Shown here piece after piece: positions 1 through 64,000 of a DNA stretch of 64,000 bases (its first letter is position 1; each line of letters opens with the position of its first letter). This stretch comes from an uncultured Clostridia bacterium. Its GTDB lineage: Bacteria; Bacillota; Clostridia; Christensenellales; Borkfalkiaceae. The notes under the pieces are model-generated. The model ran no database searches. It saw only the letters and a program-made list of their open reading frames with translations, and was not told the origin of the DNA. The translations under genes were made by a program, and so were the position numbers. The stretch lies in the NCBI GenBank assembly GCA_947631195.1, contig CANRKK010000001.1, positions 62,001-126,000 on the forward strand. Direction: 5' to 3'.

Positions 1-2
1 AG

Positions 3-1004
3 AACTTCGATGAAGCGCAATCGGAGCTCATTTTGCAAAAGCTGAGCAAGGTATTCGGAGTGCATTCCATGAGTATCGCGCTCAAGGTGCCCACCGATAT
101 GGACTCAATTTTCTGCGCAGCAAAAACAGTCGGCCCGATGAACGGTACGTTTAAGGTTGAAACTCACAGGGCTGATAAAAGTTTTAAGCTCAATTCAATG
201 GAGATCAGCGCCGAAATAGGCGGCAGGCTTTTATCCGAAAACCATAATCTGAAAGTTGACGTTCATTCTCCCCAACACACAATTCAAATTGACTTGAGAG
301 AGGACGGCAGCACGCTTGTTTTCAATGAGTTTTTTAAAGGCGCGGGTGGCATGCCCGTAGGTACTGCCGGCAAGGGGCTGTTGCTTATCTCGGGCGGAAT
401 TGACAGCCCTGTGGCGGGGCACATGATTGCAAAGCGGGGAATGAATATCGAATGTGTACATTTCCACAGCTATCCATATACAAACTTACAGGCGCGCGAC
501 AAGGTAATTGAACTTGCAAAGGTGCTTTCGCAGTATTCCTGCGGGACAAAATTGCACATAGTTTCCGTAACGCACATTCAGGAGGAAATTCATAAAAAAT
601 GTAACGGCGACTATATGGTTACCATTCTGAGGCGCTTTATGATGCGGATTGCCGAGCGGCTCGCCATAAAAACTGGCGCACAATGCATAATTACAGGGGA
701 GAGTTTGGGGCAAGTTGCCAGCCAGACGATAGAGGGAATAACCACTTCGAACGACGTTATCGGCAAGCTGCCCGTCTTACGGCCGCTTTGCGGATTTGAT
801 AAAGATGAGATTATAGAGCGCAGCAGAGCGATGGGGGCATTTGAAATATCGATACAGCCTTACGAGGATTGTTGCACAGTATTCCTGCCCAAACACCCGG
901 TTATAAGGCCGACGGTGCAGGACGTATTGAACGAGGAAGCAAAACTCGATGTTGAGTCTTTAATAGAGGAAGCCTTTAAATCGATTGAAACATATAACCT
1001 ATAA
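3..1004 (+). CDS. thiI: tRNA 4-thiouridine sulfurtransferase ThiI, 5' truncated by window edge
   Basis: Frame is open to the window start; SGGIDSPVAGHMIAKRG PP-loop and C-terminal PYEDCCTVFLPKHP. Confidence 0.93.
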   Translation, partial: NFDEAQSELILQKLSKVFGVHSMSIALKVPTDMDSIFCAAKTVGPMNGTFKVETHRADKSFKLNSMEISAEIGGRLLSENHNLKVDVHSPQHTIQIDLREDGSTLVFNEFFKGAGGMPVGTAGKGLLLISGGIDSPVAGHMIAKRGMNIECVHFHSYPYTNLQARDKVIELAKVLSQYSCGTKLHIVSVTHIQEEIHKKCNGDYMVTILRRFMMRIAERLAIKTGAQCIITGESLGQVASQTIEGITTSNDVIGKLPVLRPLCGFDKDEIIERSRAMGAFEISIQPYEDCCTVFLPKHPVIRPTVQDVLNEEAKLDVESLIEEAFKSIETYNL

Positions 1005-1008
1005 AAAT

Positions 1009-1037
1009 ATAAGCGTGCAATTTGCACGCTTTTTATA
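1009..1037. terminator. bidirectional intrinsic terminator between convergent thiI and PBP gene
   Basis: AGCGTGCAATTTGCACGCTTTTTATA hairpin with T tract. Confidence 0.8.
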
Positions 1038-3255
1038 TATTGTACCAATCCCCATTTATGATATGCGGGATTTTTATTTGGGGTTGCTGTTTATTCGATG
1101 AAATAAATATGGGTCCGACGTTTATTTCTTTGCCGAAATGCCTTGCCGTTCCGTCAAAATAGTAGGGGCAAACGGAGTACAGGTATGTTCCGTCGGGCGG
1201 AGAATCGGTTATTGATTTTTTCCATTTGCCATCATAAATTGTAGTTTTTATACCGCTATTGGCGCGTTTAACTATATATGAATAGTACTTTGTCTGACAT
1301 AAATCAATAAAAACGCTGTTATTTTCCACTTTGATTTCAGGTTTGCATATTGTAGGAGTTGAAAATCTGGTGGAGGTTGTTGCGGGTATGTTGGATTCCA
1401 AAGTTTTGATTTGCAGCAAATTCAACTGCGGCGAAATGTCGTCGGCAATTTCAATTTTGTTTGAATCGTAATATAATTCCGCGTCTATTTTAACCGTCTT
1501 TGTTCCCTTTGACGTTTCGAGCTTTTTGGGGGACTTATCCGCGTAGAGTTTATTCAAAATTGTCTGTGCCATTTTACAGCTTTGATTTCCGCCCGTAATG
1601 TCAAGTTTTTTGTTTGTGCCGTCGCCAAGCCAAACGGCTACGCAATTTTCGCTCGTATATGCTACGGAGTAGGCGTCCGTATTTCCGCTTTTATCTCCGC
1701 ACGTTCCCGTTTTGGCGGCCACGTCGTAAGGTAAATTTCTTAACATTTTTGCCGTGCCGCTTTTGGCTGTTTCAATCAGCATCTGGTTGATTAGCGATGC
1801 GGTTCCCTCCGAAAACGCCCGGGACTTTACTTTTTTCGGTTCGTATATCAATTTTCCGTTTTCATCTTCAATTTTTCTTATAAACGTTGAGGGGGCATAG
1901 ATGCCAGAATTTGCAAACTGATTGTAGCAATCGGCAATCTGTTTTATCGAAAAGCCGTGCGTCATTCCGCCCAAGGCAAGCGACAGGTTTTTCTCGCTTT
2001 CCTCGAGTTTGATGTTCATTTTATTTAAGTATTTTTCGGCCTTGTCCACCGTAAGAGAATTTAAAATTTTTACCGCGGGGATATTGTAACTGCGCGCCAG
2101 ACATTCGGTTGCCGAAATATAGCCGTGATAGCGGTTGTCGTTGTTGGACGGCGAATAGCCGTTAAAGTCGATTTTGTCGTCGAGAATTTTGGTGTAGGGA
2201 TTTATCAATTTTTCCTCAATGGCGGGCGCATACACGGCCAAAGGCTTGATGGTGGAGCCGGGTTGCCGTTTGGAATCGCCGATTGTACTTTTGTATGCGG
2301 CTACCTCGTTGTCGGAGGTGGTAACAATAATGGCGTTGTCGCAAGGATAGTCCGTTTTTTCAATCAAATCCTGCAATTCCGGCTGCAGATTGGTATATAT
2401 TTTACAACCCGAGCTGATATTATAAAAGTTCAGTTCGGCTGCTTCGAGTTCATCGAATACCGCGTTTATATATTCATCACCGTAACCGGAATTGTTGTTT
2501 TGACTTACATTCAACGGCTCGGCGAGGCACTGACTATACCGTGCGTCGCTTATAAATTTGCAATCGCGCATCGCTTTTAGTACAACGTTTCTCCGTGTCA
2601 GACTTTTTTCGGGATGCTTGAAGGGGGAGTAGTTGTTGGGCGAGATTAAAAGTCCCGCAAGCACCGCGCTTTCTTCCGTTGTTAAGGTTTCGGCATTTTT
2701 GCCGAAATAAAATTCGGCGGCGCTTTGCAGCCCGTAGCAGTTATGCCCGAAATAAATAGTGTTCAGGTACATTTCCAAAATTTTGTCTTTCGAGTAATGC
2801 TTTTCGAGCTTTTTGGTCAACCTGATTTCTTTCAATTTTCTGCTTATGGTTTTATCGCCCGACAGATGCGTGTTTTTGATTAACTGCTGGCTGATTGTGG
2901 ACGCACCTTCTTTAAAGGATCGGGAGAGAACGTTTTTATATGCCGCCTTCAGCATCCGCTTGTAATTCAGACCGTGGTGCGAGTAAAAATTTCTGTCCTC
3001 GGAGGCTATAAAGGCATTGACCGTATCCTTTGGCAACTGAGCAAGTTTTATCGCTTTTCTGTTGTTTTTTTGGTATGCGCTTACAATTTCATCGCCGTTT
3101 TTATCGTATATAGTAATGCTTTGCTGCGTTGTTGTCAGTTTGCTTTTGTCCAAAACAGCGTCTTTGGTTATTATAAAATATGACAGTACGCACGCAACCG
3201 CCATAACGGCTATACACGCCGCAGTGACCGCGGCGATTTTTAGAATTTTTAACAT
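1033..3255 (-). CDS. class A penicillin-binding protein (GT51 transglycosylase/transpeptidase)
   Basis: N-terminal TM; EDRNFYSHHGLNYKRMLKAA, STISQQLIKN (GT51); SYNIPAVK and AAKTGT motifs (transpeptidase). Confidence 0.92.
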   Translation of the reverse strand: MLKILKIAAVTAACIAVMAVACVLSYFIITKDAVLDKSKLTTTQQSITIYDKNGDEIVSAYQKNNRKAIKLAQLPKDTVNAFIASEDRNFYSHHGLNYKRMLKAAYKNVLSRSFKEGASTISQQLIKNTHLSGDKTISRKLKEIRLTKKLEKHYSKDKILEMYLNTIYFGHNCYGLQSAAEFYFGKNAETLTTEESAVLAGLLISPNNYSPFKHPEKSLTRRNVVLKAMRDCKFISDARYSQCLAEPLNVSQNNNSGYGDEYINAVFDELEAAELNFYNISSGCKIYTNLQPELQDLIEKTDYPCDNAIIVTTSDNEVAAYKSTIGDSKRQPGSTIKPLAVYAPAIEEKLINPYTKILDDKIDFNGYSPSNNDNRYHGYISATECLARSYNIPAVKILNSLTVDKAEKYLNKMNIKLEESEKNLSLALGGMTHGFSIKQIADCYNQFANSGIYAPSTFIRKIEDENGKLIYEPKKVKSRAFSEGTASLINQMLIETAKSGTAKMLRNLPYDVAAKTGTCGDKSGNTDAYSVAYTSENCVAVWLGDGTNKKLDITGGNQSCKMAQTILNKLYADKSPKKLETSKGTKTVKIDAELYYDSNKIEIADDISPQLNLLQIKTLESNIPATTSTRFSTPTICKPEIKVENNSVFIDLCQTKYYSYIVKRANSGIKTTIYDGKWKKSITDSPPDGTYLYSVCPYYFDGTARHFGKEINVGPIFISSNKQQPQIKIPHIINGDWYNI

Positions 3256-3348
3256 TTATAAATAGTATTTATAAAATTAAATAAATCTTGCTTATTTGTT
3301 TGAAAAACTGCCGAAAAAAATGTATAATTAATTCGGTATAGAATAATT

Positions 3349-4668
3349 ATGGATAAATTTTATTACATTACAACCTACGGTTGCCAGATGAACGTGCACG
3401 AATCGGAAAAAATAGCGGGCATTTTGGCGGGACTCGGCTACCGTGCATGCGAAAAAATCGAGGACGCAGATATTGCGGTGTTCAACACATGTTGCATACG
3501 CGAAAACGCCGAAAATCATGCCTATGGAAATATAGGCATGCTAAAAAAACTTAAGGCAAAAAAGAAAGATATGATTATTGCCGTCGGCGGCTGTTTGACG
3601 CAGCAGATAGGAAAGGCCGATATTTTACATAAAAAATTCCCCTATGTGGACATTATTTTCGGCACGCATAACCTTAACAGTCTTGAAGAATTGATATTGA
3701 AAAAACAAAAAAGCAAAAAGGCAGTAATCGAGATTGAGGAAAGCGAAGGGGAGATCTGCGAAGGCGACGCGCCCCTCCGCACGAGCTATCCCAACGCATG
3801 GATAAATATTACATACGGCTGCAATAATTTTTGCAGCTATTGCATAGTACCGTACGTCAGAGGGCGCGAGAGGAGCAGGCGCTCCGAAAATATAATTGCC
3901 GAGGCAAAGGCGCTTATTGCGGAGGGCTATAAGGAGATTACTCTTTTGGGGCAAAACGTAAATTCCTATGCCAACAATACGGACGATATAACGTTCCCCG
4001 AGCTTTTGCAGAGGGTGGCAGATATCGACGGGAAGTTCCGTCTGCGCTTTATGACGAGCCATCCGAAAGATTTTTCGGAAGATCTCGTAAAAGTCATCGC
4101 CGCCAACAACAAAATATGTAACGACGTGCATTTGCCCGTTCAAAGCGGCTCAAACGCCATTCTCAAAGCCATGAACAGGCGTTACACCCGCGAAGATTAT
4201 TTGAAAAAAATCGAACTTTTAAAAAAATATATTCCCGATTGCGCCGTGACCACGGATTTGATTGTCGGATTCCCCGGTGAAACCGAGGAGGACTTTGAGG
4301 ATACCTTAAGCCTTGTGCGGGAAGTAGGATTTTCCTCTGCGTTTACGTTTGTTTATTCGCCGCGGGAAGGAACGGTGGCCGCAAAAATGGACAATCAAAT
4401 TCCCGAAGACGTATCAAAAAGCAGAATTATGCGGCTTGTAGAGCTTGTAAACTCCAACACCCGTGAGCAATCTTCCAAATATGTAGGGCGAACGGTGGAG
4501 GTTCTTTGCGAAGATTATGACGACAAAAAGAATTTATATCTCGGCAGAGACGAGTATGGCAGAATGGCGTATTTTGCAAGCCCGTCAAACGTTATCGGAG
4601 AATTTTTAAATATTAAAATACAGTCGGCGAACGGAATTTCTCTTGTCGGCAATATAGTTAAGGATTAA
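3349..4668 (+). CDS. miaB: tRNA-2-methylthio-N6-dimethylallyladenosine synthase MiaB
   Basis: TYGCQMNVHESE, radical SAM GCNNFCSYCIVPYVRGRERSR, C-terminal TRAM; promoter TTGAAA-N17-TATAAT ending at 3328. Confidence 0.95.
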   Translation: MDKFYYITTYGCQMNVHESEKIAGILAGLGYRACEKIEDADIAVFNTCCIRENAENHAYGNIGMLKKLKAKKKDMIIAVGGCLTQQIGKADILHKKFPYVDIIFGTHNLNSLEELILKKQKSKKAVIEIEESEGEICEGDAPLRTSYPNAWINITYGCNNFCSYCIVPYVRGRERSRRSENIIAEAKALIAEGYKEITLLGQNVNSYANNTDDITFPELLQRVADIDGKFRLRFMTSHPKDFSEDLVKVIAANNKICNDVHLPVQSGSNAILKAMNRRYTREDYLKKIELLKKYIPDCAVTTDLIVGFPGETEEDFEDTLSLVREVGFSSAFTFVYSPREGTVAAKMDNQIPEDVSKSRIMRLVELVNSNTREQSSKYVGRTVEVLCEDYDDKKNLYLGRDEYGRMAYFASPSNVIGEFLNIKIQSANGISLVGNIVKD

Positions 4669-4671
4669 AAT

Positions 4672-7269
4672 ATGGCGCTTTCACAAATGATGCAACATTA
4701 TTTATCCATAAAGGATAAGTATAAAGACTGCTTGATTTTTTACCGTCTTGGCGATTTTTACGAGATGTTTTTCGACGATGCCGTAAAGGCTTCCAAAATT
4801 CTCGATTTAACGCTTACCGGGAGGGACTGCGGACTTGAAAAGAGGGCGCCAATGTGCGGCGTTCCCTATCATGCCGTTGACGCCTACATTGAAAAACTTG
4901 TTGCTTGCGGGGAAAAGGTTGCCATTTGCGAACAGCTTGAAGATCCGTCCACGGCAAAGGGAATGGTTGCCCGCGACGTCGTAAGGGTGGTTACGGCGGG
5001 CACGCTGACGTCCGACAGCGGTCTAAACGAAAAAACCAACAATTTTATCTGTTGCGCCTATAAGGAGGGCGACAATGTTGCGCTGGCTTGGGCAGATATA
5101 ACCACGGGCGAACTTACCGCCACCGAATATCTCGGGGACGGCGTTAAAAAGTGCCTGACGCAAATGATAAAACTTGACGTTAAGGAAATTATCTGCAACG
5201 ACGAAATGCTGTTTGAGGTTAAAAATCTGCGCGAAGTAAATTCGGGCGCATTGCCTCATTTTTCAAATTATCCCGCGTGGGCTTTTGGATACTCTGCGGC
5301 GGAACGCACTCTTTTGGCACAATTTCAGGTCAACTCGCTCGCATCATATTCTATATGCGGTAAAAAAAGTGCGATATCGGCGGCGGGAGCGCTCATCGAA
5401 TATTTAAAAGAGACGCAAAAGCACGCATTGAAGAATATAGACAACGTAAAATACGTTGTTGCGGAGAGCTATTTGCAGCTTGACGTCGTTGCTTTGAACA
5501 ATCTTGAAATTACAAAAACTCTCGGCAACGGCGGCAAATACGGTTCGCTGTTATGGCTTTTGGATAAAACCAAAACGGGAATGGGGGCCAGACTTTTAAA
5601 AAACGCGATACTTTATCCGTTGCATAACATAGACGATATAAATTTCAGGCTTGACGGCGTTTCGGAATTATATGAAGCTACGGTAATCAGAATCGCTATT
5701 CAGGAACTGCTTAAAGATATCAAGGATATTGAGCGGATCGCGGGGAAAATCAGCAACGGCAATATTATGCCAAGGGATTGCCTTGCGTTGGCGGCGTCGC
5801 TGAACGTTGTTCCTAACATTAAATTCCAGCTTGCGGGTTTCGGTTCGCCTATCATTAAAAAAATCTGCGCGGATTTGGTTGATTTATCCCCTATAGCCAA
5901 ATTGCTTGAAAACGCAATAGAGCTGCCGCCCCCGGACGCTAAAAAGACCGACGGATACGATAGGGAGCACGGATATATCAAAAATGGGTTCAACGCGCAA
6001 CTTGACGAACTCCGTTCTGTTAAGGTCAAGGGGAAGCAGATGCTTGAAGCCATGGAATCGCGCGAGAGGGACGCCACGGGCATCAGAAATCTCAGGATAG
6101 GTTTCAACAGGGTCTTTGGATATTATATCGAAGTAACCAAGTCGTTTAAAGAAAAAGTTCCGCTGAATTATCGGCGGAGGCAAACGCTTGCAAACGCCGA
6201 GCGGTACACCACCGACGAGCTGGCAGAACTTGAAGAAAAGATTTTGACTAGCGATGACAAGGCGGTTAAGCTCGAAGCGGAAATCTTTGAAAAGATAAAG
6301 CAGATATTGACCCAAAATATTGACAACTTAAAAAATATTGCTTCCGCGGTTGCCTTGCTGGATATGATAGTTGCCTTTGCGGATCTGGCAAAGTCCAACA
6401 GATATGTGCGGCCGCAAATCGTGGACGAGAATGAGCCGCTTGTAATAAAAGAGGGGCGGCACCCCGTGGTTGAAGTGATATCAAAGGAGAGATTTATTCC
6501 CAACGATACTCTCCTCGACAGGGGTGAAAACCGCACGGCAATCATCACGGGACCCAATATGGCGGGCAAGAGCACATACATGCGGCAGACCGCTATAATT
6601 GCAATAATGGCGCATATGGGGTGTTTTGTCCCTGCAAAATCGGCCCGAATTCCGCTTATTGACCGCGTGTTTACCCGCGTGGGGGCGAGCGATAACCTGA
6701 TATCCGACCAAAGCACGTTTATGGTTGAGATGATAGAGGTTGCAACAATAATCAATAATGCAACGCCGTGCAGCTTGCTGATTCTCGACGAAGTGGGGCG
6801 GGGCACCAGTACTTATGACGGCTTGAGCATTGCATGGGCGGTTATCGAGCACTTGACCTGCAAAATAGGTGCAAAAACGATGTTTGCCACCCATTATCAC
6901 GAGCTTACGGAACTTGAAAACAGCTTAGATGGCGTAAAAAACTATAAAATTGCCGTAAAAGAACTGAATGGCGGAATAATATTTTTGCGAAAAATCATGC
7001 GCGGAGGCGCTAACAGAAGTTTCGGCATTGAGGTTGCGGCGCTTGCAGGCATCCCCAAAGTCGTTACCGATAGAGCAAAACAGATATTGCGGTTAGTCGA
7101 AAAGGGCGATTCGGCCAAAGTGGAAAATAATGAAGACGAGCCGCAGCCCGATAGCGACAGCGAGATTGTAAAAATTTTACGTGAAGTTGATATGAATAAT
7201 CTTTCTCCCATGCAGGCGTTTTTGCTTGTGGGCGATTTGGTGGAAAAGGTAAAAGATGAAGAAAATTAA
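4672..7269 (+). CDS. mutS: DNA mismatch repair protein MutS
   Basis: GDFYEMFFDDA, GPNMAGKSTYMRQ Walker A, DEVGRGTSTYDG. Confidence 0.97.
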   Translation: MALSQMMQHYLSIKDKYKDCLIFYRLGDFYEMFFDDAVKASKILDLTLTGRDCGLEKRAPMCGVPYHAVDAYIEKLVACGEKVAICEQLEDPSTAKGMVARDVVRVVTAGTLTSDSGLNEKTNNFICCAYKEGDNVALAWADITTGELTATEYLGDGVKKCLTQMIKLDVKEIICNDEMLFEVKNLREVNSGALPHFSNYPAWAFGYSAAERTLLAQFQVNSLASYSICGKKSAISAAGALIEYLKETQKHALKNIDNVKYVVAESYLQLDVVALNNLEITKTLGNGGKYGSLLWLLDKTKTGMGARLLKNAILYPLHNIDDINFRLDGVSELYEATVIRIAIQELLKDIKDIERIAGKISNGNIMPRDCLALAASLNVVPNIKFQLAGFGSPIIKKICADLVDLSPIAKLLENAIELPPPDAKKTDGYDREHGYIKNGFNAQLDELRSVKVKGKQMLEAMESRERDATGIRNLRIGFNRVFGYYIEVTKSFKEKVPLNYRRRQTLANAERYTTDELAELEEKILTSDDKAVKLEAEIFEKIKQILTQNIDNLKNIASAVALLDMIVAFADLAKSNRYVRPQIVDENEPLVIKEGRHPVVEVISKERFIPNDTLLDRGENRTAIITGPNMAGKSTYMRQTAIIAIMAHMGCFVPAKSARIPLIDRVFTRVGASDNLISDQSTFMVEMIEVATIINNATPCSLLILDEVGRGTSTYDGLSIAWAVIEHLTCKIGAKTMFATHYHELTELENSLDGVKNYKIAVKELNGGIIFLRKIMRGGANRSFGIEVAALAGIPKVVTDRAKQILRLVEKGDSAKVENNEDEPQPDSDSEIVKILREVDMNNLSPMQAFLLVGDLVEKVKDEEN

Positions 7270-9220
7270 TATACTTTCGGAAAGAGTTTACAACAGAATA
7301 GCTGCGGGCGAGGTGGTGGACAGGCCCTACTCCGCGGTGAAAGAACTTGTTGAAAACAGCATCGACGCGGGCGCAACGGAAATTGAAATATACATAGAAA
7401 AGGGCGGCAAACAGCTTATAAGGGTTGTGGATAACGGCTCGGGGATTTATAAAGACGACTTGCCCGCCGCCTTTTTGCCCCATGCGACAAGTAAGATCGC
7501 GGGAGTGAACGATCTTGACAATATTACAACTCTCGGTTTCAGGGGAGAGGCCCTTGCAAGCATTGCGGCCATTTCCAAAACGGAGATAATTTCCGTGACC
7601 GATGGCAATCCTGCGTATAAAATTGAGTGCGAAGGGGGCAATATCGGCAATGTGCAGCAGGCGGCGCTTGAAAAGGGGACAATAATTACCGTGCGCGATC
7701 TGTTTTATAATACTCCCGTGCGCGCCAAATTTTTAAAGCCCTACAAAAAGGAAGAGACGGACATAACGAGTTTTGTGACGAGATTCATTCTTGCAAAGCC
7801 CAAAATTTGTTTTAAATATTTTACAGACGGCAAACTCACGCTGCAGTCTTTCGGCGGCGGGCTCGAAGAGTCGATTGCGCAGGTTTATGGGGCAAAAGTG
7901 TTGCCGCAGTGCATAAAGCTCGACGCGCTTAAAGACGATATTCATATATATGGTTTTATCGGGAACCAAAATTTTTTCAAGCCGAATAAAAGTTATCAAA
8001 GCATCTTTTTAAACGGCAGATACATTGTAAACAATACTATCGCCATTGCAATATCCAACGCATATTCAAGCTATGTGATGAAAAGGCAGTTCCCGTTTTA
8101 TGTCCTCCATATAGACATGCCCGCCGACCTTGTTGATGTAAACGTGCATCCCAACAAAGCCGACGTGCGGTTTGTGGATAATAAATTTATATTTGGCGTT
8201 GTGTACAAGGTTGTTTCGGCCGTTTTGGACGGCACGCCGAGCGCGATGGATTTTGTTGCAGATTATGCCAGAGTGCCTCAAATAAAATCCACGTCGACCG
8301 CGAAATCGGAAAATGTGAATAAAGTGTACGCCGAGGACGAGCCGTTTGTGCCGCAGGAAATAATAGATAAATACAAGCCTTCACAGTCAACTATTTTCCC
8401 CGAAGATGTCAAGTTGCTTGACGATGGCCCCGCCCAACCCGAACCCGAAAAGGAAGATAGACCCTTTGATCCCGAAAGAGATTTGTCGCTTGCCACATTT
8501 TACGGAGCGGACTTCAGATATGATACGACGCCGCAGGACGACAATTTGTATGTTGGAGACAGCGCGCTGGAGATAAATCCCTATCTTGAAGAAGCAAAGG
8601 AGATTGAAAAGAGATATTTTGAGCGCAAACAGGCAAGGATTGACTACGAAACCTGCAAATATTGTGGCGCGCTGTTCAATACTTATCTTATGTATGAATA
8701 CCGCGACACCGTATATATTATCGACCAGCACGCCGCGCACGAAAGAATACTTTTCGATAAATTAAAAAACAAATTAAAACGGCGCAAAATTGTTAAGCAA
8801 CCGCTTTTGTTGCCCTATGACTTCCACGTAAACGCCCTGGAATTTCAATTTATGGAAAAGAATTTCAACGTTATACAGGATTTGGGCTTTACAATTTTGC
8901 ACCACGGGCTGAATACGTACAGAATAACCGAAGTACCGGCCGATTTAAAGGACATAAAAATAAACGAATTCTTTGATGAAGTTTTGGCGCAGATCGGAAG
9001 CTACGACGAAATAACGCTTGAGGAGATGTTAAAGGATAAGTTGGCCTCCACAGCATGCAAGCACGCAATAAAGGGCGGGGAGATACTAACGGAGCAGGAA
9101 GTTAAATATCTGATAAAATTGATGGACGGCAACGTTGCGCTTAAGTGCCCGCACGGCAGACCCGTTTGCGTGTCGCTGTCAAAGACGGAAATTGAAAAAA
9201 TGTTCAAAAGGATTGTATAA
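7256..9220 (+). CDS. mutL: DNA mismatch repair protein MutL
   Basis: IAAGEVVDRPYSAVKELVENSIDAGA, GFRGEALASI; overlaps mutS end. Confidence 0.96.
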   Translation: MKKINILSERVYNRIAAGEVVDRPYSAVKELVENSIDAGATEIEIYIEKGGKQLIRVVDNGSGIYKDDLPAAFLPHATSKIAGVNDLDNITTLGFRGEALASIAAISKTEIISVTDGNPAYKIECEGGNIGNVQQAALEKGTIITVRDLFYNTPVRAKFLKPYKKEETDITSFVTRFILAKPKICFKYFTDGKLTLQSFGGGLEESIAQVYGAKVLPQCIKLDALKDDIHIYGFIGNQNFFKPNKSYQSIFLNGRYIVNNTIAIAISNAYSSYVMKRQFPFYVLHIDMPADLVDVNVHPNKADVRFVDNKFIFGVVYKVVSAVLDGTPSAMDFVADYARVPQIKSTSTAKSENVNKVYAEDEPFVPQEIIDKYKPSQSTIFPEDVKLLDDGPAQPEPEKEDRPFDPERDLSLATFYGADFRYDTTPQDDNLYVGDSALEINPYLEEAKEIEKRYFERKQARIDYETCKYCGALFNTYLMYEYRDTVYIIDQHAAHERILFDKLKNKLKRRKIVKQPLLLPYDFHVNALEFQFMEKNFNVIQDLGFTILHHGLNTYRITEVPADLKDIKINEFFDEVLAQIGSYDEITLEEMLKDKLASTACKHAIKGGEILTEQEVKYLIKLMDGNVALKCPHGRPVCVSLSKTEIEKMFKRIV

Positions 9221-9221
9221 T

Positions 9222-10127
9222 TTGGCAAGGCTTTTGATAATTTGCGGGGCTACGGCGTCGGGAAAAACGTCGCTTGCCGTGCAATGCGCGCAAAAATTGA
9301 ATACCGAGATAATTTCTGCCGATTCGCAACTCATATATAGGGGGCTGGATATAGGTACCGCAAAGCCAACGCTCTCCGAGCGCGGCGGAATTGTCCATCA
9401 TATGATAGACATAGTTGAACCGGACGAAGAATTCAGCGTGTTTGATTATGAGGAAAGGGCAACGCCGCTTATACTAAGACTTATATCCGAAGGCAAAACA
9501 CCCATAATTTGCGGCGGCACGGGTTTTTATATTAATTCGCTGCTGTTTGACTTTGCTTACGGCAACGCAGGCGCGGACAAAAATATAAGAGATAAATATA
9601 ACCGTTTGCTTGAAGAAAAAGGCAAAGAGTATTTATATGCGCTTTTGACGGAAGTGGACGTGGAAACGGCAAAAAAATTGCACGTCAACGACACCAAAAG
9701 AGTTATCCGCGCACTGGAAATTTATGAATTGAGCGGCATAAAAAAATCCGCGCAGCACGACGCGCTTATTCCAAAATACGAATATCTTGCAGTGGCTGTG
9801 AATTATCCGAGGGAGGAGCTGTATCGCCGCATAGACAGACGCGTGGACGAGATGTTTGAACGCGGGCTTGTTGAAGAAGTTAAAAATTTGTTGAATCGCG
9901 GAATTGGCGAAAATTGTCAATGTATGCAGGCGATTGGCTATAAAGAAGTGGTAAATTGCCTAAAAAGCGGCGATAATGAGAGTACTATGCGTGACATAAT
10001 CAAGTTAAATACCCGTCATTATGCAAAGAGGCAGATAACTTTTTTTAAAAAATTGCCGAACATTCAGTGGTTAGAGCCAGAATGCACAATGGCTGAAAGG
10101 ATAGTGGAGATGCTAAATGAACGCTAA
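9222..10127 (+). CDS. miaA: tRNA dimethylallyltransferase MiaA (probable TTG start at 9222, directly after mutL stop)
   Basis: LLIICGATASGKTSLAVQCAQ, ISADSQLIYRGLDIGTAKP, TRHYAKRQITFFKK. Confidence 0.93.
   Translation: MARLLIICGATASGKTSLAVQCAQKLNTEIISADSQLIYRGLDIGTAKPTLSERGGIVHHMIDIVEPDEEFSVFDYEERATPLILRLISEGKTPIICGGTGFYINSLLFDFAYGNAGADKNIRDKYNRLLEEKGKEYLYALLTEVDVETAKKLHVNDTKRVIRALEIYELSGIKKSAQHDALIPKYEYLAVAVNYPREELYRRIDRRVDEMFERGLVEEVKNLLNRGIGENCQCMQAIGYKEVVNCLKSGDNESTMRDIIKLNTRHYAKRQITFFKKLPNIQWLEPECTMAERIVEMLNER
9983..9999 (+). repeat. 17-bp interspersed repeat copy 1 (TACTATGCGTGACATAA)
   Basis: Exact match; inside miaA, encodes STMRDI in frame. Confidence 0.85.
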
Positions 10128-11334
10128 AAACTTTATCAAAGAATGTGAAGTTAAATTAAAAGATAAATTTGAATATGTCGACGACGTCGCCTATTATAAT
10201 CAGGTAAAGGTTTTACAGGCGTTCGAAGAAAATAAGGTTGCGCTGCGGCATTTCAACGGCTCTACGGGCTACGGCTATGACGACGAGGGCAGAGACACTC
10301 TCGGAAAGCTGTATGCAAAATCTTTCGGGGCGGAAGCCGGAATAGCGTCGCCGCACCTTTTGTCGGGTACACACTCTCTTACGGTTGCACTTTTCGGACT
10401 TCTCCGTCCGGGAGACACACTTTTATGCGTAAGCGGCATGCCTTATGACACTATAAGAGGAGTAATTTTCGGTGAAAACAACGGATCCTTAAAAGATTTT
10501 GGCGTTAAATTCGAGTATTGCGAACTGAAAAACGATAAAATCGATTTTGATTCCGTAAAATCTAAATTAAATAATAATGTAAAGGTTGTGTATATCCAGC
10601 GTTCGCGCGGCTATGAGCTCAGGGACGCTTTTTCCTGCGAAGAAATAAGTGAAATCTGCAAGTTTGTCCGCTCCCTTGACTTTGAGGGCTGTATTTTTGT
10701 GGATAATTGCTACGGCGAATTTGTTGAAAAGCAGGAGCCGACGGAAGTCGGCGCGGATATAATTGTCGGTTCGCTCATAAAAAACGCGGGCGGCGGGCTT
10801 GCGCCCACGGGCGGCTATATATGCGGCAAGCAAAAATATATAGATTTGATCGGCAAAAGGCTCACCGCGCCTTCGATAGGGCTTGAAGTCGGTTCGTATG
10901 CGGGCGGCTATCAATATTTTTATCAGGGGCTGTTTATGGCTCCGCACACCGTGGCGCAGGCCCTCAAGTGTTCGTTGCTTATCGGCATGGCGATGGGGGA
11001 GCTCGGATATATAAATTACCCCGCAATCGATAAAATTCCGTACGACATTACAAGAGCAATTGAGTTTGACAGCGCGGAAAAGATGGTGAATTTCATCCGC
11101 GAGGTGCAGTACGCTTCGCCCGTGGACAGTTTTGTAACCTGCGAACCGTGGGATATGCCGGGCTATGACGATAAAATCATAATGGCGGCGGGCACGTTTG
11201 TTGCGGGGGCTTCGATCGAACTTTCGGCAGACGGTCCCGTAAAGCCGCCTTACATTGCATATTTTCAGGGCGGGCTCACTTACGAGCACGGCAAATACGC
11301 CTTGGAACGCATTTTAAACAAGATTGCCAAATAA
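10117..11334 (+). CDS. PLP-dependent methionine gamma-lyase family protein (aluminium-resistance/YnbB type)
   Basis: HFNGSTGYGYDDEGRD, SGTHSLTVALFGLLRPGD, GSLIKNAGGGLAPTGGYICG; conserved position after miaA. Confidence 0.88.
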   Translation: MNAKNFIKECEVKLKDKFEYVDDVAYYNQVKVLQAFEENKVALRHFNGSTGYGYDDEGRDTLGKLYAKSFGAEAGIASPHLLSGTHSLTVALFGLLRPGDTLLCVSGMPYDTIRGVIFGENNGSLKDFGVKFEYCELKNDKIDFDSVKSKLNNNVKVVYIQRSRGYELRDAFSCEEISEICKFVRSLDFEGCIFVDNCYGEFVEKQEPTEVGADIIVGSLIKNAGGGLAPTGGYICGKQKYIDLIGKRLTAPSIGLEVGSYAGGYQYFYQGLFMAPHTVAQALKCSLLIGMAMGELGYINYPAIDKIPYDITRAIEFDSAEKMVNFIREVQYASPVDSFVTCEPWDMPGYDDKIIMAAGTFVAGASIELSADGPVKPPYIAYFQGGLTYEHGKYALERILNKIAK

Positions 11335-11350
11335 TTTATTATTAAAAAAC

Positions 11351-11391
11351 CAAAAGTCGGGCGCAAAAAATTTTGCGTCCGCTTTATATAT
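11351..11391 (+). terminator. intrinsic terminator after the gamma-lyase gene
   Basis: GGGCGCAAAAAATTTTGCGTCC hairpin followed by GCTTTAT. Confidence 0.55.
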
Positions 11392-11418
11392 TTTGGATAT
11401 ATAAATTCAAGCCAATTC

Positions 11419-11447
11419 TTGACAATTTTTCTGTCGTGTGGTATATT
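11419..11447 (+). promoter_or_regulatory. sigma-A promoter of putative ncRNA
   Basis: TTGACA (11419-11424), 17-nt spacer, TATATT (11442-11447). Confidence 0.8.
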
Positions 11448-11453
11448 TTAGCT

Positions 11454-11640
11454 ACCACATTTTCAATACAAATCGTAGAGCAGTTTTGCTCTGTGCATAT
11501 TGTCAGCCAAAATACACAATATGGCATTGTGTATCTCTTTTGATATTAAAAATTTCGGCTGACGAATATTGTATTGAAGGTGTGGTAACCGTAAGAGATA
11601 CCGTGCGGTGTGCTCTTTCGGGAGCACACCTTATTTTTTT
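11454..11640 (+). ncRNA. putative structured RNA (~187 nt): standalone sRNA or cis leader of the downstream lipoprotein gene
   Basis: Long-range stem TACCACATTTTCAATACAA/TTGTATTGAAGGTGTGGTA (11453-11471/11569-11587); hairpin AGAGCAGTTTTGCTCT (11477-11492); stem ATATTGTCAGCC/GGCTGACGAATAT; hairpin TACACAATATGGCATTGTGTA (11513-11533); terminator at the end. Confidence 0.75.
11607..11640 (+). terminator. intrinsic terminator of putative ncRNA
   Basis: GGTGTGCTC-TTTCGG-GAGCACACC followed by TTATTTTTTT. Confidence 0.88.
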
Positions 11641-11660
11641 ACCGCACAAAAGGAGATACC

Positions 11661-14600
11661 ATGAAGAAAAAGCTGTTAATTTTGTTGTTGACTGTGGTTG
11701 CCGCCCTGTGCTGCGCGTTGTGTTTAGCTGCGTGCGATGATAAGCCTGCTGCAAATTCGGGCAACGGCGGCACGCAGACAGAGCAAGGTGGAAACGGTGG
11801 AAACCAATCCGAACACACTCATACTTACGGTGATTATGTTGGCATTACGCCCGCAACCTGTTCGGCAACGGGTTTAAAGGGGCATTATCAGTGTGAAACA
11901 TGCGGAGAATATTTTAATATGTTTAAGCAGCCGGTTAACTATTATGATTTGGTAATCAAAATTGATCCTAATGCTCATGAGTTGGGCGAATGGGTAGATG
12001 AAGTGCCTGCAACCTGTTCGACGACAGGAACAAAAGGTTACCAACAATGTGATTACTGCCATAACAAGTTTGACATCAATGGTAAACAAATAGACGATTT
12101 GACTATTGATATTAACCCTTCAGCGCATAAATTTGGGGGATGGACACCCGACGTGCCTGCAACCTGTTCGACGACAGGAACAAAAGGTTACCAACAATGT
12201 GATTATTGCCATAACAAGTTTGACACCAATGGTAAACAAATAGACGATTTGACTATTGATGTTAACCCATCGGCGCATAAATGGAATGTTGGCGTTACAA
12301 CAAAAGAACCAACCTGCACAGAGCAAGGCACAAAATTGTTTACTTGCGTACATAATGAAAATCACACAAAAACCGAGCAAATTGAAATTGATACTACCAA
12401 GCACGATATGCGGGGAGTTCCTGAAAAATCTCCTACTTGCACTGAAGATGGTTATACGGCATATCAACAATGCTCAAGATGTGGTTATAAAGATGGATAT
12501 GTAAAACTTGTAGCCTCGGGACACCAATTTAATGAAGCCGTGTCAAAAAAGACTTGCCTTCAAAAAAAGGCTTATATAAATTATGCTTGCACAAAATGTA
12601 CACACCAAGAACAAAAGGAAATAGAAGATATTTCGGCTACATTTCGCGCCGAAGATAAACATTATGCAAATGGAGTATTGCAAGAGATTACCGTTTATGC
12701 CTTTGCCGAAGGTGGCTATGGGGATTTGGAATACAAAAAAGAGGCGTTCAAAACGTCTGAAGATAAGAAGCCTTTGCATGTTCTTGAATTCAGTAATGCT
12801 AACGGTATAATATTAACCGATAAAAATATTGGTTTAAGTGAATATATTATACAGTTTACTATCAAAGATAAATATGGTAATTGTACAGTTTATAAATTTT
12901 CAGTAGGTGACAATAAAGTTATATCCACCGAGATACCTGAGGCTCACGAGTGGAATGAGGGGGTGCAGACCCTGGCTCCTACCTGTACTACTCAAGGTAC
13001 AATGGAATACACTTGCGTGTATGACGAGGGGCACAAAAAGACTGAATTGATAGCTATAGACGAAAATGCCCATACATACGGACCACTTATTCAAGAAAAG
13101 CAACCGACTTGCACAGATACAGGTATACAGGCACATTATCACTGCGCCTGCGGTAAGTATTTTGACGAGGAATATCAAGAAACTACGTTTAGAAACTTGG
13201 AAATTGCCATAGATCCCGATGCACATAATTTCAACGGCGGAGAGAACTGCACTATTTGCAACGTCGCCTCGAATTATACAAGGGGATTAGAATATGTATA
13301 TACATCCTATTTGAAAGGTTATGTAGTAAGCGGAATAGGTACTGCTACCGATGAAACTGAAATAGTTATTCCATGCTCATATATGGGCGAACCGGTAACC
13401 TCTATAGCCACTAACGCATTTGGCACTCGCCCTAATCTTAAGGCAATTACTATTCCGGATAGTGTGACAAATATCGGTGGAAATGCGTTTAGTGGCTGTA
13501 CAAATATCAAAACGGCAACCATTCCTGCAATGGCAATTAGTTATATCCCTAAAAACAATCTGCAAGTAGTTATTATTACAAGCGGAACATCTTTAGGCAA
13601 TTATGCATTTCAAAATTGCACAAGCCTTACAAATATAACCATACCCGACAGCGTTACTTCTATCGGCGATAGTGCGTTTGATGGTTGCACAAGCCTTACA
13701 AATATAACCATACCCGACAGCGTTATTTCTATAGGCAGTAGGGCGTTCTATTCTTGCACAAGCCTTGAAAGCGTGAATTTCGGAAATGATAACAAGCTTG
13801 AATCTATCGGTAGTTATGCGTTTTATGAATGTACAAGCCTCACAAGCATAACTATACCCGATAGTATTGTTTCTATCAACGATGGCGTGTTCAGTAATTG
13901 TGCAAGCCTTAAAACCATAAATATACCTGATAGTATTGTTTTTATTGGCGGTGCGTTCTTTGGTTGCAAAGGGCTAGTTAAAGTTTACATAACGGATATT
14001 AAGTCTTGGTGCAATATTGAGTTTGACAGTTATAATTCTAACCCTTTGTATTATGCGCACAATCTTTATTTAAACGATAATCTTGTAAACGAAATTACTG
14101 TCGATATGTTGCAAGGAGTAACTGAAATTAAAGACTATGCGTTTTATGAATGTACAAGCCTCACAAGCATAACTATACCCGACGGCGTTATTTCTATAGG
14201 CAAATATGCGTTCCAAGAGTGTTCAAACCTTAGTGAAACAACTATTCCGGACAGTGTTACTTCTATCGGATATTGGGCATTTAGCCAGTGTTATAAGCTA
14301 TTTAAAACCGAAAACAATGTAAAATATGTAGATAAGTGGGTGGTAGAATGCGATGAATATAGTTCTGCAATAGCAGCATCTATAAAGTCAGGGACCAAGG
14401 GCATTGCAGATTATGCGTTTGAAGATTGTACAAAGTTGGAAAGTGTAACTATACCCGAAAGTGTTATTTATATTGGACAATTTGCATTTAAAAATTGTCC
14501 AAGTCTTAAGGGTGTGACAATTGAGGGCGACGCAAAAAATTGGCAAATGTCAAAAACGAGCGATATGGCGGATGCTACGCCAGTGGACTTATCAAATGCT

Positions 14601-14672
14601 ATCGGCAACGTCGAATATTTCACTTTTGATTATGTTGAATATTATTGGAAGCGAGATGATGCAAATGAGTAA
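11661..14672 (+). CDS. BspA-like leucine-rich-repeat surface lipoprotein with N-terminal Cys-rich repeats
   Basis: ATG 11661 after AGGAG; lipobox LCLAAC; repeats TPATCSxTGxKGxxQCxxC; LRR_5 units ITIPDSVTSIGxxAFxxCTSL. Confidence 0.88.
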   Translation: MKKKLLILLLTVVAALCCALCLAACDDKPAANSGNGGTQTEQGGNGGNQSEHTHTYGDYVGITPATCSATGLKGHYQCETCGEYFNMFKQPVNYYDLVIKIDPNAHELGEWVDEVPATCSTTGTKGYQQCDYCHNKFDINGKQIDDLTIDINPSAHKFGGWTPDVPATCSTTGTKGYQQCDYCHNKFDTNGKQIDDLTIDVNPSAHKWNVGVTTKEPTCTEQGTKLFTCVHNENHTKTEQIEIDTTKHDMRGVPEKSPTCTEDGYTAYQQCSRCGYKDGYVKLVASGHQFNEAVSKKTCLQKKAYINYACTKCTHQEQKEIEDISATFRAEDKHYANGVLQEITVYAFAEGGYGDLEYKKEAFKTSEDKKPLHVLEFSNANGIILTDKNIGLSEYIIQFTIKDKYGNCTVYKFSVGDNKVISTEIPEAHEWNEGVQTLAPTCTTQGTMEYTCVYDEGHKKTELIAIDENAHTYGPLIQEKQPTCTDTGIQAHYHCACGKYFDEEYQETTFRNLEIAIDPDAHNFNGGENCTICNVASNYTRGLEYVYTSYLKGYVVSGIGTATDETEIVIPCSYMGEPVTSIATNAFGTRPNLKAITIPDSVTNIGGNAFSGCTNIKTATIPAMAISYIPKNNLQVVIITSGTSLGNYAFQNCTSLTNITIPDSVTSIGDSAFDGCTSLTNITIPDSVISIGSRAFYSCTSLESVNFGNDNKLESIGSYAFYECTSLTSITIPDSIVSINDGVFSNCASLKTINIPDSIVFIGGAFFGCKGLVKVYITDIKSWCNIEFDSYNSNPLYYAHNLYLNDNLVNEITVDMLQGVTEIKDYAFYECTSLTSITIPDGVISIGKYAFQECSNLSETTIPDSVTSIGYWAFSQCYKLFKTENNVKYVDKWVVECDEYSSAIAASIKSGTKGIADYAFEDCTKLESVTIPESVIYIGQFAFKNCPSLKGVTIEGDAKNWQMSKTSDMADATPVDLSNAIGNVEYFTFDYVEYYWKRDDANE
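12003..12132 (+). repeat. near-identical ~130-bp direct repeat, copy 1 (period 150 bp)
   Basis: gtgcctgcaacctgttcgacgacaggaacaaaaggttaccaacaatgtgatta... Confidence 0.9.
12153..12282 (+). repeat. near-identical ~130-bp direct repeat, copy 2
   Basis: Same sequence as 12003-12132 with a few substitutions. Confidence 0.9.
13815..13861 (+). repeat. 47-bp exact LRR-coding direct repeat, copy 1
   Basis: tatgcgttttatgaatgtacaagcctcacaagcataactatacccga. Confidence 0.9.
14136..14182 (+). repeat. 47-bp exact LRR-coding direct repeat, copy 2
   Basis: Identical to 13815-13861. Confidence 0.9.
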
Positions 14673-15336
14673 TGAAATTATTGAATGTAATAGTAGCTGT
14701 AATGCAATATGCAGTAACAATGCACAACCAAAGTTTCCCATTAAAACTGTTGCGGATAATAAAGATAAAGGTATTACATATCAAGTTTATATTAAACGAT
14801 TTAACAAAGCTAAAGAATCCGGGTTTTACCTTGAATGTATTTGGATTCTATATGCGATGATTGAGGACAGGCTTTCTTCTTTCCTTTACCACATAGGTTT
14901 TATATCTGCGGATAAACGAACTGTTATTCAAAAAGAGGAAATTAAAGCAGATGTTCGTGAGATTTTCGAAATGAAACCAAATGAAAGCAATTACAAATTA
15001 AATAATATAAGTGGGAAAATCGGGCGTATTAAAAAACTATTGGCATGGTGCAAGGAGAAGCATGAAAAATTGTCTGACTATCAAAATACTCTTGTTAAAG
15101 TTATGTAGCCCGTTGTGAATTCTGGCGAGTTTAATGACACTTTGAATTATTTGGAAACGGAGTGGTGCGATAAACGCAATCAGCTGACCCATGCATTATT
15201 TAATAAAAATCCGGACGCTGTTTTAGCTGAACTATGCCCATTGATTGAACAGGGGTACAATGCGGCTCGGCAGTTAGATACGGTTGTTAAACAAATCAAA
15301 AAGCAAAATATTCGCTCAAAATTTAAAATTCAATAA
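14665..15336 (+). pseudogene. HEPN-like protein gene interrupted by in-frame TAG (15106-15108)
   Basis: ORFs 14521-15108 and 15115-15336 are in one frame separated only by TAG; downstream part has RNQLTH (RX4H); start overlaps upstream stop (ATGAGTAATGA). Confidence 0.65.
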
Positions 15337-15365
15337 TAATGCTAAAGATTAGATTTATGACAATA

Positions 15366-15408
15366 ACGCCCCCGAAGCGATTGAGCTTCGGGGGCGTTTA
15401 AATTTTGT
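15366..15408. terminator. bidirectional intrinsic terminator between HEPN-like gene and groEL
   Basis: AACGCCCCCGAAGC-GATTGA-GCTTCGGGGGCGTTT. Confidence 0.88.
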
Positions 15409-15418
15409 TTATCTTTTA

Positions 15419-17062
<1,644 letters not shown>

Positions 17063-17068
17063 TTATAA

Positions 17069-17353
17069 TTACTCGACTATCGCCAGTATATCGCTCTGGC
17101 GGATTATCGTATATTCTTTATCGTCAAGTTTGACTTCGGTGCCGCTGTATTTGGCAAGCAGCACTTTGTCGCCAACTTTAACCTGCATTTTTACTTCCTT
17201 GCCGTCTACAATTCCTCCGGGACCGACGGCTACAACTACGCATGTAGCGGGTTTTTCCTGAGAGGCGGCAGTAAGATAGAGTCCGCTCTTAGTCTTTTCT
17301 TCGGCTTTGAGCCCTTCTACAACCACTTTATCGAACAATGGTTTAATAGACAT
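17069..17353 (-). CDS. groES: co-chaperonin GroES
   Basis: MSIKPLFDKVVVEGLKAEEKTKSGLYL; adjacent to groEL. Confidence 0.97.
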   Translation of the reverse strand: MSIKPLFDKVVVEGLKAEEKTKSGLYLTAASQEKPATCVVVAVGPGGIVDGKEVKMQVKVGDKVLLAKYSGTEVKLDDKEYTIIRQSDILAIVE

Positions 17354-17490
17354 TATAAAATCCTCCGAACAATCATTTTAGTCACAAATATTTTATAAAC
17401 AGTATTATTTTAAGTCAAACATTATAATATAAAAAATTGATTTTTTTTGATATTCGTGTTAGAATGAGTTAAGGTAAAAGGGGAATTATT

Positions 17491-17943
17491 ATGGATAAGT
17501 GGGATAAAAGGTTTATGGAAATGGCCGAACAAATCGGTAACTGGTCGAGCTGTTTTCAGGAGAACAGGCACGTGGGCGCCGTAATAGTAAAAAACAAGCG
17601 GATTATAGCCACGGGCTACAACGGCGCGCCGCAGGGGATTAAGAGCTGCATAGACAAGCAGGAGTGCCTGAGAAAAAAACTTGACATTGAAAGCGGGACG
17701 AGGCACGAACTTTGCTACGGCGTGCACGCCGAGCAAAACGCTATAATACAGGCTGCGCGGGTAGGATGCAGCGTTGAGGGTTGCACGCTCTATTGCACCC
17801 ATCAGCCCTGCGTGATTTGCGCAAAAATTATTATTAATTCGGGAATTTTGAGAGTTGTATATAAGGAAGGATACCCGGACGACTTTTCGGTGAAACTCTT
17901 TGAAGAAGCGGGCGTTATTCTTCAAAAATACGGCGATTTATAA
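17491..17943 (+). CDS. dCMP deaminase / ComEB-like deaminase
   Basis: HAEQNAIIQAA and CTHQPCVICAKIIINSGI zinc-binding motifs. Confidence 0.9.
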   Translation: MDKWDKRFMEMAEQIGNWSSCFQENRHVGAVIVKNKRIIATGYNGAPQGIKSCIDKQECLRKKLDIESGTRHELCYGVHAEQNAIIQAARVGCSVEGCTLYCTHQPCVICAKIIINSGILRVVYKEGYPDDFSVKLFEEAGVILQKYGDL

Positions 17944-17954
17944 GGAGGAAATGT

Positions 17955-18476
17955 ATGCAAAACCCCGTTGTTACCATTGAAATGGAGAGCGGAAAGATAA
18001 TCAAGGCCGAGTTATATCCCGACAAGGCTCCCAACACGGTAAATAATTTTATCGATTTGGCCCAAAGCGGCTTTTACGACGGAACTATTTTTCACAGAGT
18101 AATCGCGGGCTTTATGATCCAAGGCGGAGATCCTGCGGGAGTGGGCACTGGCGGACCCGGATATACGATTAAGGGGGAGTTTGCGCTAAACGGCTTTAAG
18201 CAAAACGACTTGAAGCATACGCGCGGCGTGCTCTCAATGGCAAGGGCAATGCACCCCAATTCGGCAGGCTCGCAGTTTTTTATAATGCACCAAAACGCGG
18301 CGCACCTCGACGGGCAATATGCTGCTTTCGGCAAGGTGATCGAGGGGATAGAGGTGGTTGACGAGATTGCCTCGGTAAAGACCGATTGGAATGACAAACC
18401 CAAGATACCTCAGGTTATAAAAAAGATTTGCGTGGAAACCTTCGGCGTGGAGTATCCCAAACCTGTAAAATTTTAA
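17955..18476 (+). CDS. cyclophilin-type peptidyl-prolyl cis-trans isomerase
   Basis: FHRVIAGFMIQGGDP, GSQFFIMHQNAAHLDGQYAAFGKV. Confidence 0.95.
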   Translation: MQNPVVTIEMESGKIIKAELYPDKAPNTVNNFIDLAQSGFYDGTIFHRVIAGFMIQGGDPAGVGTGGPGYTIKGEFALNGFKQNDLKHTRGVLSMARAMHPNSAGSQFFIMHQNAAHLDGQYAAFGKVIEGIEVVDEIASVKTDWNDKPKIPQVIKKICVETFGVEYPKPVKF

Positions 18477-18490
18477 AAATCGGAGTAAAT

Positions 18491-19924
18491 ATGGATTATT
18501 CGGTTTATCAAAACCCTTTGATTACAAGATATGCAAGCAAAGAAATGGCCGAAAATTTTTCGGACGCGAAAAGATTTAAACTTTGGCGTAAACTTTGGAT
18601 TGCCCTTGCCGAATCGGAGATGGAGCTTGGGTTAAATATAACTTCGGAGCAAGTGGAGGAAATGAAAAAGTACGCCGATGACGTAAACTTTGAGCTTGCC
18701 GAAAAGTACGAAAGGGAAGTCCGTCACGACGTTATGGCGCACGTAAAGGCTTTCGGGGCACAGGCGGCTTGCGCAATGCCGATAATTCACCTCGGCGCAA
18801 CGAGCTGTTTTGTGGACTGCAACTCGGAGCTTATCATTGCAAACGACGCCCTGCAGATAATTAGGACAAAACTTGTTAACGTAATCGATAAACTGACAAA
18901 ATTTGCAATAAAATATAAAAATTTGCCTACGCTGGGGTTTACGCACCTGCAGCCCGCGCAACTTACCACGGTCGGCAAGCGCGCAACGTTATGGATACAA
19001 GACCTCACAATGGACTATAACAGTCTTGTTAACCTGCAAAAATCCTTTAAACTCCGCGGGGTTAAGGGGACGACGGGCACGCAGGCCAGCTTTATGGAAC
19101 TTTTCGGCGGAGACGAGGACAAAGTCAAAGAGCTTGAAAAGAAAGTTGTATCAAAACTCGGTTTTGATAAAGTTTACGGCGTTACGGGCCAGACTTATCC
19201 GAGGAAATTCGATTATAATATGCTCAGCGTTCTGTCGCAAATAGCCCAAAGCGCATATAAATTTTCAAACGACATCAGAATTTTGCAGAACATGAAAGAA
19301 ATCGAGGAGCCGTTCGAAAAATCTCAAATCGGATCCTCGGCAATGGCCTACAAGCGCAACCCGATGAGGTGCGAAAGAATGGGCTCTCTGGCAAGGTATG
19401 TGATTTCGCTTCCCGCAAATTGCGCAATCACGGCGGGAACGCAGTGGTTTGAGAGAACTCTTGACGATTCGGCAAACAGAAGAATAGTAATTGCGCAGGC
19501 ATTTCTTGCGCTTGACGGCATACTCAATATCTATATGAACGTAGCTGAAAATCTTGTCGTGTACGATAAGGTCATTGCAAAGCATATCGCCGCCGAACTT
19601 CCCTTTATGGCTACCGAAAATATTATGATGGAATGTGTAAAGGCGGGCGGCAACAGGCAGGAACTCCACGAAAGGATAAGGGTGCTTTCCATGGAGGCAG
19701 GCAAAAACGTAAAGGAAGAAGGGAAAGAAAACAATCTCATTGAACTTATAAAGGGCGACAGCCTCTTTGCTGCGGTGCACGATAAACTTAATGAGATTTT
19801 GAATGCAGAAAATTTTATCGGCAGGGCGCCCTCGCAGGTTGTGGAATTCATTGAAAACGAAGTTCGCCCGATATTGGCCGACAACGCCGAATTGCTCGGC
19901 AAAAGCGGCCGTGTTGATGTGTAA
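18491..19924 (+). CDS. purB: adenylosuccinate lyase
   Basis: IHLGATSCFVDCN, GSSAMAYKRNPMRCE; ATG at 18491. Confidence 0.95.
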   Translation: MDYSVYQNPLITRYASKEMAENFSDAKRFKLWRKLWIALAESEMELGLNITSEQVEEMKKYADDVNFELAEKYEREVRHDVMAHVKAFGAQAACAMPIIHLGATSCFVDCNSELIIANDALQIIRTKLVNVIDKLTKFAIKYKNLPTLGFTHLQPAQLTTVGKRATLWIQDLTMDYNSLVNLQKSFKLRGVKGTTGTQASFMELFGGDEDKVKELEKKVVSKLGFDKVYGVTGQTYPRKFDYNMLSVLSQIAQSAYKFSNDIRILQNMKEIEEPFEKSQIGSSAMAYKRNPMRCERMGSLARYVISLPANCAITAGTQWFERTLDDSANRRIVIAQAFLALDGILNIYMNVAENLVVYDKVIAKHIAAELPFMATENIMMECVKAGGNRQELHERIRVLSMEAGKNVKEEGKENNLIELIKGDSLFAAVHDKLNEILNAENFIGRAPSQVVEFIENEVRPILADNAELLGKSGRVDV

Positions 19925-19933
19925 AACACGCTA

Positions 19934-19950
19934 TTATGTCACGCATAGTA
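19934..19950 (-). repeat. 17-bp interspersed repeat copy 2
   Basis: TTATGTCACGCATAGTA on + (TACTATGCGTGACATAA on -), 10 bp past the purB stop. Confidence 0.85.
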
Positions 19951-20004
19951 CATAATATTTAGCCAAAATTAATATATTTTAGTTAAAATTAATACAAATA
20001 GAAA

Positions 20005-20034
20005 CAAAAAATCCCAACGCGAAATGTTGGGATT
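20005..20034 (-). terminator. intrinsic terminator downstream of tRNA-Trp
   Basis: Minus strand ATCCCAACATTTCGCGTTGGGATTTTTTG. Confidence 0.8.
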
Positions 20035-20035
20035 T

Positions 20036-20110
20036 TGGCAGGGGAGACACGATTCGAACATGCAACCGACGGTTTTGGAGACCGCGACTCTACCGTTGAG
20101 CTACTCCCCT
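20036..20110 (-). tRNA. tRNA-Trp (anticodon CCA)
   Basis: Minus strand AGGGGAGTAGCTCAACGGTAGAGTCGCGGTCTCCAAAACCGTCGGTTGCATGTTCGAATCGTGTCTCCCCTGCCA; cloverleaf with encoded CCA. Confidence 0.95.
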
Positions 20111-20177
20111 AAGATTTATTACCTTTAAATTATATAATATCGTTTGAAATTAGTCAACTGATTTTGGAGAATAAATT

Positions 20178-20987
20178 ATGAAGAAAAAGTTTAAGCTCGG
20201 CGTCATAGGATGTGGCTTTATCGGGGCCGCACTCGTTAAGGGCGTGGTATTGTCCGATTACTTGGGCGCCAAAAAAGTTGTCGTTAGCGATATAGTTGAA
20301 TCTTGCCTCGATTCAATTGACGATACCGGGGTCTACACCTGTAACAGCAACCGTTATGTCGCCGAAAACAGCGAATTCCTTGTTTTGGCCGTCAGACCCC
20401 AACATTTTGCCAATGTTTTAAAGAGTTTGGGCGATTACAAGCCTTCTAAAATTATATCTGTAATGTCGGGGGTAACCAAACTTTCAATAAAAAAGGCCTT
20501 TGGCGGCGATGCAAAAGTCGCAAGGTGCGCGCCCAATTTGCCCTGCGCAATCGGAAGCGGTGTTACGGCCGTCGATATGTCTGATTTTGATGACAACATA
20601 GACGATACCGATTTTATTTTTAACGTTTTTAACAGTTTGGGAACGGTTGTAAGCCTTGACGAAAGCAAAATGGACGCAGTAAGCGGTATAAGCGGCAGCG
20701 GTCCCGTATATGCGTTTATGCTGATTGACGGTTTAACCGACGCGGGTGTAAAACACGGACTGACCAAGGAGGAGGCCCAAACGCTCGCCGTGCAGACGGT
20801 TTTGGGCGCGGCGGAAATGGTTCAGCGCGGCGACGAAACGGTAGCCGACCTTACCATGAAAGCGTGCAATAAGGGCGGCAGCGCCATTGAAGCCGTTAAA
20901 GTGTTGGAAGAAAACAATTTCCGCGGAGTAGTGTATCATGCCGTCACTGCGAGCGTAAATAAATCGAAAGAGCTGTCCAAACAATGA
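20178..20987 (+). CDS. proC: pyrroline-5-carboxylate reductase
   Basis: LGVIGCGFIGAALVKG, AVRPQHF, GISGSGPVYAFMLIDGLTDAGV. Confidence 0.93.
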   Translation: MKKKFKLGVIGCGFIGAALVKGVVLSDYLGAKKVVVSDIVESCLDSIDDTGVYTCNSNRYVAENSEFLVLAVRPQHFANVLKSLGDYKPSKIISVMSGVTKLSIKKAFGGDAKVARCAPNLPCAIGSGVTAVDMSDFDDNIDDTDFIFNVFNSLGTVVSLDESKMDAVSGISGSGPVYAFMLIDGLTDAGVKHGLTKEEAQTLAVQTVLGAAEMVQRGDETVADLTMKACNKGGSAIEAVKVLEENNFRGVVYHAVTASVNKSKELSKQ

Positions 20988-21427
20988 AAAAAGTGATTTT
21001 GTACACCGACGGCGCATGTTCGGGGAATCCCGGAATCGGCGGCTGGGGGGCCGTGTTGATATATAGGGGCATTGAAAAGCGTATTTCGGGCGCCGACGGC
21101 TCCACAACAAACAACCGCATGGAAATCACGGCTGTAATCGAGGGACTTAAATGTCTTAAAGAGCCATGCGAAGTAGACGTCTACAGCGATTCGGCTTATA
21201 CTGTAAACGCATTTTTGAACGGCTGGATTGACGAATGGGTTAAAAACGGTTTTAAAAAGGCGGACAATAAGCCCGTTCTCAACGAGGATTTGTGGAGAGA
21301 GCTGCTCGGGCTGACGTCAATCCACAAGGTCAATTTTGCAAAAGTAAAGGGGCACGCGGACGATAAGTACAACAATATATGCGACAAACTCGCCACAGAC
21401 GCAGTCAAAAATTATAAACCCGACTAA
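20984..21427 (+). CDS. rnhA: ribonuclease HI
   Basis: LYTDGACSGNPGIGGWGAVL, NNRMEITAVIEGL, VKGHADDKYN. Confidence 0.95.
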   Translation: MKKVILYTDGACSGNPGIGGWGAVLIYRGIEKRISGADGSTTNNRMEITAVIEGLKCLKEPCEVDVYSDSAYTVNAFLNGWIDEWVKNGFKKADNKPVLNEDLWRELLGLTSIHKVNFAKVKGHADDKYNNICDKLATDAVKNYKPD

Positions 21428-21456
21428 TATTTATTACAAAATTAAATATAATAATA

Positions 21457-22368
21457 GTGTTAATGAAAGGTACAGACGTTCTTAAACACATTATTAATAT
21501 ATTGGCAGTTGTACTATTCGGTGCGGTTGCCTTTCTTTTTATCGCCTACGGGCTGGCGTATAAAAACGTCGACTTTATAGAGGAATATTTTTACCTGTTG
21601 TTTTGGCTTACTTTTGCCGTGTGCGCGGCAACCGTATTTGCCGGCATTTTATTCTATATATTCAAAAAACGTTCCGTATTCCGCTTGATTGTGTGCTTTT
21701 TGGTATTTGCGGACATATGTGCAGCCGTTTTTTTCTTTTTGTGCGCCACAGGTCTGCTTGCAACAATCAACAGCGTTGAGGCGCTGCGGGAATATATAAC
21801 CAACGCCGGCAGTTTGGCCGCGCTCATCTATATCAGTTTTTGTCTCTTGCAGGTCATTCTGCTGCCTGTACCGGGTTCGGTTGCTGTCGCCGTGGGCGTA
21901 GCGATGTTCGGACCGTGGAAGTGTGCGATATTTGCTTTTATAGGAATTATAATCGGCTCATTTATTGCCTTTGGCGTGGGGAGATGGATAGGATATAAAG
22001 CCGTATGCTGGATAGTTGGCAAGGACAGCCTCGATAAGTGGCTCGAAAAATTAAAGGGTAAGGATTATCTTATTCTTTCGATTATGTTTCTGCTGCCGAT
22101 GTTCCCCGACGACATTCTATGCTTTGTGGCGGGATTGTCGTCCATGACATGGCGCTATTTTGTGGTGATGATAATTTTGACCCGCGCTATTTCCGTCGTT
22201 TCGACGGCATATTCGTTTGAATTGATACCTTTTACTACGTGGTGGGGGATACTTACCTGGATACTTCTTGCCGGGTTGGTGGCGCTTACTTTCTGGCTGG
22301 TTATCAAATATTCGGATAAAATTGACAATTTTATAAAAAACAAGCTTAAAATGAGCAAAGGTGACTGA
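21457..22368 (+). CDS. TVP38/TMEM64 (VTT/DedA-like) membrane protein
   Basis: Multiple TM segments; LPVPGSVAVAVGVAMFGPWKCAIFAFIGIIIGSFIAFGVGRWIG. Confidence 0.83.
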   Translation: MLMKGTDVLKHIINILAVVLFGAVAFLFIAYGLAYKNVDFIEEYFYLLFWLTFAVCAATVFAGILFYIFKKRSVFRLIVCFLVFADICAAVFFFLCATGLLATINSVEALREYITNAGSLAALIYISFCLLQVILLPVPGSVAVAVGVAMFGPWKCAIFAFIGIIIGSFIAFGVGRWIGYKAVCWIVGKDSLDKWLEKLKGKDYLILSIMFLLPMFPDDILCFVAGLSSMTWRYFVVMIILTRAISVVSTAYSFELIPFTTWWGILTWILLAGLVALTFWLVIKYSDKIDNFIKNKLKMSKGD

Positions 22369-22386
22369 ATTGTCACCTTTTTTGTT
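22358..22386 (+). terminator. intrinsic terminator overlapping the VTT gene stop
   Basis: AAAGGTGAC-TGAATT-GTCACCTTTTTTG. Confidence 0.85.
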
Positions 22387-22493
22387 TTATTAAAACAAAA
22401 AATTTTCAGGATAAATTTTTTTTAAATTAAGTTGCTTTTAATAATATTAATGCTAAAATGATATATGAGGAAATTTGGCATTCAGGAGAAATT

Positions 22494-23870
22494 ATGGACA
22501 AAATCAGCTTATTGCAAAAGCGTAAGCAAGATCTTTTAAACGCAGGCGCGGACATCCGCAAGGATATAATGGCGCTCATCGATGAGGACAGTTTTGTTGA
22601 ATTGTCCACATTCAGTTTTTCAAAAAATGACTTTTACGGCGAAGAAGCGCAGGGAGAGGGAGTCGTAACCGGTTTTGCAACCATAAACGACTATCCTTTT
22701 TATATTATTGCCCAAAATCCCGCCGTACTTTTGGGCGGCGTAAGCAAGGCGGCCTGTGAAAAAATCGAGAAGTGCCTCAACCAGGCGGAAAAAGCGTCAA
22801 CTCCCGTGATTTGGTTGTTGTCGTCTTACGGTGTGCAGCTTGGCGAGGGAGTAAACGTTTTGGAAGGGCTTGCAACGCTCATTTTGAAGAGTTCGCAACT
22901 CAAAGGCAGCGTGGTTCAGTATCTTATTGTAAACGGTGAAGTTTACGGTCAACTTTCGGTTCTTGCCGGGATTTGCGATTTTACCTATTTTATAGACAAA
23001 AAAAGCGTTCTTGCCGTAAACAGTCCTTTGGTGATATCCGCAGCCAACGGCGTTAACGTGTCAAAATTTCAGGTGGGAAGCGCGGAAGGGCTTAAAAATG
23101 CTAACCTCGCAACGTTTGTAGTAAAGGACTTGGGTGAGATTAAAAGCAGCATAGCCGAAATTACTGAAATCATTTCAGTTCCCGTAATTGACAGCGACGA
23201 GCTGAACGAAGTCATTCCCGAACTTGATAAAGCTCCCGATATGGCGTCGTTTTTGAAAGTTTTTGACAAGGATACGGCGATAGAGCTCGGCGTGGGATAT
23301 GCTTCTGAGCTCAAATGTTATCTTGGCAGAGTGGGCGGCATTGCCGTTGCGGCCGTTGTTTTTGAATATGGAACGGGCGTTGAACTGACGGCGCAAAATA
23401 TGCGCAAACTTAAAGACTTTGCCGAATTTGCGTCCTGCTACGGTCTCCCGTACGTAACTTTTGTAAATTCACTTGGAATTAAGGCCGACCTTGCAACCAA
23501 TAACAGTCCTGTTTTAAAGGAAATTGCCGAGTATGTTTCCATACTCGACTGCATAGACGCCGCAAAAATCTCCGTTATCTATGGCAAAGCGATAGGTTTG
23601 GGCTATACGCTGTTTGCCGCAAAATCTATGGGCTATGACTACAGTTATGCCTTTGCCAATGGCAAAATTGCGCTGTTCGACAGCGTTCAGGGCGCGGAGA
23701 TCGAGTATGCCGGGGACAAAAAGGCCGACAAGGCTAAACTTGCCGAAAAGTACGCGGACGAAAATTCTGACCCAGTAAATGCGGCAAAGGGCGGATATAT
23801 CGATAACATAATCCAACCCTCTCTCGTAAAACAATATTTAATTGCGTCGTTGCAGATGCTCTTAAAGTGA
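22494..23870 (+). CDS. carboxyltransferase (MmdA / transcarboxylase 12S-like)
   Basis: ATG 22494 after AGGAG; crotonase-like carboxyltransferase fold motifs; first gene of decarboxylase-type operon. Confidence 0.75.
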   Translation: MDKISLLQKRKQDLLNAGADIRKDIMALIDEDSFVELSTFSFSKNDFYGEEAQGEGVVTGFATINDYPFYIIAQNPAVLLGGVSKAACEKIEKCLNQAEKASTPVIWLLSSYGVQLGEGVNVLEGLATLILKSSQLKGSVVQYLIVNGEVYGQLSVLAGICDFTYFIDKKSVLAVNSPLVISAANGVNVSKFQVGSAEGLKNANLATFVVKDLGEIKSSIAEITEIISVPVIDSDELNEVIPELDKAPDMASFLKVFDKDTAIELGVGYASELKCYLGRVGGIAVAAVVFEYGTGVELTAQNMRKLKDFAEFASCYGLPYVTFVNSLGIKADLATNNSPVLKEIAEYVSILDCIDAAKISVIYGKAIGLGYTLFAAKSMGYDYSYAFANGKIALFDSVQGAEIEYAGDKKADKAKLAEKYADENSDPVNAAKGGYIDNIIQPSLVKQYLIASLQMLLK

Positions 23871-23877
23871 GGTACAC

Positions 23878-24240
23878 ATGAATAACTTGTTGCTCGATAT
23901 AGTCCAAGGGGAGAATGGCAGTTTTTATTTCAGCGATTTCCCCGAGGCGTTGATATATGCGTTATTGGGCTTTTTGATAGTGTTTGCGGGCATTGCAATA
24001 ATCATAGCGGTGATCTGGCTGATAGGGCTTTTGATGCGAAAAACCAATAATTTAGCTTTTTTGACAAACAGAAAACAGAAGCCCAAATCCGTTGAAAAAA
24101 CAGAGGAAACAAAACCCGTAACCGAAAGCGATGAAGTGCCCGATGAGGTTAAAGCGGCAATAATCGCGGCAATTATGGCGTATTATGAAACCGAACAGCC
24201 CCAATGCGAATTTAAAGTTAAAAGAATCAAGAGGATATAA
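23878..24240 (+). CDS. OadG-like small membrane subunit
   Basis: 120 aa, single TM ALLGFLIVFAGIAIIIAVIWLIGLL, charged C-terminus. Confidence 0.7.
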   Translation: MNNLLLDIVQGENGSFYFSDFPEALIYALLGFLIVFAGIAIIIAVIWLIGLLMRKTNNLAFLTNRKQKPKSVEKTEETKPVTESDEVPDEVKAAIIAAIMAYYETEQPQCEFKVKRIKRI

Positions 24241-24252
24241 GGAGAAATTGTT

Positions 24253-24606
24253 ATGCGTAATTTTGTTGTGACTATTGACGGAAAAAGCTATCAGGTAGCG
24301 GTGGAAGAAGTCGGCGGCGAGGCGGGCCATGCCGATAATGTTCCCGCAAAACAGCCTGTCGACGCCCAGCCTGCAAAGACGACAACTGTTGCAAACGGCG
24401 AAAAGATTTTGTCGCCCTTCCCCGGGATGATTAAAAATATACTTGTAGCAGACGGCGCAACGGTCAAAAAGGACCAGCCCGTAATCGTGCTCGAGGCGAT
24501 GAAGATGGACAATGAAATAACCGCGCCCTGCGACGGAAAAATAACGTTGAGCGTTGCAAAAGGCGCAAACGTAGAAACAAATTCTTTGTTGGCGGTTATA
24601 GGCTGA
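24253..24606 (+). CDS. biotin carboxyl carrier protein (1.3S-like)
   Basis: VLEAMKMDNEITAP biotinylation motif. Confidence 0.92.
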   Translation: MRNFVVTIDGKSYQVAVEEVGGEAGHADNVPAKQPVDAQPAKTTTVANGEKILSPFPGMIKNILVADGATVKKDQPVIVLEAMKMDNEITAPCDGKITLSVAKGANVETNSLLAVIG

Positions 24607-24617
24607 GCGGAGGAAAT

Positions 24618-25859
24618 ATGAGTTTACTTCAAGTAAACTTTGGCGGAATATTCGGCGGACTGTACGAGCAGATGGGCTTTGTGCAGGGCAGCTGGCAGAA
24701 CTATGTGATGCTTTTGATTTCCTTTGTTCTGATGTATCTCGCCATAGTTAAAAAATTCGAGCCCATGCTCCTTCTGCCGATCGCGTTCGGAATGTTCCTC
24801 ATAAACATTCCCGGCGCCGAGCATGTGCTTTGGGGCGTTCATCCCGAAGGCAACAACTCGTATGACGCGGTTGAACCTGCCTCGCGCGGGCTGTTGTGGT
24901 ATCTGTACTTCGGCGTCGATAAGGTTATTTATCCGCCGCTCATTTTCCTCGGGATAGGCGCAATGACGGACTTCGGCCCCTTGATTGCCAATCCCAAGAG
25001 TATGCTTATAGGCGCAGGCGCACAGCTTGGGATATTCGTTGCGTTTATTCTCGCCATTGCGTTTGGTTTTTCGGTGGCGGCAGCTGCGGCGATAGCCATT
25101 ATCGGTGGCGCGGACGGCCCTACGGCAATTTTGGTAACAACCAAACTGTCGGCCGATCTGTTGCCGATGATTGCAATAGCGGCCTATTCGTATATGGCGC
25201 TTATACCTATAATACAAAAGCCGCTTATGAAATTGCTTACTACCAAAAAGGAGAGAATGATTAGAATGAAGCCTCTCCGCCAGGTAAGCAAAATCGAAAA
25301 GATACTTTTCCCCATAATCGTTACTTTGGTGATGGGAATAATATTGCCCGATTCCATTGCGCTTTTAGGTATGTTGATGCTCGGCAATCTGTTAAAGGAG
25401 TCGGGGGTTGTTGACAGACTTTCCACACAGGCGCAAAACGGGTTGATGAATACGATAACGATCTTTTTGGGAATAGCTGTGGGTTGCAAGGCAAAGGGAG
25501 AATTGTTTTTGCAGTTGCAGACCCTTGAGATAATTGCTATAGGGCTGTTTGCCTTTATAATGGGCACGATAGGCGGCCTGCTTGTGGCAAAAATCATGTG
25601 CAAACTTACCAAAGGACAAATCAATCCGCTAATCGGTTCGGCCGGGGTTTCGGCGGTTCCGATGGCGGCGAGGATTTCAGAGGACGTCGGGCGGCAATAT
25701 GATCCGCAAAACCATCTTTTGATGCATGCAATGGGGCCGAACGTAGCGGGAGTTATCGGGTCGGCAATAGCCGCAGGCGTACTGCTTGCATGCTTCGGAG
25801 GATATTTTGACGGGCAGGCCGTGCAGGCGGCAATACAATCGATTACGGCAATAGCTTAA
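24618..25859 (+). CDS. Na+-translocating decarboxylase beta subunit (OadB/MmdB/GcdB family)
   Basis: Polytopic; AIAIIGGADGPTAI, SAGVSAVPMAARI. Confidence 0.92.
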   Translation: MSLLQVNFGGIFGGLYEQMGFVQGSWQNYVMLLISFVLMYLAIVKKFEPMLLLPIAFGMFLINIPGAEHVLWGVHPEGNNSYDAVEPASRGLLWYLYFGVDKVIYPPLIFLGIGAMTDFGPLIANPKSMLIGAGAQLGIFVAFILAIAFGFSVAAAAAIAIIGGADGPTAILVTTKLSADLLPMIAIAAYSYMALIPIIQKPLMKLLTTKKERMIRMKPLRQVSKIEKILFPIIVTLVMGIILPDSIALLGMLMLGNLLKESGVVDRLSTQAQNGLMNTITIFLGIAVGCKAKGELFLQLQTLEIIAIGLFAFIMGTIGGLLVAKIMCKLTKGQINPLIGSAGVSAVPMAARISEDVGRQYDPQNHLLMHAMGPNVAGVIGSAIAAGVLLACFGGYFDGQAVQAAIQSITAIA

Positions 25860-25869
25860 CGGTGGAGAT

Positions 25870-27297
25870 ATGGAAGGTAAAAAAGTTTTAATAACGGATA
25901 CAATTTTGCGTGACGCGCACCAGTCGCACGCGGCAACAAGAATGAAGTTTGAAGAAATGGAGCCGATGTTGCCGCTCCTTGACGATATCGGCTATTATTC
26001 CCTTGAGGCATGGGGGGGAGCTACGTTCGATTCTTGTTTAAGATTTTTAAACGAGGATCCCTGGGAACGGCTCAGAAATCTTAAAAAATATTTGAAAAAG
26101 ACACCCATCCAGATGCTCTTGCGCGGACAGAATCTTTTAGGATACAGACATTATGCCGACGACGTGGTTGAAAAGTTTGTCGATAAATCAATCGAAAACG
26201 GAATAGGGGTGATAAGGCTCTTTGACGCCCTGAACGACCCGCGGAATCTCGAAGCGTCGGTAAACGCTATAAAAAAGTACGGAAAAGGCGGAAAATGCGT
26301 ATGCGAATGTGCAATTTCATACACGACAAGCCCCGTGCATACAACCGAATATTTTGTTAAACTTGCAAAGCAGTTTGAGGATATGGGCGCGGACAATATC
26401 TGCATAAAGGATATGGCAAATCTTTTATTGCCGTTCACCGCGTATGAGCTGGTAAAAGAGCTTAAAGCCGAACTGCGCCCCGAAACAAAAGTGCATCTGC
26501 ACACGCATAACACCACAGGCACGGGCGATATGATCAATCTTATGGCTATACAGGCCGGGGTTGACATTGTGGACTGCGCGCTGTCGCCGCTCGGTAACGG
26601 CACGTCCAACCCCGCAACCGAACCGTTGGTTGCAACTTTGAATGGCACCCCTTACGATACGGGCATAGATATTGAAAAACTTTTGCCTGCAGTCACCCAT
26701 TTCAAAAAGGTTGCCGCAAGGTTGGAAAAGGATGGATTCTTAAATCCTAAAGTCCGTTCGGTAGATATAAATACTCTCTTATACCAGGTGCCCGGCGGTA
26801 TGCTTTCAAATCTTATGAACCAGCTCAAACAGGCGGGCAAAGAGGATAAACTTTTGGAATGTCTTGCTGAAGTTCCCGTAGTCAGAAAGGACAGCGGCTA
26901 TCCGCCCCTTGTAACGCCCACAAGCCAAATTGTGGGGACGCAGGCCGTCTGGAACGTGCTTTTGGGCAGATACAAAACGATTACCGCCCAATTTAAAGAT
27001 TTGATTTTGGGAAAATACGGCGCGCTGTTGGGAAAGGAAAACGAAGAACTCGTCAAAAAGTGCACCGAGCATGGCGAGGAGCAAATAACCTGCCGTCCCG
27101 CCGACTTGCTGAAAGACGAATTCGGCGATTTGACAAACAAAGTAAAGGAAATGGGATTTTATACGCAGGAGGAAGACGTGCTCTCATATGCGCTGTTCCC
27201 CGAAGTTTCAACCAATTTTTTCAAATGGCGCAAGGCCAAAAATGTGGGCGTAGACGCCGATATGGCCGCAAATCCCAACAGAGTTTATCCCGTATAA
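25870..27297 (+). CDS. OadA / transcarboxylase 5S-type carboxyltransferase lacking biotin domain
   Basis: ITDTILRDAHQSHAATRM, WGGATFDSCLRFLNEDPWERL, IKDMANLL; ends at 475 aa without MKM domain. Confidence 0.92.
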   Translation: MEGKKVLITDTILRDAHQSHAATRMKFEEMEPMLPLLDDIGYYSLEAWGGATFDSCLRFLNEDPWERLRNLKKYLKKTPIQMLLRGQNLLGYRHYADDVVEKFVDKSIENGIGVIRLFDALNDPRNLEASVNAIKKYGKGGKCVCECAISYTTSPVHTTEYFVKLAKQFEDMGADNICIKDMANLLLPFTAYELVKELKAELRPETKVHLHTHNTTGTGDMINLMAIQAGVDIVDCALSPLGNGTSNPATEPLVATLNGTPYDTGIDIEKLLPAVTHFKKVAARLEKDGFLNPKVRSVDINTLLYQVPGGMLSNLMNQLKQAGKEDKLLECLAEVPVVRKDSGYPPLVTPTSQIVGTQAVWNVLLGRYKTITAQFKDLILGKYGALLGKENEELVKKCTEHGEEQITCRPADLLKDEFGDLTNKVKEMGFYTQEEDVLSYALFPEVSTNFFKWRKAKNVGVDADMAANPNRVYPV

Positions 27298-27350
27298 GGT
27301 TTTAATAAAGCGGCGTGGGCAAGCGATGTTCACGCCGTAAGGTTTTATTT

Positions 27351-28577
27351 ATGAAAAACGTAGCAGTAATAGGCGCGGGCGCCGCAGGGCTGATGGCCGC
27401 ATACGCTGCCGCAAAAAACGGAAACCGGGTTACAGTTTTTGAAAAAAATGAAAAATGCGGCAAAAAAATTTATATTACGGGCAAGGGAAGATGCAACGTC
27501 ACGCATGACTGCGACGAGCAGGAATTTTTGCAAAACGTTGTGTCTAATCCCAAATTTATGACGGGGGCCATTTATAATTTGTCGCCCGCGGCCACGGTAC
27601 GTCTTTTTGAGGAGAGTGGGCTTGCGCTTAAAACGGAGCGGGGAGCAAGGATTTTTCCCGCATCCGACAAGGCGAGCGACGTTACAAAGTGTTTGGAAAG
27701 CAACTGCAAAAAACTTGGTGTTTTGTTCAATTTTAATGAAAAAGTGACCAAAATCGAATGTGTACATAGTATTATGTCACACATAATTACTGAAAAGACC
27801 GAATATCCGTTTGATTGTGCGATTGTCTGTACGGGCGGATTGAGTTATCCTTCTACGGGCTCCACGGGCGACGGATACAAATTTGCGGTTGAAACGGGGC
27901 ACAAAATTGTTCCGCTGAGGCAGGGGCTTTGCGGGCTGAATTTAAAGGGAACCTTTTACAAAAATTTACAGGGCTTATCGCTTAAAAACGTTTCTCTCGG
28001 GGTCTTTTATAAGGGGCAAAACATTAAAAATTTTTTCGGTGAAGCTCTTTTTACGCACTACGGAATCTCCGGGCCCATTATTTTATCAGCTTCAAGCCTT
28101 ATAAACCGGCTTGATTTAGCGCAGGTTAAGCTCAGTTTGGATTTTAAGCCCGCCCTTTCGGCTGAACAGTTGGACAGTCGTCTGCTGAGGGATTTTGAGC
28201 AAAATAAAAATAAAACTATTGCAAATTGCTTAAAAAATTTGTTACCCGTTGCGCTTATTCCCGAAATTCTGGCAAGGTGCAACCTAAGCGGCAACAGACA
28301 AATAAATTCGATAACGAAGAGCGAGCGTTCCGATTTGTTGACAAAAATCAAAAATTTTGATATGCTCGTATCGTCTTTACGCGGGTTTGAAGAGGCCATA
28401 ATAACTTGCGGCGGCGTTGACGTCAAAGAAATCAATCCCAAAACAATGGAGAGCAAAATAATAAAGGGACTCTATTTTTGCGGGGAAGTGCTGGATGTTG
28501 ACGCTTTTACCGGCGGCTTTAATCTTCAAATCGCTTTTTCGACGGGATATACAGCAGGAAATTCAATAAAGGACTGA
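27351..28577 (+). CDS. HI0933/BaiN-like FAD-dependent oxidoreductase
   Basis: MKNVAVIGAGAAGLMAAYAA, YITGKGRCNVTH, CGEVLDVDAFTGGFNLQIAFSTGYTAG. Confidence 0.92.
   Translation: MKNVAVIGAGAAGLMAAYAAAKNGNRVTVFEKNEKCGKKIYITGKGRCNVTHDCDEQEFLQNVVSNPKFMTGAIYNLSPAATVRLFEESGLALKTERGARIFPASDKASDVTKCLESNCKKLGVLFNFNEKVTKIECVHSIMSHIITEKTEYPFDCAIVCTGGLSYPSTGSTGDGYKFAVETGHKIVPLRQGLCGLNLKGTFYKNLQGLSLKNVSLGVFYKGQNIKNFFGEALFTHYGISGPIILSASSLINRLDLAQVKLSLDFKPALSAEQLDSRLLRDFEQNKNKTIANCLKNLLPVALIPEILARCNLSGNRQINSITKSERSDLLTKIKNFDMLVSSLRGFEEAIITCGGVDVKEINPKTMESKIIKGLYFCGEVLDVDAFTGGFNLQIAFSTGYTAGNSIKD
27768..27784 (-). repeat. degenerate copy of the 17-bp repeat
   Basis: TATTATGTCACACATAATT; differs at about 3 of 17 positions. 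Confidence 0.45.
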
Positions 28578-28583
28578 AATTTT

Positions 28584-29591
28584 ATGATTGCAATCCGTGG
28601 CGCCACAACAATCGAAAGCGATTGCGGCGGGCAAATTAAGGAAAGAGTAAAAGAGCTATTGTGCGAAATCAAGGCAAAAAACGGCCTCAGCGACGGCGAT
28701 TTTGTCTGCATTGTGTTTACAAGCACTGCGGACATACGTTCATATTACCCCGCAAAGGCGGCGAGGGAGGCAGGTTTTGCCTTTTGTCCGCTGTTTTCTG
28801 CATTGGAGCCCGATATCGAAAGCGCGCTGAAGCTCTGTATCCGCGTTCTGGTTTTTGCGGAATGTAAAGCTCCCGCCAAACACATATATTTGCACGCCGC
28901 CGCTGCGCTGAGAAAAGATATCAGCCAAAGGATAAATATAGCCCTCGACGGGCCCGCGGGCAGCGGAAAGAGTACGGTCGCAAAAATTTTAGGGAAAAAA
29001 CTCAACATTTTGTGCCTTGATACGGGCGCAATGTACCGCGCCTGCGCATTGAAGTGCATAAAGGAAAACGTGAGCGTTTTCGACGAGCCTGCCGTTGCCG
29101 CGCTAATGGACGGCATTGCTTTGGAAGTTAAGTATGTCGAAGGAGAGCAAAGGACCTATCTCGACGGGCAAGACGTTTCGGCCGAGATAAGAAAGCCCGA
29201 GGTTTCGATGTTGGCTTCATCCGTTTCCGCGCTCGGTTGCGTCCGCGAAAAGATGGTTGCGCTCCAACGGCAAATAGCCTCGAAAACTTCTTGCATACTC
29301 GACGGCAGAGATATAGGCACAAACGTTTTGCCTGACGCGCAATTTAAATTTTATCTTACGGCGCTTCCCGAAGTCCGTGCCGAAAGACGTGCAAAAGAAA
29401 ACCTACAAAAGGGCTACGATATCCCCTACGGGCAAATTTTGAAAGAGATCATAGAGAGGGACGAAAGGGACAAAAACCGCAAAATCGCGCCCCTGACGGT
29501 GGCGCCGGACGCCACTGTGATCGATTCTTCATATATGACCGTTGAGGAAGTTGTTGCCTTTATAGAAAATAAAATGCAGGAAAAAATCTGA
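28584..29591 (+). CDS. cmk: fusion: AroH-class chorismate mutase (N-term) + (d)CMP kinase (C-term)
   Basis: IAIRGATTIESD..YPAKAAREAGF..LKLCIRVLV..HIYLHAAAALRKDI resembles B. subtilis AroH; then INIALDGPAGSGKSTVAKIL..LDTGAMYRA and DGRDIGTNVLPDA (Cmk). Confidence 0.9.
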   Translation: MIAIRGATTIESDCGGQIKERVKELLCEIKAKNGLSDGDFVCIVFTSTADIRSYYPAKAAREAGFAFCPLFSALEPDIESALKLCIRVLVFAECKAPAKHIYLHAAAALRKDISQRINIALDGPAGSGKSTVAKILGKKLNILCLDTGAMYRACALKCIKENVSVFDEPAVAALMDGIALEVKYVEGEQRTYLDGQDVSAEIRKPEVSMLASSVSALGCVREKMVALQRQIASKTSCILDGRDIGTNVLPDAQFKFYLTALPEVRAERRAKENLQKGYDIPYGQILKEIIERDERDKNRKIAPLTVAPDATVIDSSYMTVEEVVAFIENKMQEKI

Positions 29592-30313
29592 TGAGCGAAG
29601 AAACGAATAATGTAGAAACCTCCGCGACAAACGGCGGCGAACAGGTACCCCCCAAAAAAACCAAGAAAAAAAAGCGCACAAAACTTGAAAAATGGTTCAG
29701 ATTTATGCGCAGGCTTTACTATACCGTCGGGCGAATAATTCTGCCCATAAAAAAATTGGGGCATACGGAAAAATTTGACGATAGGGCATATCTCTACGTG
29801 GGGAACCATCTGCACGTGCTCGATGTCGTGCCCGTGGGGATTTCTCTCAGCAAACCTGTTCACTACATGTGCAAGCGCGAATTAACAAATAAAAAAATCG
29901 GCCGCTGGTTTACAAAAAAATGCGAGTGCATAGTGGTAAACCGCGACGGAACGGACGTGCGCGCCGTGATGCAGGCGATGAAATATCTTAAAAACGGCGA
30001 ATCGGTATGCTGTTTCCCCGAAGGGACGCGCAATAAGACAAATGAAATATTTTTGCCGTTTAAGAGCGGGGCTGCGGCCCTTGCGATAAAGACAAGAACG
30101 CCGATCGTCATGATGCTGCAGTGCAGAAAAATCAGACTTTTCAGAAAAAACTATTTCTATTTTGCGGAGCCCTTTGAGTTTTCTGAATATTACGGCAAAA
30201 AGCTCACCGAGGCCGAGATGCAGGAGGCCGACGAAAAGTTGCGTTCAAAAATGCTCGCTACCTATTATGAGCTGGATGCAATGCTTAAGAGCAAGAAGAA
30301 AAAATCCAAATGA
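29591..30313 (+). CDS. plsC: 1-acyl-sn-glycerol-3-phosphate acyltransferase family
   Basis: VGNHLHVLDVV (HX4D-like), CCFPEGTRNKTNEI. Confidence 0.88.
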   Translation: MSEETNNVETSATNGGEQVPPKKTKKKKRTKLEKWFRFMRRLYYTVGRIILPIKKLGHTEKFDDRAYLYVGNHLHVLDVVPVGISLSKPVHYMCKRELTNKKIGRWFTKKCECIVVNRDGTDVRAVMQAMKYLKNGESVCCFPEGTRNKTNEIFLPFKSGAAALAIKTRTPIVMMLQCRKIRLFRKNYFYFAEPFEFSEYYGKKLTEAEMQEADEKLRSKMLATYYELDAMLKSKKKKSK

Positions 30314-32409
30314 AAGTAGTTTTGGCAAAGCACGGCGGCTTTTGCGCCGGTGTAAAATATGCCGTTGAAACGGCCATGTCGCTCGGGGGCGGCAACAATT
30401 ATGTGCTGGGCGAGATTATACATAATCCCGACGTGGTAAAGGAATTGGCCGACAGGGGCCTGAAGGAGGTAGACAGCCTCGACCTTGTGCCCGACGGGGC
30501 TACGGTTGTATTCCGGTCACACGGCGTTCCCCAAAACTATTATCTCGAATGTGAAAAAAGGAACATCAAAATCGTAGACTGCACCTGTAAATTTGTGCGG
30601 CGCACGCAGACAATCGTCAGCGAGCAACATGCGCTCGGCAGGCACATTGTGATTGTGGGTGAGGCGGGCCATCCCGAGGTTGACGGACTGCTCGGCTGGT
30701 GCGACGGAGAGGCAACGGTGTTGGGCGGCGGTGAAATCCCCGACGATTTGCGGCACAAAGACCTTGCGGTAGTCTGCCAAACTACGTTTGCAGAGGAAAA
30801 ATTTGAAAAAATAATAAAAAATATTAAAAAAGTTTGTGAAAAAACAGTTGCTGTTTTCAAGACTATTTGTTATACTACTATAGAACGGCAAAACGAAGTT
30901 GAAGAGCTTTCAACGCAATGCGAAGCTGTTTTGGTAATAGGCGGGCTGAACAGTAGCAATACGAACAAGCTGTATGAAATTGCTGCCGCCCATTGCAAAA
31001 ATGTTTTCAGGATTGCGTCGGCAACCGATTTTGACGTTTCAAAAATAAAAAATTTTAAAAGTTTAGGTATTGTTTCCGGGGCGTCGACTCCGGATGCGCA
31101 AACTCGGGAGGTTCTCTTAAAGATGGCAGAAAACACAGAAGTGAAGGCAACTAATGTTATGGATGAAGTAGTTGCTAAAATTGACAACGAGTCGAAGTTC
31201 AAAAAGGGACAAACCGTCACGGCTACCATATCTCAGGCAACCGAAGACGGATTGCAGATCCTTTTGCCTTTCTCCAAAAAGGAAGTGGCGTTGAGCAAAG
31301 ATGAGCTGGACTGCGAAGAATACAGGGCTGAAGACTACGTTGGCAAAATCGGTGAACCTATCGAGTTGCTGGTTGTCGACCTTAAACCCACACTCAAATT
31401 ATCGCAGAAAATGATAAAACTCTTGCAGCAAGAAGAAGCGTTGAGCGCCGAAATAGAATCGGGTAAAGAGTTTTCTGTTGTCTGCACCGGATATAACAAA
31501 GGCGGACTCACTGCCCAGCTCGGCACATATTCCGTGTTTGTCCCCGCAAAAGAAATCAGACCCGGTTTTGTAAAGGATTTGACCAAGTATGAAGGCAAAA
31601 CGTTGAGACTTCGCGCACTTGAAGTTAAAAAGACGGGCAGAAAAGAAATAATTGCCTCCCAGCGCGTTATTTTGCAAGAAGAGCGCGACGCAAGGGAAGC
31701 CGCCAAAGCGGAAAAGGAAGCCGAGTTCTTTGCCAATATCCATGTGGACGATATTGTAGATGGTAAGGTTGAAAGGGTTACCAACTTCGGCGCGTTTGTA
31801 TCGGTCAACGGTTTTGACTGCCTTGCGCACATTTCCGACATTTCATGGACGGGCGTAAGCGCGGTTACCGACGTATTGGAAATCGGCAAAACCTATCAGT
31901 TCAAAGTATTAAAAGTAGATGTAGATAACAAGAAAGTATCTATAGGTTATAAACAGCTTCAGCCCCAGCCTTGGGATCTTGTATCCGAAAAATATGCCGT
32001 CGGCGAAGTTATCCACGGCAAGGTTGTAAGGATTGTGCCGTTCGGCGCTTTTGTTGAAGTTGAAAAAGGTGTTGACGGACTTGTTCATGTGTCCCAGATA
32101 AGCCACGAAAGAATCGAAACGCCGTCAACGGTATTGAACGTCGGCGACGAGGTTGACGCAAAGATAATCGCAATCGATCCCGCCGCAAAGAAGATGAATC
32201 TTTCGATAAAGGCTCTGTTGCCCGAAGGCGAGAGGAAAAAATCACGCAAGCCCGCTGAAGGCGAGGACGGCGAAAAACCTGAAAAGCGTTCACGTTCGCC
32301 CAAGAAAACGGTTAATACCGACGAATATTCCGACTGGTCGGACGCAGGCAGCGGATCGGTGGGCATCTCTATGGCCGACATACTTGCGGACGCACAAAAA
32401 AATAAGTAA
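30310..32409 (+). CDS. ispH: fusion: IspH (HMBPP reductase) + S1 RNA-binding domains
   Basis: MKVVLAKHGGFCAGVKYAVE, FRSHGVPQ, VCQTTF, GASTPD; then repeated S1 domains (VDGLVHVSQIS). Confidence 0.95.
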   Translation: MKVVLAKHGGFCAGVKYAVETAMSLGGGNNYVLGEIIHNPDVVKELADRGLKEVDSLDLVPDGATVVFRSHGVPQNYYLECEKRNIKIVDCTCKFVRRTQTIVSEQHALGRHIVIVGEAGHPEVDGLLGWCDGEATVLGGGEIPDDLRHKDLAVVCQTTFAEEKFEKIIKNIKKVCEKTVAVFKTICYTTIERQNEVEELSTQCEAVLVIGGLNSSNTNKLYEIAAAHCKNVFRIASATDFDVSKIKNFKSLGIVSGASTPDAQTREVLLKMAENTEVKATNVMDEVVAKIDNESKFKKGQTVTATISQATEDGLQILLPFSKKEVALSKDELDCEEYRAEDYVGKIGEPIELLVVDLKPTLKLSQKMIKLLQQEEALSAEIESGKEFSVVCTGYNKGGLTAQLGTYSVFVPAKEIRPGFVKDLTKYEGKTLRLRALEVKKTGRKEIIASQRVILQEERDAREAAKAEKEAEFFANIHVDDIVDGKVERVTNFGAFVSVNGFDCLAHISDISWTGVSAVTDVLEIGKTYQFKVLKVDVDNKKVSIGYKQLQPQPWDLVSEKYAVGEVIHGKVVRIVPFGAFVEVEKGVDGLVHVSQISHERIETPSTVLNVGDEVDAKIIAIDPAAKKMNLSIKALLPEGERKKSRKPAEGEDGEKPEKRSRSPKKTVNTDEYSDWSDAGSGSVGISMADILADAQKNK

Positions 32410-32420
32410 AAATTATTTAA

Positions 32421-32453
32421 TGAACCGCCGAATTTTTCGGCGGTTTCTTTTTA
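32421..32453 (+). terminator. intrinsic terminator after ispH-S1
   Basis: AACCGCCGAATTTTTCGGCGGTTTCTTTTT. Confidence 0.85.
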
Positions 32454-32476
32454 ATGCAGAATGTTAAAGGAGAATT

Positions 32477-33310
32477 ATGATAGGGGCGATAATAGGCGAC
32501 ATTGTCGGCAGCAGATTCGAATTTATCGAAGACGATAACCGTGGTAAAAATTTTAAATTTTTTACGGGAACCTGTTGTGCCACGGACGATACTTTTATGA
32601 CCGTGGCGATAGCACAGGCGCTGTTTTTATGCAAGGGCGACTACTCAACCCTTGCCGACAAGACAATAAACTGCATGCGCGCCGCTGCAAGGGCTCATCC
32701 CAATACGGGGTGGGGCGAAAAGTTTTATCGTTGGCTGTTCGACGGCAATTCCACGTCGCCGATAAACAGTTACGGCAACGGAGCCGGAATGAGGATAAGC
32801 CCCGTTGGTTGGGTCGCAGATTCCGAAACGCAACTAAAATCGCTGGCAAACATAGTTACAGGCGTAACTCACAATCATCCCGAAGGCCTGAAGGGGGGCG
32901 AGGCAATTGCGCTCTGCGTTTATCTTGCGCGCATTGGCGCAGATAAACAGACCATCAGAAAGCGCGCCGCAGAATATTATCCCATATTAAACGATAAATC
33001 TTTCACCATTCCAAGCCTGCAAATCTCATATGGATATGACGAGCTCGGGAATTGGGTGACGTGCCAAGGGAGCGTTCCCCATGCGATTTTGGCATTTTTG
33101 GAGAGCGACGGCTTTGAAGACGCAGTCCGCAACGCCGTGTCGATCGGCGGAGATTCTGATACGATAGGGGCGATGGCGGGAAGTATAGCGGAGGCCTATT
33201 ACGGGGTGCCGACCGAGCTGGAAGAGCAGGCGCTTTCATATCTCTCCGACGATCTGAAAGGAATTTATTATGCGTTTGAACTTATCAGAAAGCGTCGGGT
33301 GGCAAGATAA
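32477..33310 (+). CDS. ADP-ribosylglycohydrolase family protein
   Basis: GAIIGDIVGSRFEF, TDDTFMTVAIAQAL, SIGGDSDTIGAMAGSIAEAYYG. Confidence 0.92.
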   Translation: MIGAIIGDIVGSRFEFIEDDNRGKNFKFFTGTCCATDDTFMTVAIAQALFLCKGDYSTLADKTINCMRAAARAHPNTGWGEKFYRWLFDGNSTSPINSYGNGAGMRISPVGWVADSETQLKSLANIVTGVTHNHPEGLKGGEAIALCVYLARIGADKQTIRKRAAEYYPILNDKSFTIPSLQISYGYDELGNWVTCQGSVPHAILAFLESDGFEDAVRNAVSIGGDSDTIGAMAGSIAEAYYGVPTELEEQALSYLSDDLKGIYYAFELIRKRRVAR

Positions 33311-33333
33311 GTAAAAAACTTCACAGCACTATC

Positions 33334-33708
33334 TTATAAGTCAATGTTTGCTATGATTGAAATGGCCTGAATGAAGTAACCGAGATGGTTTTGTACGTAG
33401 ACGAGGCTGTTCGTCGGCATAGTCATGACGAATGCACCGTTATTTTCCTCTATAAAAAATCTTTCCTTGATTGCGTCTAATTTTTCCCGATAGTTTTCAA
33501 TCCTGATATCTTTCAATTCAAGATAATCCATGGTTGTTCCGCAGTCTGAAATTACGGGTCTGCCGTCTTCCGTTTCGGAAAATCTCAAAGCAATGCTTTC
33601 ATCACTGTCAATGTGATAAAACGGCAAGGCGATAAAAACGGCATCGCCGTTATTTCTTACCGTTATGTCTTTTCTGTATTGGTCTAACAGCTCTGCAATA
33701 TCAATCAT
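33334..33708 (-). CDS. DUF1828-like domain protein
   Basis: 124 aa; DAVFIALPFYHIDSDESIALRFSETEDGRPVISDCGTTMDYLEL. Confidence 0.6.
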   Translation of the reverse strand: MIDIAELLDQYRKDITVRNNGDAVFIALPFYHIDSDESIALRFSETEDGRPVISDCGTTMDYLELKDIRIENYREKLDAIKERFFIEENNGAFVMTMPTNSLVYVQNHLGYFIQAISIIANIDL

Positions 33709-33813
33709 AGGGATTCCCTCGCAACTGAATTTTTTCCATTATACCACAAAATGTTGTTTCAAATATTAAATCATGTAAATTTATTTAAAATTTTTAAAAA
33801 AATGTGTAAACAG

Positions 33814-33841
33814 TTTAACGGGGCCCCGCTTGGGGTATTAA
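33814..33841 (+). promoter_or_regulatory. candidate htpG promoter with GC-rich palindromic spacer
   Basis: TTTAAC-(GGGGCCCCGCTTGGGG)-TATTAA. Confidence 0.4.
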
Positions 33842-33871
33842 ATAAGTGTTATACGATTTTGGAGGCATAGT

Positions 33872-35710
33872 ATGCAAAAACAGGGTAATATCAAAATTTC
33901 AAGCGAAAACATGATGCCGATCATAAAAAAATGGCTCTATTCGGATAAAGATATATTTTTACGCGAGATAGTTGCCAACGGCATCGACGCAATAACCAAA
34001 TATAATAAACTTGTTTCAATGGGGGAAGCCGAAGCGGATGAAAGCGGCTATTCCGTAAAGATATCGGTAGATAAAAAAGCCAAAACGCTTACCGTTGAGG
34101 ATAACGGCATAGGTATGACCGCGGAGGAAGTAGAAAATTACATAACCCAGATAGCTTTTTCGGGCGCTTCGGATTTTATCGAAAAGTACGAAAAGGCGGG
34201 CGGCGACGGCATAATAGGGCACTTCGGGCTCGGTTTTTATTCGGCCTATATGGTATCCGAAAACGTTGAAATATTTACCAAATCCTATAGAGACGAGCCC
34301 GCCGTGCACTGGGTAAGCGACGGCAATTCCACTTATACGCTTGAGGACTGCCAAAAGGACGGCCGCGGCACAAAAGTTGTGCTGCATATCGCCCCGGAAG
34401 AAAAGGAATTTTTGGAAGAAAGCACAATAAAAAATCTTGTTAAAAAGTATTGTTCGTTCATGCCCTATAATGTTTACGTCAACTTTAAGGGGGACGGCAA
34501 GGATGAACCGCTGAACACAACCACGCCGCTATACGCAAAATTGCCCAAAGATTGTACGGACGACGACTATAAAAAGTTTTACACCGATACATTCATGGAT
34601 TATAACGAGCCGATATTTTGGGTTCATTTAAATATGGATTATCCCTTTAAGCTGAAGGGTATCTTGTATTTCCCCAAAGTGAGAAACAAATTGGAGCTTG
34701 AGCGCGGCAAAGTAAAGTTGTATTGCAACCAGGTATTTATTGCCGACAACATAAAGGAAGTGATTCCCGAATATTTAATGCTTCTGAACGGCGTTATCGA
34801 TTGCCCCGATATACCGCTCAACGTGTCGCGCAGCTTTTTGCAAAACGACAAGCAAGTGCAAAAAATCAGCAAGCACATAGTTAAAAAGGTTGCGGACAAG
34901 CTCACTTCCCTGTACAAAAATGACCGCAGCAAATATGAAAAGTGCTGGGAGGATATCGCCAACTTTATAAAATTCGGATGCATAAAGGATAATGATTTTT
35001 ACGAAAAAGTAAAGGATATCATAATCTATAAAAATATCGAAGATAAATATGTGAGCGTAACGGAGCTTATGCCCGCTGAAACCGCCGGGGAAAATAAATC
35101 GGAAAACTCGGAGGAAAAGACGGAGGACAAAGTCCCCGAGCCCAAAACAATTTATTATGTTTCAGACGCGGAACAGCAGGCGCAATATATCCAGCTGTTT
35201 AAGGACGAAGGCTTGACGGCGATTTGCTGCGATAATTTTATAGACCCGCATTTTTTAAGTTATCTCGAATATAAGACGCCCGACAAAATCAAATTTATGC
35301 GCATTGACGCCGACATTGACGGTGCGCTCAAGGATAGTGCGGGCGGCGACGACTCTGTGATTGCCGATATCTTTAAACAGGCGCTGAACGACGACAAGAT
35401 CACCGTAAAAACCGAAAAGCTGAAAAACGAAGAAATTCCCGCCGTTATCGTCGTTGACGAATATATGAGGAGATACAGCGAGATGGGGCAGTTTTACGGC
35501 ATGAGCGAGGGCGACCTCGGCAAAACGCTGATAGTAAATTTGGCTTGCCCGATAATCGGCAAACTAAAAGAGCTTGACGACGACAAGCAGAAATTTGTTG
35601 CCAAATATGTTTATTTGCTTGCCTTGATGGCCTTTAAAAAACTTACGCCCGAGGAGCTTACGCAATTCCGCGAGTGCAATTTGACCGTTCTTAAAGAATA
35701 TATCAAATAA
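33872..35710 (+). CDS. htpG: molecular chaperone HtpG (Hsp90)
   Basis: FLREIVANGIDAITKY, DNGIGMTAEEV, GHFGLGFYSAYMV. Confidence 0.96.
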   Translation: MQKQGNIKISSENMMPIIKKWLYSDKDIFLREIVANGIDAITKYNKLVSMGEAEADESGYSVKISVDKKAKTLTVEDNGIGMTAEEVENYITQIAFSGASDFIEKYEKAGGDGIIGHFGLGFYSAYMVSENVEIFTKSYRDEPAVHWVSDGNSTYTLEDCQKDGRGTKVVLHIAPEEKEFLEESTIKNLVKKYCSFMPYNVYVNFKGDGKDEPLNTTTPLYAKLPKDCTDDDYKKFYTDTFMDYNEPIFWVHLNMDYPFKLKGILYFPKVRNKLELERGKVKLYCNQVFIADNIKEVIPEYLMLLNGVIDCPDIPLNVSRSFLQNDKQVQKISKHIVKKVADKLTSLYKNDRSKYEKCWEDIANFIKFGCIKDNDFYEKVKDIIIYKNIEDKYVSVTELMPAETAGENKSENSEEKTEDKVPEPKTIYYVSDAEQQAQYIQLFKDEGLTAICCDNFIDPHFLSYLEYKTPDKIKFMRIDADIDGALKDSAGGDDSVIADIFKQALNDDKITVKTEKLKNEEIPAVIVVDEYMRRYSEMGQFYGMSEGDLGKTLIVNLACPIIGKLKELDDDKQKFVAKYVYLLALMAFKKLTPEELTQFRECNLTVLKEYIK

Positions 35711-35724
35711 AAAATCCGTATGTG

Positions 35725-35762
35725 CGCGCCGCCGATAAATCAAAGCGGCGCGCTGATTTTAT
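35725..35762 (+). terminator. intrinsic terminator after htpG
   Basis: GCGCGCCGC...GCGGCGCGC-TGATTTT. Confidence 0.75.
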
Positions 35763-35842
35763 AAATAATTGCAATTTTTTTTAAATCTGTCTTGAAATAT
35801 TGATTATAATATGGTAAAATATGTTAGGTATGGTAAGGGATT

Positions 35843-37675
35843 ATGTCCACAGATCTTGAGCTTAAAAAATTTCATGACGGAATTAATTTTAACGCTTACA
35901 GATTTTTCGGGTGCCATAAAACCGACGGCGGCTATATCTTCAGAGTGTGGGCCCCGCATGCCAAACAGGTTTTTATAGTTCTGAACGGCGGAGCGTCCGT
36001 TGAAATGTCAGTTCTTTCGGACGGCGAATGTTACGAGGCAACCGTTTGGGCGGAGCAGGGCGATAAATACCGTTTTGAAATATTGACCTATGACGGAAGA
36101 TTGTTACGTAAAGCCGATCCGTACGCGTTTAAATCGGATTATCCCGATTCGTTTGATTCGGTAGTTTACGATTTGCCCGAAAGATCGGCATACCGCGGGC
36201 AGGAGCAGCCCATAAATTACTCCGAACCGATAAACATTTTCGAAGTCAATCTCCTGTCATGGAAGCGCGGTGCAGGCAACCGCTACTTAACCTATACCGA
36301 GCTTGTCGAACAACTTGTTCCCTACGTCAAAAAAATGGGCTACACCCATGTGGAATTTATGCCCGTGACGGAATTTCCGTACGACGGCTCGTGGGGATAT
36401 CAGGTTACGGGATATTTTTCCCCGACGGCGCGCCTCGGCTCTCCCGACGGGTTTAAAAAATTGGTTGACGCGTTCCACGACTGCGGCATTAAAGTTATAG
36501 TGGACTGGGTGCCCGCGCACTTCCCCAAGGATGATTTCGGGCTATACGAATTTGACGGACAACCCCTGTATGAATGTCCGCTTTGGGACCGAATGGAGCA
36601 CAGCGGCTGGGGTACACGCAAATTTGATTTCGGCAGGGGAGAAGTAGACAGTTTTTTGCTGTCAAGCGCATATTTCTTCTTTGATATATACCGTATCGAC
36701 GGGTTGCGCGTAGACGCCGTGGCCTCGATGCTCTACCTCGATTACGATAAAAAATGCGGCGACTTTACGCCCAATATCTACGGCGATAACCGCAATCTCG
36801 AGGCCATAGCCTTTATAAAAAAGTTCAATTCCGTCATCAAGCGCGATTTTCCGGGCGCAATAACCGTTGCCGAAGAATCCACAACTTTTAACGGCGTTAC
36901 GCAGCGGATTGAGGACGGCGGGCTGGGATTTGACTTTAAATGGAATATGGGCTGGATGAACGACGTTTTGTTTTATTGCAGGCAGGACCCGTATTTCCGT
37001 AACCATCACCACAACAAAATGACCTTCTCGCTCGTGTACGCTTTTTCCGAAAGATACATTTTACCGCTTTCCCACGACGAAGTGGTGCACGTTAAGGGCT
37101 CAATAATAAATAAGATGCCGGGCTCGTACGACGACAAGTTTGCGGGAGAAAGAGAACTGCTCGCCTTTATGTACGCCCACCCCGGGAAAAAACTCAACTT
37201 TATGGGCTATGAAATAGCGCAGTTTAAAGAGTGGGACTACAGAGAGGGCATAGAATATTTTTTAAAAAAGTTTGAAAAACATAAAAAGATGACCGAATTC
37301 GTCCGTTGCGTCAACAATCTGTACAGGCAGGAAAAAGCTCTGTATGAGATCGACGAAAGCTGGAAAGGATTTGAGTGGCTGGTTGTAGACGATAAATTCA
37401 ATAATTTTTTTGCCTTTAACCGCTATGCCGCAGACGGGGAATGTTTGACGGTGATAGCCAATTTTTCCGGGGTGGACATACACGGATACGGAATACGCGT
37501 AAAAGAGGGCAAATACCGTATTATTTTCAATACCGACAGCAAAAAATTCGGCGGCGAAGGAAAAATACGGAAAAGAGTTATTTATTCCGGGAAACAAACA
37601 GGTCAAAACGGTGAACCTATGATTTTCGTCGACGTTCCCAAATTGACTTGTATGTATTTAAAAAAAGAAAATTAA
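35843..37675 (+). CDS. glgB: 1,4-alpha-glucan branching enzyme
   Basis: YTHVEFMPVTEFPYDGSWGYQVTGYF, GLRVDAVASMLY, LPLSHDEVVH; promoter TTGAAA-N17-TAAAAT. Confidence 0.96.
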   Translation: MSTDLELKKFHDGINFNAYRFFGCHKTDGGYIFRVWAPHAKQVFIVLNGGASVEMSVLSDGECYEATVWAEQGDKYRFEILTYDGRLLRKADPYAFKSDYPDSFDSVVYDLPERSAYRGQEQPINYSEPINIFEVNLLSWKRGAGNRYLTYTELVEQLVPYVKKMGYTHVEFMPVTEFPYDGSWGYQVTGYFSPTARLGSPDGFKKLVDAFHDCGIKVIVDWVPAHFPKDDFGLYEFDGQPLYECPLWDRMEHSGWGTRKFDFGRGEVDSFLLSSAYFFFDIYRIDGLRVDAVASMLYLDYDKKCGDFTPNIYGDNRNLEAIAFIKKFNSVIKRDFPGAITVAEESTTFNGVTQRIEDGGLGFDFKWNMGWMNDVLFYCRQDPYFRNHHHNKMTFSLVYAFSERYILPLSHDEVVHVKGSIINKMPGSYDDKFAGERELLAFMYAHPGKKLNFMGYEIAQFKEWDYREGIEYFLKKFEKHKKMTEFVRCVNNLYRQEKALYEIDESWKGFEWLVVDDKFNNFFAFNRYAADGECLTVIANFSGVDIHGYGIRVKEGKYRIIFNTDSKKFGGEGKIRKRVIYSGKQTGQNGEPMIFVDVPKLTCMYLKKEN

Positions 37676-37693
37676 TATTTGGGGGATTTAGCA

Positions 37694-38896
37694 ATGCTAA
37701 GAAAAAAAGAATGTGTTGCCATGTTGCTTGCAGGCGGGCAGGGTTCAAGACTGTACGCCCTGACGAGTAACATAGCAAAACCTGCTGTTTCGTTCGGTTC
37801 AAAGTACAGAATCATCGATTTCCCGCTTTCGAACTGCATAAACTCCGGAATTGATACCGTCGGTGTGCTCACCCAGTATCAACCCCTTGTTTTGAACGAA
37901 TACGTCGGCAACGGACAGCCTTGGGACCTTGACAGAACGTTCGGCGGCGTACATATCCTGTCGCCCTATGAGGCCAAAACGGATACGTCATGGTATAAGG
38001 GCACCGCAAACGCGATCTATCAGAATATCAGGTTTATGAAGATGTATGACCCTGAGTATGTTTTAATACTTTCGGGCGACCATATATATAAAATGGACTA
38101 TGATAAGATGTTGTCCGCGCATAAAGCGGCGGGGGCCGACTGCACTATAGCATGTATGCAGGTACCCATGAAGGAAGCCTCGAGATTCGGTATTTTAAAC
38201 ACAAATCCCGACGGCACGATTTACGAATTCGAAGAAAAGCCCAAGCAGCCCAAGAGCGATCTGGCCTCGATGGGCATATATGTTTTCACGGCGTCGAAGT
38301 TGTTTAAGTATCTTGAAGAGGATGACAAGGACCCCAACTCCGAAAAGGATTTCGGCAAAAATATTTTGCCCAAGATGCTTGCCGCAGGCGAAAAAATGTA
38401 TTCCTACCGCTTTGAAGGCTATTGGAAGGACGTCGGCACCATAAGCTCCCTGTGGGAAGCGAATATGGATTTATTGGGAGTGACTCCCAATTTTGAGTTG
38501 GCCGATAAGGACAGAGTTATCCATTCGAGAAGTCCTCTTGCGCCCCCGGCGTACGTTGAAGGGGAGGTTATCAACTCCATCGTTGCCACTGGCGGTGAAA
38601 TAGAGGGCAAGGTTGTAAATTCGGTTGTAGGCACAAACTGCACGATTGAAAAAGGCGCAGAAGTTGTTGACTGTGTTCTTATGGGCAATATAACCGTTAA
38701 GGCGGGGGCAAAACTCAACTATGCCATTATCGACGAGGACGTCGTTATTGGCGAAAATGCAGTTATCGGAGCAGAAAAGGCCGAAGCTGAAAAGGTTGAA
38801 AGCAAAACTTCCGGTATAACAGTGCTCGGCAGAGGAATAACCGTAAGCAAAAACGGCAAAGTTCCCGCAGGCGAGATAGTGGATAAAAACGTTTAA
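37694..38896 (+). CDS. glgC: glucose-1-phosphate adenylyltransferase
   Basis: [39 protein letters not shown]. Confidence 0.95.
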
Positions 38897-38910
38897 GGGG
38901 GAAACAGAAT

Positions 38911-40017
38911 ATGGCAACTACAGTTGGTGTTATTTTTTCAAGTATAAACGAACAGGACATACCTGAACTGACCAAAATGCGCTCTACGGGATCCGTTCCC
39001 TACGGCGGCAGATACCGCCTTGTCGACTTTGCGCTTTCCAATATGGTAAATTCGGGCATAACTACGGTCGGCATGGTAACCAAGAATAATTACCAGTCCC
39101 TTATGGACCATCTCGGCACGGGCAAATATTGGGATTTGGCAAGAAAGGAAGGGGGACTGATTTTGTTGCCTCCTTACAGCGGCGAGTCCGAAACGCTTTA
39201 CAAGAACCGTTTGGAAGCGTTAAAGGGTGCTACGGCTTTCCTTAAAAAGGCCAAAGAGGATTTTGTCGTACTTGCGGACAGCGACGCGGTTTACAAACTT
39301 GATTACAGCAAAGTTATCGATGCGCACATCAAGAACAATGCCGATATAACTATGGTGTATCACGAGCATGAACTTACCAAGTCTCATTATTATATGACAT
39401 TTGAGACAGACAAAAACGATAAGATTACCGATATACAAATCAATCCCACGCCCGGCGGGATAAAGAAAAACTATATCAACGTTATGGTTGCGCGCAGGTC
39501 GTTCCTGCTCAGGCTTGTACAGGACGGCATACAGCACGGCTATACAAGTTTCGGCAAAGATATTCTTAGCCCCGGCGTTAAGACGTACAACCTGTATGCC
39601 TATAAGTTCGACGGCTACTACGCGAATATCAATTCCTTAAATGCGTATTTCAATGCCAATATGGATCTCTTGAAAAAGGACGTAAGGCAGGAAATTTACG
39701 GCGAGCGCGACATCTACACCAAGGTTAACGACAGTGCGCCCGCAAAATTTGCTCCTTCCGCAATCGTTAAAAATTCGCTTATTTCCGACGGTTGCTTAAT
39801 TGAAGGCACGGTTGAAAACTGCGTTCTTTTCCGCGGCGTAAAAATAGGCAAGGGATCGGTCGTTAAAAATTGTATCTTAATGACGGACAATATCGTTGGC
39901 GAAAACTGCAACCTCGCATATGTAGTCAGCGATAAAAACGCAGTGATCCGCGACAACAGAGTGCTTGCAGGCTGCGAAATTCAACCTTATTTCATCAACA
40001 AGGGCTCTTTGATATAA
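38911..40017 (+). CDS. glgD: glucose-1-phosphate adenylyltransferase regulatory subunit GlgD
   Basis: GlgC-like without the GGQGSR motif; RLVDFALSNMVNSGI; follows glgC. Confidence 0.92.
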   Translation: MATTVGVIFSSINEQDIPELTKMRSTGSVPYGGRYRLVDFALSNMVNSGITTVGMVTKNNYQSLMDHLGTGKYWDLARKEGGLILLPPYSGESETLYKNRLEALKGATAFLKKAKEDFVVLADSDAVYKLDYSKVIDAHIKNNADITMVYHEHELTKSHYYMTFETDKNDKITDIQINPTPGGIKKNYINVMVARRSFLLRLVQDGIQHGYTSFGKDILSPGVKTYNLYAYKFDGYYANINSLNAYFNANMDLLKKDVRQEIYGERDIYTKVNDSAPAKFAPSAIVKNSLISDGCLIEGTVENCVLFRGVKIGKGSVVKNCILMTDNIVGENCNLAYVVSDKNAVIRDNRVLAGCEIQPYFINKGSLI

Positions 40018-40035
40018 TTTTAAGGAGGAAACGAT

Positions 40036-41517
40036 ATGGCAACAAAATCAACCAAAACTCCCGCAAAAAAAACTGCAGCCAAAAAAGTCAACGCCGTTGA
40101 AAAGAAAAAGATTCTTTTTGTGGCTTCCGAATCCACGCCTTTTATAGCGACAGGCGGTCTTGCCGAAGTTATAGGCTCTCTTTCCAAAGCGCTTGCGGCA
40201 ACGGGAAGATTTGACGTAAGGGTTGTAATTCCTCTGTTTTCTGACATAAAAAAGGAGTATAGGGATCAGTTTAATTATCTCGGCAACCTGTACGTTCATC
40301 TTGCATGGCGCAACCAATATTGCGGAATATTCGAATATGTAAAGGACGGGGTAACTTTCTATTTTATCGATAATGAATTTTACTTTAAACGGCCTGGATG
40401 CTACGGATATTATGATGACGGCGAAAGGTTTGCGTTTTTCTCGCGCAGCGTGCTTGAAATTATGCCTTTCTTAAATTTCTATCCCGATATTATGCATTGC
40501 CACGACTGGCAGGCAGCGTTGGCGGCCATTTATCTTAAAACAAATTATTGTTTCAGGGAAGAATATCAATATATCAGGGCTCTGTTCACAATTCATAATA
40601 TAGAATACCAGGGCCAATATTCGCTTGATTTGCTCGGAGATTTATTCGATATCTACGGCAGCTATCAATATCTTGTTGAATACAATAATTGCATTAACCT
40701 TATGAAAGGTGCGATTGAGTGCTGCGAGAGGTTTTCAACCGTCAGCCCCAAATATGCCGAAGAAATTAAAGACGCATACTACGCGCACGGGCTCGATCCC
40801 ATAATAAGGAAAAACGAATTTAAACTTACGGGCATTTTAAACGGTATCGACGATATCGGATACAGCTGCGAGCATGACACGCATTTGTTTGCAAACTTCA
40901 CGCCAGAAGATTTTACGAATAAAGCCGTTTGCAAAAAAGAGCTGCAAAAGATGCTGCATCTGCCCGAAAAACCTTCTACGCCTATAATTTCCATGGTATC
41001 GAGACTTGTTTCGCATAAAGGACTCGATCTTGTTACCGCGGTTATAGAAGATTTGCTGCAGGACGACGTGCAGATTGTAATTCTCGGCACGGGCGATTCG
41101 CATTTTGAAGGATTTTTCCGCGATCTTGCAAACAGATATCCCGAGAAACTCAGTGCTAACATAGTATTCAACGGCGATCTGTCAAGAAAAATATATTCCG
41201 GCTCGGATATCTTTTTGATGCCTTCCAAGTCGGAACCTTGCGGACTTTCCCAAATGATTGCCTGCCGTTACGGCACTGTGCCTATTGTGAGAGAGACGGG
41301 CGGACTTTACGATAGCATAAAGCCCCTTCAAAACGGTTACACGTTTACAAATTACAATGCGCACGATATGCTGTATGTTATACGCCAAGCCTGCTCCGAT
41401 TATAAAAACAAAGAAGAGTGGTCAAAACTTATGTACAGGGCGGCCACAACTGATTTCAGTTGGAGCCATTCCGCCTTGGAGTACGAATCGCTCTATTTGA
41501 ATATGCTTAAAAACTAA
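40036..41517 (+). CDS. glgA: glycogen synthase with Lys/Ala/Pro-rich N-terminal extension
   Basis: KILFVASESTPFIATGGLAEVIGSL; N-terminus MATKSTKTPAKKTAAKKVNAVEKK. Confidence 0.94.
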   Translation: MATKSTKTPAKKTAAKKVNAVEKKKILFVASESTPFIATGGLAEVIGSLSKALAATGRFDVRVVIPLFSDIKKEYRDQFNYLGNLYVHLAWRNQYCGIFEYVKDGVTFYFIDNEFYFKRPGCYGYYDDGERFAFFSRSVLEIMPFLNFYPDIMHCHDWQAALAAIYLKTNYCFREEYQYIRALFTIHNIEYQGQYSLDLLGDLFDIYGSYQYLVEYNNCINLMKGAIECCERFSTVSPKYAEEIKDAYYAHGLDPIIRKNEFKLTGILNGIDDIGYSCEHDTHLFANFTPEDFTNKAVCKKELQKMLHLPEKPSTPIISMVSRLVSHKGLDLVTAVIEDLLQDDVQIVILGTGDSHFEGFFRDLANRYPEKLSANIVFNGDLSRKIYSGSDIFLMPSKSEPCGLSQMIACRYGTVPIVRETGGLYDSIKPLQNGYTFTNYNAHDMLYVIRQACSDYKNKEEWSKLMYRAATTDFSWSHSALEYESLYLNMLKN

Positions 41518-41532
41518 AACCAGGAGAATCGA

Positions 41533-43977
41533 ATGAGTAGTACTGCTATTACCGAAAAAGAAGTTAGGGATCAAATCAAAGGGAAACTTGCCAGGTATTT
41601 TGGCGTTGCTCCTGCCGAAGCTTCTAAGGACCAGATTTATAAGGCTGTTGTAATGGTTGTAAGAGATATTTTACTGCAAAAACGCCAACAGTTTCATAAA
41701 AAGGTCAAAGCAAGACGCGCCAAAAGAGTGTATTATCTTTGCATGGAATTCCTTTTGGGGCGTTCGCTTAAAAACAGCTTATACAATTTATGCGTCACTC
41801 ATATTTTTGAAAAAGCTGTTTCATCTTATGGACTCAACCTTGAAGACTTGTACGAACTTGAACCTGACGCAGGATTAGGTAACGGCGGTTTAGGTAGGCT
41901 TGCCGCGTGCTTTTTGGACGCGCTTGCAACCGGCGATTATCCCGCAATGGGCTATTCGCTACGCTACGAATACGGTTTATTCAAACAAAAGATTGTAGAC
42001 GGATGGCAGATTGAGCTGCCCGACGCATGGCTTCCCGGCGGCGAGGCATGGCTTACTCAGCGCACCGATAAAAATTTTATTGTACGTTTTAACGGTCAGA
42101 TCGAAGAAAAGTGGACGGAGAACGGGCTGCAAACCAACTATATCAACTGCAACGAGATTCAGGCCGTTGCCTATGATATGATGGTGTCCGGCAAAGACAG
42201 CGAGGCTGTTTCGGTTTTGCGGCTTTGGAAGGCCAAACCCATGCAGGATTTCAATATGAAATTGTTTTCGCAGGGTGAATACTACCAGGCAATGACCAAC
42301 GATAACGACGCCGACCTTTTAACAAAAGTTCTCTATCCTGCCGATAACCACAATGCGGGAAAATCGTTGAGGCTTAAGCAACAATACTTTTTGTGTTCGG
42401 CGTCCATCCAAAATATTGTGGAGGACCATAAACACAGATACGGGGACTTGAGAGATCTGCCCAAACTTGCGGCCATTCACTTAAACGATACGCATCCCGC
42501 AATGGCAATTCCCGAGCTTATGAGAATACTTATTGACGAGTATTACTATGACTGGAACCAGGCATGGGCAATAACGACGGCGACGTGCGCCTATACAAAT
42601 CATACCGTTTTGGCGGAAGCCTTGGAAACGTGGAATGAGAGCTTATTACAGCGTACGGTGCCCAGAATACACTCTATCATAAAAGAAATCAACAGGCGGC
42701 TCTGCGAGGAACTGTGGAACAGGTTCCCCGGAGAATGGGCAAAGATATCCCGCATGTCGATTATGGAACATGACAGAGTTAAAATGGCCAATCTGTCCGT
42801 GTACGGAAGCCATAGCGTAAACGGCGTTTCTGCTCTGCACAGCGAAATTATAAAAACTTCCGTATTTAAAGATTTTTATGATTTCTCGCCCGAAAAGTTT
42901 ACAAATGTAACCAACGGCATCGCGCACAGACGCTGGCTCAACCAATCCAATCCCGAATTGGCCGAACTTTTAAACGAGTGCATCGGCGATTCGTATGTGC
43001 TGAACGGCGCGGCGCTCGCGGAGTTTAAAAAGTTTGAAAACGACGAAACCGTGTTAAAACGGCTCGAAGAAATCAAATTAATCAAGAAAAAGCAGTTTGC
43101 CGCATATGCCAAAAAGAAGCAGGGCGCTATTATCGACCCCGAAACAATATTTGACGTGCAGGCAAAACGGCTTCACGAGTACAAGCGTCAATTATTAAAC
43201 GTATTGAATATTATTGACACATATTTGGATTTGTTGGATGATCCCGACCTTGACATCGTGCCTAAAACGTATATTTTCGGCGCAAAAGCCGCACCCGGCT
43301 ATGATATGGCCAAAAAGATTATCCAGCTTATAAATTATTTAGCCGAGGACATCAAACAGCACCCCGAAATCAATAAAAAACTTAACGTTGTTTATATGGA
43401 AGATTACAACGTTACGATGTCCGAAAAGCTCATGCCCGCATCTGAAGTTTCAGAACAAATTTCACTTGCAGGCAAGGAAGCAAGTGGAACCGGAAATATG
43501 AAATTTATGATTAACGGTGCGCTCACAATCGGAACGCTCGACGGCGCGAACGTTGAAATGGCCGAGGCTGTAGGCGACGAAAACATATTTATATTCGGTT
43601 ATAAATCCAACGAAGTCGACGAAATCTGGCGCAACGGATATAGCTCGAGTAAATTCTATAACGAATCCCCCAAATTGAGAAGAATTATCGAAGCGCTGAT
43701 AATCGGCTTTAACGGTAAATCTTTTGCCGAAATTGCAAATTATCTTCTGACAGAAACGCCCGTTGCAGATCCATACATGTGCATGGCCGACTTTGCCGCT
43801 TATTCAAATAAGCAACACGAAATTTCCGAATTATATGTAACCGACAAACATCGGTGGAACCAAATGTCGCTGAGAAATATTGCGGCAGCGGGAATTTTCG
43901 CCGCAGACAGAAGTATTGCAGAATATACTTCAAGAATATGGAATCTTAAAAGTTTAAGCGCAAAAACGGATAAATAA
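41533..43977 (+). CDS. glgP: glycogen phosphorylase
   Basis: EPDAGLGNGGLGRLAACFLDALAT, RLHEYKRQLLN, GKEASGTGNMKFMINGALTIGTLDGANVEM. Confidence 0.97.
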   Translation: MSSTAITEKEVRDQIKGKLARYFGVAPAEASKDQIYKAVVMVVRDILLQKRQQFHKKVKARRAKRVYYLCMEFLLGRSLKNSLYNLCVTHIFEKAVSSYGLNLEDLYELEPDAGLGNGGLGRLAACFLDALATGDYPAMGYSLRYEYGLFKQKIVDGWQIELPDAWLPGGEAWLTQRTDKNFIVRFNGQIEEKWTENGLQTNYINCNEIQAVAYDMMVSGKDSEAVSVLRLWKAKPMQDFNMKLFSQGEYYQAMTNDNDADLLTKVLYPADNHNAGKSLRLKQQYFLCSASIQNIVEDHKHRYGDLRDLPKLAAIHLNDTHPAMAIPELMRILIDEYYYDWNQAWAITTATCAYTNHTVLAEALETWNESLLQRTVPRIHSIIKEINRRLCEELWNRFPGEWAKISRMSIMEHDRVKMANLSVYGSHSVNGVSALHSEIIKTSVFKDFYDFSPEKFTNVTNGIAHRRWLNQSNPELAELLNECIGDSYVLNGAALAEFKKFENDETVLKRLEEIKLIKKKQFAAYAKKKQGAIIDPETIFDVQAKRLHEYKRQLLNVLNIIDTYLDLLDDPDLDIVPKTYIFGAKAAPGYDMAKKIIQLINYLAEDIKQHPEINKKLNVVYMEDYNVTMSEKLMPASEVSEQISLAGKEASGTGNMKFMINGALTIGTLDGANVEMAEAVGDENIFIFGYKSNEVDEIWRNGYSSSKFYNESPKLRRIIEALIIGFNGKSFAEIANYLLTETPVADPYMCMADFAAYSNKQHEISELYVTDKHRWNQMSLRNIAAAGIFAADRSIAEYTSRIWNLKSLSAKTDK

Positions 43978-43988
43978 AAATAAGCGTC

Positions 43989-44020
43989 AATAGAAGCCCG
44001 AAAAATTCGGGCTTCTATTG
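43989..44020. terminator. intrinsic terminator after glgP
   Basis: AATAGAAGCCCGAAAAATTCGGGCTTCTATT. Confidence 0.75.
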
Positions 44021-44037
44021 TACTATGCGTGACATAA
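44021..44037 (+). repeat. 17-bp interspersed repeat copy 3
   Basis: Exact TACTATGCGTGACATAA directly after the glgP terminator hairpin. Confidence 0.85.
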
Positions 44038-44195
44038 TATATCTGTTTTGCCCGATTTTATCGCAAATTTACCTTATTATTGTGCTTTTTTGAATTTTTA
44101 TCCGCCGACACTTAATTTTTAAAGCAAGCTAAAATTTAAAAGAATTCACGGTCAAATATAAGAATTCCTCTTCAAAATACCTTATTTTAAGGTCA

Positions 44196-44231
44196 ACACT
44201 TCGTAAAAGCTGCATTTTACGAAGTGTTTTA
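44196..44231 (+). terminator. orphan terminator-like hairpin with no ORF immediately upstream
   Basis: ACACTTCGTAAAA-GCTGCA-TTTTACGAAGTGT-TTTA. Confidence 0.6.
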
Positions 44232-44305
44232 TGTGTTTCTGTTTTCCTCCATTAAGTAAAAGTGGATGCGGGCGTCGGAAATTTTTATGTTTTAATCCCT
44301 CACCA

Positions 44306-44334
44306 TTGACTTATTTTTCTAATTGTTTTATAAT
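44306..44334 (+). promoter_or_regulatory. sigma-A promoter of tyrosine recombinase gene
   Basis: TTGACT-N17-TATAAT (44306-44311, 44329-44334). Confidence 0.8.
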
Positions 44335-44340
44335 TTAAGT

Positions 44341-45399
44341 ATGGCAACAGGCAACTTTTACGTTCAGCGCAATAACAAAAATTTGGAGACAATCGAGCGG
44401 ATTTTGGATGAAGATCTGCCCACCTTTTGCTACGACTATTTTCTTGCGATTGACAGTCAGACTTCCACGCTTACGCGCCTCAACTATGCCCACGATTTAA
44501 AAATCTTTTTTTACTTTTTACAGGAAAAAAAATTCAGAAAATCCAAAGCCGTTAAAGAATTCACGCTCAGCGATTTGGAAGCCGTTACAAGCAACGACAT
44601 TGAATATTTTTTAAGTTTCCTCTCCCATTACAATTACGCAGGAAAAGAACATACCTGTAACGACAGGGCCAAAGCGCGCAAGCTTTCATCAGTCCGCGCA
44701 ATGTTTAAATTCTTTTTTAATAAGGGATATATCGCCGTAGATAATTCCGCAAAGGTTGCAACACCGAAACTTCACGAAAAGCCTATAATCAGGCTTGACA
44801 GCAACGAAGTTTACAATATTTTGGACGTTGTGGAAACGGGCGCCGGCCTCACCCCGCACCAAAGGGCGTATCACGATAAAAACAGGGTCCGTGATACTGC
44901 TATTCTTACTCTTTTTCTCGGAACGGGCATCCGTATCAGCGAGTTGGTCGGGCTGAACAACGATGATATAAATTTTAACGATAATTCCTTTATAGTCACG
45001 CGAAAGGGCGGCAACAAGTCGATTTTATATTTTGACGACGACGTAGCCGCGGCCTTAAAGAACTATCTCGAGTATAAAGAAAATAATTCGGAGGCCTTGC
45101 AGGAGCCTAACGCTCTCTTCTTGTCCAACAATAAAAAACGCATTACCATACGCGCCGTAGAAAATCTTGTGCACAAGTACGCGAAGATTATCTCTCCCCT
45201 TAAAAATATTTCTCCGCACAAGCTCCGCTCCACCTACGGCACGCAACTCTATCGGGCGACGGGCGACATATACATAGTTGCCGACGTCTTGGGGCATAAA
45301 GACGTAAACACTACACGAAAACACTATGCCGCGATTTCGGATGAAAACCGCCGCAGCGTTGTCGGCAAAGTTAAATTAAAGCCCGACGACGATGAATAG
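44341..45399 (+). CDS. tyrosine recombinase (XerC/D-like)
   Basis: LGTGIRISELVGL, SPHKLRSTYGTQLYRATGDIYIVADVLGHKDVNTTRKHYA catalytic motifs. Confidence 0.92.
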   Translation: MATGNFYVQRNNKNLETIERILDEDLPTFCYDYFLAIDSQTSTLTRLNYAHDLKIFFYFLQEKKFRKSKAVKEFTLSDLEAVTSNDIEYFLSFLSHYNYAGKEHTCNDRAKARKLSSVRAMFKFFFNKGYIAVDNSAKVATPKLHEKPIIRLDSNEVYNILDVVETGAGLTPHQRAYHDKNRVRDTAILTLFLGTGIRISELVGLNNDDINFNDNSFIVTRKGGNKSILYFDDDVAAALKNYLEYKENNSEALQEPNALFLSNNKKRITIRAVENLVHKYAKIISPLKNISPHKLRSTYGTQLYRATGDIYIVADVLGHKDVNTTRKHYAAISDENRRSVVGKVKLKPDDDE

Positions 45400-45406
45400 A
45401 TATTAA

Positions 45407-45436
45407 AAGCACGACAATTATTTGCCGTGCTTTTTG
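45407..45436. terminator. bidirectional terminator
   Basis: AAAAGCACGACAATTATTTGCCGTGCTTTTTG. Confidence 0.8.
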
Positions 45437-45891
45437 AAAACTATCAAAGTCATGTTTTCATTTATCTTTTGAGTTAAATCTGTTCTAATGTATCCCATTT
45501 TTTCATATAGTCGGCAATTTAACTTCTCTTCAAGAATAGTTTCAAGCTCCCACATTTCTTGCCCATGAATTGCCTCTGCTGCCCTTATTGCCGCTTGCGC
45601 GAAACCTTGGTTTCTGTACTCCGGCAAAATAAAAATCGGCGAAATGCGCTTATAAGACGAGGAATTAAGGTTATCCACTACCCTGATTGCCCCGACAGTT
45701 TTACCTTCATATAAAATTAAATAGAAATAAGTGCTGTTTTGGTTCAACCGCCAAATAGTCTTGTCTAACGATTCATTTCCCGGATTTGTGTCGTAATCAT
45801 TATATTTTTCAAGCAAATCGGAGAACGATTTTACTTGCATTCTCCAAATTATTTCAGCGTCCTCAAGCGACGCCTTTTTTAATTCAATCAT
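45418..45891 (-). CDS. GNAT-family N-acetyltransferase
   Basis: MIELKKASLEDAEIIWRM, ISPIFILPEYRNQGFAQAAIRAAE. Confidence 0.87.
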   Translation of the reverse strand: MIELKKASLEDAEIIWRMQVKSFSDLLEKYNDYDTNPGNESLDKTIWRLNQNSTYFYLILYEGKTVGAIRVVDNLNSSSYKRISPIFILPEYRNQGFAQAAIRAAEAIHGQEMWELETILEEKLNCRLYEKMGYIRTDLTQKINENMTLIVFKKHGK

Positions 45892-46072
45892 TTTTATTTT
45901 TGTCGTCAAAAATTATGCCGTCTATCTTAATAACAGCGTCGTCGCGTATGTCAAGGCACTTGCCGCAGTTATCGCAAAATTTGTCGGAATCGAGGTCGCA
46001 CATATCGCATTCCCCGCAATCTATGCACTCCCTGTCGTATAAAACGCACTCCTCTCCTTTTATATGTCTCAT
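45884..46072 (-). CDS. small Cys-rich (probable metal-binding) protein
   Basis: CIDCGECDMCDLDSDKFCDNCGKC in 62 aa. Confidence 0.65.
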   Translation of the reverse strand: MRHIKGEECVLYDRECIDCGECDMCDLDSDKFCDNCGKCLDIRDDAVIKIDGIIFDDKNKND

Positions 46073-46131
46073 TATGACGCACCTCTTTATTTATTTTATC
46101 ACATTGTTAGCACAAATACAATAATTTTATA

Positions 46132-46143
46132 GAACAAACGTTT
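46132..46143. promoter_or_regulatory. candidate LexA (SOS) box overlapping the lexA -35
   Basis: GAAC-AAAC-GTTT; promoter TTGATT (46142) N17 TAAAAT (46165-46170). Confidence 0.7.
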
Positions 46144-46194
46144 GATTTTTATACTCAAATATGTTAAAATTGTGACATAAGTGAGGGTTAAAAT

Positions 46195-46782
46195 ATGAGA
46201 AAAGCCTATAATGACGAGATAGTCTATGAATTTATTCGTGATTTTATAAACGAAAACGGCTATGCGCCGACCGTCAGAGATATTTGTAGGGGTTGCAACA
46301 TCAATTCAACCGCCACCCCCTATCAAATTATAAACAGGCTGGTTGAACGCGGGCTGCTAAAAAAATCGGGGAATAAAAACCGCGCGCTGTCAATCGCCAA
46401 CCAAGGCCCTACGCTCAGTGTTCCTTTGGTTGGTACGGTTGCCGCAGGCCAGCCTATTTTTGCAAGTGAAAATCTTGAAGAATACTATACGATCCCCGGG
46501 AACTTTTTTAAGGGCGAAGATTTATTTATGCTCAACGTAAAGGGCTCCTCCATGATAAATATTGGCATGTTTGACGGCGATAAAGTAGTTGTCCAACGTC
46601 AAAAAACTGCCGATAACGGAGATATAGTGGTTGCGCTTGTGGAAGATTCCGCAACGGTTAAGCGATTTTTTAAACGCAACGGAAAAATTATACTCCACCC
46701 CGAAAACGACGATATGGAAGATTTTGTGTTTGACAACGTTGAAATTTTGGGCAAAGTTGTCGGCTTAATGAGAAATATATAA
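46195..46782 (+). CDS. lexA: SOS repressor LexA
   Basis: N-terminal wHTH; VPLVGTVAAGQPIFA cleavage region, KGSSMINIGMFDGDKVVVQ. Confidence 0.95.
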   Translation: MRKAYNDEIVYEFIRDFINENGYAPTVRDICRGCNINSTATPYQIINRLVERGLLKKSGNKNRALSIANQGPTLSVPLVGTVAAGQPIFASENLEEYYTIPGNFFKGEDLFMLNVKGSSMINIGMFDGDKVVVQRQKTADNGDIVVALVEDSATVKRFFKRNGKIILHPENDDMEDFVFDNVEILGKVVGLMRNI

Positions 46783-46807
46783 TCAATTACTACTCAAATC
46801 AACAATG

Positions 46808-46841
46808 CACGCCTATTGCGCAAATCGCAATAGGCGTTTTA
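46808..46841 (+). terminator. lexA terminator
   Basis: CACGCCTATTGCG-CAAAT-CGCAATAGGCGTTTT. Confidence 0.85.
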
Positions 46842-46843
46842 AA

Positions 46844-46919
<76 letters not shown>

Positions 46920-47045
46920 AAGATTTAATTTACTCAATTATTATATTTAAAAACGCATATATTGTCAATTCTTTTTTTATGTATTTGACAAATTTTAAGC
47001 AAAATAAAATGCGGCCCTTAGCAAGTAACCGCATTAAAAAAATAT

Positions 47046-47726
47046 TTATTTTTTTCTTTTCGCCGTCGCAATTCTGACGCCGATTTTTTTGGGCTTTTGC
47101 GGCTCTGCATCTGCTTCTTCGTCTGTCGGTTGCTCCGTTTCTTCGGCATTTACAGGGTCTGCGCTTTCAGGTTTTATATCTTCCTGCGCTTGCGGCTCAG
47201 GCTCGGGCAAAATAGCTTCGGCACTTTCTTCAGCGACAATATTTTCAACGGTTGCATTATCGGCGCCGATATCTTCGATATCGGAAACGGTATTTTCGGT
47301 AACCGTATCCTCTATAACGGGCTCTTCGGCCGTTTCCACGTCCTGCAAAACTACGGGCTCGCCGATATCTTCTGTGACATCTTCTGCGGGAGCGTATTTT
47401 TCTGCATATGCAACCGGGGTTTCTTCGGCTACTTCCTGCTCCTGTTCGCCTGTTTCGCCGTTGGACTCGTCGGTAAAAGCAACTTCGAGCTTGATTCCCT
47501 CAGCCTGCTTTAATCTGATATAGGCTACGGCGCACGGCATAGCTATCGACTTGTCGCAAAGCGCGCAAAACGGCGCATATTCACCGCACAAATCGCGGCC
47601 GAGCAATGTGCTGCAAATAGACCTATCATTGTCAACTACAGCCTGCATCTTTTCAAGATTTGCTTTCGACAGCTCAAACGGTAAATTTGAAAGTAACTCC
47701 ATAGGCGTTTTATTGTTCCAACTCAT
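47046..47726 (-). CDS. uncharacterised protein: Cys-containing N-domain, long Glu-rich middle, basic tail
   Basis: LCGEYAPFCALCDKSIAMPCAVAYIRLKQ; Glu/Val/Pro-rich; C-terminus KPKKIGVRIATAKRKK. Confidence 0.65.
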   Translation of the reverse strand: MSWNNKTPMELLSNLPFELSKANLEKMQAVVDNDRSICSTLLGRDLCGEYAPFCALCDKSIAMPCAVAYIRLKQAEGIKLEVAFTDESNGETGEQEQEVAEETPVAYAEKYAPAEDVTEDIGEPVVLQDVETAEEPVIEDTVTENTVSDIEDIGADNATVENIVAEESAEAILPEPEPQAQEDIKPESADPVNAEETEQPTDEEADAEPQKPKKIGVRIATAKRKK

Positions 47727-47748
47727 GATAAAACCTCTCTATTAACAT

Positions 47749-48678
47749 TTATCCAAGGATTTTGCTGATATGTAGCGTAGTTAAAATTTCTTCGTATTTA
47801 TCCTTATTGAATGAAATGCTGTCCGGGCTGGTTACCGCAGCGGTACCTGCCGCCACTCCCTGCCGTAAAATTTCGTCTATGGGTGCGCCGTTCGTCAGGG
47901 CGCTTACTGCTGCGGCCACCATACTGTCGCCCGCCCCAAGCGTGGAGTTCATCGCCACGTTGACGCTCTTACAATAATAGCCCGATTTGCCGTCGGATAT
48001 GATTGCGCCCGCCTTGCCGAGCGATAGTAGCACGCATTTTGCACCGCGCTTTATCAGCTCGTCACAGGCCGCAAGCATCTCGCTTTGGGTTTTGATAGGG
48101 CGTTCCAAAGTCCTTTCAAGTTCTTCAAGATTGGGTTTTACAAGGTCTACGCCGCAACGCAAAGCGCTGAAAAGCCTTTCGCCTTCGGAGTCAACCACCT
48201 TTTTAACGTTTGCGGGAACAGCCGATAGCACTTTGCCGTAATAATCGGCCGACATACCCTTGGCCAGCCCGCCGGAAATAACCACCGCCTCGCACGAAGG
48301 CGCAATTTGGGAAATTAATTTTATCAATTCGGCTTGCTTATGCTCGCTGACTTCAGGACTGATATCGTCAATTTCCGTGAGCATGGATTTGTGGTCTATA
48401 AACTTATAATTTTCACGCACCCTGCCCTTATTCCAAACAAATTTATAGGTCACTCCCTCTCTATGCAATTCCTGCTCGAATTGGTGGCCGTTTTCTTCAT
48501 ACATAAAACCTGTTGCAAAGGAGTCAACTTTCAATCTCGCAAGCCCTATCGCCACATTTATCGCTTTGCCTGTAAAAAATACTCTTTTGCTTAAAATTCT
48601 ATGCGATTTGCCCACGTTTAAAGACTCAACTTCAAGGTTTACGTCTATGCACGGGCTTAAACAAACGGTTAAAATCAT
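47749..48678 (-). CDS. PfkB-family hexose/1-phosphofructokinase-like kinase
   Basis: ILTVCLSPCIDVNLEVESL, STLGAGDSMVAAAVSAL. Confidence 0.88.
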   Translation of the reverse strand: MILTVCLSPCIDVNLEVESLNVGKSHRILSKRVFFTGKAINVAIGLARLKVDSFATGFMYEENGHQFEQELHREGVTYKFVWNKGRVRENYKFIDHKSMLTEIDDISPEVSEHKQAELIKLISQIAPSCEAVVISGGLAKGMSADYYGKVLSAVPANVKKVVDSEGERLFSALRCGVDLVKPNLEELERTLERPIKTQSEMLAACDELIKRGAKCVLLSLGKAGAIISDGKSGYYCKSVNVAMNSTLGAGDSMVAAAVSALTNGAPIDEILRQGVAAGTAAVTSPDSISFNKDKYEEILTTLHISKILG

Positions 48679-48702
48679 TAATTATCCCTCTTATCTTTTT
48701 AA

Positions 48703-48728
48703 AAAAGGCCGCTGAAAAAAGCGGCCCT
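48703..48728 (-). terminator. pfkA intrinsic terminator
   Basis: Minus strand GGGCCGCTTTTTTCAGCGGCCTTTTTT. Confidence 0.75.
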
Positions 48729-48732
48729 ACAT

Positions 48733-49695
48733 TTACATGGAAATCATCTGTAAGGTTTCATAGAGCTCATAGTTAAACTTTTTCTTCATGCTGACCGCTT
48801 CAATTATATCCATATCGATGATCTCGTTTTTGCGTATGCCGACCACGCGGTTTCCTACTCCGTCGTTCAACAGCCGCACGGCCTTATTGCCGAATTGTGC
48901 AGCCAACATTCTGTCGGCCATAGACGGCGAGCCGCCGCGCTGAATGTGGCCTATCGTCGTGGGGCGCACGGAATATGTGGTGACGGATTGCAACTGCTTG
49001 GCAAATTCGTCGGCAGTACATACACCCTCGGCAACCACCACTATGTTGGAGTGCTTGCCGTTTGCCCTTGAGCGGTTGATTTTCATAACTATGTCGTCGA
49101 GATCAAAAACCACCTCGGGCACAACTATAATTTCGGCACCGCTGGCTATGCCTGCATACAGAGCGATATCTCCGCACCTTCTGCCCATAACTTCCACAAC
49201 GGAAATTCTTTCGTGGGACGTCATGGTGTCGCGAAGCTTATTGATAACGTCGATACAGGTATTTACGGCCGTGTCAAACCCCAACGTATAGTCCGTATAT
49301 TCAAGGTCGTTATCGATTGTGCCGGGAATACCTATCGTAGGCACGCCATATTCTTCGGACAAGCATTTTGCGCCCCTGAAAGAACCATCGCCGCCAATGA
49401 CTACAAGCCCGTCAATTCCGCGAGCTTCAAGAGTTTTTACGGCCTTTTTCTGCCCTTCCTTAGTCAGCATTTCAAGGCAACGCGCCGTTCTGAGCTTCGT
49501 GCCGCCGCGCTGCACTATGTCGGACACCGAGCGCATTTCCATCGGGATCATTTCATCGTCAATCAATCCCTGGTATCCGCGCTCGATTCCGTACACTTCC
49601 ATTCCGAAGTAAATTGCGGTGCGCACAACGGCTCTTATACATGCGTTCATCCCGGGAGCATCGCCGCCGCTGGTCAATAAGCCTATCCTTTTCAT
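48733..49695 (-). CDS. pfkA: ATP-dependent 6-phosphofructokinase
   Basis: IGLLTSGGDAPGMNACIRAVVR, GGDGSFRGAK, GIPGTIDNDL. Confidence 0.97.
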   Translation of the reverse strand: MKRIGLLTSGGDAPGMNACIRAVVRTAIYFGMEVYGIERGYQGLIDDEMIPMEMRSVSDIVQRGGTKLRTARCLEMLTKEGQKKAVKTLEARGIDGLVVIGGDGSFRGAKCLSEEYGVPTIGIPGTIDNDLEYTDYTLGFDTAVNTCIDVINKLRDTMTSHERISVVEVMGRRCGDIALYAGIASGAEIIVVPEVVFDLDDIVMKINRSRANGKHSNIVVVAEGVCTADEFAKQLQSVTTYSVRPTTIGHIQRGGSPSMADRMLAAQFGNKAVRLLNDGVGNRVVGIRKNEIIDMDIIEAVSMKKKFNYELYETLQMISM

Positions 49696-49819
49696 TTAAG
49701 TTCCTCCACACAACTATATGTCCCGTGCTGCCCCCTTGCACACGCACGGAACGAATCCTCATCATTTCCGTTTGATATTATAACAAATTATATAGGAAAA
49801 TACAACCTTTTTTATCAAA

Positions 49820-52800
49820 TTATTTTGATTCAATGTATTTAACATCGTCTTGTTCCAAATATGAGTACAGTTCGGCCAATAATCCCCTGCAATAGTTAAC
49901 TCCTGTCGGATATTTATAGCGCTTATCGCCTCGCACTATTTTGCAAAGCAGGTCTCCTGGATAATTGCCCAAAACGACCATAAGCTCGTCAAAACTCGTA
50001 TCGTCTATTTTGGTCGTGTTCAGCCAAAGGGTTGCAGTCTCGTCAAATTTTTTTGATTGCCCTGTTTCGGCGGTATTGATTTCTTCCACATCGTCGACAA
50101 TGCAAGAAATTCCTTTGTCATAATCGATGTCAAGTTTGCCGTTTATTTTTACGATTTTGTCGTTCCCGATAAACGCCTTTACCTTTTCAAACACCTGCGG
50201 GAAGCACACACATTCCAAACTGCCGTAAACATCCTCAAGATTCATAAATGCCATGATTGCGCCCGTTCTTTTGGTTGTGGTGCGCCTGAATGACGATATT
50301 ATGCCTGACATAGTAATATGCATACCGTCGCTCAATTGGTTATACGTGCGATTTCCGTCCTCGTCCTCCACATAATCGTCCAGAAGCGAACAATTAAAAT
50401 TACACTCGGGGAAAGAATTCATGAATCGCTCAAACGGGTGGCCGCTTACATACACGCCCAAAACTTCCTTTTCGAGCGCAAGTTTTTCGTTTGGCTCATA
50501 TTCGGGTATATCGGGATAGGTTACCTCAAGTTTTTCCTCTTCCAAAATATCCCCGAAAAAGCTCATCTGGGCGCTCGACCGCTGTTTTCCTATTATTTTT
50601 GCGCGTGCGCACAACGGTTCGTAAACTTGGGCCAGCTGGGAACGCTTTATGCCCATTTCGTCAAATGCTCCCGAAAATATCAAACCTTCCACAAGACGCG
50701 AATTTAAGGTACCTGCCGCAACGCCCGACTGCTGCTTGACGTTCAACGCTTTGGTGCATCTCAAAATAAAGTCGGGGAAGTCGGCAAAGTTACCGTTTTT
50801 GGCTCTTTCCTCCATTATAACTTCGATAACGCCCTGTCCTATGCCCTTCAGGGCGGAAAGGCCGAACCTTACGCCGTTGTTTTCAACCGTGAAAAACGTT
50901 TTACTCTTGTTTATGTCGGGAGGATAAACCTTGTACCCTTTTTCTTTCAGATATAAGACATACTTCGTGATTTCGTCTATTTTATTCAAACGGTTATTGA
51001 GCAGTGCGCAAATAAATTCCTTGCAGTAATATTTCTTGAGCCAAGCTGTCTGATAGGCCAACGTTCCGTACGCCGCAGCGTGGGACTTATTAAACGCGTA
51101 GGAGGCAAAACCCTCCATATCCCCGAATATTTTGCTTGCAGTTTCGGCTGAAATTCCATTGTGAATACAGCCTTTTATATGTGAACCGTTTATATCGCTT
51201 ATGCCGCCGTTTATAAATTTTTCCTTCTGCGCCATAAGCGTTTTCTTGTCTTTTTTGCCCATTGCGCGGCGAACCAAATCGGCCTCGCCGAGCGAAAACC
51301 CTGCCAAATCCTGGAAGATCTGCATCACCTGCTCCTGATAAACGGGGATGCCGTAGGTTACCTTTAAAATCTTTTCTTCCTGCGGGCAGTCATAGGATAT
51401 GGCTTCCTCACCGTGTTTGCGGCGGCAAAACGAATCGATAAATTTCATCGGGCCGGGACGATAGAGCGAAACGCCGGCTATCAAGTCTTCGAGGCAGTCG
51501 GGTTTCAAAGTTTTCATAAACCGTTTCATTCCGCCGGCTTCAAGCTGGAATACCCCGTCGGTATCGCCTTCGGCAATCAGCTGGTACGCGCCCTCATCTT
51601 TATACCCTATTTGGTTGAAATCTATAACCTTGCCGTAGTTCTCGTTTATGTAATCCAAACATTTTTTGATATCGGTCAAAGTTACCAGCGCAAGGAAGTC
51701 CATCTTAAGCATTCCCAACGCTTCAATTTCTTTTGCGACAAATTGAGTTGTTATATCTTCGCCGTTTCTCGAAAGCGGCACATTGTCGGCAATGCGCTTT
51801 TGGCATATAACCACGCCCGCGGCATGCATGCCCGTCTGCCTTGGCATGCCCTCGATTTTCAGCGCCATGTCAATCACGCGGTGCAAGGTAGAATCGTTTT
51901 CGTATATCTCACAAAACTCCCTGTTTTTTACCGTCCGCAATTCATTGAGCTTTTGATCAAGTTCCTGCCTTTTATCGTCGTCCGTTTCGGTAGCCAAAGC
52001 AGCCTGCACGCCGTCTATCCTTCTCCCCAGCAAATCTTTTATCGAAGTTTTGCCGTCCATGATTTTCGTGAGCCTGTCCGTCTCGGAATAGGGCACCCGC
52101 ATAACTCTGCCAACGTCTTTGATAGAGTTTTTGGCGGCCATGGTACCGAACGTTACAATCTGGCAAACGTTTTCCTTGCCATATTTGCTACGCACATATT
52201 CAATTGTTTCCTCGCGCCTGTCGGTACAAAAATCGATATCAAAATCGGGCATGGAAACGCGGTCGGGATTCAAAAACCTTTCAAAAAGCAAATCGTATTG
52301 CAGCGGTTCCACGTCGGTAATTCCTATGGAGTACGCAACGATGGAGCTGACGCCCGACCCTCTGCCCGGCCCTACGGGAATTCCCTGCTCTTTGGACCAG
52401 TTGATAAAATCCCAAACGACAAGATAATAATCGGCATATCCCATTCCGCATATTATGTCAAGCTCATATTTGGCCCTGTCAAGTTCGCGCTGCGTAGGCG
52501 TGCCGTATCTTTTTTTCAGACCGACATCTGTAAGATTTCTCAAATATTGTTCGGCAGTTAAGCCGTCCGGGGGCGTAAACATCGGAATTAAAGACGTATC
52601 CTTTATGGGATAGCCCTTGTGATCCAAATTAAAGGCAGGCTCCGTCACCTTGTCGGCAATAACCCTTGTATTGGCAATCGCGCGCGGCAAATTCGGGAAC
52701 AATTCAGCCATTTGGTCGCCCGTTTTAAAATAAAATTCGTTAGTTTCGAACTTCATTCTTTTGGGATCGTCAAGCTGCTTTTTCATTTGGATGCACATAA

Positions 52801-53446
52801 GCACATCCTGCATTTCCGCGTCGGCCTTTTCAATATAGTGCACGTCGTTGGTCGCAACCAACTCAACGCCTATTTCGTTTGCGAGATTTATCAGCAGAGG
52901 CAAAACCCTGCGCTCATCGTCGATACCGTGGTTTTGTATTTCAATATAAAAATCTTCGCCGAAAATATCTTTCAAATACAGCGCCAACTCTTTTGCGCCC
53001 TCGTAGTCCCCCGCCAAAAGCCTTCTCGGAATACCGCCCGCAAGGCAAGCCGAAAGACAGATAACTCCTTCGGAATGTGCTTTGAGGACGTTATAGTCAA
53101 TCTTCGGTTTATAATAAAAGCCGTCCACAAATGCCATAGAGTCGAGCTGAACAAGATTTTTGTATCCCGCTTTGTTTTTTGCAAGCAAAATCAAATGTTC
53201 GGCCGTGTTTGAGGTCTTGTCATACATATTTTTGGTAAGATAAAACTCGCAGCCGATTATGTATTTTATGCCCGCTATGGTAGCTTTTTCCGCAAGTTGG
53301 AGCGTGCCGTACATATTTCCGTGGTCGGTAATGCAAACAGTATCGATGCCGTTCTTTTTGCAATGGCCGATCAGGTTGTCGATTTTACATGCGCCGTCGA
53401 GCAGAGAATACTCGGTATGTAAATGCAAATGTACAAAATCTGTCAT
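49820..53446 (-). CDS. dnaE: DNA polymerase III alpha subunit DnaE
   Basis: PHP domain FVHLHLHTEYSLLDGACKI; GPGRGSGVSSIVAYSIGITDVEPL; PDFDIDF. Confidence 0.97.
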   Translation of the reverse strand: MTDFVHLHLHTEYSLLDGACKIDNLIGHCKKNGIDTVCITDHGNMYGTLQLAEKATIAGIKYIIGCEFYLTKNMYDKTSNTAEHLILLAKNKAGYKNLVQLDSMAFVDGFYYKPKIDYNVLKAHSEGVICLSACLAGGIPRRLLAGDYEGAKELALYLKDIFGEDFYIEIQNHGIDDERRVLPLLINLANEIGVELVATNDVHYIEKADAEMQDVLMCIQMKKQLDDPKRMKFETNEFYFKTGDQMAELFPNLPRAIANTRVIADKVTEPAFNLDHKGYPIKDTSLIPMFTPPDGLTAEQYLRNLTDVGLKKRYGTPTQRELDRAKYELDIICGMGYADYYLVVWDFINWSKEQGIPVGPGRGSGVSSIVAYSIGITDVEPLQYDLLFERFLNPDRVSMPDFDIDFCTDRREETIEYVRSKYGKENVCQIVTFGTMAAKNSIKDVGRVMRVPYSETDRLTKIMDGKTSIKDLLGRRIDGVQAALATETDDDKRQELDQKLNELRTVKNREFCEIYENDSTLHRVIDMALKIEGMPRQTGMHAAGVVICQKRIADNVPLSRNGEDITTQFVAKEIEALGMLKMDFLALVTLTDIKKCLDYINENYGKVIDFNQIGYKDEGAYQLIAEGDTDGVFQLEAGGMKRFMKTLKPDCLEDLIAGVSLYRPGPMKFIDSFCRRKHGEEAISYDCPQEEKILKVTYGIPVYQEQVMQIFQDLAGFSLGEADLVRRAMGKKDKKTLMAQKEKFINGGISDINGSHIKGCIHNGISAETASKIFGDMEGFASYAFNKSHAAAYGTLAYQTAWLKKYYCKEFICALLNNRLNKIDEITKYVLYLKEKGYKVYPPDINKSKTFFTVENNGVRFGLSALKGIGQGVIEVIMEERAKNGNFADFPDFILRCTKALNVKQQSGVAAGTLNSRLVEGLIFSGAFDEMGIKRSQLAQVYEPLCARAKIIGKQRSSAQMSFFGDILEEEKLEVTYPDIPEYEPNEKLALEKEVLGVYVSGHPFERFMNSFPECNFNCSLLDDYVEDEDGNRTYNQLSDGMHITMSGIISSFRRTTTKRTGAIMAFMNLEDVYGSLECVCFPQVFEKVKAFIGNDKIVKINGKLDIDYDKGISCIVDDVEEINTAETGQSKKFDETATLWLNTTKIDDTSFDELMVVLGNYPGDLLCKIVRGDKRYKYPTGVNYCRGLLAELYSYLEQDDVKYIESK

Positions 53447-53463
53447 AATTTAATTTCCTTTAA

Positions 53464-54414
53464 CTAACTCAACGTTTGTGCAATTTCTATAATTTTTCTC
53501 ATTCTGTGGTTAAGGCAGCTTTTTGAGATATGCAACCTATCCGATAGCTCTTTCATGGAAGCGTTTTTATCGGCAAGACGGCAAACCGCCACATCGAAAA
53601 CGGGCTTTGCTAGGCTTTGAAGTCCTATCGTCTGGCGTATGACCTCTATGGCCTGCACCTGCTTTACCGAAGCAATAACCGTCTTGTCTATGTTGGAAAC
53701 GGAGCAATTATTTACCCTGTTTGCATTGTTAAGTTTATCTTTGATTTCAACGATTTTGCCCAACTTGTCCAAACATTTCCGGCAGGATAACAAATCCAAA
53801 ATGTCGGATATCACTTCTTTGCTTTTTACATACACGACGGCCGAATCCTTGCGGGTGACAAGTTTTGACAAAATTTCAAATTCAGCTAAAATATTGCAAA
53901 AATCGCTTGCCGTGCTCTTGTTTGAAAACACGATTTCAAAGTGATATCCCGTTCTGCTGTATGAATTTTCGTAGGGCAAAGTGCAACTTCCGCCGCCTAA
54001 AAACGCGCCTTTGATATAGGCCAACATTGAATCTTCGTCATTTACAAAATTTTCGTCGATCCCGAAATTCAGATATTTGCCCTCGTCGTCCTCACCGACA
54101 ATGCCCGTTTCTTTTAAAAGCGCCTCGGCGGCGGGGCTTATACATTCGAAAGCGAGCTTATCCCTGCCGCTTACAACATCGAATTTTGCGCCGCTGACCA
54201 TAGGCGTGATTCCGAAAAAGTTTTCCGAAATCTCGGTAAAATATTCAGCAACCGGTTCGCTCTCGGTAATTATTTCAAAGCCGTATGCGCCTTCGCGCGA
54301 AATTATGCTGCCGCTCGTGCGTATAAATGCGGACAGCATACAAGCTGCACCCTTTTTTGAAGGCGCAGGCGCGGAGATGATTTCATTTTTTATTTCTTCG
54401 GTAAAATTCAGCAT
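53464..54414 (-). CDS. whiA: DNA-binding protein WhiA
   Basis: MLNFTEEIKNEI..; AFLGGGSCTLPYENSYSRTGYHFEIVF; C-terminal HTH. Confidence 0.93.
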   Translation of the reverse strand: MLNFTEEIKNEIISAPAPSKKGAACMLSAFIRTSGSIISREGAYGFEIITESEPVAEYFTEISENFFGITPMVSGAKFDVVSGRDKLAFECISPAAEALLKETGIVGEDDEGKYLNFGIDENFVNDEDSMLAYIKGAFLGGGSCTLPYENSYSRTGYHFEIVFSNKSTASDFCNILAEFEILSKLVTRKDSAVVYVKSKEVISDILDLLSCRKCLDKLGKIVEIKDKLNNANRVNNCSVSNIDKTVIASVKQVQAIEVIRQTIGLQSLAKPVFDVAVCRLADKNASMKELSDRLHISKSCLNHRMRKIIEIAQTLS

Positions 54415-54415
54415 A

Positions 54416-55192
54416 CTACAAATTCTTCTTTTTGTATTCGGCAAACCTGAATTGCGGCAAGCGACCATCGATATTATCTATAGACTCGAGCGGTATGCCG
54501 GCCTCCGCCACGATTTGCTCGGCAATCTTTGTGTCGCCCACCCTGTCGGCAGAATGTGCGTCCGAATCGACAACAAATTTGACGCCCGTAGACGCCATCA
54601 GATTGAGTTCCTCGGCGGAAACGTGCCGCTTTTTTGTGTTGATTTCTATATAAGTGCCGTAATCGGCGCAACATTTTGCAACTTCTTCAAGATTGCAATA
54701 ACATTTATAATTAATGTGGGTCAGGATATCGATGGGATTATCGCGGATTGCCTTTACATAGGCCTGAGTTGTGTAATCGATAACCTTTTGCGACGGCTTT
54801 TTGCCGAATTTGTAAGCCGAATAATTTTTCAGCATTATGTTGTACATATCGGAAAAACTTTTATACCTTACCACCTCATGAATTCCGCACAAATATATGT
54901 CAAAAAAATTCAAATCGGCTGTTTTCATGTCGGTATCGCCGTTTAAGGATATCAGATTGCTTTCCATTCCCATCAAAACCCTGATCCCCGTCAGCTTTTC
55001 CGCTTCTATACATTCGGCGCGGAGTTCCCCCAATTTTTTTCGTTTTAACCCGAATAAAATATGGTTAAAGCCGTGGTCGGTTATGGCAATCTGTTTAAGC
55101 CCGAGTTTTTTTGCCGCACGGGCGTTTTCCAAAACAGTATTTTCGCCGTGTGAATACGGAGTATGAGTATGATAATCAGCTGTAAGTATCAT
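54416..55192 (-). CDS. PHP-domain phosphatase-like protein
   Basis: ADYHTHTPYSHGENTVLENARAAKKLGLKQIAITDHG; DSDAHSADRVGD. Confidence 0.9.
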   Translation of the reverse strand: MILTADYHTHTPYSHGENTVLENARAAKKLGLKQIAITDHGFNHILFGLKRKKLGELRAECIEAEKLTGIRVLMGMESNLISLNGDTDMKTADLNFFDIYLCGIHEVVRYKSFSDMYNIMLKNYSAYKFGKKPSQKVIDYTTQAYVKAIRDNPIDILTHINYKCYCNLEEVAKCCADYGTYIEINTKKRHVSAEELNLMASTGVKFVVDSDAHSADRVGDTKIAEQIVAEAGIPLESIDNIDGRLPQFRFAEYKKKNL

Positions 55193-56076
55193 TAAAATTC
55201 TCCTATGTACACAACTTCCTCTTCAAGCCTTACGCCAAACGCGCTAAAAACCTCACGTTTTATATGTTCGATCAATTTATAAATATCCGTAGCGCGCGCG
55301 CCGTTATCGTTTATTATAAAGTTTGCGTGTTTCCTGCTTACCTCCGCGCCGCCACACCTAAACCCTTTAAGCCCGCAGGCCTCTATAAGATAACCTGCGC
55401 TCACGCCGTCGGGGTTTTTAAAAACGCATCCGCAACTTTTACCTTTTGGTTGTCCGCTGCGCCGTTGCAAATATTGCGTGATATTATTTTTAACTGCAGT
55501 TGGGCTTGAACGTTCAACATTGAATTCGCAGGACAAAATCATGCAATTTATGTCACGCATAGTACTATATTTATATCCAAAACTGCACGATTTATTTGAA
55601 AGTTCAATGGTTTTTTTAGTAAAAACAGTGCAAACCTCTAAAACGTCCGATATAAATTTTCCGCCCGCGCCGCCGTTCATAAACGTCAGGCCGCCTACGC
55701 TTGCCGGTATGCCTGCCAAAAATTCCAAGCCGCTCAAGCCGTTTGAAATGCAATATTGCAGCAGGCTGCCCACTCTTACGCCGCTTTGGCATTTAAGTTT
55801 GTCGCCGTTTTCAAAAATGCCTTTTAAACCTGCGGTGCAAATAACCGAGCCGTCGTAAAATGAGTCCGAAGCCAATATGTTTGAACCGTTGCCCAAAATA
55901 AAAAACTTTTCTTTGGTTTCGGTCAGCGTAGCGTAAATTTGTGTCGCTTCGTCTTCGGTTGTGGGGAAATACGCTTTTTTGCATAACCCGCCCACTCCGT
56001 ACGTTGTATTGCGGGCCAAATCAAAATTTTCTTCGGATTTTATTCCGCTAATATCTGCACTCGGTTTCAATGACAT
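55192..56076 (-). CDS. murB: UDP-N-acetylenolpyruvoylglucosamine reductase
   Basis: NTTYGVGGLCKKAYFP, FILGNGSNILASD, GIPASVGG, SCGCVFKNPDG. Confidence 0.95.
   Translation of the reverse strand: MSLKPSADISGIKSEENFDLARNTTYGVGGLCKKAYFPTTEDEATQIYATLTETKEKFFILGNGSNILASDSFYDGSVICTAGLKGIFENGDKLKCQSGVRVGSLLQYCISNGLSGLEFLAGIPASVGGLTFMNGGAGGKFISDVLEVCTVFTKKTIELSNKSCSFGYKYSTMRDINCMILSCEFNVERSSPTAVKNNITQYLQRRSGQPKGKSCGCVFKNPDGVSAGYLIEACGLKGFRCGGAEVSRKHANFIINDNGARATDIYKLIEHIKREVFSAFGVRLEEEVVYIGEF
55548..55564 (-). repeat. 17-bp interspersed repeat copy 4
   Basis: Exact; inside murB, encodes STMRDI in frame. Confidence 0.85.
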
Positions 56077-56119
56077 TAATACCTTTATATTTTACCATTT
56101 ATTTATACTTATTTCAACA

Positions 56120-57037
56120 TTAATTCAATAAATTTTTAATCAAATTTATATCCGAATTTTTTATTGCTCCGTTCAACAGAGTTTTAGTTTCACTGCTTAT
56201 TGGCGACGCGAGCTTATATCGGTAATTTAGGCCCTCCATTGCTGCCATTGCGTCATCATAAATCGGTTTATCGCCCATAAGTCCGATTTTGTTGAGATTT
56301 TGGCTGTTGTTATTGATAAATTCTATAAATTCATTTGCAAAATATATGTTTTTACCGTCCGTTGCTGTTACCGAGATTAGCTGAAATAAATCGTTAAATT
56401 CGGTGATCGGTTCAACCTTAAACTGAACCTCACGGGTGATCAGTCTGAATATATCTCTCTGCGTGCCCAAAAGATATTTATACTTGCCGCCGATAAGGCT
56501 GATATATGCTTCCGTCGGCTTTTCGGCTGCGGCTCCAGCTAAGCCGCGCATCAGTGCCGCTATTTGCGCAAAGTTTTCTGTGCCGCAATTCAAAACGGTA
56601 TTAGCCGCCGAAACGTCGCTGAAATCGGCATTTTCGCTTACAGTCAAAATACAATAGCCGCCGTGCGCCCAAATATGCGAAGCCGTCTTGTCCGTTATGT
56701 AACTTTCAATCCCGTATGCTCCCGCGCCGTATGAAATCAAATCGGGCCGTGCGCCGTTTTTTAGATTCTGTCTTGCGGCTTCCGACGATAGTGACAGCAC
56801 TTGCACGTAACATTTGGTTTCCTTGGTAAATTCGTTCCCCAACTTTTGCAGATAATTTGCGCGCGAGCCTTTACCGCCTTCAAAGCTGTCAATCTGCCAA
56901 ACCGTCAACATATTCATTTGACTGCTTTCGGCGGTCTGCTTGACCGTATTTGCCGCAATCAGTATCGGCGCCGCAACCAAAACGGAGATACATGCAGCCA
57001 GCCATACTATCCTTGCTATCACCTTTTTATGTTTCAT
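56120..57037 (-). CDS. extracellular solute-binding protein-like, no adjacent permease
   Basis: N-terminal signal/TM; TVWQIDSFEGGKGSRANYLQKLGNEFTKETKC. Confidence 0.65.
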   Translation of the reverse strand: MKHKKVIARIVWLAACISVLVAAPILIAANTVKQTAESSQMNMLTVWQIDSFEGGKGSRANYLQKLGNEFTKETKCYVQVLSLSSEAARQNLKNGARPDLISYGAGAYGIESYITDKTASHIWAHGGYCILTVSENADFSDVSAANTVLNCGTENFAQIAALMRGLAGAAAEKPTEAYISLIGGKYKYLLGTQRDIFRLITREVQFKVEPITEFNDLFQLISVTATDGKNIYFANEFIEFINNNSQNLNKIGLMGDKPIYDDAMAAMEGLNYRYKLASPISSETKTLLNGAIKNSDINLIKNLLN

Positions 57038-57208
57038 ACATTATTTTATTAGCGTTTGCCCGCAAAAATACATAGGGAGTATCCTGACAAGAATACTCCC
57101 CCGCTCATCTGCCAAAACGCACAACGCTTTAACAAATAAGCATATATATTAAAGCGTTGCCGCTTGTAAAAATATCTTGCGCAATAAATCTACATATATG
57201 CGCTATTT

Positions 57209-57754
57209 TTATAATATTTTTGATGTTCTTAAAATGTTCTTCTCATAAAGCCATCTGTTGAATTGCGCCGATATAATTATTTTCAGATATAAGCATAGCC
57301 CGGCAAACAGTAAATTGAAAGCAAAAAGTCCCGCAATCAACGCTACAATCGGCGCTACGTTAATTTTGTATTGCAATAAATTATAATTATATAGAGTTAA
57401 TTGGACCGACAGGAAAATTATGCCGCACAAACTCATTATGGCCAAAAAACCGCATAACGCGACAAAAACTTGCTTTGCCTTTTGCGTTGCGGCAAACTGC
57501 CAAAAATATTCATGGCGTTCATTCCACGGCAAATTTTTAAATAAAACCGTTTCGGCAACCGCTTCTGTACCGATAAAATATTCGGCAGATACGCCGAGAA
57601 TGTTGCACAGCCGCGCAAACGTCTGCAAATCGGGTTCGGCTGTGCCGCGCTCCCAGCGTGAAACGGCCTGTCTCGTTACATAAAGCTTTTCGGCAAGTTG
57701 CTCCTGTGTAAGACCCTTACTTTTTCTCGCTTCAACAAGTTTTTCCGAAAACAT
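57209..57754 (-). CDS. XRE-family HTH regulator with C-terminal TM segments
   Basis: KGLTQEQLAEKLYVTRQAVSRWERGTAEPDLQTFARLCNILGVS; two hydrophobic segments. Confidence 0.9.
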   Translation of the reverse strand: MFSEKLVEARKSKGLTQEQLAEKLYVTRQAVSRWERGTAEPDLQTFARLCNILGVSAEYFIGTEAVAETVLFKNLPWNERHEYFWQFAATQKAKQVFVALCGFLAIMSLCGIIFLSVQLTLYNYNLLQYKINVAPIVALIAGLFAFNLLFAGLCLYLKIIISAQFNRWLYEKNILRTSKIL

Positions 57755-57816
57755 ATCTCTGCACCTCTTAAAGTATTATACTTTTGTAATCGACGATTTT
57801 CAAGCAAATTTGTAAA

Positions 57817-57853
57817 AACGCGGCGCAACCGTTTGTTGCGCCGCGTTCAGCTT
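57817..57853 (-). terminator. intrinsic terminator after yebC-family gene
   Basis: AACGCGGCGCAAC-AAACG-GTTGCGCCGCGTTTTT on minus. Confidence 0.88.
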
Positions 57854-57863
57854 AAAATAAAAC

Positions 57864-58601
57864 TTATTCTTCCTCGTCCTCGGGCAGATCTACGTTGTGG
57901 TAAACGTCCTGCACGTCGTCGAGCTCATTCAACCTGTCGAGCATTTTTTCAAACTGCTCAAGCTTTTCGCCCTCAAGCGTGATATAATTTTGCGGAATCA
58001 TTTTAATTTCCGCCTCAAGGAAAGTCACGCCCTTATCCTCAAAATATCTTCTTGCCGCCGACCAGTTTTCGGGTGTTGTGAATACTTCGTAAACGTCGTC
58101 TTCTACAGTGTAGTCCTCGGCTTCGGCTTCAAGGCAGTACTCCATCATCGTATCTTCGTCGAGCGCAACCGTTTTTTCGATCACAAAAACGCCCTTATTG
58201 TCAAACATATACGAAACGCAACCGCTGTTTCCCATCTGTCCGCCGCATTTGGCCATTGCCGAACGCACATCGCCGGCCGTCCTGTTTACGTTGTCCGTAA
58301 GCGTTTTAATTATGACGGCGGCGCCGCCTGCGCCGTATCCCTCATATATAAGTTCCTTATAATCCTTGCCTGCAAGCTCGCCCGCAGCCTTAGCGATAGA
58401 ACGTTTGATTGTATCGTTCGGCATGTTCGCCGCTTTGGCTTTTGCTATCACGTCGGCCAATTTGGAGTTGGTTTCGGGATTGGGATTGCCCTTTGCCGCA
58501 ACCGCTATCTCCCTGCCGAGTTTTGTAAACGCCGCGCCGCGCGCCGCGTCCGTTTTGCCTTTTTTAGCTTGTATGTTGTGCCATTTTGAATGTCCTGACA
58601 T
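57864..58601 (-). CDS. YebC/PmpR-family protein
   Basis: MSGHSKWHNIQAKKGKTDAARGAAFTKLGREI. Confidence 0.96.
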   Translation of the reverse strand: MSGHSKWHNIQAKKGKTDAARGAAFTKLGREIAVAAKGNPNPETNSKLADVIAKAKAANMPNDTIKRSIAKAAGELAGKDYKELIYEGYGAGGAAVIIKTLTDNVNRTAGDVRSAMAKCGGQMGNSGCVSYMFDNKGVFVIEKTVALDEDTMMEYCLEAEAEDYTVEDDVYEVFTTPENWSAARRYFEDKGVTFLEAEIKMIPQNYITLEGEKLEQFEKMLDRLNELDDVQDVYHNVDLPEDEEE

Positions 58602-58610
58602 ATTAATTCC

Positions 58611-59348
58611 TCACTTTAAATTGCGCTCTTTTAAAGCGTACATTGCAATACCTGCCGAAACCGCAGCGTTTAAACTCTCGCAGGTTTTACGCATGGGTAT
58701 TTTAAGTTTGTAATCAGCTTTGTTTTTAATGAATTCGTCTATTCCCGACCCCTCGTTACCAATGCAAAGACAATATTTTTCGGGGGGATTAAATCCGAAG
58801 ATGTTTTCGCCCTGCATGTCTGCGCATATTATGGGGCAGCCGTCCAAAGCGCTTAATACCTCTTCCCTTTCGGCTTGGTAGACGGTGGCAAAGAATATCC
58901 CGCTCATACTTGCGCGCACTGCCTTGGGCGAATAGGGATCGGTGCAATTTATCATATAAATTTCATCAAATCCCGCCGCGTTGGCCGTTCTTATGATTGT
59001 TCCCAAATTGCCGGGGTCCTGCAATCTATCCAACAAAATACAGCTGTTTTGGGGCGGCTTTAACACCGTTTGCGGAATTTTTACGACGGCGATGACGCCT
59101 TGCGGAGCCTTTTCAAAAGATATAGCTCCAAACACGTCGTCGCTCACCACAAGCGGATTTTTGTAGCGCGCGGCAAACTTTTCGGTACAAATAACCTGCC
59201 GGATATCTCCCCCTGCCGCAACGCACTCGTCCACGGGCTTTGTGCCCTCAACAAGATAGAGTCCGTTTATCCGCCTGTATTTTTTGTCGTAGAGCTTTGC
59301 AACTTCCTTGATTTGCGGATTGGATTTTGACGTTATAATCATAGACAA
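58611..59348 (-). CDS. TrmH/SpoU-family RNA 2'-O-methyltransferase
   Basis: LLDRLQDPGNLGTIIRTANAAGFDEIYM, CLCIGNEGSGID, SLNAAVSAGIAMY. Confidence 0.93.
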   Translation of the reverse strand: MSMIITSKSNPQIKEVAKLYDKKYRRINGLYLVEGTKPVDECVAAGGDIRQVICTEKFAARYKNPLVVSDDVFGAISFEKAPQGVIAVVKIPQTVLKPPQNSCILLDRLQDPGNLGTIIRTANAAGFDEIYMINCTDPYSPKAVRASMSGIFFATVYQAEREEVLSALDGCPIICADMQGENIFGFNPPEKYCLCIGNEGSGIDEFIKNKADYKLKIPMRKTCESLNAAVSAGIAMYALKERNLK

Positions 59349-59378
59349 AAAATTAAGCCTTTCGGTTAAAAAGGCTTA
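59345..59378 (-). terminator. terminator after rplT
   Basis: Minus strand AAGCCTTTTTAACCGAAAGGCTTAATTTTTT. Confidence 0.65.
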
Positions 59379-59386
59379 AATTATAT

Positions 59387-59737
59387 TCATAGTGCCTGTT
59401 TAGCTTTGTCTGCAAGCGCTGCAAAAGCCTGTGCGTCGTTTACCGCAAGGTCGGCAAGCACTTTTCTGTTGAGGGTAATCCCCGCCGTTTTGAGACCATA
59501 CATAAATTTTGAATAGGAAAGACCGTTGATTCTCGCCGCGGCGTTAATGCGGGCAATCCAAAGGCTGCGCATGTCGCGCTTTCTCAATCTTCTGCCGATA
59601 AAGGCATAGTTTAAGGACTTCATAACGGCCTGGCGGGCGATCCTGTAATTCTTGGATTTATAGCCGCGGTAGCCCTTTGCAAGACGTAATATCTTTCTGC
59701 GCTTCTTTAAAGCGTTTACTGTTCTCTTAATACGCAT
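59387..59737 (-). CDS. rplT: 50S ribosomal protein L20
   Basis: [40 protein letters not shown]. Confidence 0.97.
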
Positions 59738-59752
59738 TATTAAAGTCCTCCG

Positions 59753-59953
59753 TTAATCTTTATAGGGAATCATCGACTTGACATTTGATTCCGTAGCGCT
59801 GGAAACAAGCGTATTTTTACGCAGGTTTCTCTTTCTCTTTCTGTTCTTGGTTTCAGCTTTGTGGTTTTTGCCGCCGTGAGGTCTCTTCACCTTACCGGTG
59901 GCAGTCAACCAAAAACGCTTTTTGCTGCCGCTGTGCGACTTCTGCTTGGGCAT
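59753..59953 (-). CDS. rpmI: 50S ribosomal protein L35
   Basis: MPKQKSHSGSKKRFWLTATGKVKRPHGGKNHKAETKNRKRKRNLRK. Confidence 0.96.
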   Translation of the reverse strand: MPKQKSHSGSKKRFWLTATGKVKRPHGGKNHKAETKNRKRKRNLRKNTLVSSATESNVKSMIPYKD

Positions 59954-59985
59954 TTATTTATCCTCCATATGAATATTTTATAAAT

Positions 59986-60501
59986 TTAATTTTTAGCGGG
60001 AGAAAGCATCATTATGATATTGCGGCCTTCCGTGGTCGGCTTTTTATCCTGCACGGCTTTTCCGCCGAGCCCTTCAAAGAAGTCCTGCATTACCTTTACT
60101 CCTTGATAAGCTCTTGCGTTTTCGCGGCCTTTCATCCTGATTGATACTTTAATCTTGTTCCCCGCTTCCAAAAATTTGAGGCACTGCTTGGTTTTTACTG
60201 CAATATCCCCAACATCAATGGTCATTGAAAGCCTTATTTCCTTTACTTCTACCACCGTCTGGTTTTTGCGGTTTTCCTTGTCGCGCTTTGCCTGCTCGTA
60301 CTTGAATTTGGAATAATCCATAATTTTGCATACGGGCGGGTTGGCTGTCGGTGATATTTTTACAAGGTCGAGTTCGGCTTCGTCGGCAAGTTTTTGGGCT
60401 TGCTGGCTGCTCATAACGCCTATCATCTGGCCGTCGCTGCCGATAACTCTCACTTCTTTATCGCGAATTGCTTCGTTTACGGAATATAAATCTTTTATAA
60501 T
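59986..60501 (-). CDS. infC: translation initiation factor IF-3, probable AUU start
   Basis: VNEAIRDKEVRVIGSDGQMIGVM; GAGG-N6-ATT on minus at 60499-60501. Confidence 0.92.
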   Translation of the reverse strand: MIKDLYSVNEAIRDKEVRVIGSDGQMIGVMSSQQAQKLADEAELDLVKISPTANPPVCKIMDYSKFKYEQAKRDKENRKNQTVVEVKEIRLSMTIDVGDIAVKTKQCLKFLEAGNKIKVSIRMKGRENARAYQGVKVMQDFFEGLGGKAVQDKKPTTEGRNIIMMLSPAKN

Positions 60502-60522
60502 GATATACCTCGTTAAAAGTTT

Positions 60523-60554
60523 TAAAAAAAATCGGGCCGCAAAAGCAACCCGAT
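60523..60554 (-). promoter_or_regulatory. attenuator terminator in infC-rpmI-rplT leader (L20-leader-like)
   Basis: Minus strand ATCGGGTTGCTTTTGCGGCCCGATTTTTTTT just upstream of the infC SD. Confidence 0.7.
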
Positions 60555-60685
60555 ACGCCAAGACATAATTATGCCTTACAAAAACGTTATCTTGCCGGAC
60601 AAAAACTCCGTACGGCGAAAGGGTTTGCCTTTACTTTACTGTTTAAGTTTACGATATTTTGGCTTGGAATGTCAAGCAATTTTAA

Positions 60686-62641
60686 TCAGAAAATAGTTTT
60701 ATTTGCTATTTCGAGCACAACTTTTGACAAAAATTCGTCAAATTTAACCGTTTCCTTAGCCTCAACGCCGCGCTTGTTGACGTTCACGGTGCCGTTTTCG
60801 GCTTCCTGGTCGCCGACTACAAGTACGTAGGGCACTTTATCCATTTTGGCTTCCCTTATCTTATAGCCTATTTTTTCGTTGCGCCTGTCAACTTCCACCC
60901 TTACTCCCGCGTTTTGCAATCCTGCGGCAATCTTTTCGGCATAGGGCAGGGTTCTGTCGGTAATGGGAAGCACTTTGACTTGCGTGGGGCACATCCACAG
61001 CGGGAACGCGCCCGCATATTTTTCTATGAGGAAGGCCAAAGTCCTCTCATAGCATCCTATAGAGCTGCGGTGAATGACGTAAGGAGTCTGCTTTGTGCCG
61101 TCGACGTCAACGTACTGCATTTCAAAACTTTCGCCTGCGGCAAAATCAATCTGGATCGTTATCAGCGTATCCTCTTTGCCGTGCACGTTTTTAATTTGCA
61201 CGTCGAGCTTGGGGCCGTAGAAAGCCGCTTCGTCGTCCGCCTCTACATAGTCGATTTTGAGGTCGTCGAGGATCTTTTTCATCATGGCCTCGGTGTTTAT
61301 CCATGCCTCGTCGTTGTCTATATATTTATCTGACTTGGATGCGCCGCGCTTTGAAAAGCGGTACGTCACGTCGTCGCGCATGCCCAACGCGTCCAAAAGA
61401 TAGTAGCTCAAATCGAGGCAACGCTTAAATTCGTCCTCAACCTGTTCTTTGGTGCAGATTATATGACCGTCGGAAAGAGTAAACTGTCTTACACGTATAA
61501 GACCGTGCATTTCGCCGGACGCCTCTTTTCTGAATTCCGTAGCCGTTTCCGAATAGCGGCAAGGCAAATCGCGGTAACTCTTTAACCCGTTTTTGAATAT
61601 CTGGTACTGGAAAGGGCATGTCATGGGCCTGAGAGCCATGATCTCTTCGCCGTCTACGCTCTCGCCGTTTTCGTCAACGTCCCCCAACAGGAACATTTTG
61701 TCGCGGTAATGATACCAGTGTCCGGAAATTTTATACAGGTCGGATTTTGCCATAAGCGGCGTTTTGGTTATCTGGAAGCCGCGTTTTTCTTCCTCGTCCT
61801 CCACAAAGCGCGAAAGAATCTGTATCATCTTTGCGCCCTTGGGCATAAGAATGGGCAATCCCTGACCTATTACGTCGGAAGTCATAAATATGCCGAGGTC
61901 GCGCCCTATCTTGTTGTGGTCGCGCTTTTTTGCCTCCTCTACGGCCGTGATGTATTCGTCCAGCTGGGCTTTCTTCTCAAAGGCCGTGCCGTAAATTCTG
62001 GTAAGCATTTTATTCTTCTCGTTGCCGCGCCAATACGCGCCCGTAACCGAAGTCAATTTAAACGCCTTGATTTTGCCTGTATTGGGCAGATGGGGCCCTC
62101 TGCATAAGTCGGTGAATTTTCCCTGCTTGTAAAATGAAATTACTGCGTCGTCGGGCAGGTCTTCGATGAGTTCAACCTTATACTTTTCCCCGTATTCCTT
62201 CATAAGCTCCAGCGCCTGTTCGCGCGGAAGCTCGAAGCGTTCAACCGGAGTTTTGGATTTTATTATTTTATCCATTTCGATCTCTATCTTGGCAAGATCT
62301 TCCTGCGATATAGGCGTTTTGAAATCTATATCATAATAAAAGCCGTTATCTATTACGGGTCCTATGGCAAGGTTGCAGGTAGGATAAATGGTTTTGACCG
62401 CCTGCGCAAGCACGTGTGCGCAAGTGTGGCGGTAAACTTCAAGACCTTCCTTATCTTTCAGCGTCACAATTTCCAAAGAATCGCCGTCTTTAAGAACAGT
62501 CGAAAGGTCGCAGAGCTTTCCGTTCACCTTGGCCGCAACGGCGTTGCGCGCCAACCCTTCGCTTATCTTAGCGGCAGCGGCGGCACAATCCGCCCCCTCT
62601 TCTACGCTGATTTTTTCACCGTTTTTAAGTAAAATTTCCAT
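60686..62641 (-). CDS. thrS: threonyl-tRNA synthetase
   Basis: TGS domain; HTCAHVLAQAVK; RPMTCPFQYQIF; MCPTQVKVLPI. Confidence 0.97.
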   Translation of the reverse strand: MEILLKNGEKISVEEGADCAAAAAKISEGLARNAVAAKVNGKLCDLSTVLKDGDSLEIVTLKDKEGLEVYRHTCAHVLAQAVKTIYPTCNLAIGPVIDNGFYYDIDFKTPISQEDLAKIEIEMDKIIKSKTPVERFELPREQALELMKEYGEKYKVELIEDLPDDAVISFYKQGKFTDLCRGPHLPNTGKIKAFKLTSVTGAYWRGNEKNKMLTRIYGTAFEKKAQLDEYITAVEEAKKRDHNKIGRDLGIFMTSDVIGQGLPILMPKGAKMIQILSRFVEDEEEKRGFQITKTPLMAKSDLYKISGHWYHYRDKMFLLGDVDENGESVDGEEIMALRPMTCPFQYQIFKNGLKSYRDLPCRYSETATEFRKEASGEMHGLIRVRQFTLSDGHIICTKEQVEDEFKRCLDLSYYLLDALGMRDDVTYRFSKRGASKSDKYIDNDEAWINTEAMMKKILDDLKIDYVEADDEAAFYGPKLDVQIKNVHGKEDTLITIQIDFAAGESFEMQYVDVDGTKQTPYVIHRSSIGCYERTLAFLIEKYAGAFPLWMCPTQVKVLPITDRTLPYAEKIAAGLQNAGVRVEVDRRNEKIGYKIREAKMDKVPYVLVVGDQEAENGTVNVNKRGVEAKETVKFDEFLSKVVLEIANKTIF

Positions 62642-62651
62642 ATCGTCCTCC

Positions 62652-62851
62652 ATAAAAAAATCCCTAAACGAAAATATCGTTTAAGGACGCAAAAATACTG
62701 TTTGCGCGGTTCCACCTTAATTGCCCTCTGAAAGGACCGCTTTGAATGCCCGATTTATATAAAGTGGTTTCCCGTTCTCTTTGGGACTATGCGCTCGCAG
62801 CGCCCGCGCACTCTCTGAAAATCCCTCGGCGGTACTTGTCTTCTATCAAGC
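62652..62851 (-). promoter_or_regulatory. T-box riboswitch leader of thrS
   Basis: Minus strand AAGGTGGAACCGCG (62705-62718 core), GCGTCC, terminator CCTTAAACGATATTTTCGTTTAGGGATTTTTTT; promoter TTGACA-N17-TAATAT on minus. Confidence 0.9.
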
Positions 62852-62917
62852 GTATTTATATTAATACAATTAATTTTAATTGTCAACAATATTAAATTGC
62901 ATTTTAGCCAAAATTAT

Positions 62918-62946
62918 TTGCCAATTTCATTGCAAGATTGTATAAT
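62918..62946 (+). promoter_or_regulatory. leuS sigma-A promoter
   Basis: TTGCCA-N17-TATAAT. Confidence 0.75.
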
Positions 62947-62979
62947 TAACGGGAAATTAATTTTAAAGGATAGTTTTTT

Positions 62980-64000
62980 ATGGCTTACACCGATTTTAAC
63001 GCCGTTGAAAAAAAATGGATCGAATATTGGGACAAAAACAAGACTTTCCATACCGATTTATATGATTTTTCCAAGCCTAAATATTATGTTTTGGACATGT
63101 TCCCCTATCCCTCGGGCGCGGGCTTGCACGTAGGACACCCCGAAGGCTACACGGCAACCGATATTCTTGCAAGAATGAAAAGGATGCAGGGCTATAACGT
63201 ACTGCACCCGATAGGATTTGACAGTTTCGGTTTGCCCGCCGAACAGTTTGCTATAAGAACGGGGCATAATCCCGACGGCTTTACGCAGGAAAATATTAAA
63301 ACTTTTACCGCCCAGCTCAAAATGCTCGGCCTATCCTACGACTGGGACCAAACCATTTCAACCTGCGACCCCTCCTACTACAAGTGGACGCAGTGGATTT
63401 TTAAGCAACTCTGCGAGGCAGGACTTGCAAGGTATGTGGAGACGCCCGTAAACTGGTGCGAGGAACTCGGCACGGTGCTTGCCAACGACGAAATCATAGA
63501 CGGCAAGAGCGAACGCGGCGGCTATCCCGTCGTTCGCAAAAATATGAAGCAATGGGTGATCGACATAAACAAATATGCCGAAAGACTCCTCGAGGGGCTT
63601 GACGGGCTCGATTGGCCCGAATCTTCAAAAATATCGCAGCGCAACTGGATAGGCAAGTCCGAAGGCGCAAATATAGAATTTAAGGTTGCGGACAGCGACG
63701 AAAAGTTCACAGTGTTCACCACCCGCTGCGACACCCTTTTCGGCGCAACCTACTGCGTGCTCGCCCCCGAACACAAGCTGGTGGACGCCATTACTGCGCC
63801 CGACAGGCGCGGCGAGGTCGAGGCTTATAAAAAACTTTGCGCAAGCAAATCAGATTTGGAACGCACCGAACTCAACAAAGAAAAGACGGGCGTATTTATC
63901 GGCGCTTATGCCGTAAACCCCGCAAACGGCAACAAGTTGCCTATATATATTTCAGACTACGTTTTAACCTCCTACGGCACGGGAGCAATTATGGCGGTGC
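62980..64000 (+). CDS. leuS: leucyl-tRNA synthetase, 3' truncated by window edge
   Basis: [40 protein letters not shown]; frame open to window end. Confidence 0.95.

Follow-up and report, generated by a model that had tools for sequence, protein, structure and literature searches.

A probable riboswitch-like attenuator ahead of a BspA-type lipoprotein gene in an uncultured Clostridia bacterium

The RNA element described here is no separate RNA gene. On comparative sequence evidence, it is the 5' leader of a lipoprotein gene (LRR_5/BspA-type, positions 11661-14672) and belongs to a large RNA class in Clostridia that is absent from Rfam and looks undescribed. It probably governs its gene by riboswitch-like transcription attenuation, in which a pseudoknot and an antiterminator would exchange one shared strand. 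Comparison of homologues establishes the helices and the fact that they exclude one another, as well as the promoter and the location ahead of genes. All positions refer to the window, the whole stretch of 64,000 nucleotides that was analysed.

Few riboswitch-like classes that occur in about half of a family's sampled genomes, and whose whole expression platform can be read from covariation, are still without an Rfam entry. The genes behind this one code mainly for exported proteins, with BspA-type leucine-rich-repeat lipoproteins frequent among them, and the Clostridia that carry it are for the most part uncultured; the Lapin isolate names of the named records closest to the window suggest that these come largely from rabbit-gut MAGs. 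Once its signal is identified, it should become clear what these bacteria sense before changing their surface. With a consensus and two covariance models in hand, the question of the signal is directly testable.

The promoter, the downstream genes and the spread of the class

The promoter TTGACA-N17-TATATT, already proposed in a preliminary description of this DNA, was found at 11419-11447. The gap between the end of its -10 box and P1, the closing stem of the RNA, is 5 nt, placing the start of P1 at about +1. Both boxes stand at the expected place in 103 of 133 homologues, compared to 1 of 132, 3 of 129 and 2 of 81 in shifted controls. The -10 box alone has at least five of six matches in 124 of the 133 elements, where it usually ends 5 nt before P1 and the spacer to the -35 box is 17 nt. 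Judged by the homologues against the shifted controls, the promoter position is genuine, and the transcript begins at P1, as the fixed promoter spacing, near-absent in the controls, indicates.

The preliminary description took the element for a separate RNA gene merely ending before the lipoprotein gene, a view that the homologues contradict. Among 63 unique copies, the start codon lies less than 100 nt from the 3' strand of P1 in 76% (median distance 83 nt), and by simple heuristics 57 of the 63 downstream proteins have a signal-peptide-like N-terminus and 50 a lipobox-like motif. The genes follow the elements in the same orientation and mostly code for exported proteins. Of 45 downstream proteins, 18 have Pfam matches to BspA-type leucine-rich repeats, and others carry List_Bact, InlB-type or other surface repeats. 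At distant loci, the downstream proteins are often exported or membrane proteins as well (LRR_5 in 13 of 49, RCC1, copper-amine-oxidase N-domain), along with kinase-like (APH), zinc-ribbon and small unknown proteins. Taken together, these genes have no one common metabolic pathway. Homologous copies precede different genes in relatives, and four are found in the window's own genome, where G000:C54:192-311 (E 2.6e-4) is a possible fifth. Tandem leaders stand before one gene at L262, L263 and L300. More broadly, tandem pairs of leaders of the class, separated by about 40 to several hundred nt, occur at L262, L263, L264, L266, L300, L046 and L047.

Some other features of the coding regions were observed. 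The 3' strand of P1 plus the adjoining segment X is complementary to the first codons (KFVTT, AAATTTGTTACCAC) in L240, L223, L225, L226 and L227, where L240 has a matched change, and to the RBS itself in L249. Matched start regions differ from shuffled ones overall (z -3.6), while within groups the difference is not significant except weakly; an extra translational layer is possible. Inside the window's lipoprotein gene, near-identical tandem coding repeats (PATCSTTGTKGYQQCDYCHNKFD...) occupy 11990-12270, and long imperfect inverted repeats pair 13811-13850 with 14136-14175.

The spread of the class was followed with two covariance models. The first, R1, matches 53 of 93 genomes of the window's genus at E 0.1. 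The second, R2, was built with divergent members. Within the window's family it finds elements in 170 of 301 genomes (12 of 18 genera); for the order the count is 79 of 396, with 26 of the matching genomes belonging to the family, and for the class Clostridia it is 47 of 391. Among 220 genomes sampled across the phylum, R2 matches the window's own and none of the 219 others, and is therefore specific. Sampled distant loci, inspected individually, have the same parts. An initial pattern search (GGYGTGGTRRYC...AGAKRY...TTTTT; 22 of 93 genomes) had suggested a one-genus family, which the covariance models overturned. The sole outside match to this pattern (G210) was put down to chance, as were pattern matches in Tateyamaria, Rubripirellula, Colinaster and a gammaproteobacterium, which are without P1 and the terminator. 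R2 also gives weak matches where a real element is read on its opposite strand; these palindrome shadows were set aside.

The fold and the two partners of segment X

Positions 11453-11640 fold with a minimum free energy of -70.9 kcal/mol, compared to a mean of -39.2 (sd 3.4) for shuffled sequences (z -9.2; no shuffle among 200 reaches it). Given the inverted repeats, the opposite strand is expected to fold just as well, and does (z -9.7), so the orientation of the element is taken from the promoter, the U-tract and the downstream gene. A chance origin is excluded by the homologues, which carry the same parts: promoter, P1, an internal stem with a UCUCU-containing loop, segment X, terminator and, usually, an exported-protein gene, in homologues found by sequence and by covariance model alike. 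The features are listed in Table 1.

Table 1. Parts of the leader and of the gene it precedes, by window position
Feature	Position	Strand	Basis
Sigma-70-type promoter: TTGACA (11419-11424), 17-nt spacer, TATATT (11442-11447)	11419-11447	+	Sequence; spacing kept in homologues, rare in shifted controls
P1, 5' strand (UACCACAUUUUCAAUACAA)	11453-11471	+	Fold, inverted repeat, covariation of positions 10-18
P2, variable side hairpin	11474-11495	+	Predicted fold; homologue comparison
P3, 5' strand (partner 11557-11565)	11500-11508	+	Fold
P4 hairpin (11512-11520/11526-11534), conserved loop sequence GGCAU	11512-11534	+	Fold, alignments
Pseudoknot, 5' strand GUAUCUCUU; overlaps the 3' side of P4 by GUAU	11531-11539	+	Compensatory changes and statistics
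P3, 3' strand (partner 11500-11508)	11557-11565	+	Fold
P1, 3' strand (UUGUAUUGAAGGUGUGGUA)	11569-11587	+	Fold, inverted repeat, covariation
Switching segment X (ACCGUAAGAGAUACC); pairs in pseudoknot (11593-11601) or antiterminator (11589-11602)	11588-11602	+	Covariation with two different partners
Antiterminator hairpin, 11589-11591/11619-11621 and 11593-11602/11607-11617; predicted -16.0 kcal/mol	11589-11621	+	Constrained fold; duplex energies
GUGCGGU, complement of ACCGCAC (11641-11647) past the U-tract	11603-11609	+	Sequence, homologue comparison
Intrinsic terminator, stem 11607-11616/11621-11630; predicted -17.9 kcal/mol; U-tract TTATTTTTTT (11631-11640) right after the stem	11607-11640	+	Folds; stem covaries
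RBS AAGGAG	11650-11655	+	Sequence
Lipoprotein-like signal sequence and BspA-type leucine-rich repeats, 1003 aa	11661-14672	+	ORF; Pfam LRR_5 E 2e-85

Much of the preliminary picture agrees with this fold. It had described a branched structured RNA with no convincing ORF, a 19-position closing stem, which is P1 (11453-11471 with 11569-11587, 89% complementary), and a terminator with a T tract ending at 11640, and all of these stand. The internal hairpins are also present with shifted bounds. The hairpin placed at 11477-11492 folds as 11474-11482/11487-11495 (P2); the second long stem, given as 11497-11508 with about 11556-11568, is shorter, at 9 bp (P3); and the nested hairpin put at 11513-11533 is a 9-bp stem at 11512-11534 (P4). 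What that picture missed were the pseudoknot and the antiterminator, the two functional helices that make the switch. Covariation in homologues, which it had named as a check, was found for P1, the pseudoknot and the antiterminator.

Covariation among copies whose P1 sequences differ identifies P1 as an RNA helix. Its positions 10-18 are paired in about 90% of 64 elements, compared to 51% when strands are shuffled between elements, and its conserved end also changes with compensation in distant members. P2 is missing or replaced in many homologues. GGCAUUG-GUAUCUCU is conserved at P4 in the alignments, and the consensus has conserved, unpaired-looking bases in the AAUA after P1 and in the GGCAU and UCUCU of the loop, resembling what an aptamer or a protein site would show. 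The exact sensor fold is uncertain because the pseudoknot overlaps part of P4. From a plain MAFFT alignment, RNAalifold recovered not P1 but GUGUGGUA:UACCGUGC, a pairing that distant relatives do not keep.

The pairing of the loop with X is compensated in L177 (GUAUAUCUUUU:AAAAGAUAUAC), L178 (AUUAUCUCUC:GAGAGAUAAU), L227 (GUACCUC:GAGGUAC) and L241 (GUGUUUC:GAAACAC), as well as in L081 and L141. Matched pseudoknot strands pair better than shuffled ones at type level (z -4.5) and in distant members (z -7.8). The antiterminator, in which X pairs with the 5' arm and loop of the terminator (11607-11621), has compensated pairs that include CCUUUAAGAGA:UCUUUUAAGG, CCUUUUAGAGA:UCUUUAAAAGG and CCGAUAAGAG:CUCCUGUCGG. 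Its matched X:Y duplex energies beat shuffled ones both among 33 close types (z -6.4) and among 56 distant types (z -14.4), and at least eight X:Y pairs are present in every tail analysed. In an alignment of close and distant members, P1 with the antiterminator has 44 two-sided changes (8-17 in sliding controls, that is, with the alignment shifted by one to three columns), and the pseudoknot with the terminator has 22 (1-9 in the controls); none of 500 shuffles reaches either count. These shuffle tests are only partly corrected for relatedness, and the same pattern recurs in distant members with independent compensations.

X can be in either the pseudoknot or the antiterminator, never both, and the antiterminator precludes the terminator. 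The latter two are near-balanced in predicted energy, with antiterminator/terminator means of -16.4/-14.4 in 74 close copies and -16.6/-14.9 in 57 distant ones (window, -16.0/-17.9). In minimum free energy folds from the 3' strand of P1 onward, X:Y is joined with GGUGUG:CACACC beside the U-tract, and if P1 fails to form, this long predicted hairpin might itself terminate.

Two further complementarities were seen near the RBS. ACCGCAC is kept in close relatives and not in distant members, and in the read-through RNA its pairing with GUGCGGU could wrap the terminator and U-tract in a helix beside the RBS. The pseudoknot loop GUAUCUCUUU (11531-11541) is also complementary to the window's RBS region AAGGAGAUAC (11650-11659), of which the GAUAC part is kept only in some copies.

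How the leader may switch its gene

In the proposed attenuation mechanism, transcription would start at P1, and the sensor domain (P1, P3/P4 and the loop GUAUCUCUU) would fold before anything else. Segment X, emerging just after P1, would then meet two competing partners. When the sensor domain captures X in the pseudoknot, the terminator would form and transcription would stop (OFF). When X is free, it would pair with the 5' arm and loop of the terminator, and with this antiterminator in place the polymerase would read into the gene (ON). The antiterminator should be able to form first unless the pseudoknot holds X, because its second strand lies upstream of the 3' arm of the terminator, and so it could form before that arm is made. 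Three points in this scheme are inferred: termination at the terminator in vivo, the assignment of the pseudoknot to the OFF state, and a shift of the balance by a signal.

What that signal might be is a more tentative matter. Among single inputs, direct small-molecule sensing, which would make the element a true riboswitch, ranks highest, though it falls somewhat short of an even chance. A widespread new Clostridia riboswitch class that directly senses one small signal (a metabolite, ion or signalling nucleotide) is put forward with the same reserve; if true, it would switch a regulon of surface lipoproteins and adhesin-like proteins from several copies per genome, sometimes in tandem. It is also possible, if rather doubtful, that the same attenuator takes its input from a protein or another RNA, such as an antitermination factor or an autoregulatory RNA-binding protein, binding the conserved loop. 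The single-stranded-looking GGCAU and UCUCU and the lack of a common metabolic theme downstream would suit such a regulator, although no conserved candidate for one was found, and a conserved structured domain with a pseudoknot is typical of aptamers as well. An unlikely reading dispenses with a specific signal altogether and sees a constitutive partial attenuator, or a 5' structure that stabilises the mRNA, setting a low, noisy expression level. The near-equal energies of antiterminator and terminator and the paired 5' end are in keeping with it, yet the internal sensor-like domain and the pseudoknot are strongly conserved, beyond what a fixed attenuator needs.

Other readings detach the element from its gene. 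With a promoter and a terminator flanking the structure, and both ends base-paired and protected, it might be a stable trans-acting small RNA for which read-through is incidental. That is improbable given that the element is nearly always directly 5' of a same-strand gene with an RBS, that the several copies in a genome are each tied to their own gene, and that a covarying antiterminator would be useless in a free RNA. Least probable is that the element acts as DNA, either as a mobile repeat or as a recombination site (inverted repeat), and lies before surface genes by chance. The multicopy state, the inverted repeat and the near-identical 80-nt parts within a genome are in keeping with it, and mobile attenuators as such have been described (PMC2965389). 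Against it stand the compensatory changes, the fixed promoter spacing and the mutually exclusive RNA helices. The searches of phages, plasmids and viral contigs, made with a limited set of patterns, were negative too: the viral contigs gave no exact match, and the phages and plasmids no similar record.

Comparison with known regulatory RNAs

The preliminary description could not name the class, and the Rfam search likewise gave no family match. At the gathering score of Rfam 15, the window yields two tRNAs alone, and the sole match across 40 homologous loci is an unrelated tmRNA, with none at the element; relaxed searches gave sub-threshold chance matches at most. Models of 6S RNA have no match in the window at gathering or relaxed limits. 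Ribosome-mediated control by a leader peptide is unlikely in view of the leader sequences, since any candidate uORF occurs in just 11 of 136 leaders and the candidates have no common peptide except near-identical tail read-through in close relatives. T-box leaders (RF00230) share with the element a terminator/antiterminator leader in Bacillota, and the window copy has a superficially similar UGGU-ACC string. However, a T-box leader is marked by a T-box sequence with a UGGN bulge and by a Stem I with specifier, and no T-box match appears in the window even at E 10, UGG is not conserved in the homologues (UGUGUAGCA, UGUGUCGCA, UGUGACA) and the genes are not amino-acid related.

The candidate structured RNAs of comparative surveys (PMC8040213, PMC11109978, PMC8632094) come from the same discovery method and are the same kind of object. 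In the main text of these surveys and of an attenuator study (PMC2965389), no such motif appears, and the main text of the three surveys reports none before lipoprotein or LRR genes. The element may be an unnamed entry in some large survey, and some survey candidates may contain fragments of its class.

The closest likeness is to riboswitches that terminate transcription, such as the purine riboswitches. The element differs from them in having no Rfam riboswitch match and in preceding genes mostly for exported proteins rather than for one pathway. What the two share is a position in the 5' leader, a closing stem around a conserved, structured domain with a pseudoknot, a segment common to sensor and antiterminator, an intrinsic terminator before the RBS and tandem arrangements. 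Three of the features by which a riboswitch is recognised are found in the element, namely the leader position, the conserved sensor domain and a mutually exclusive antiterminator and terminator linked to that sensor (seen here by comparative rather than biochemical means).
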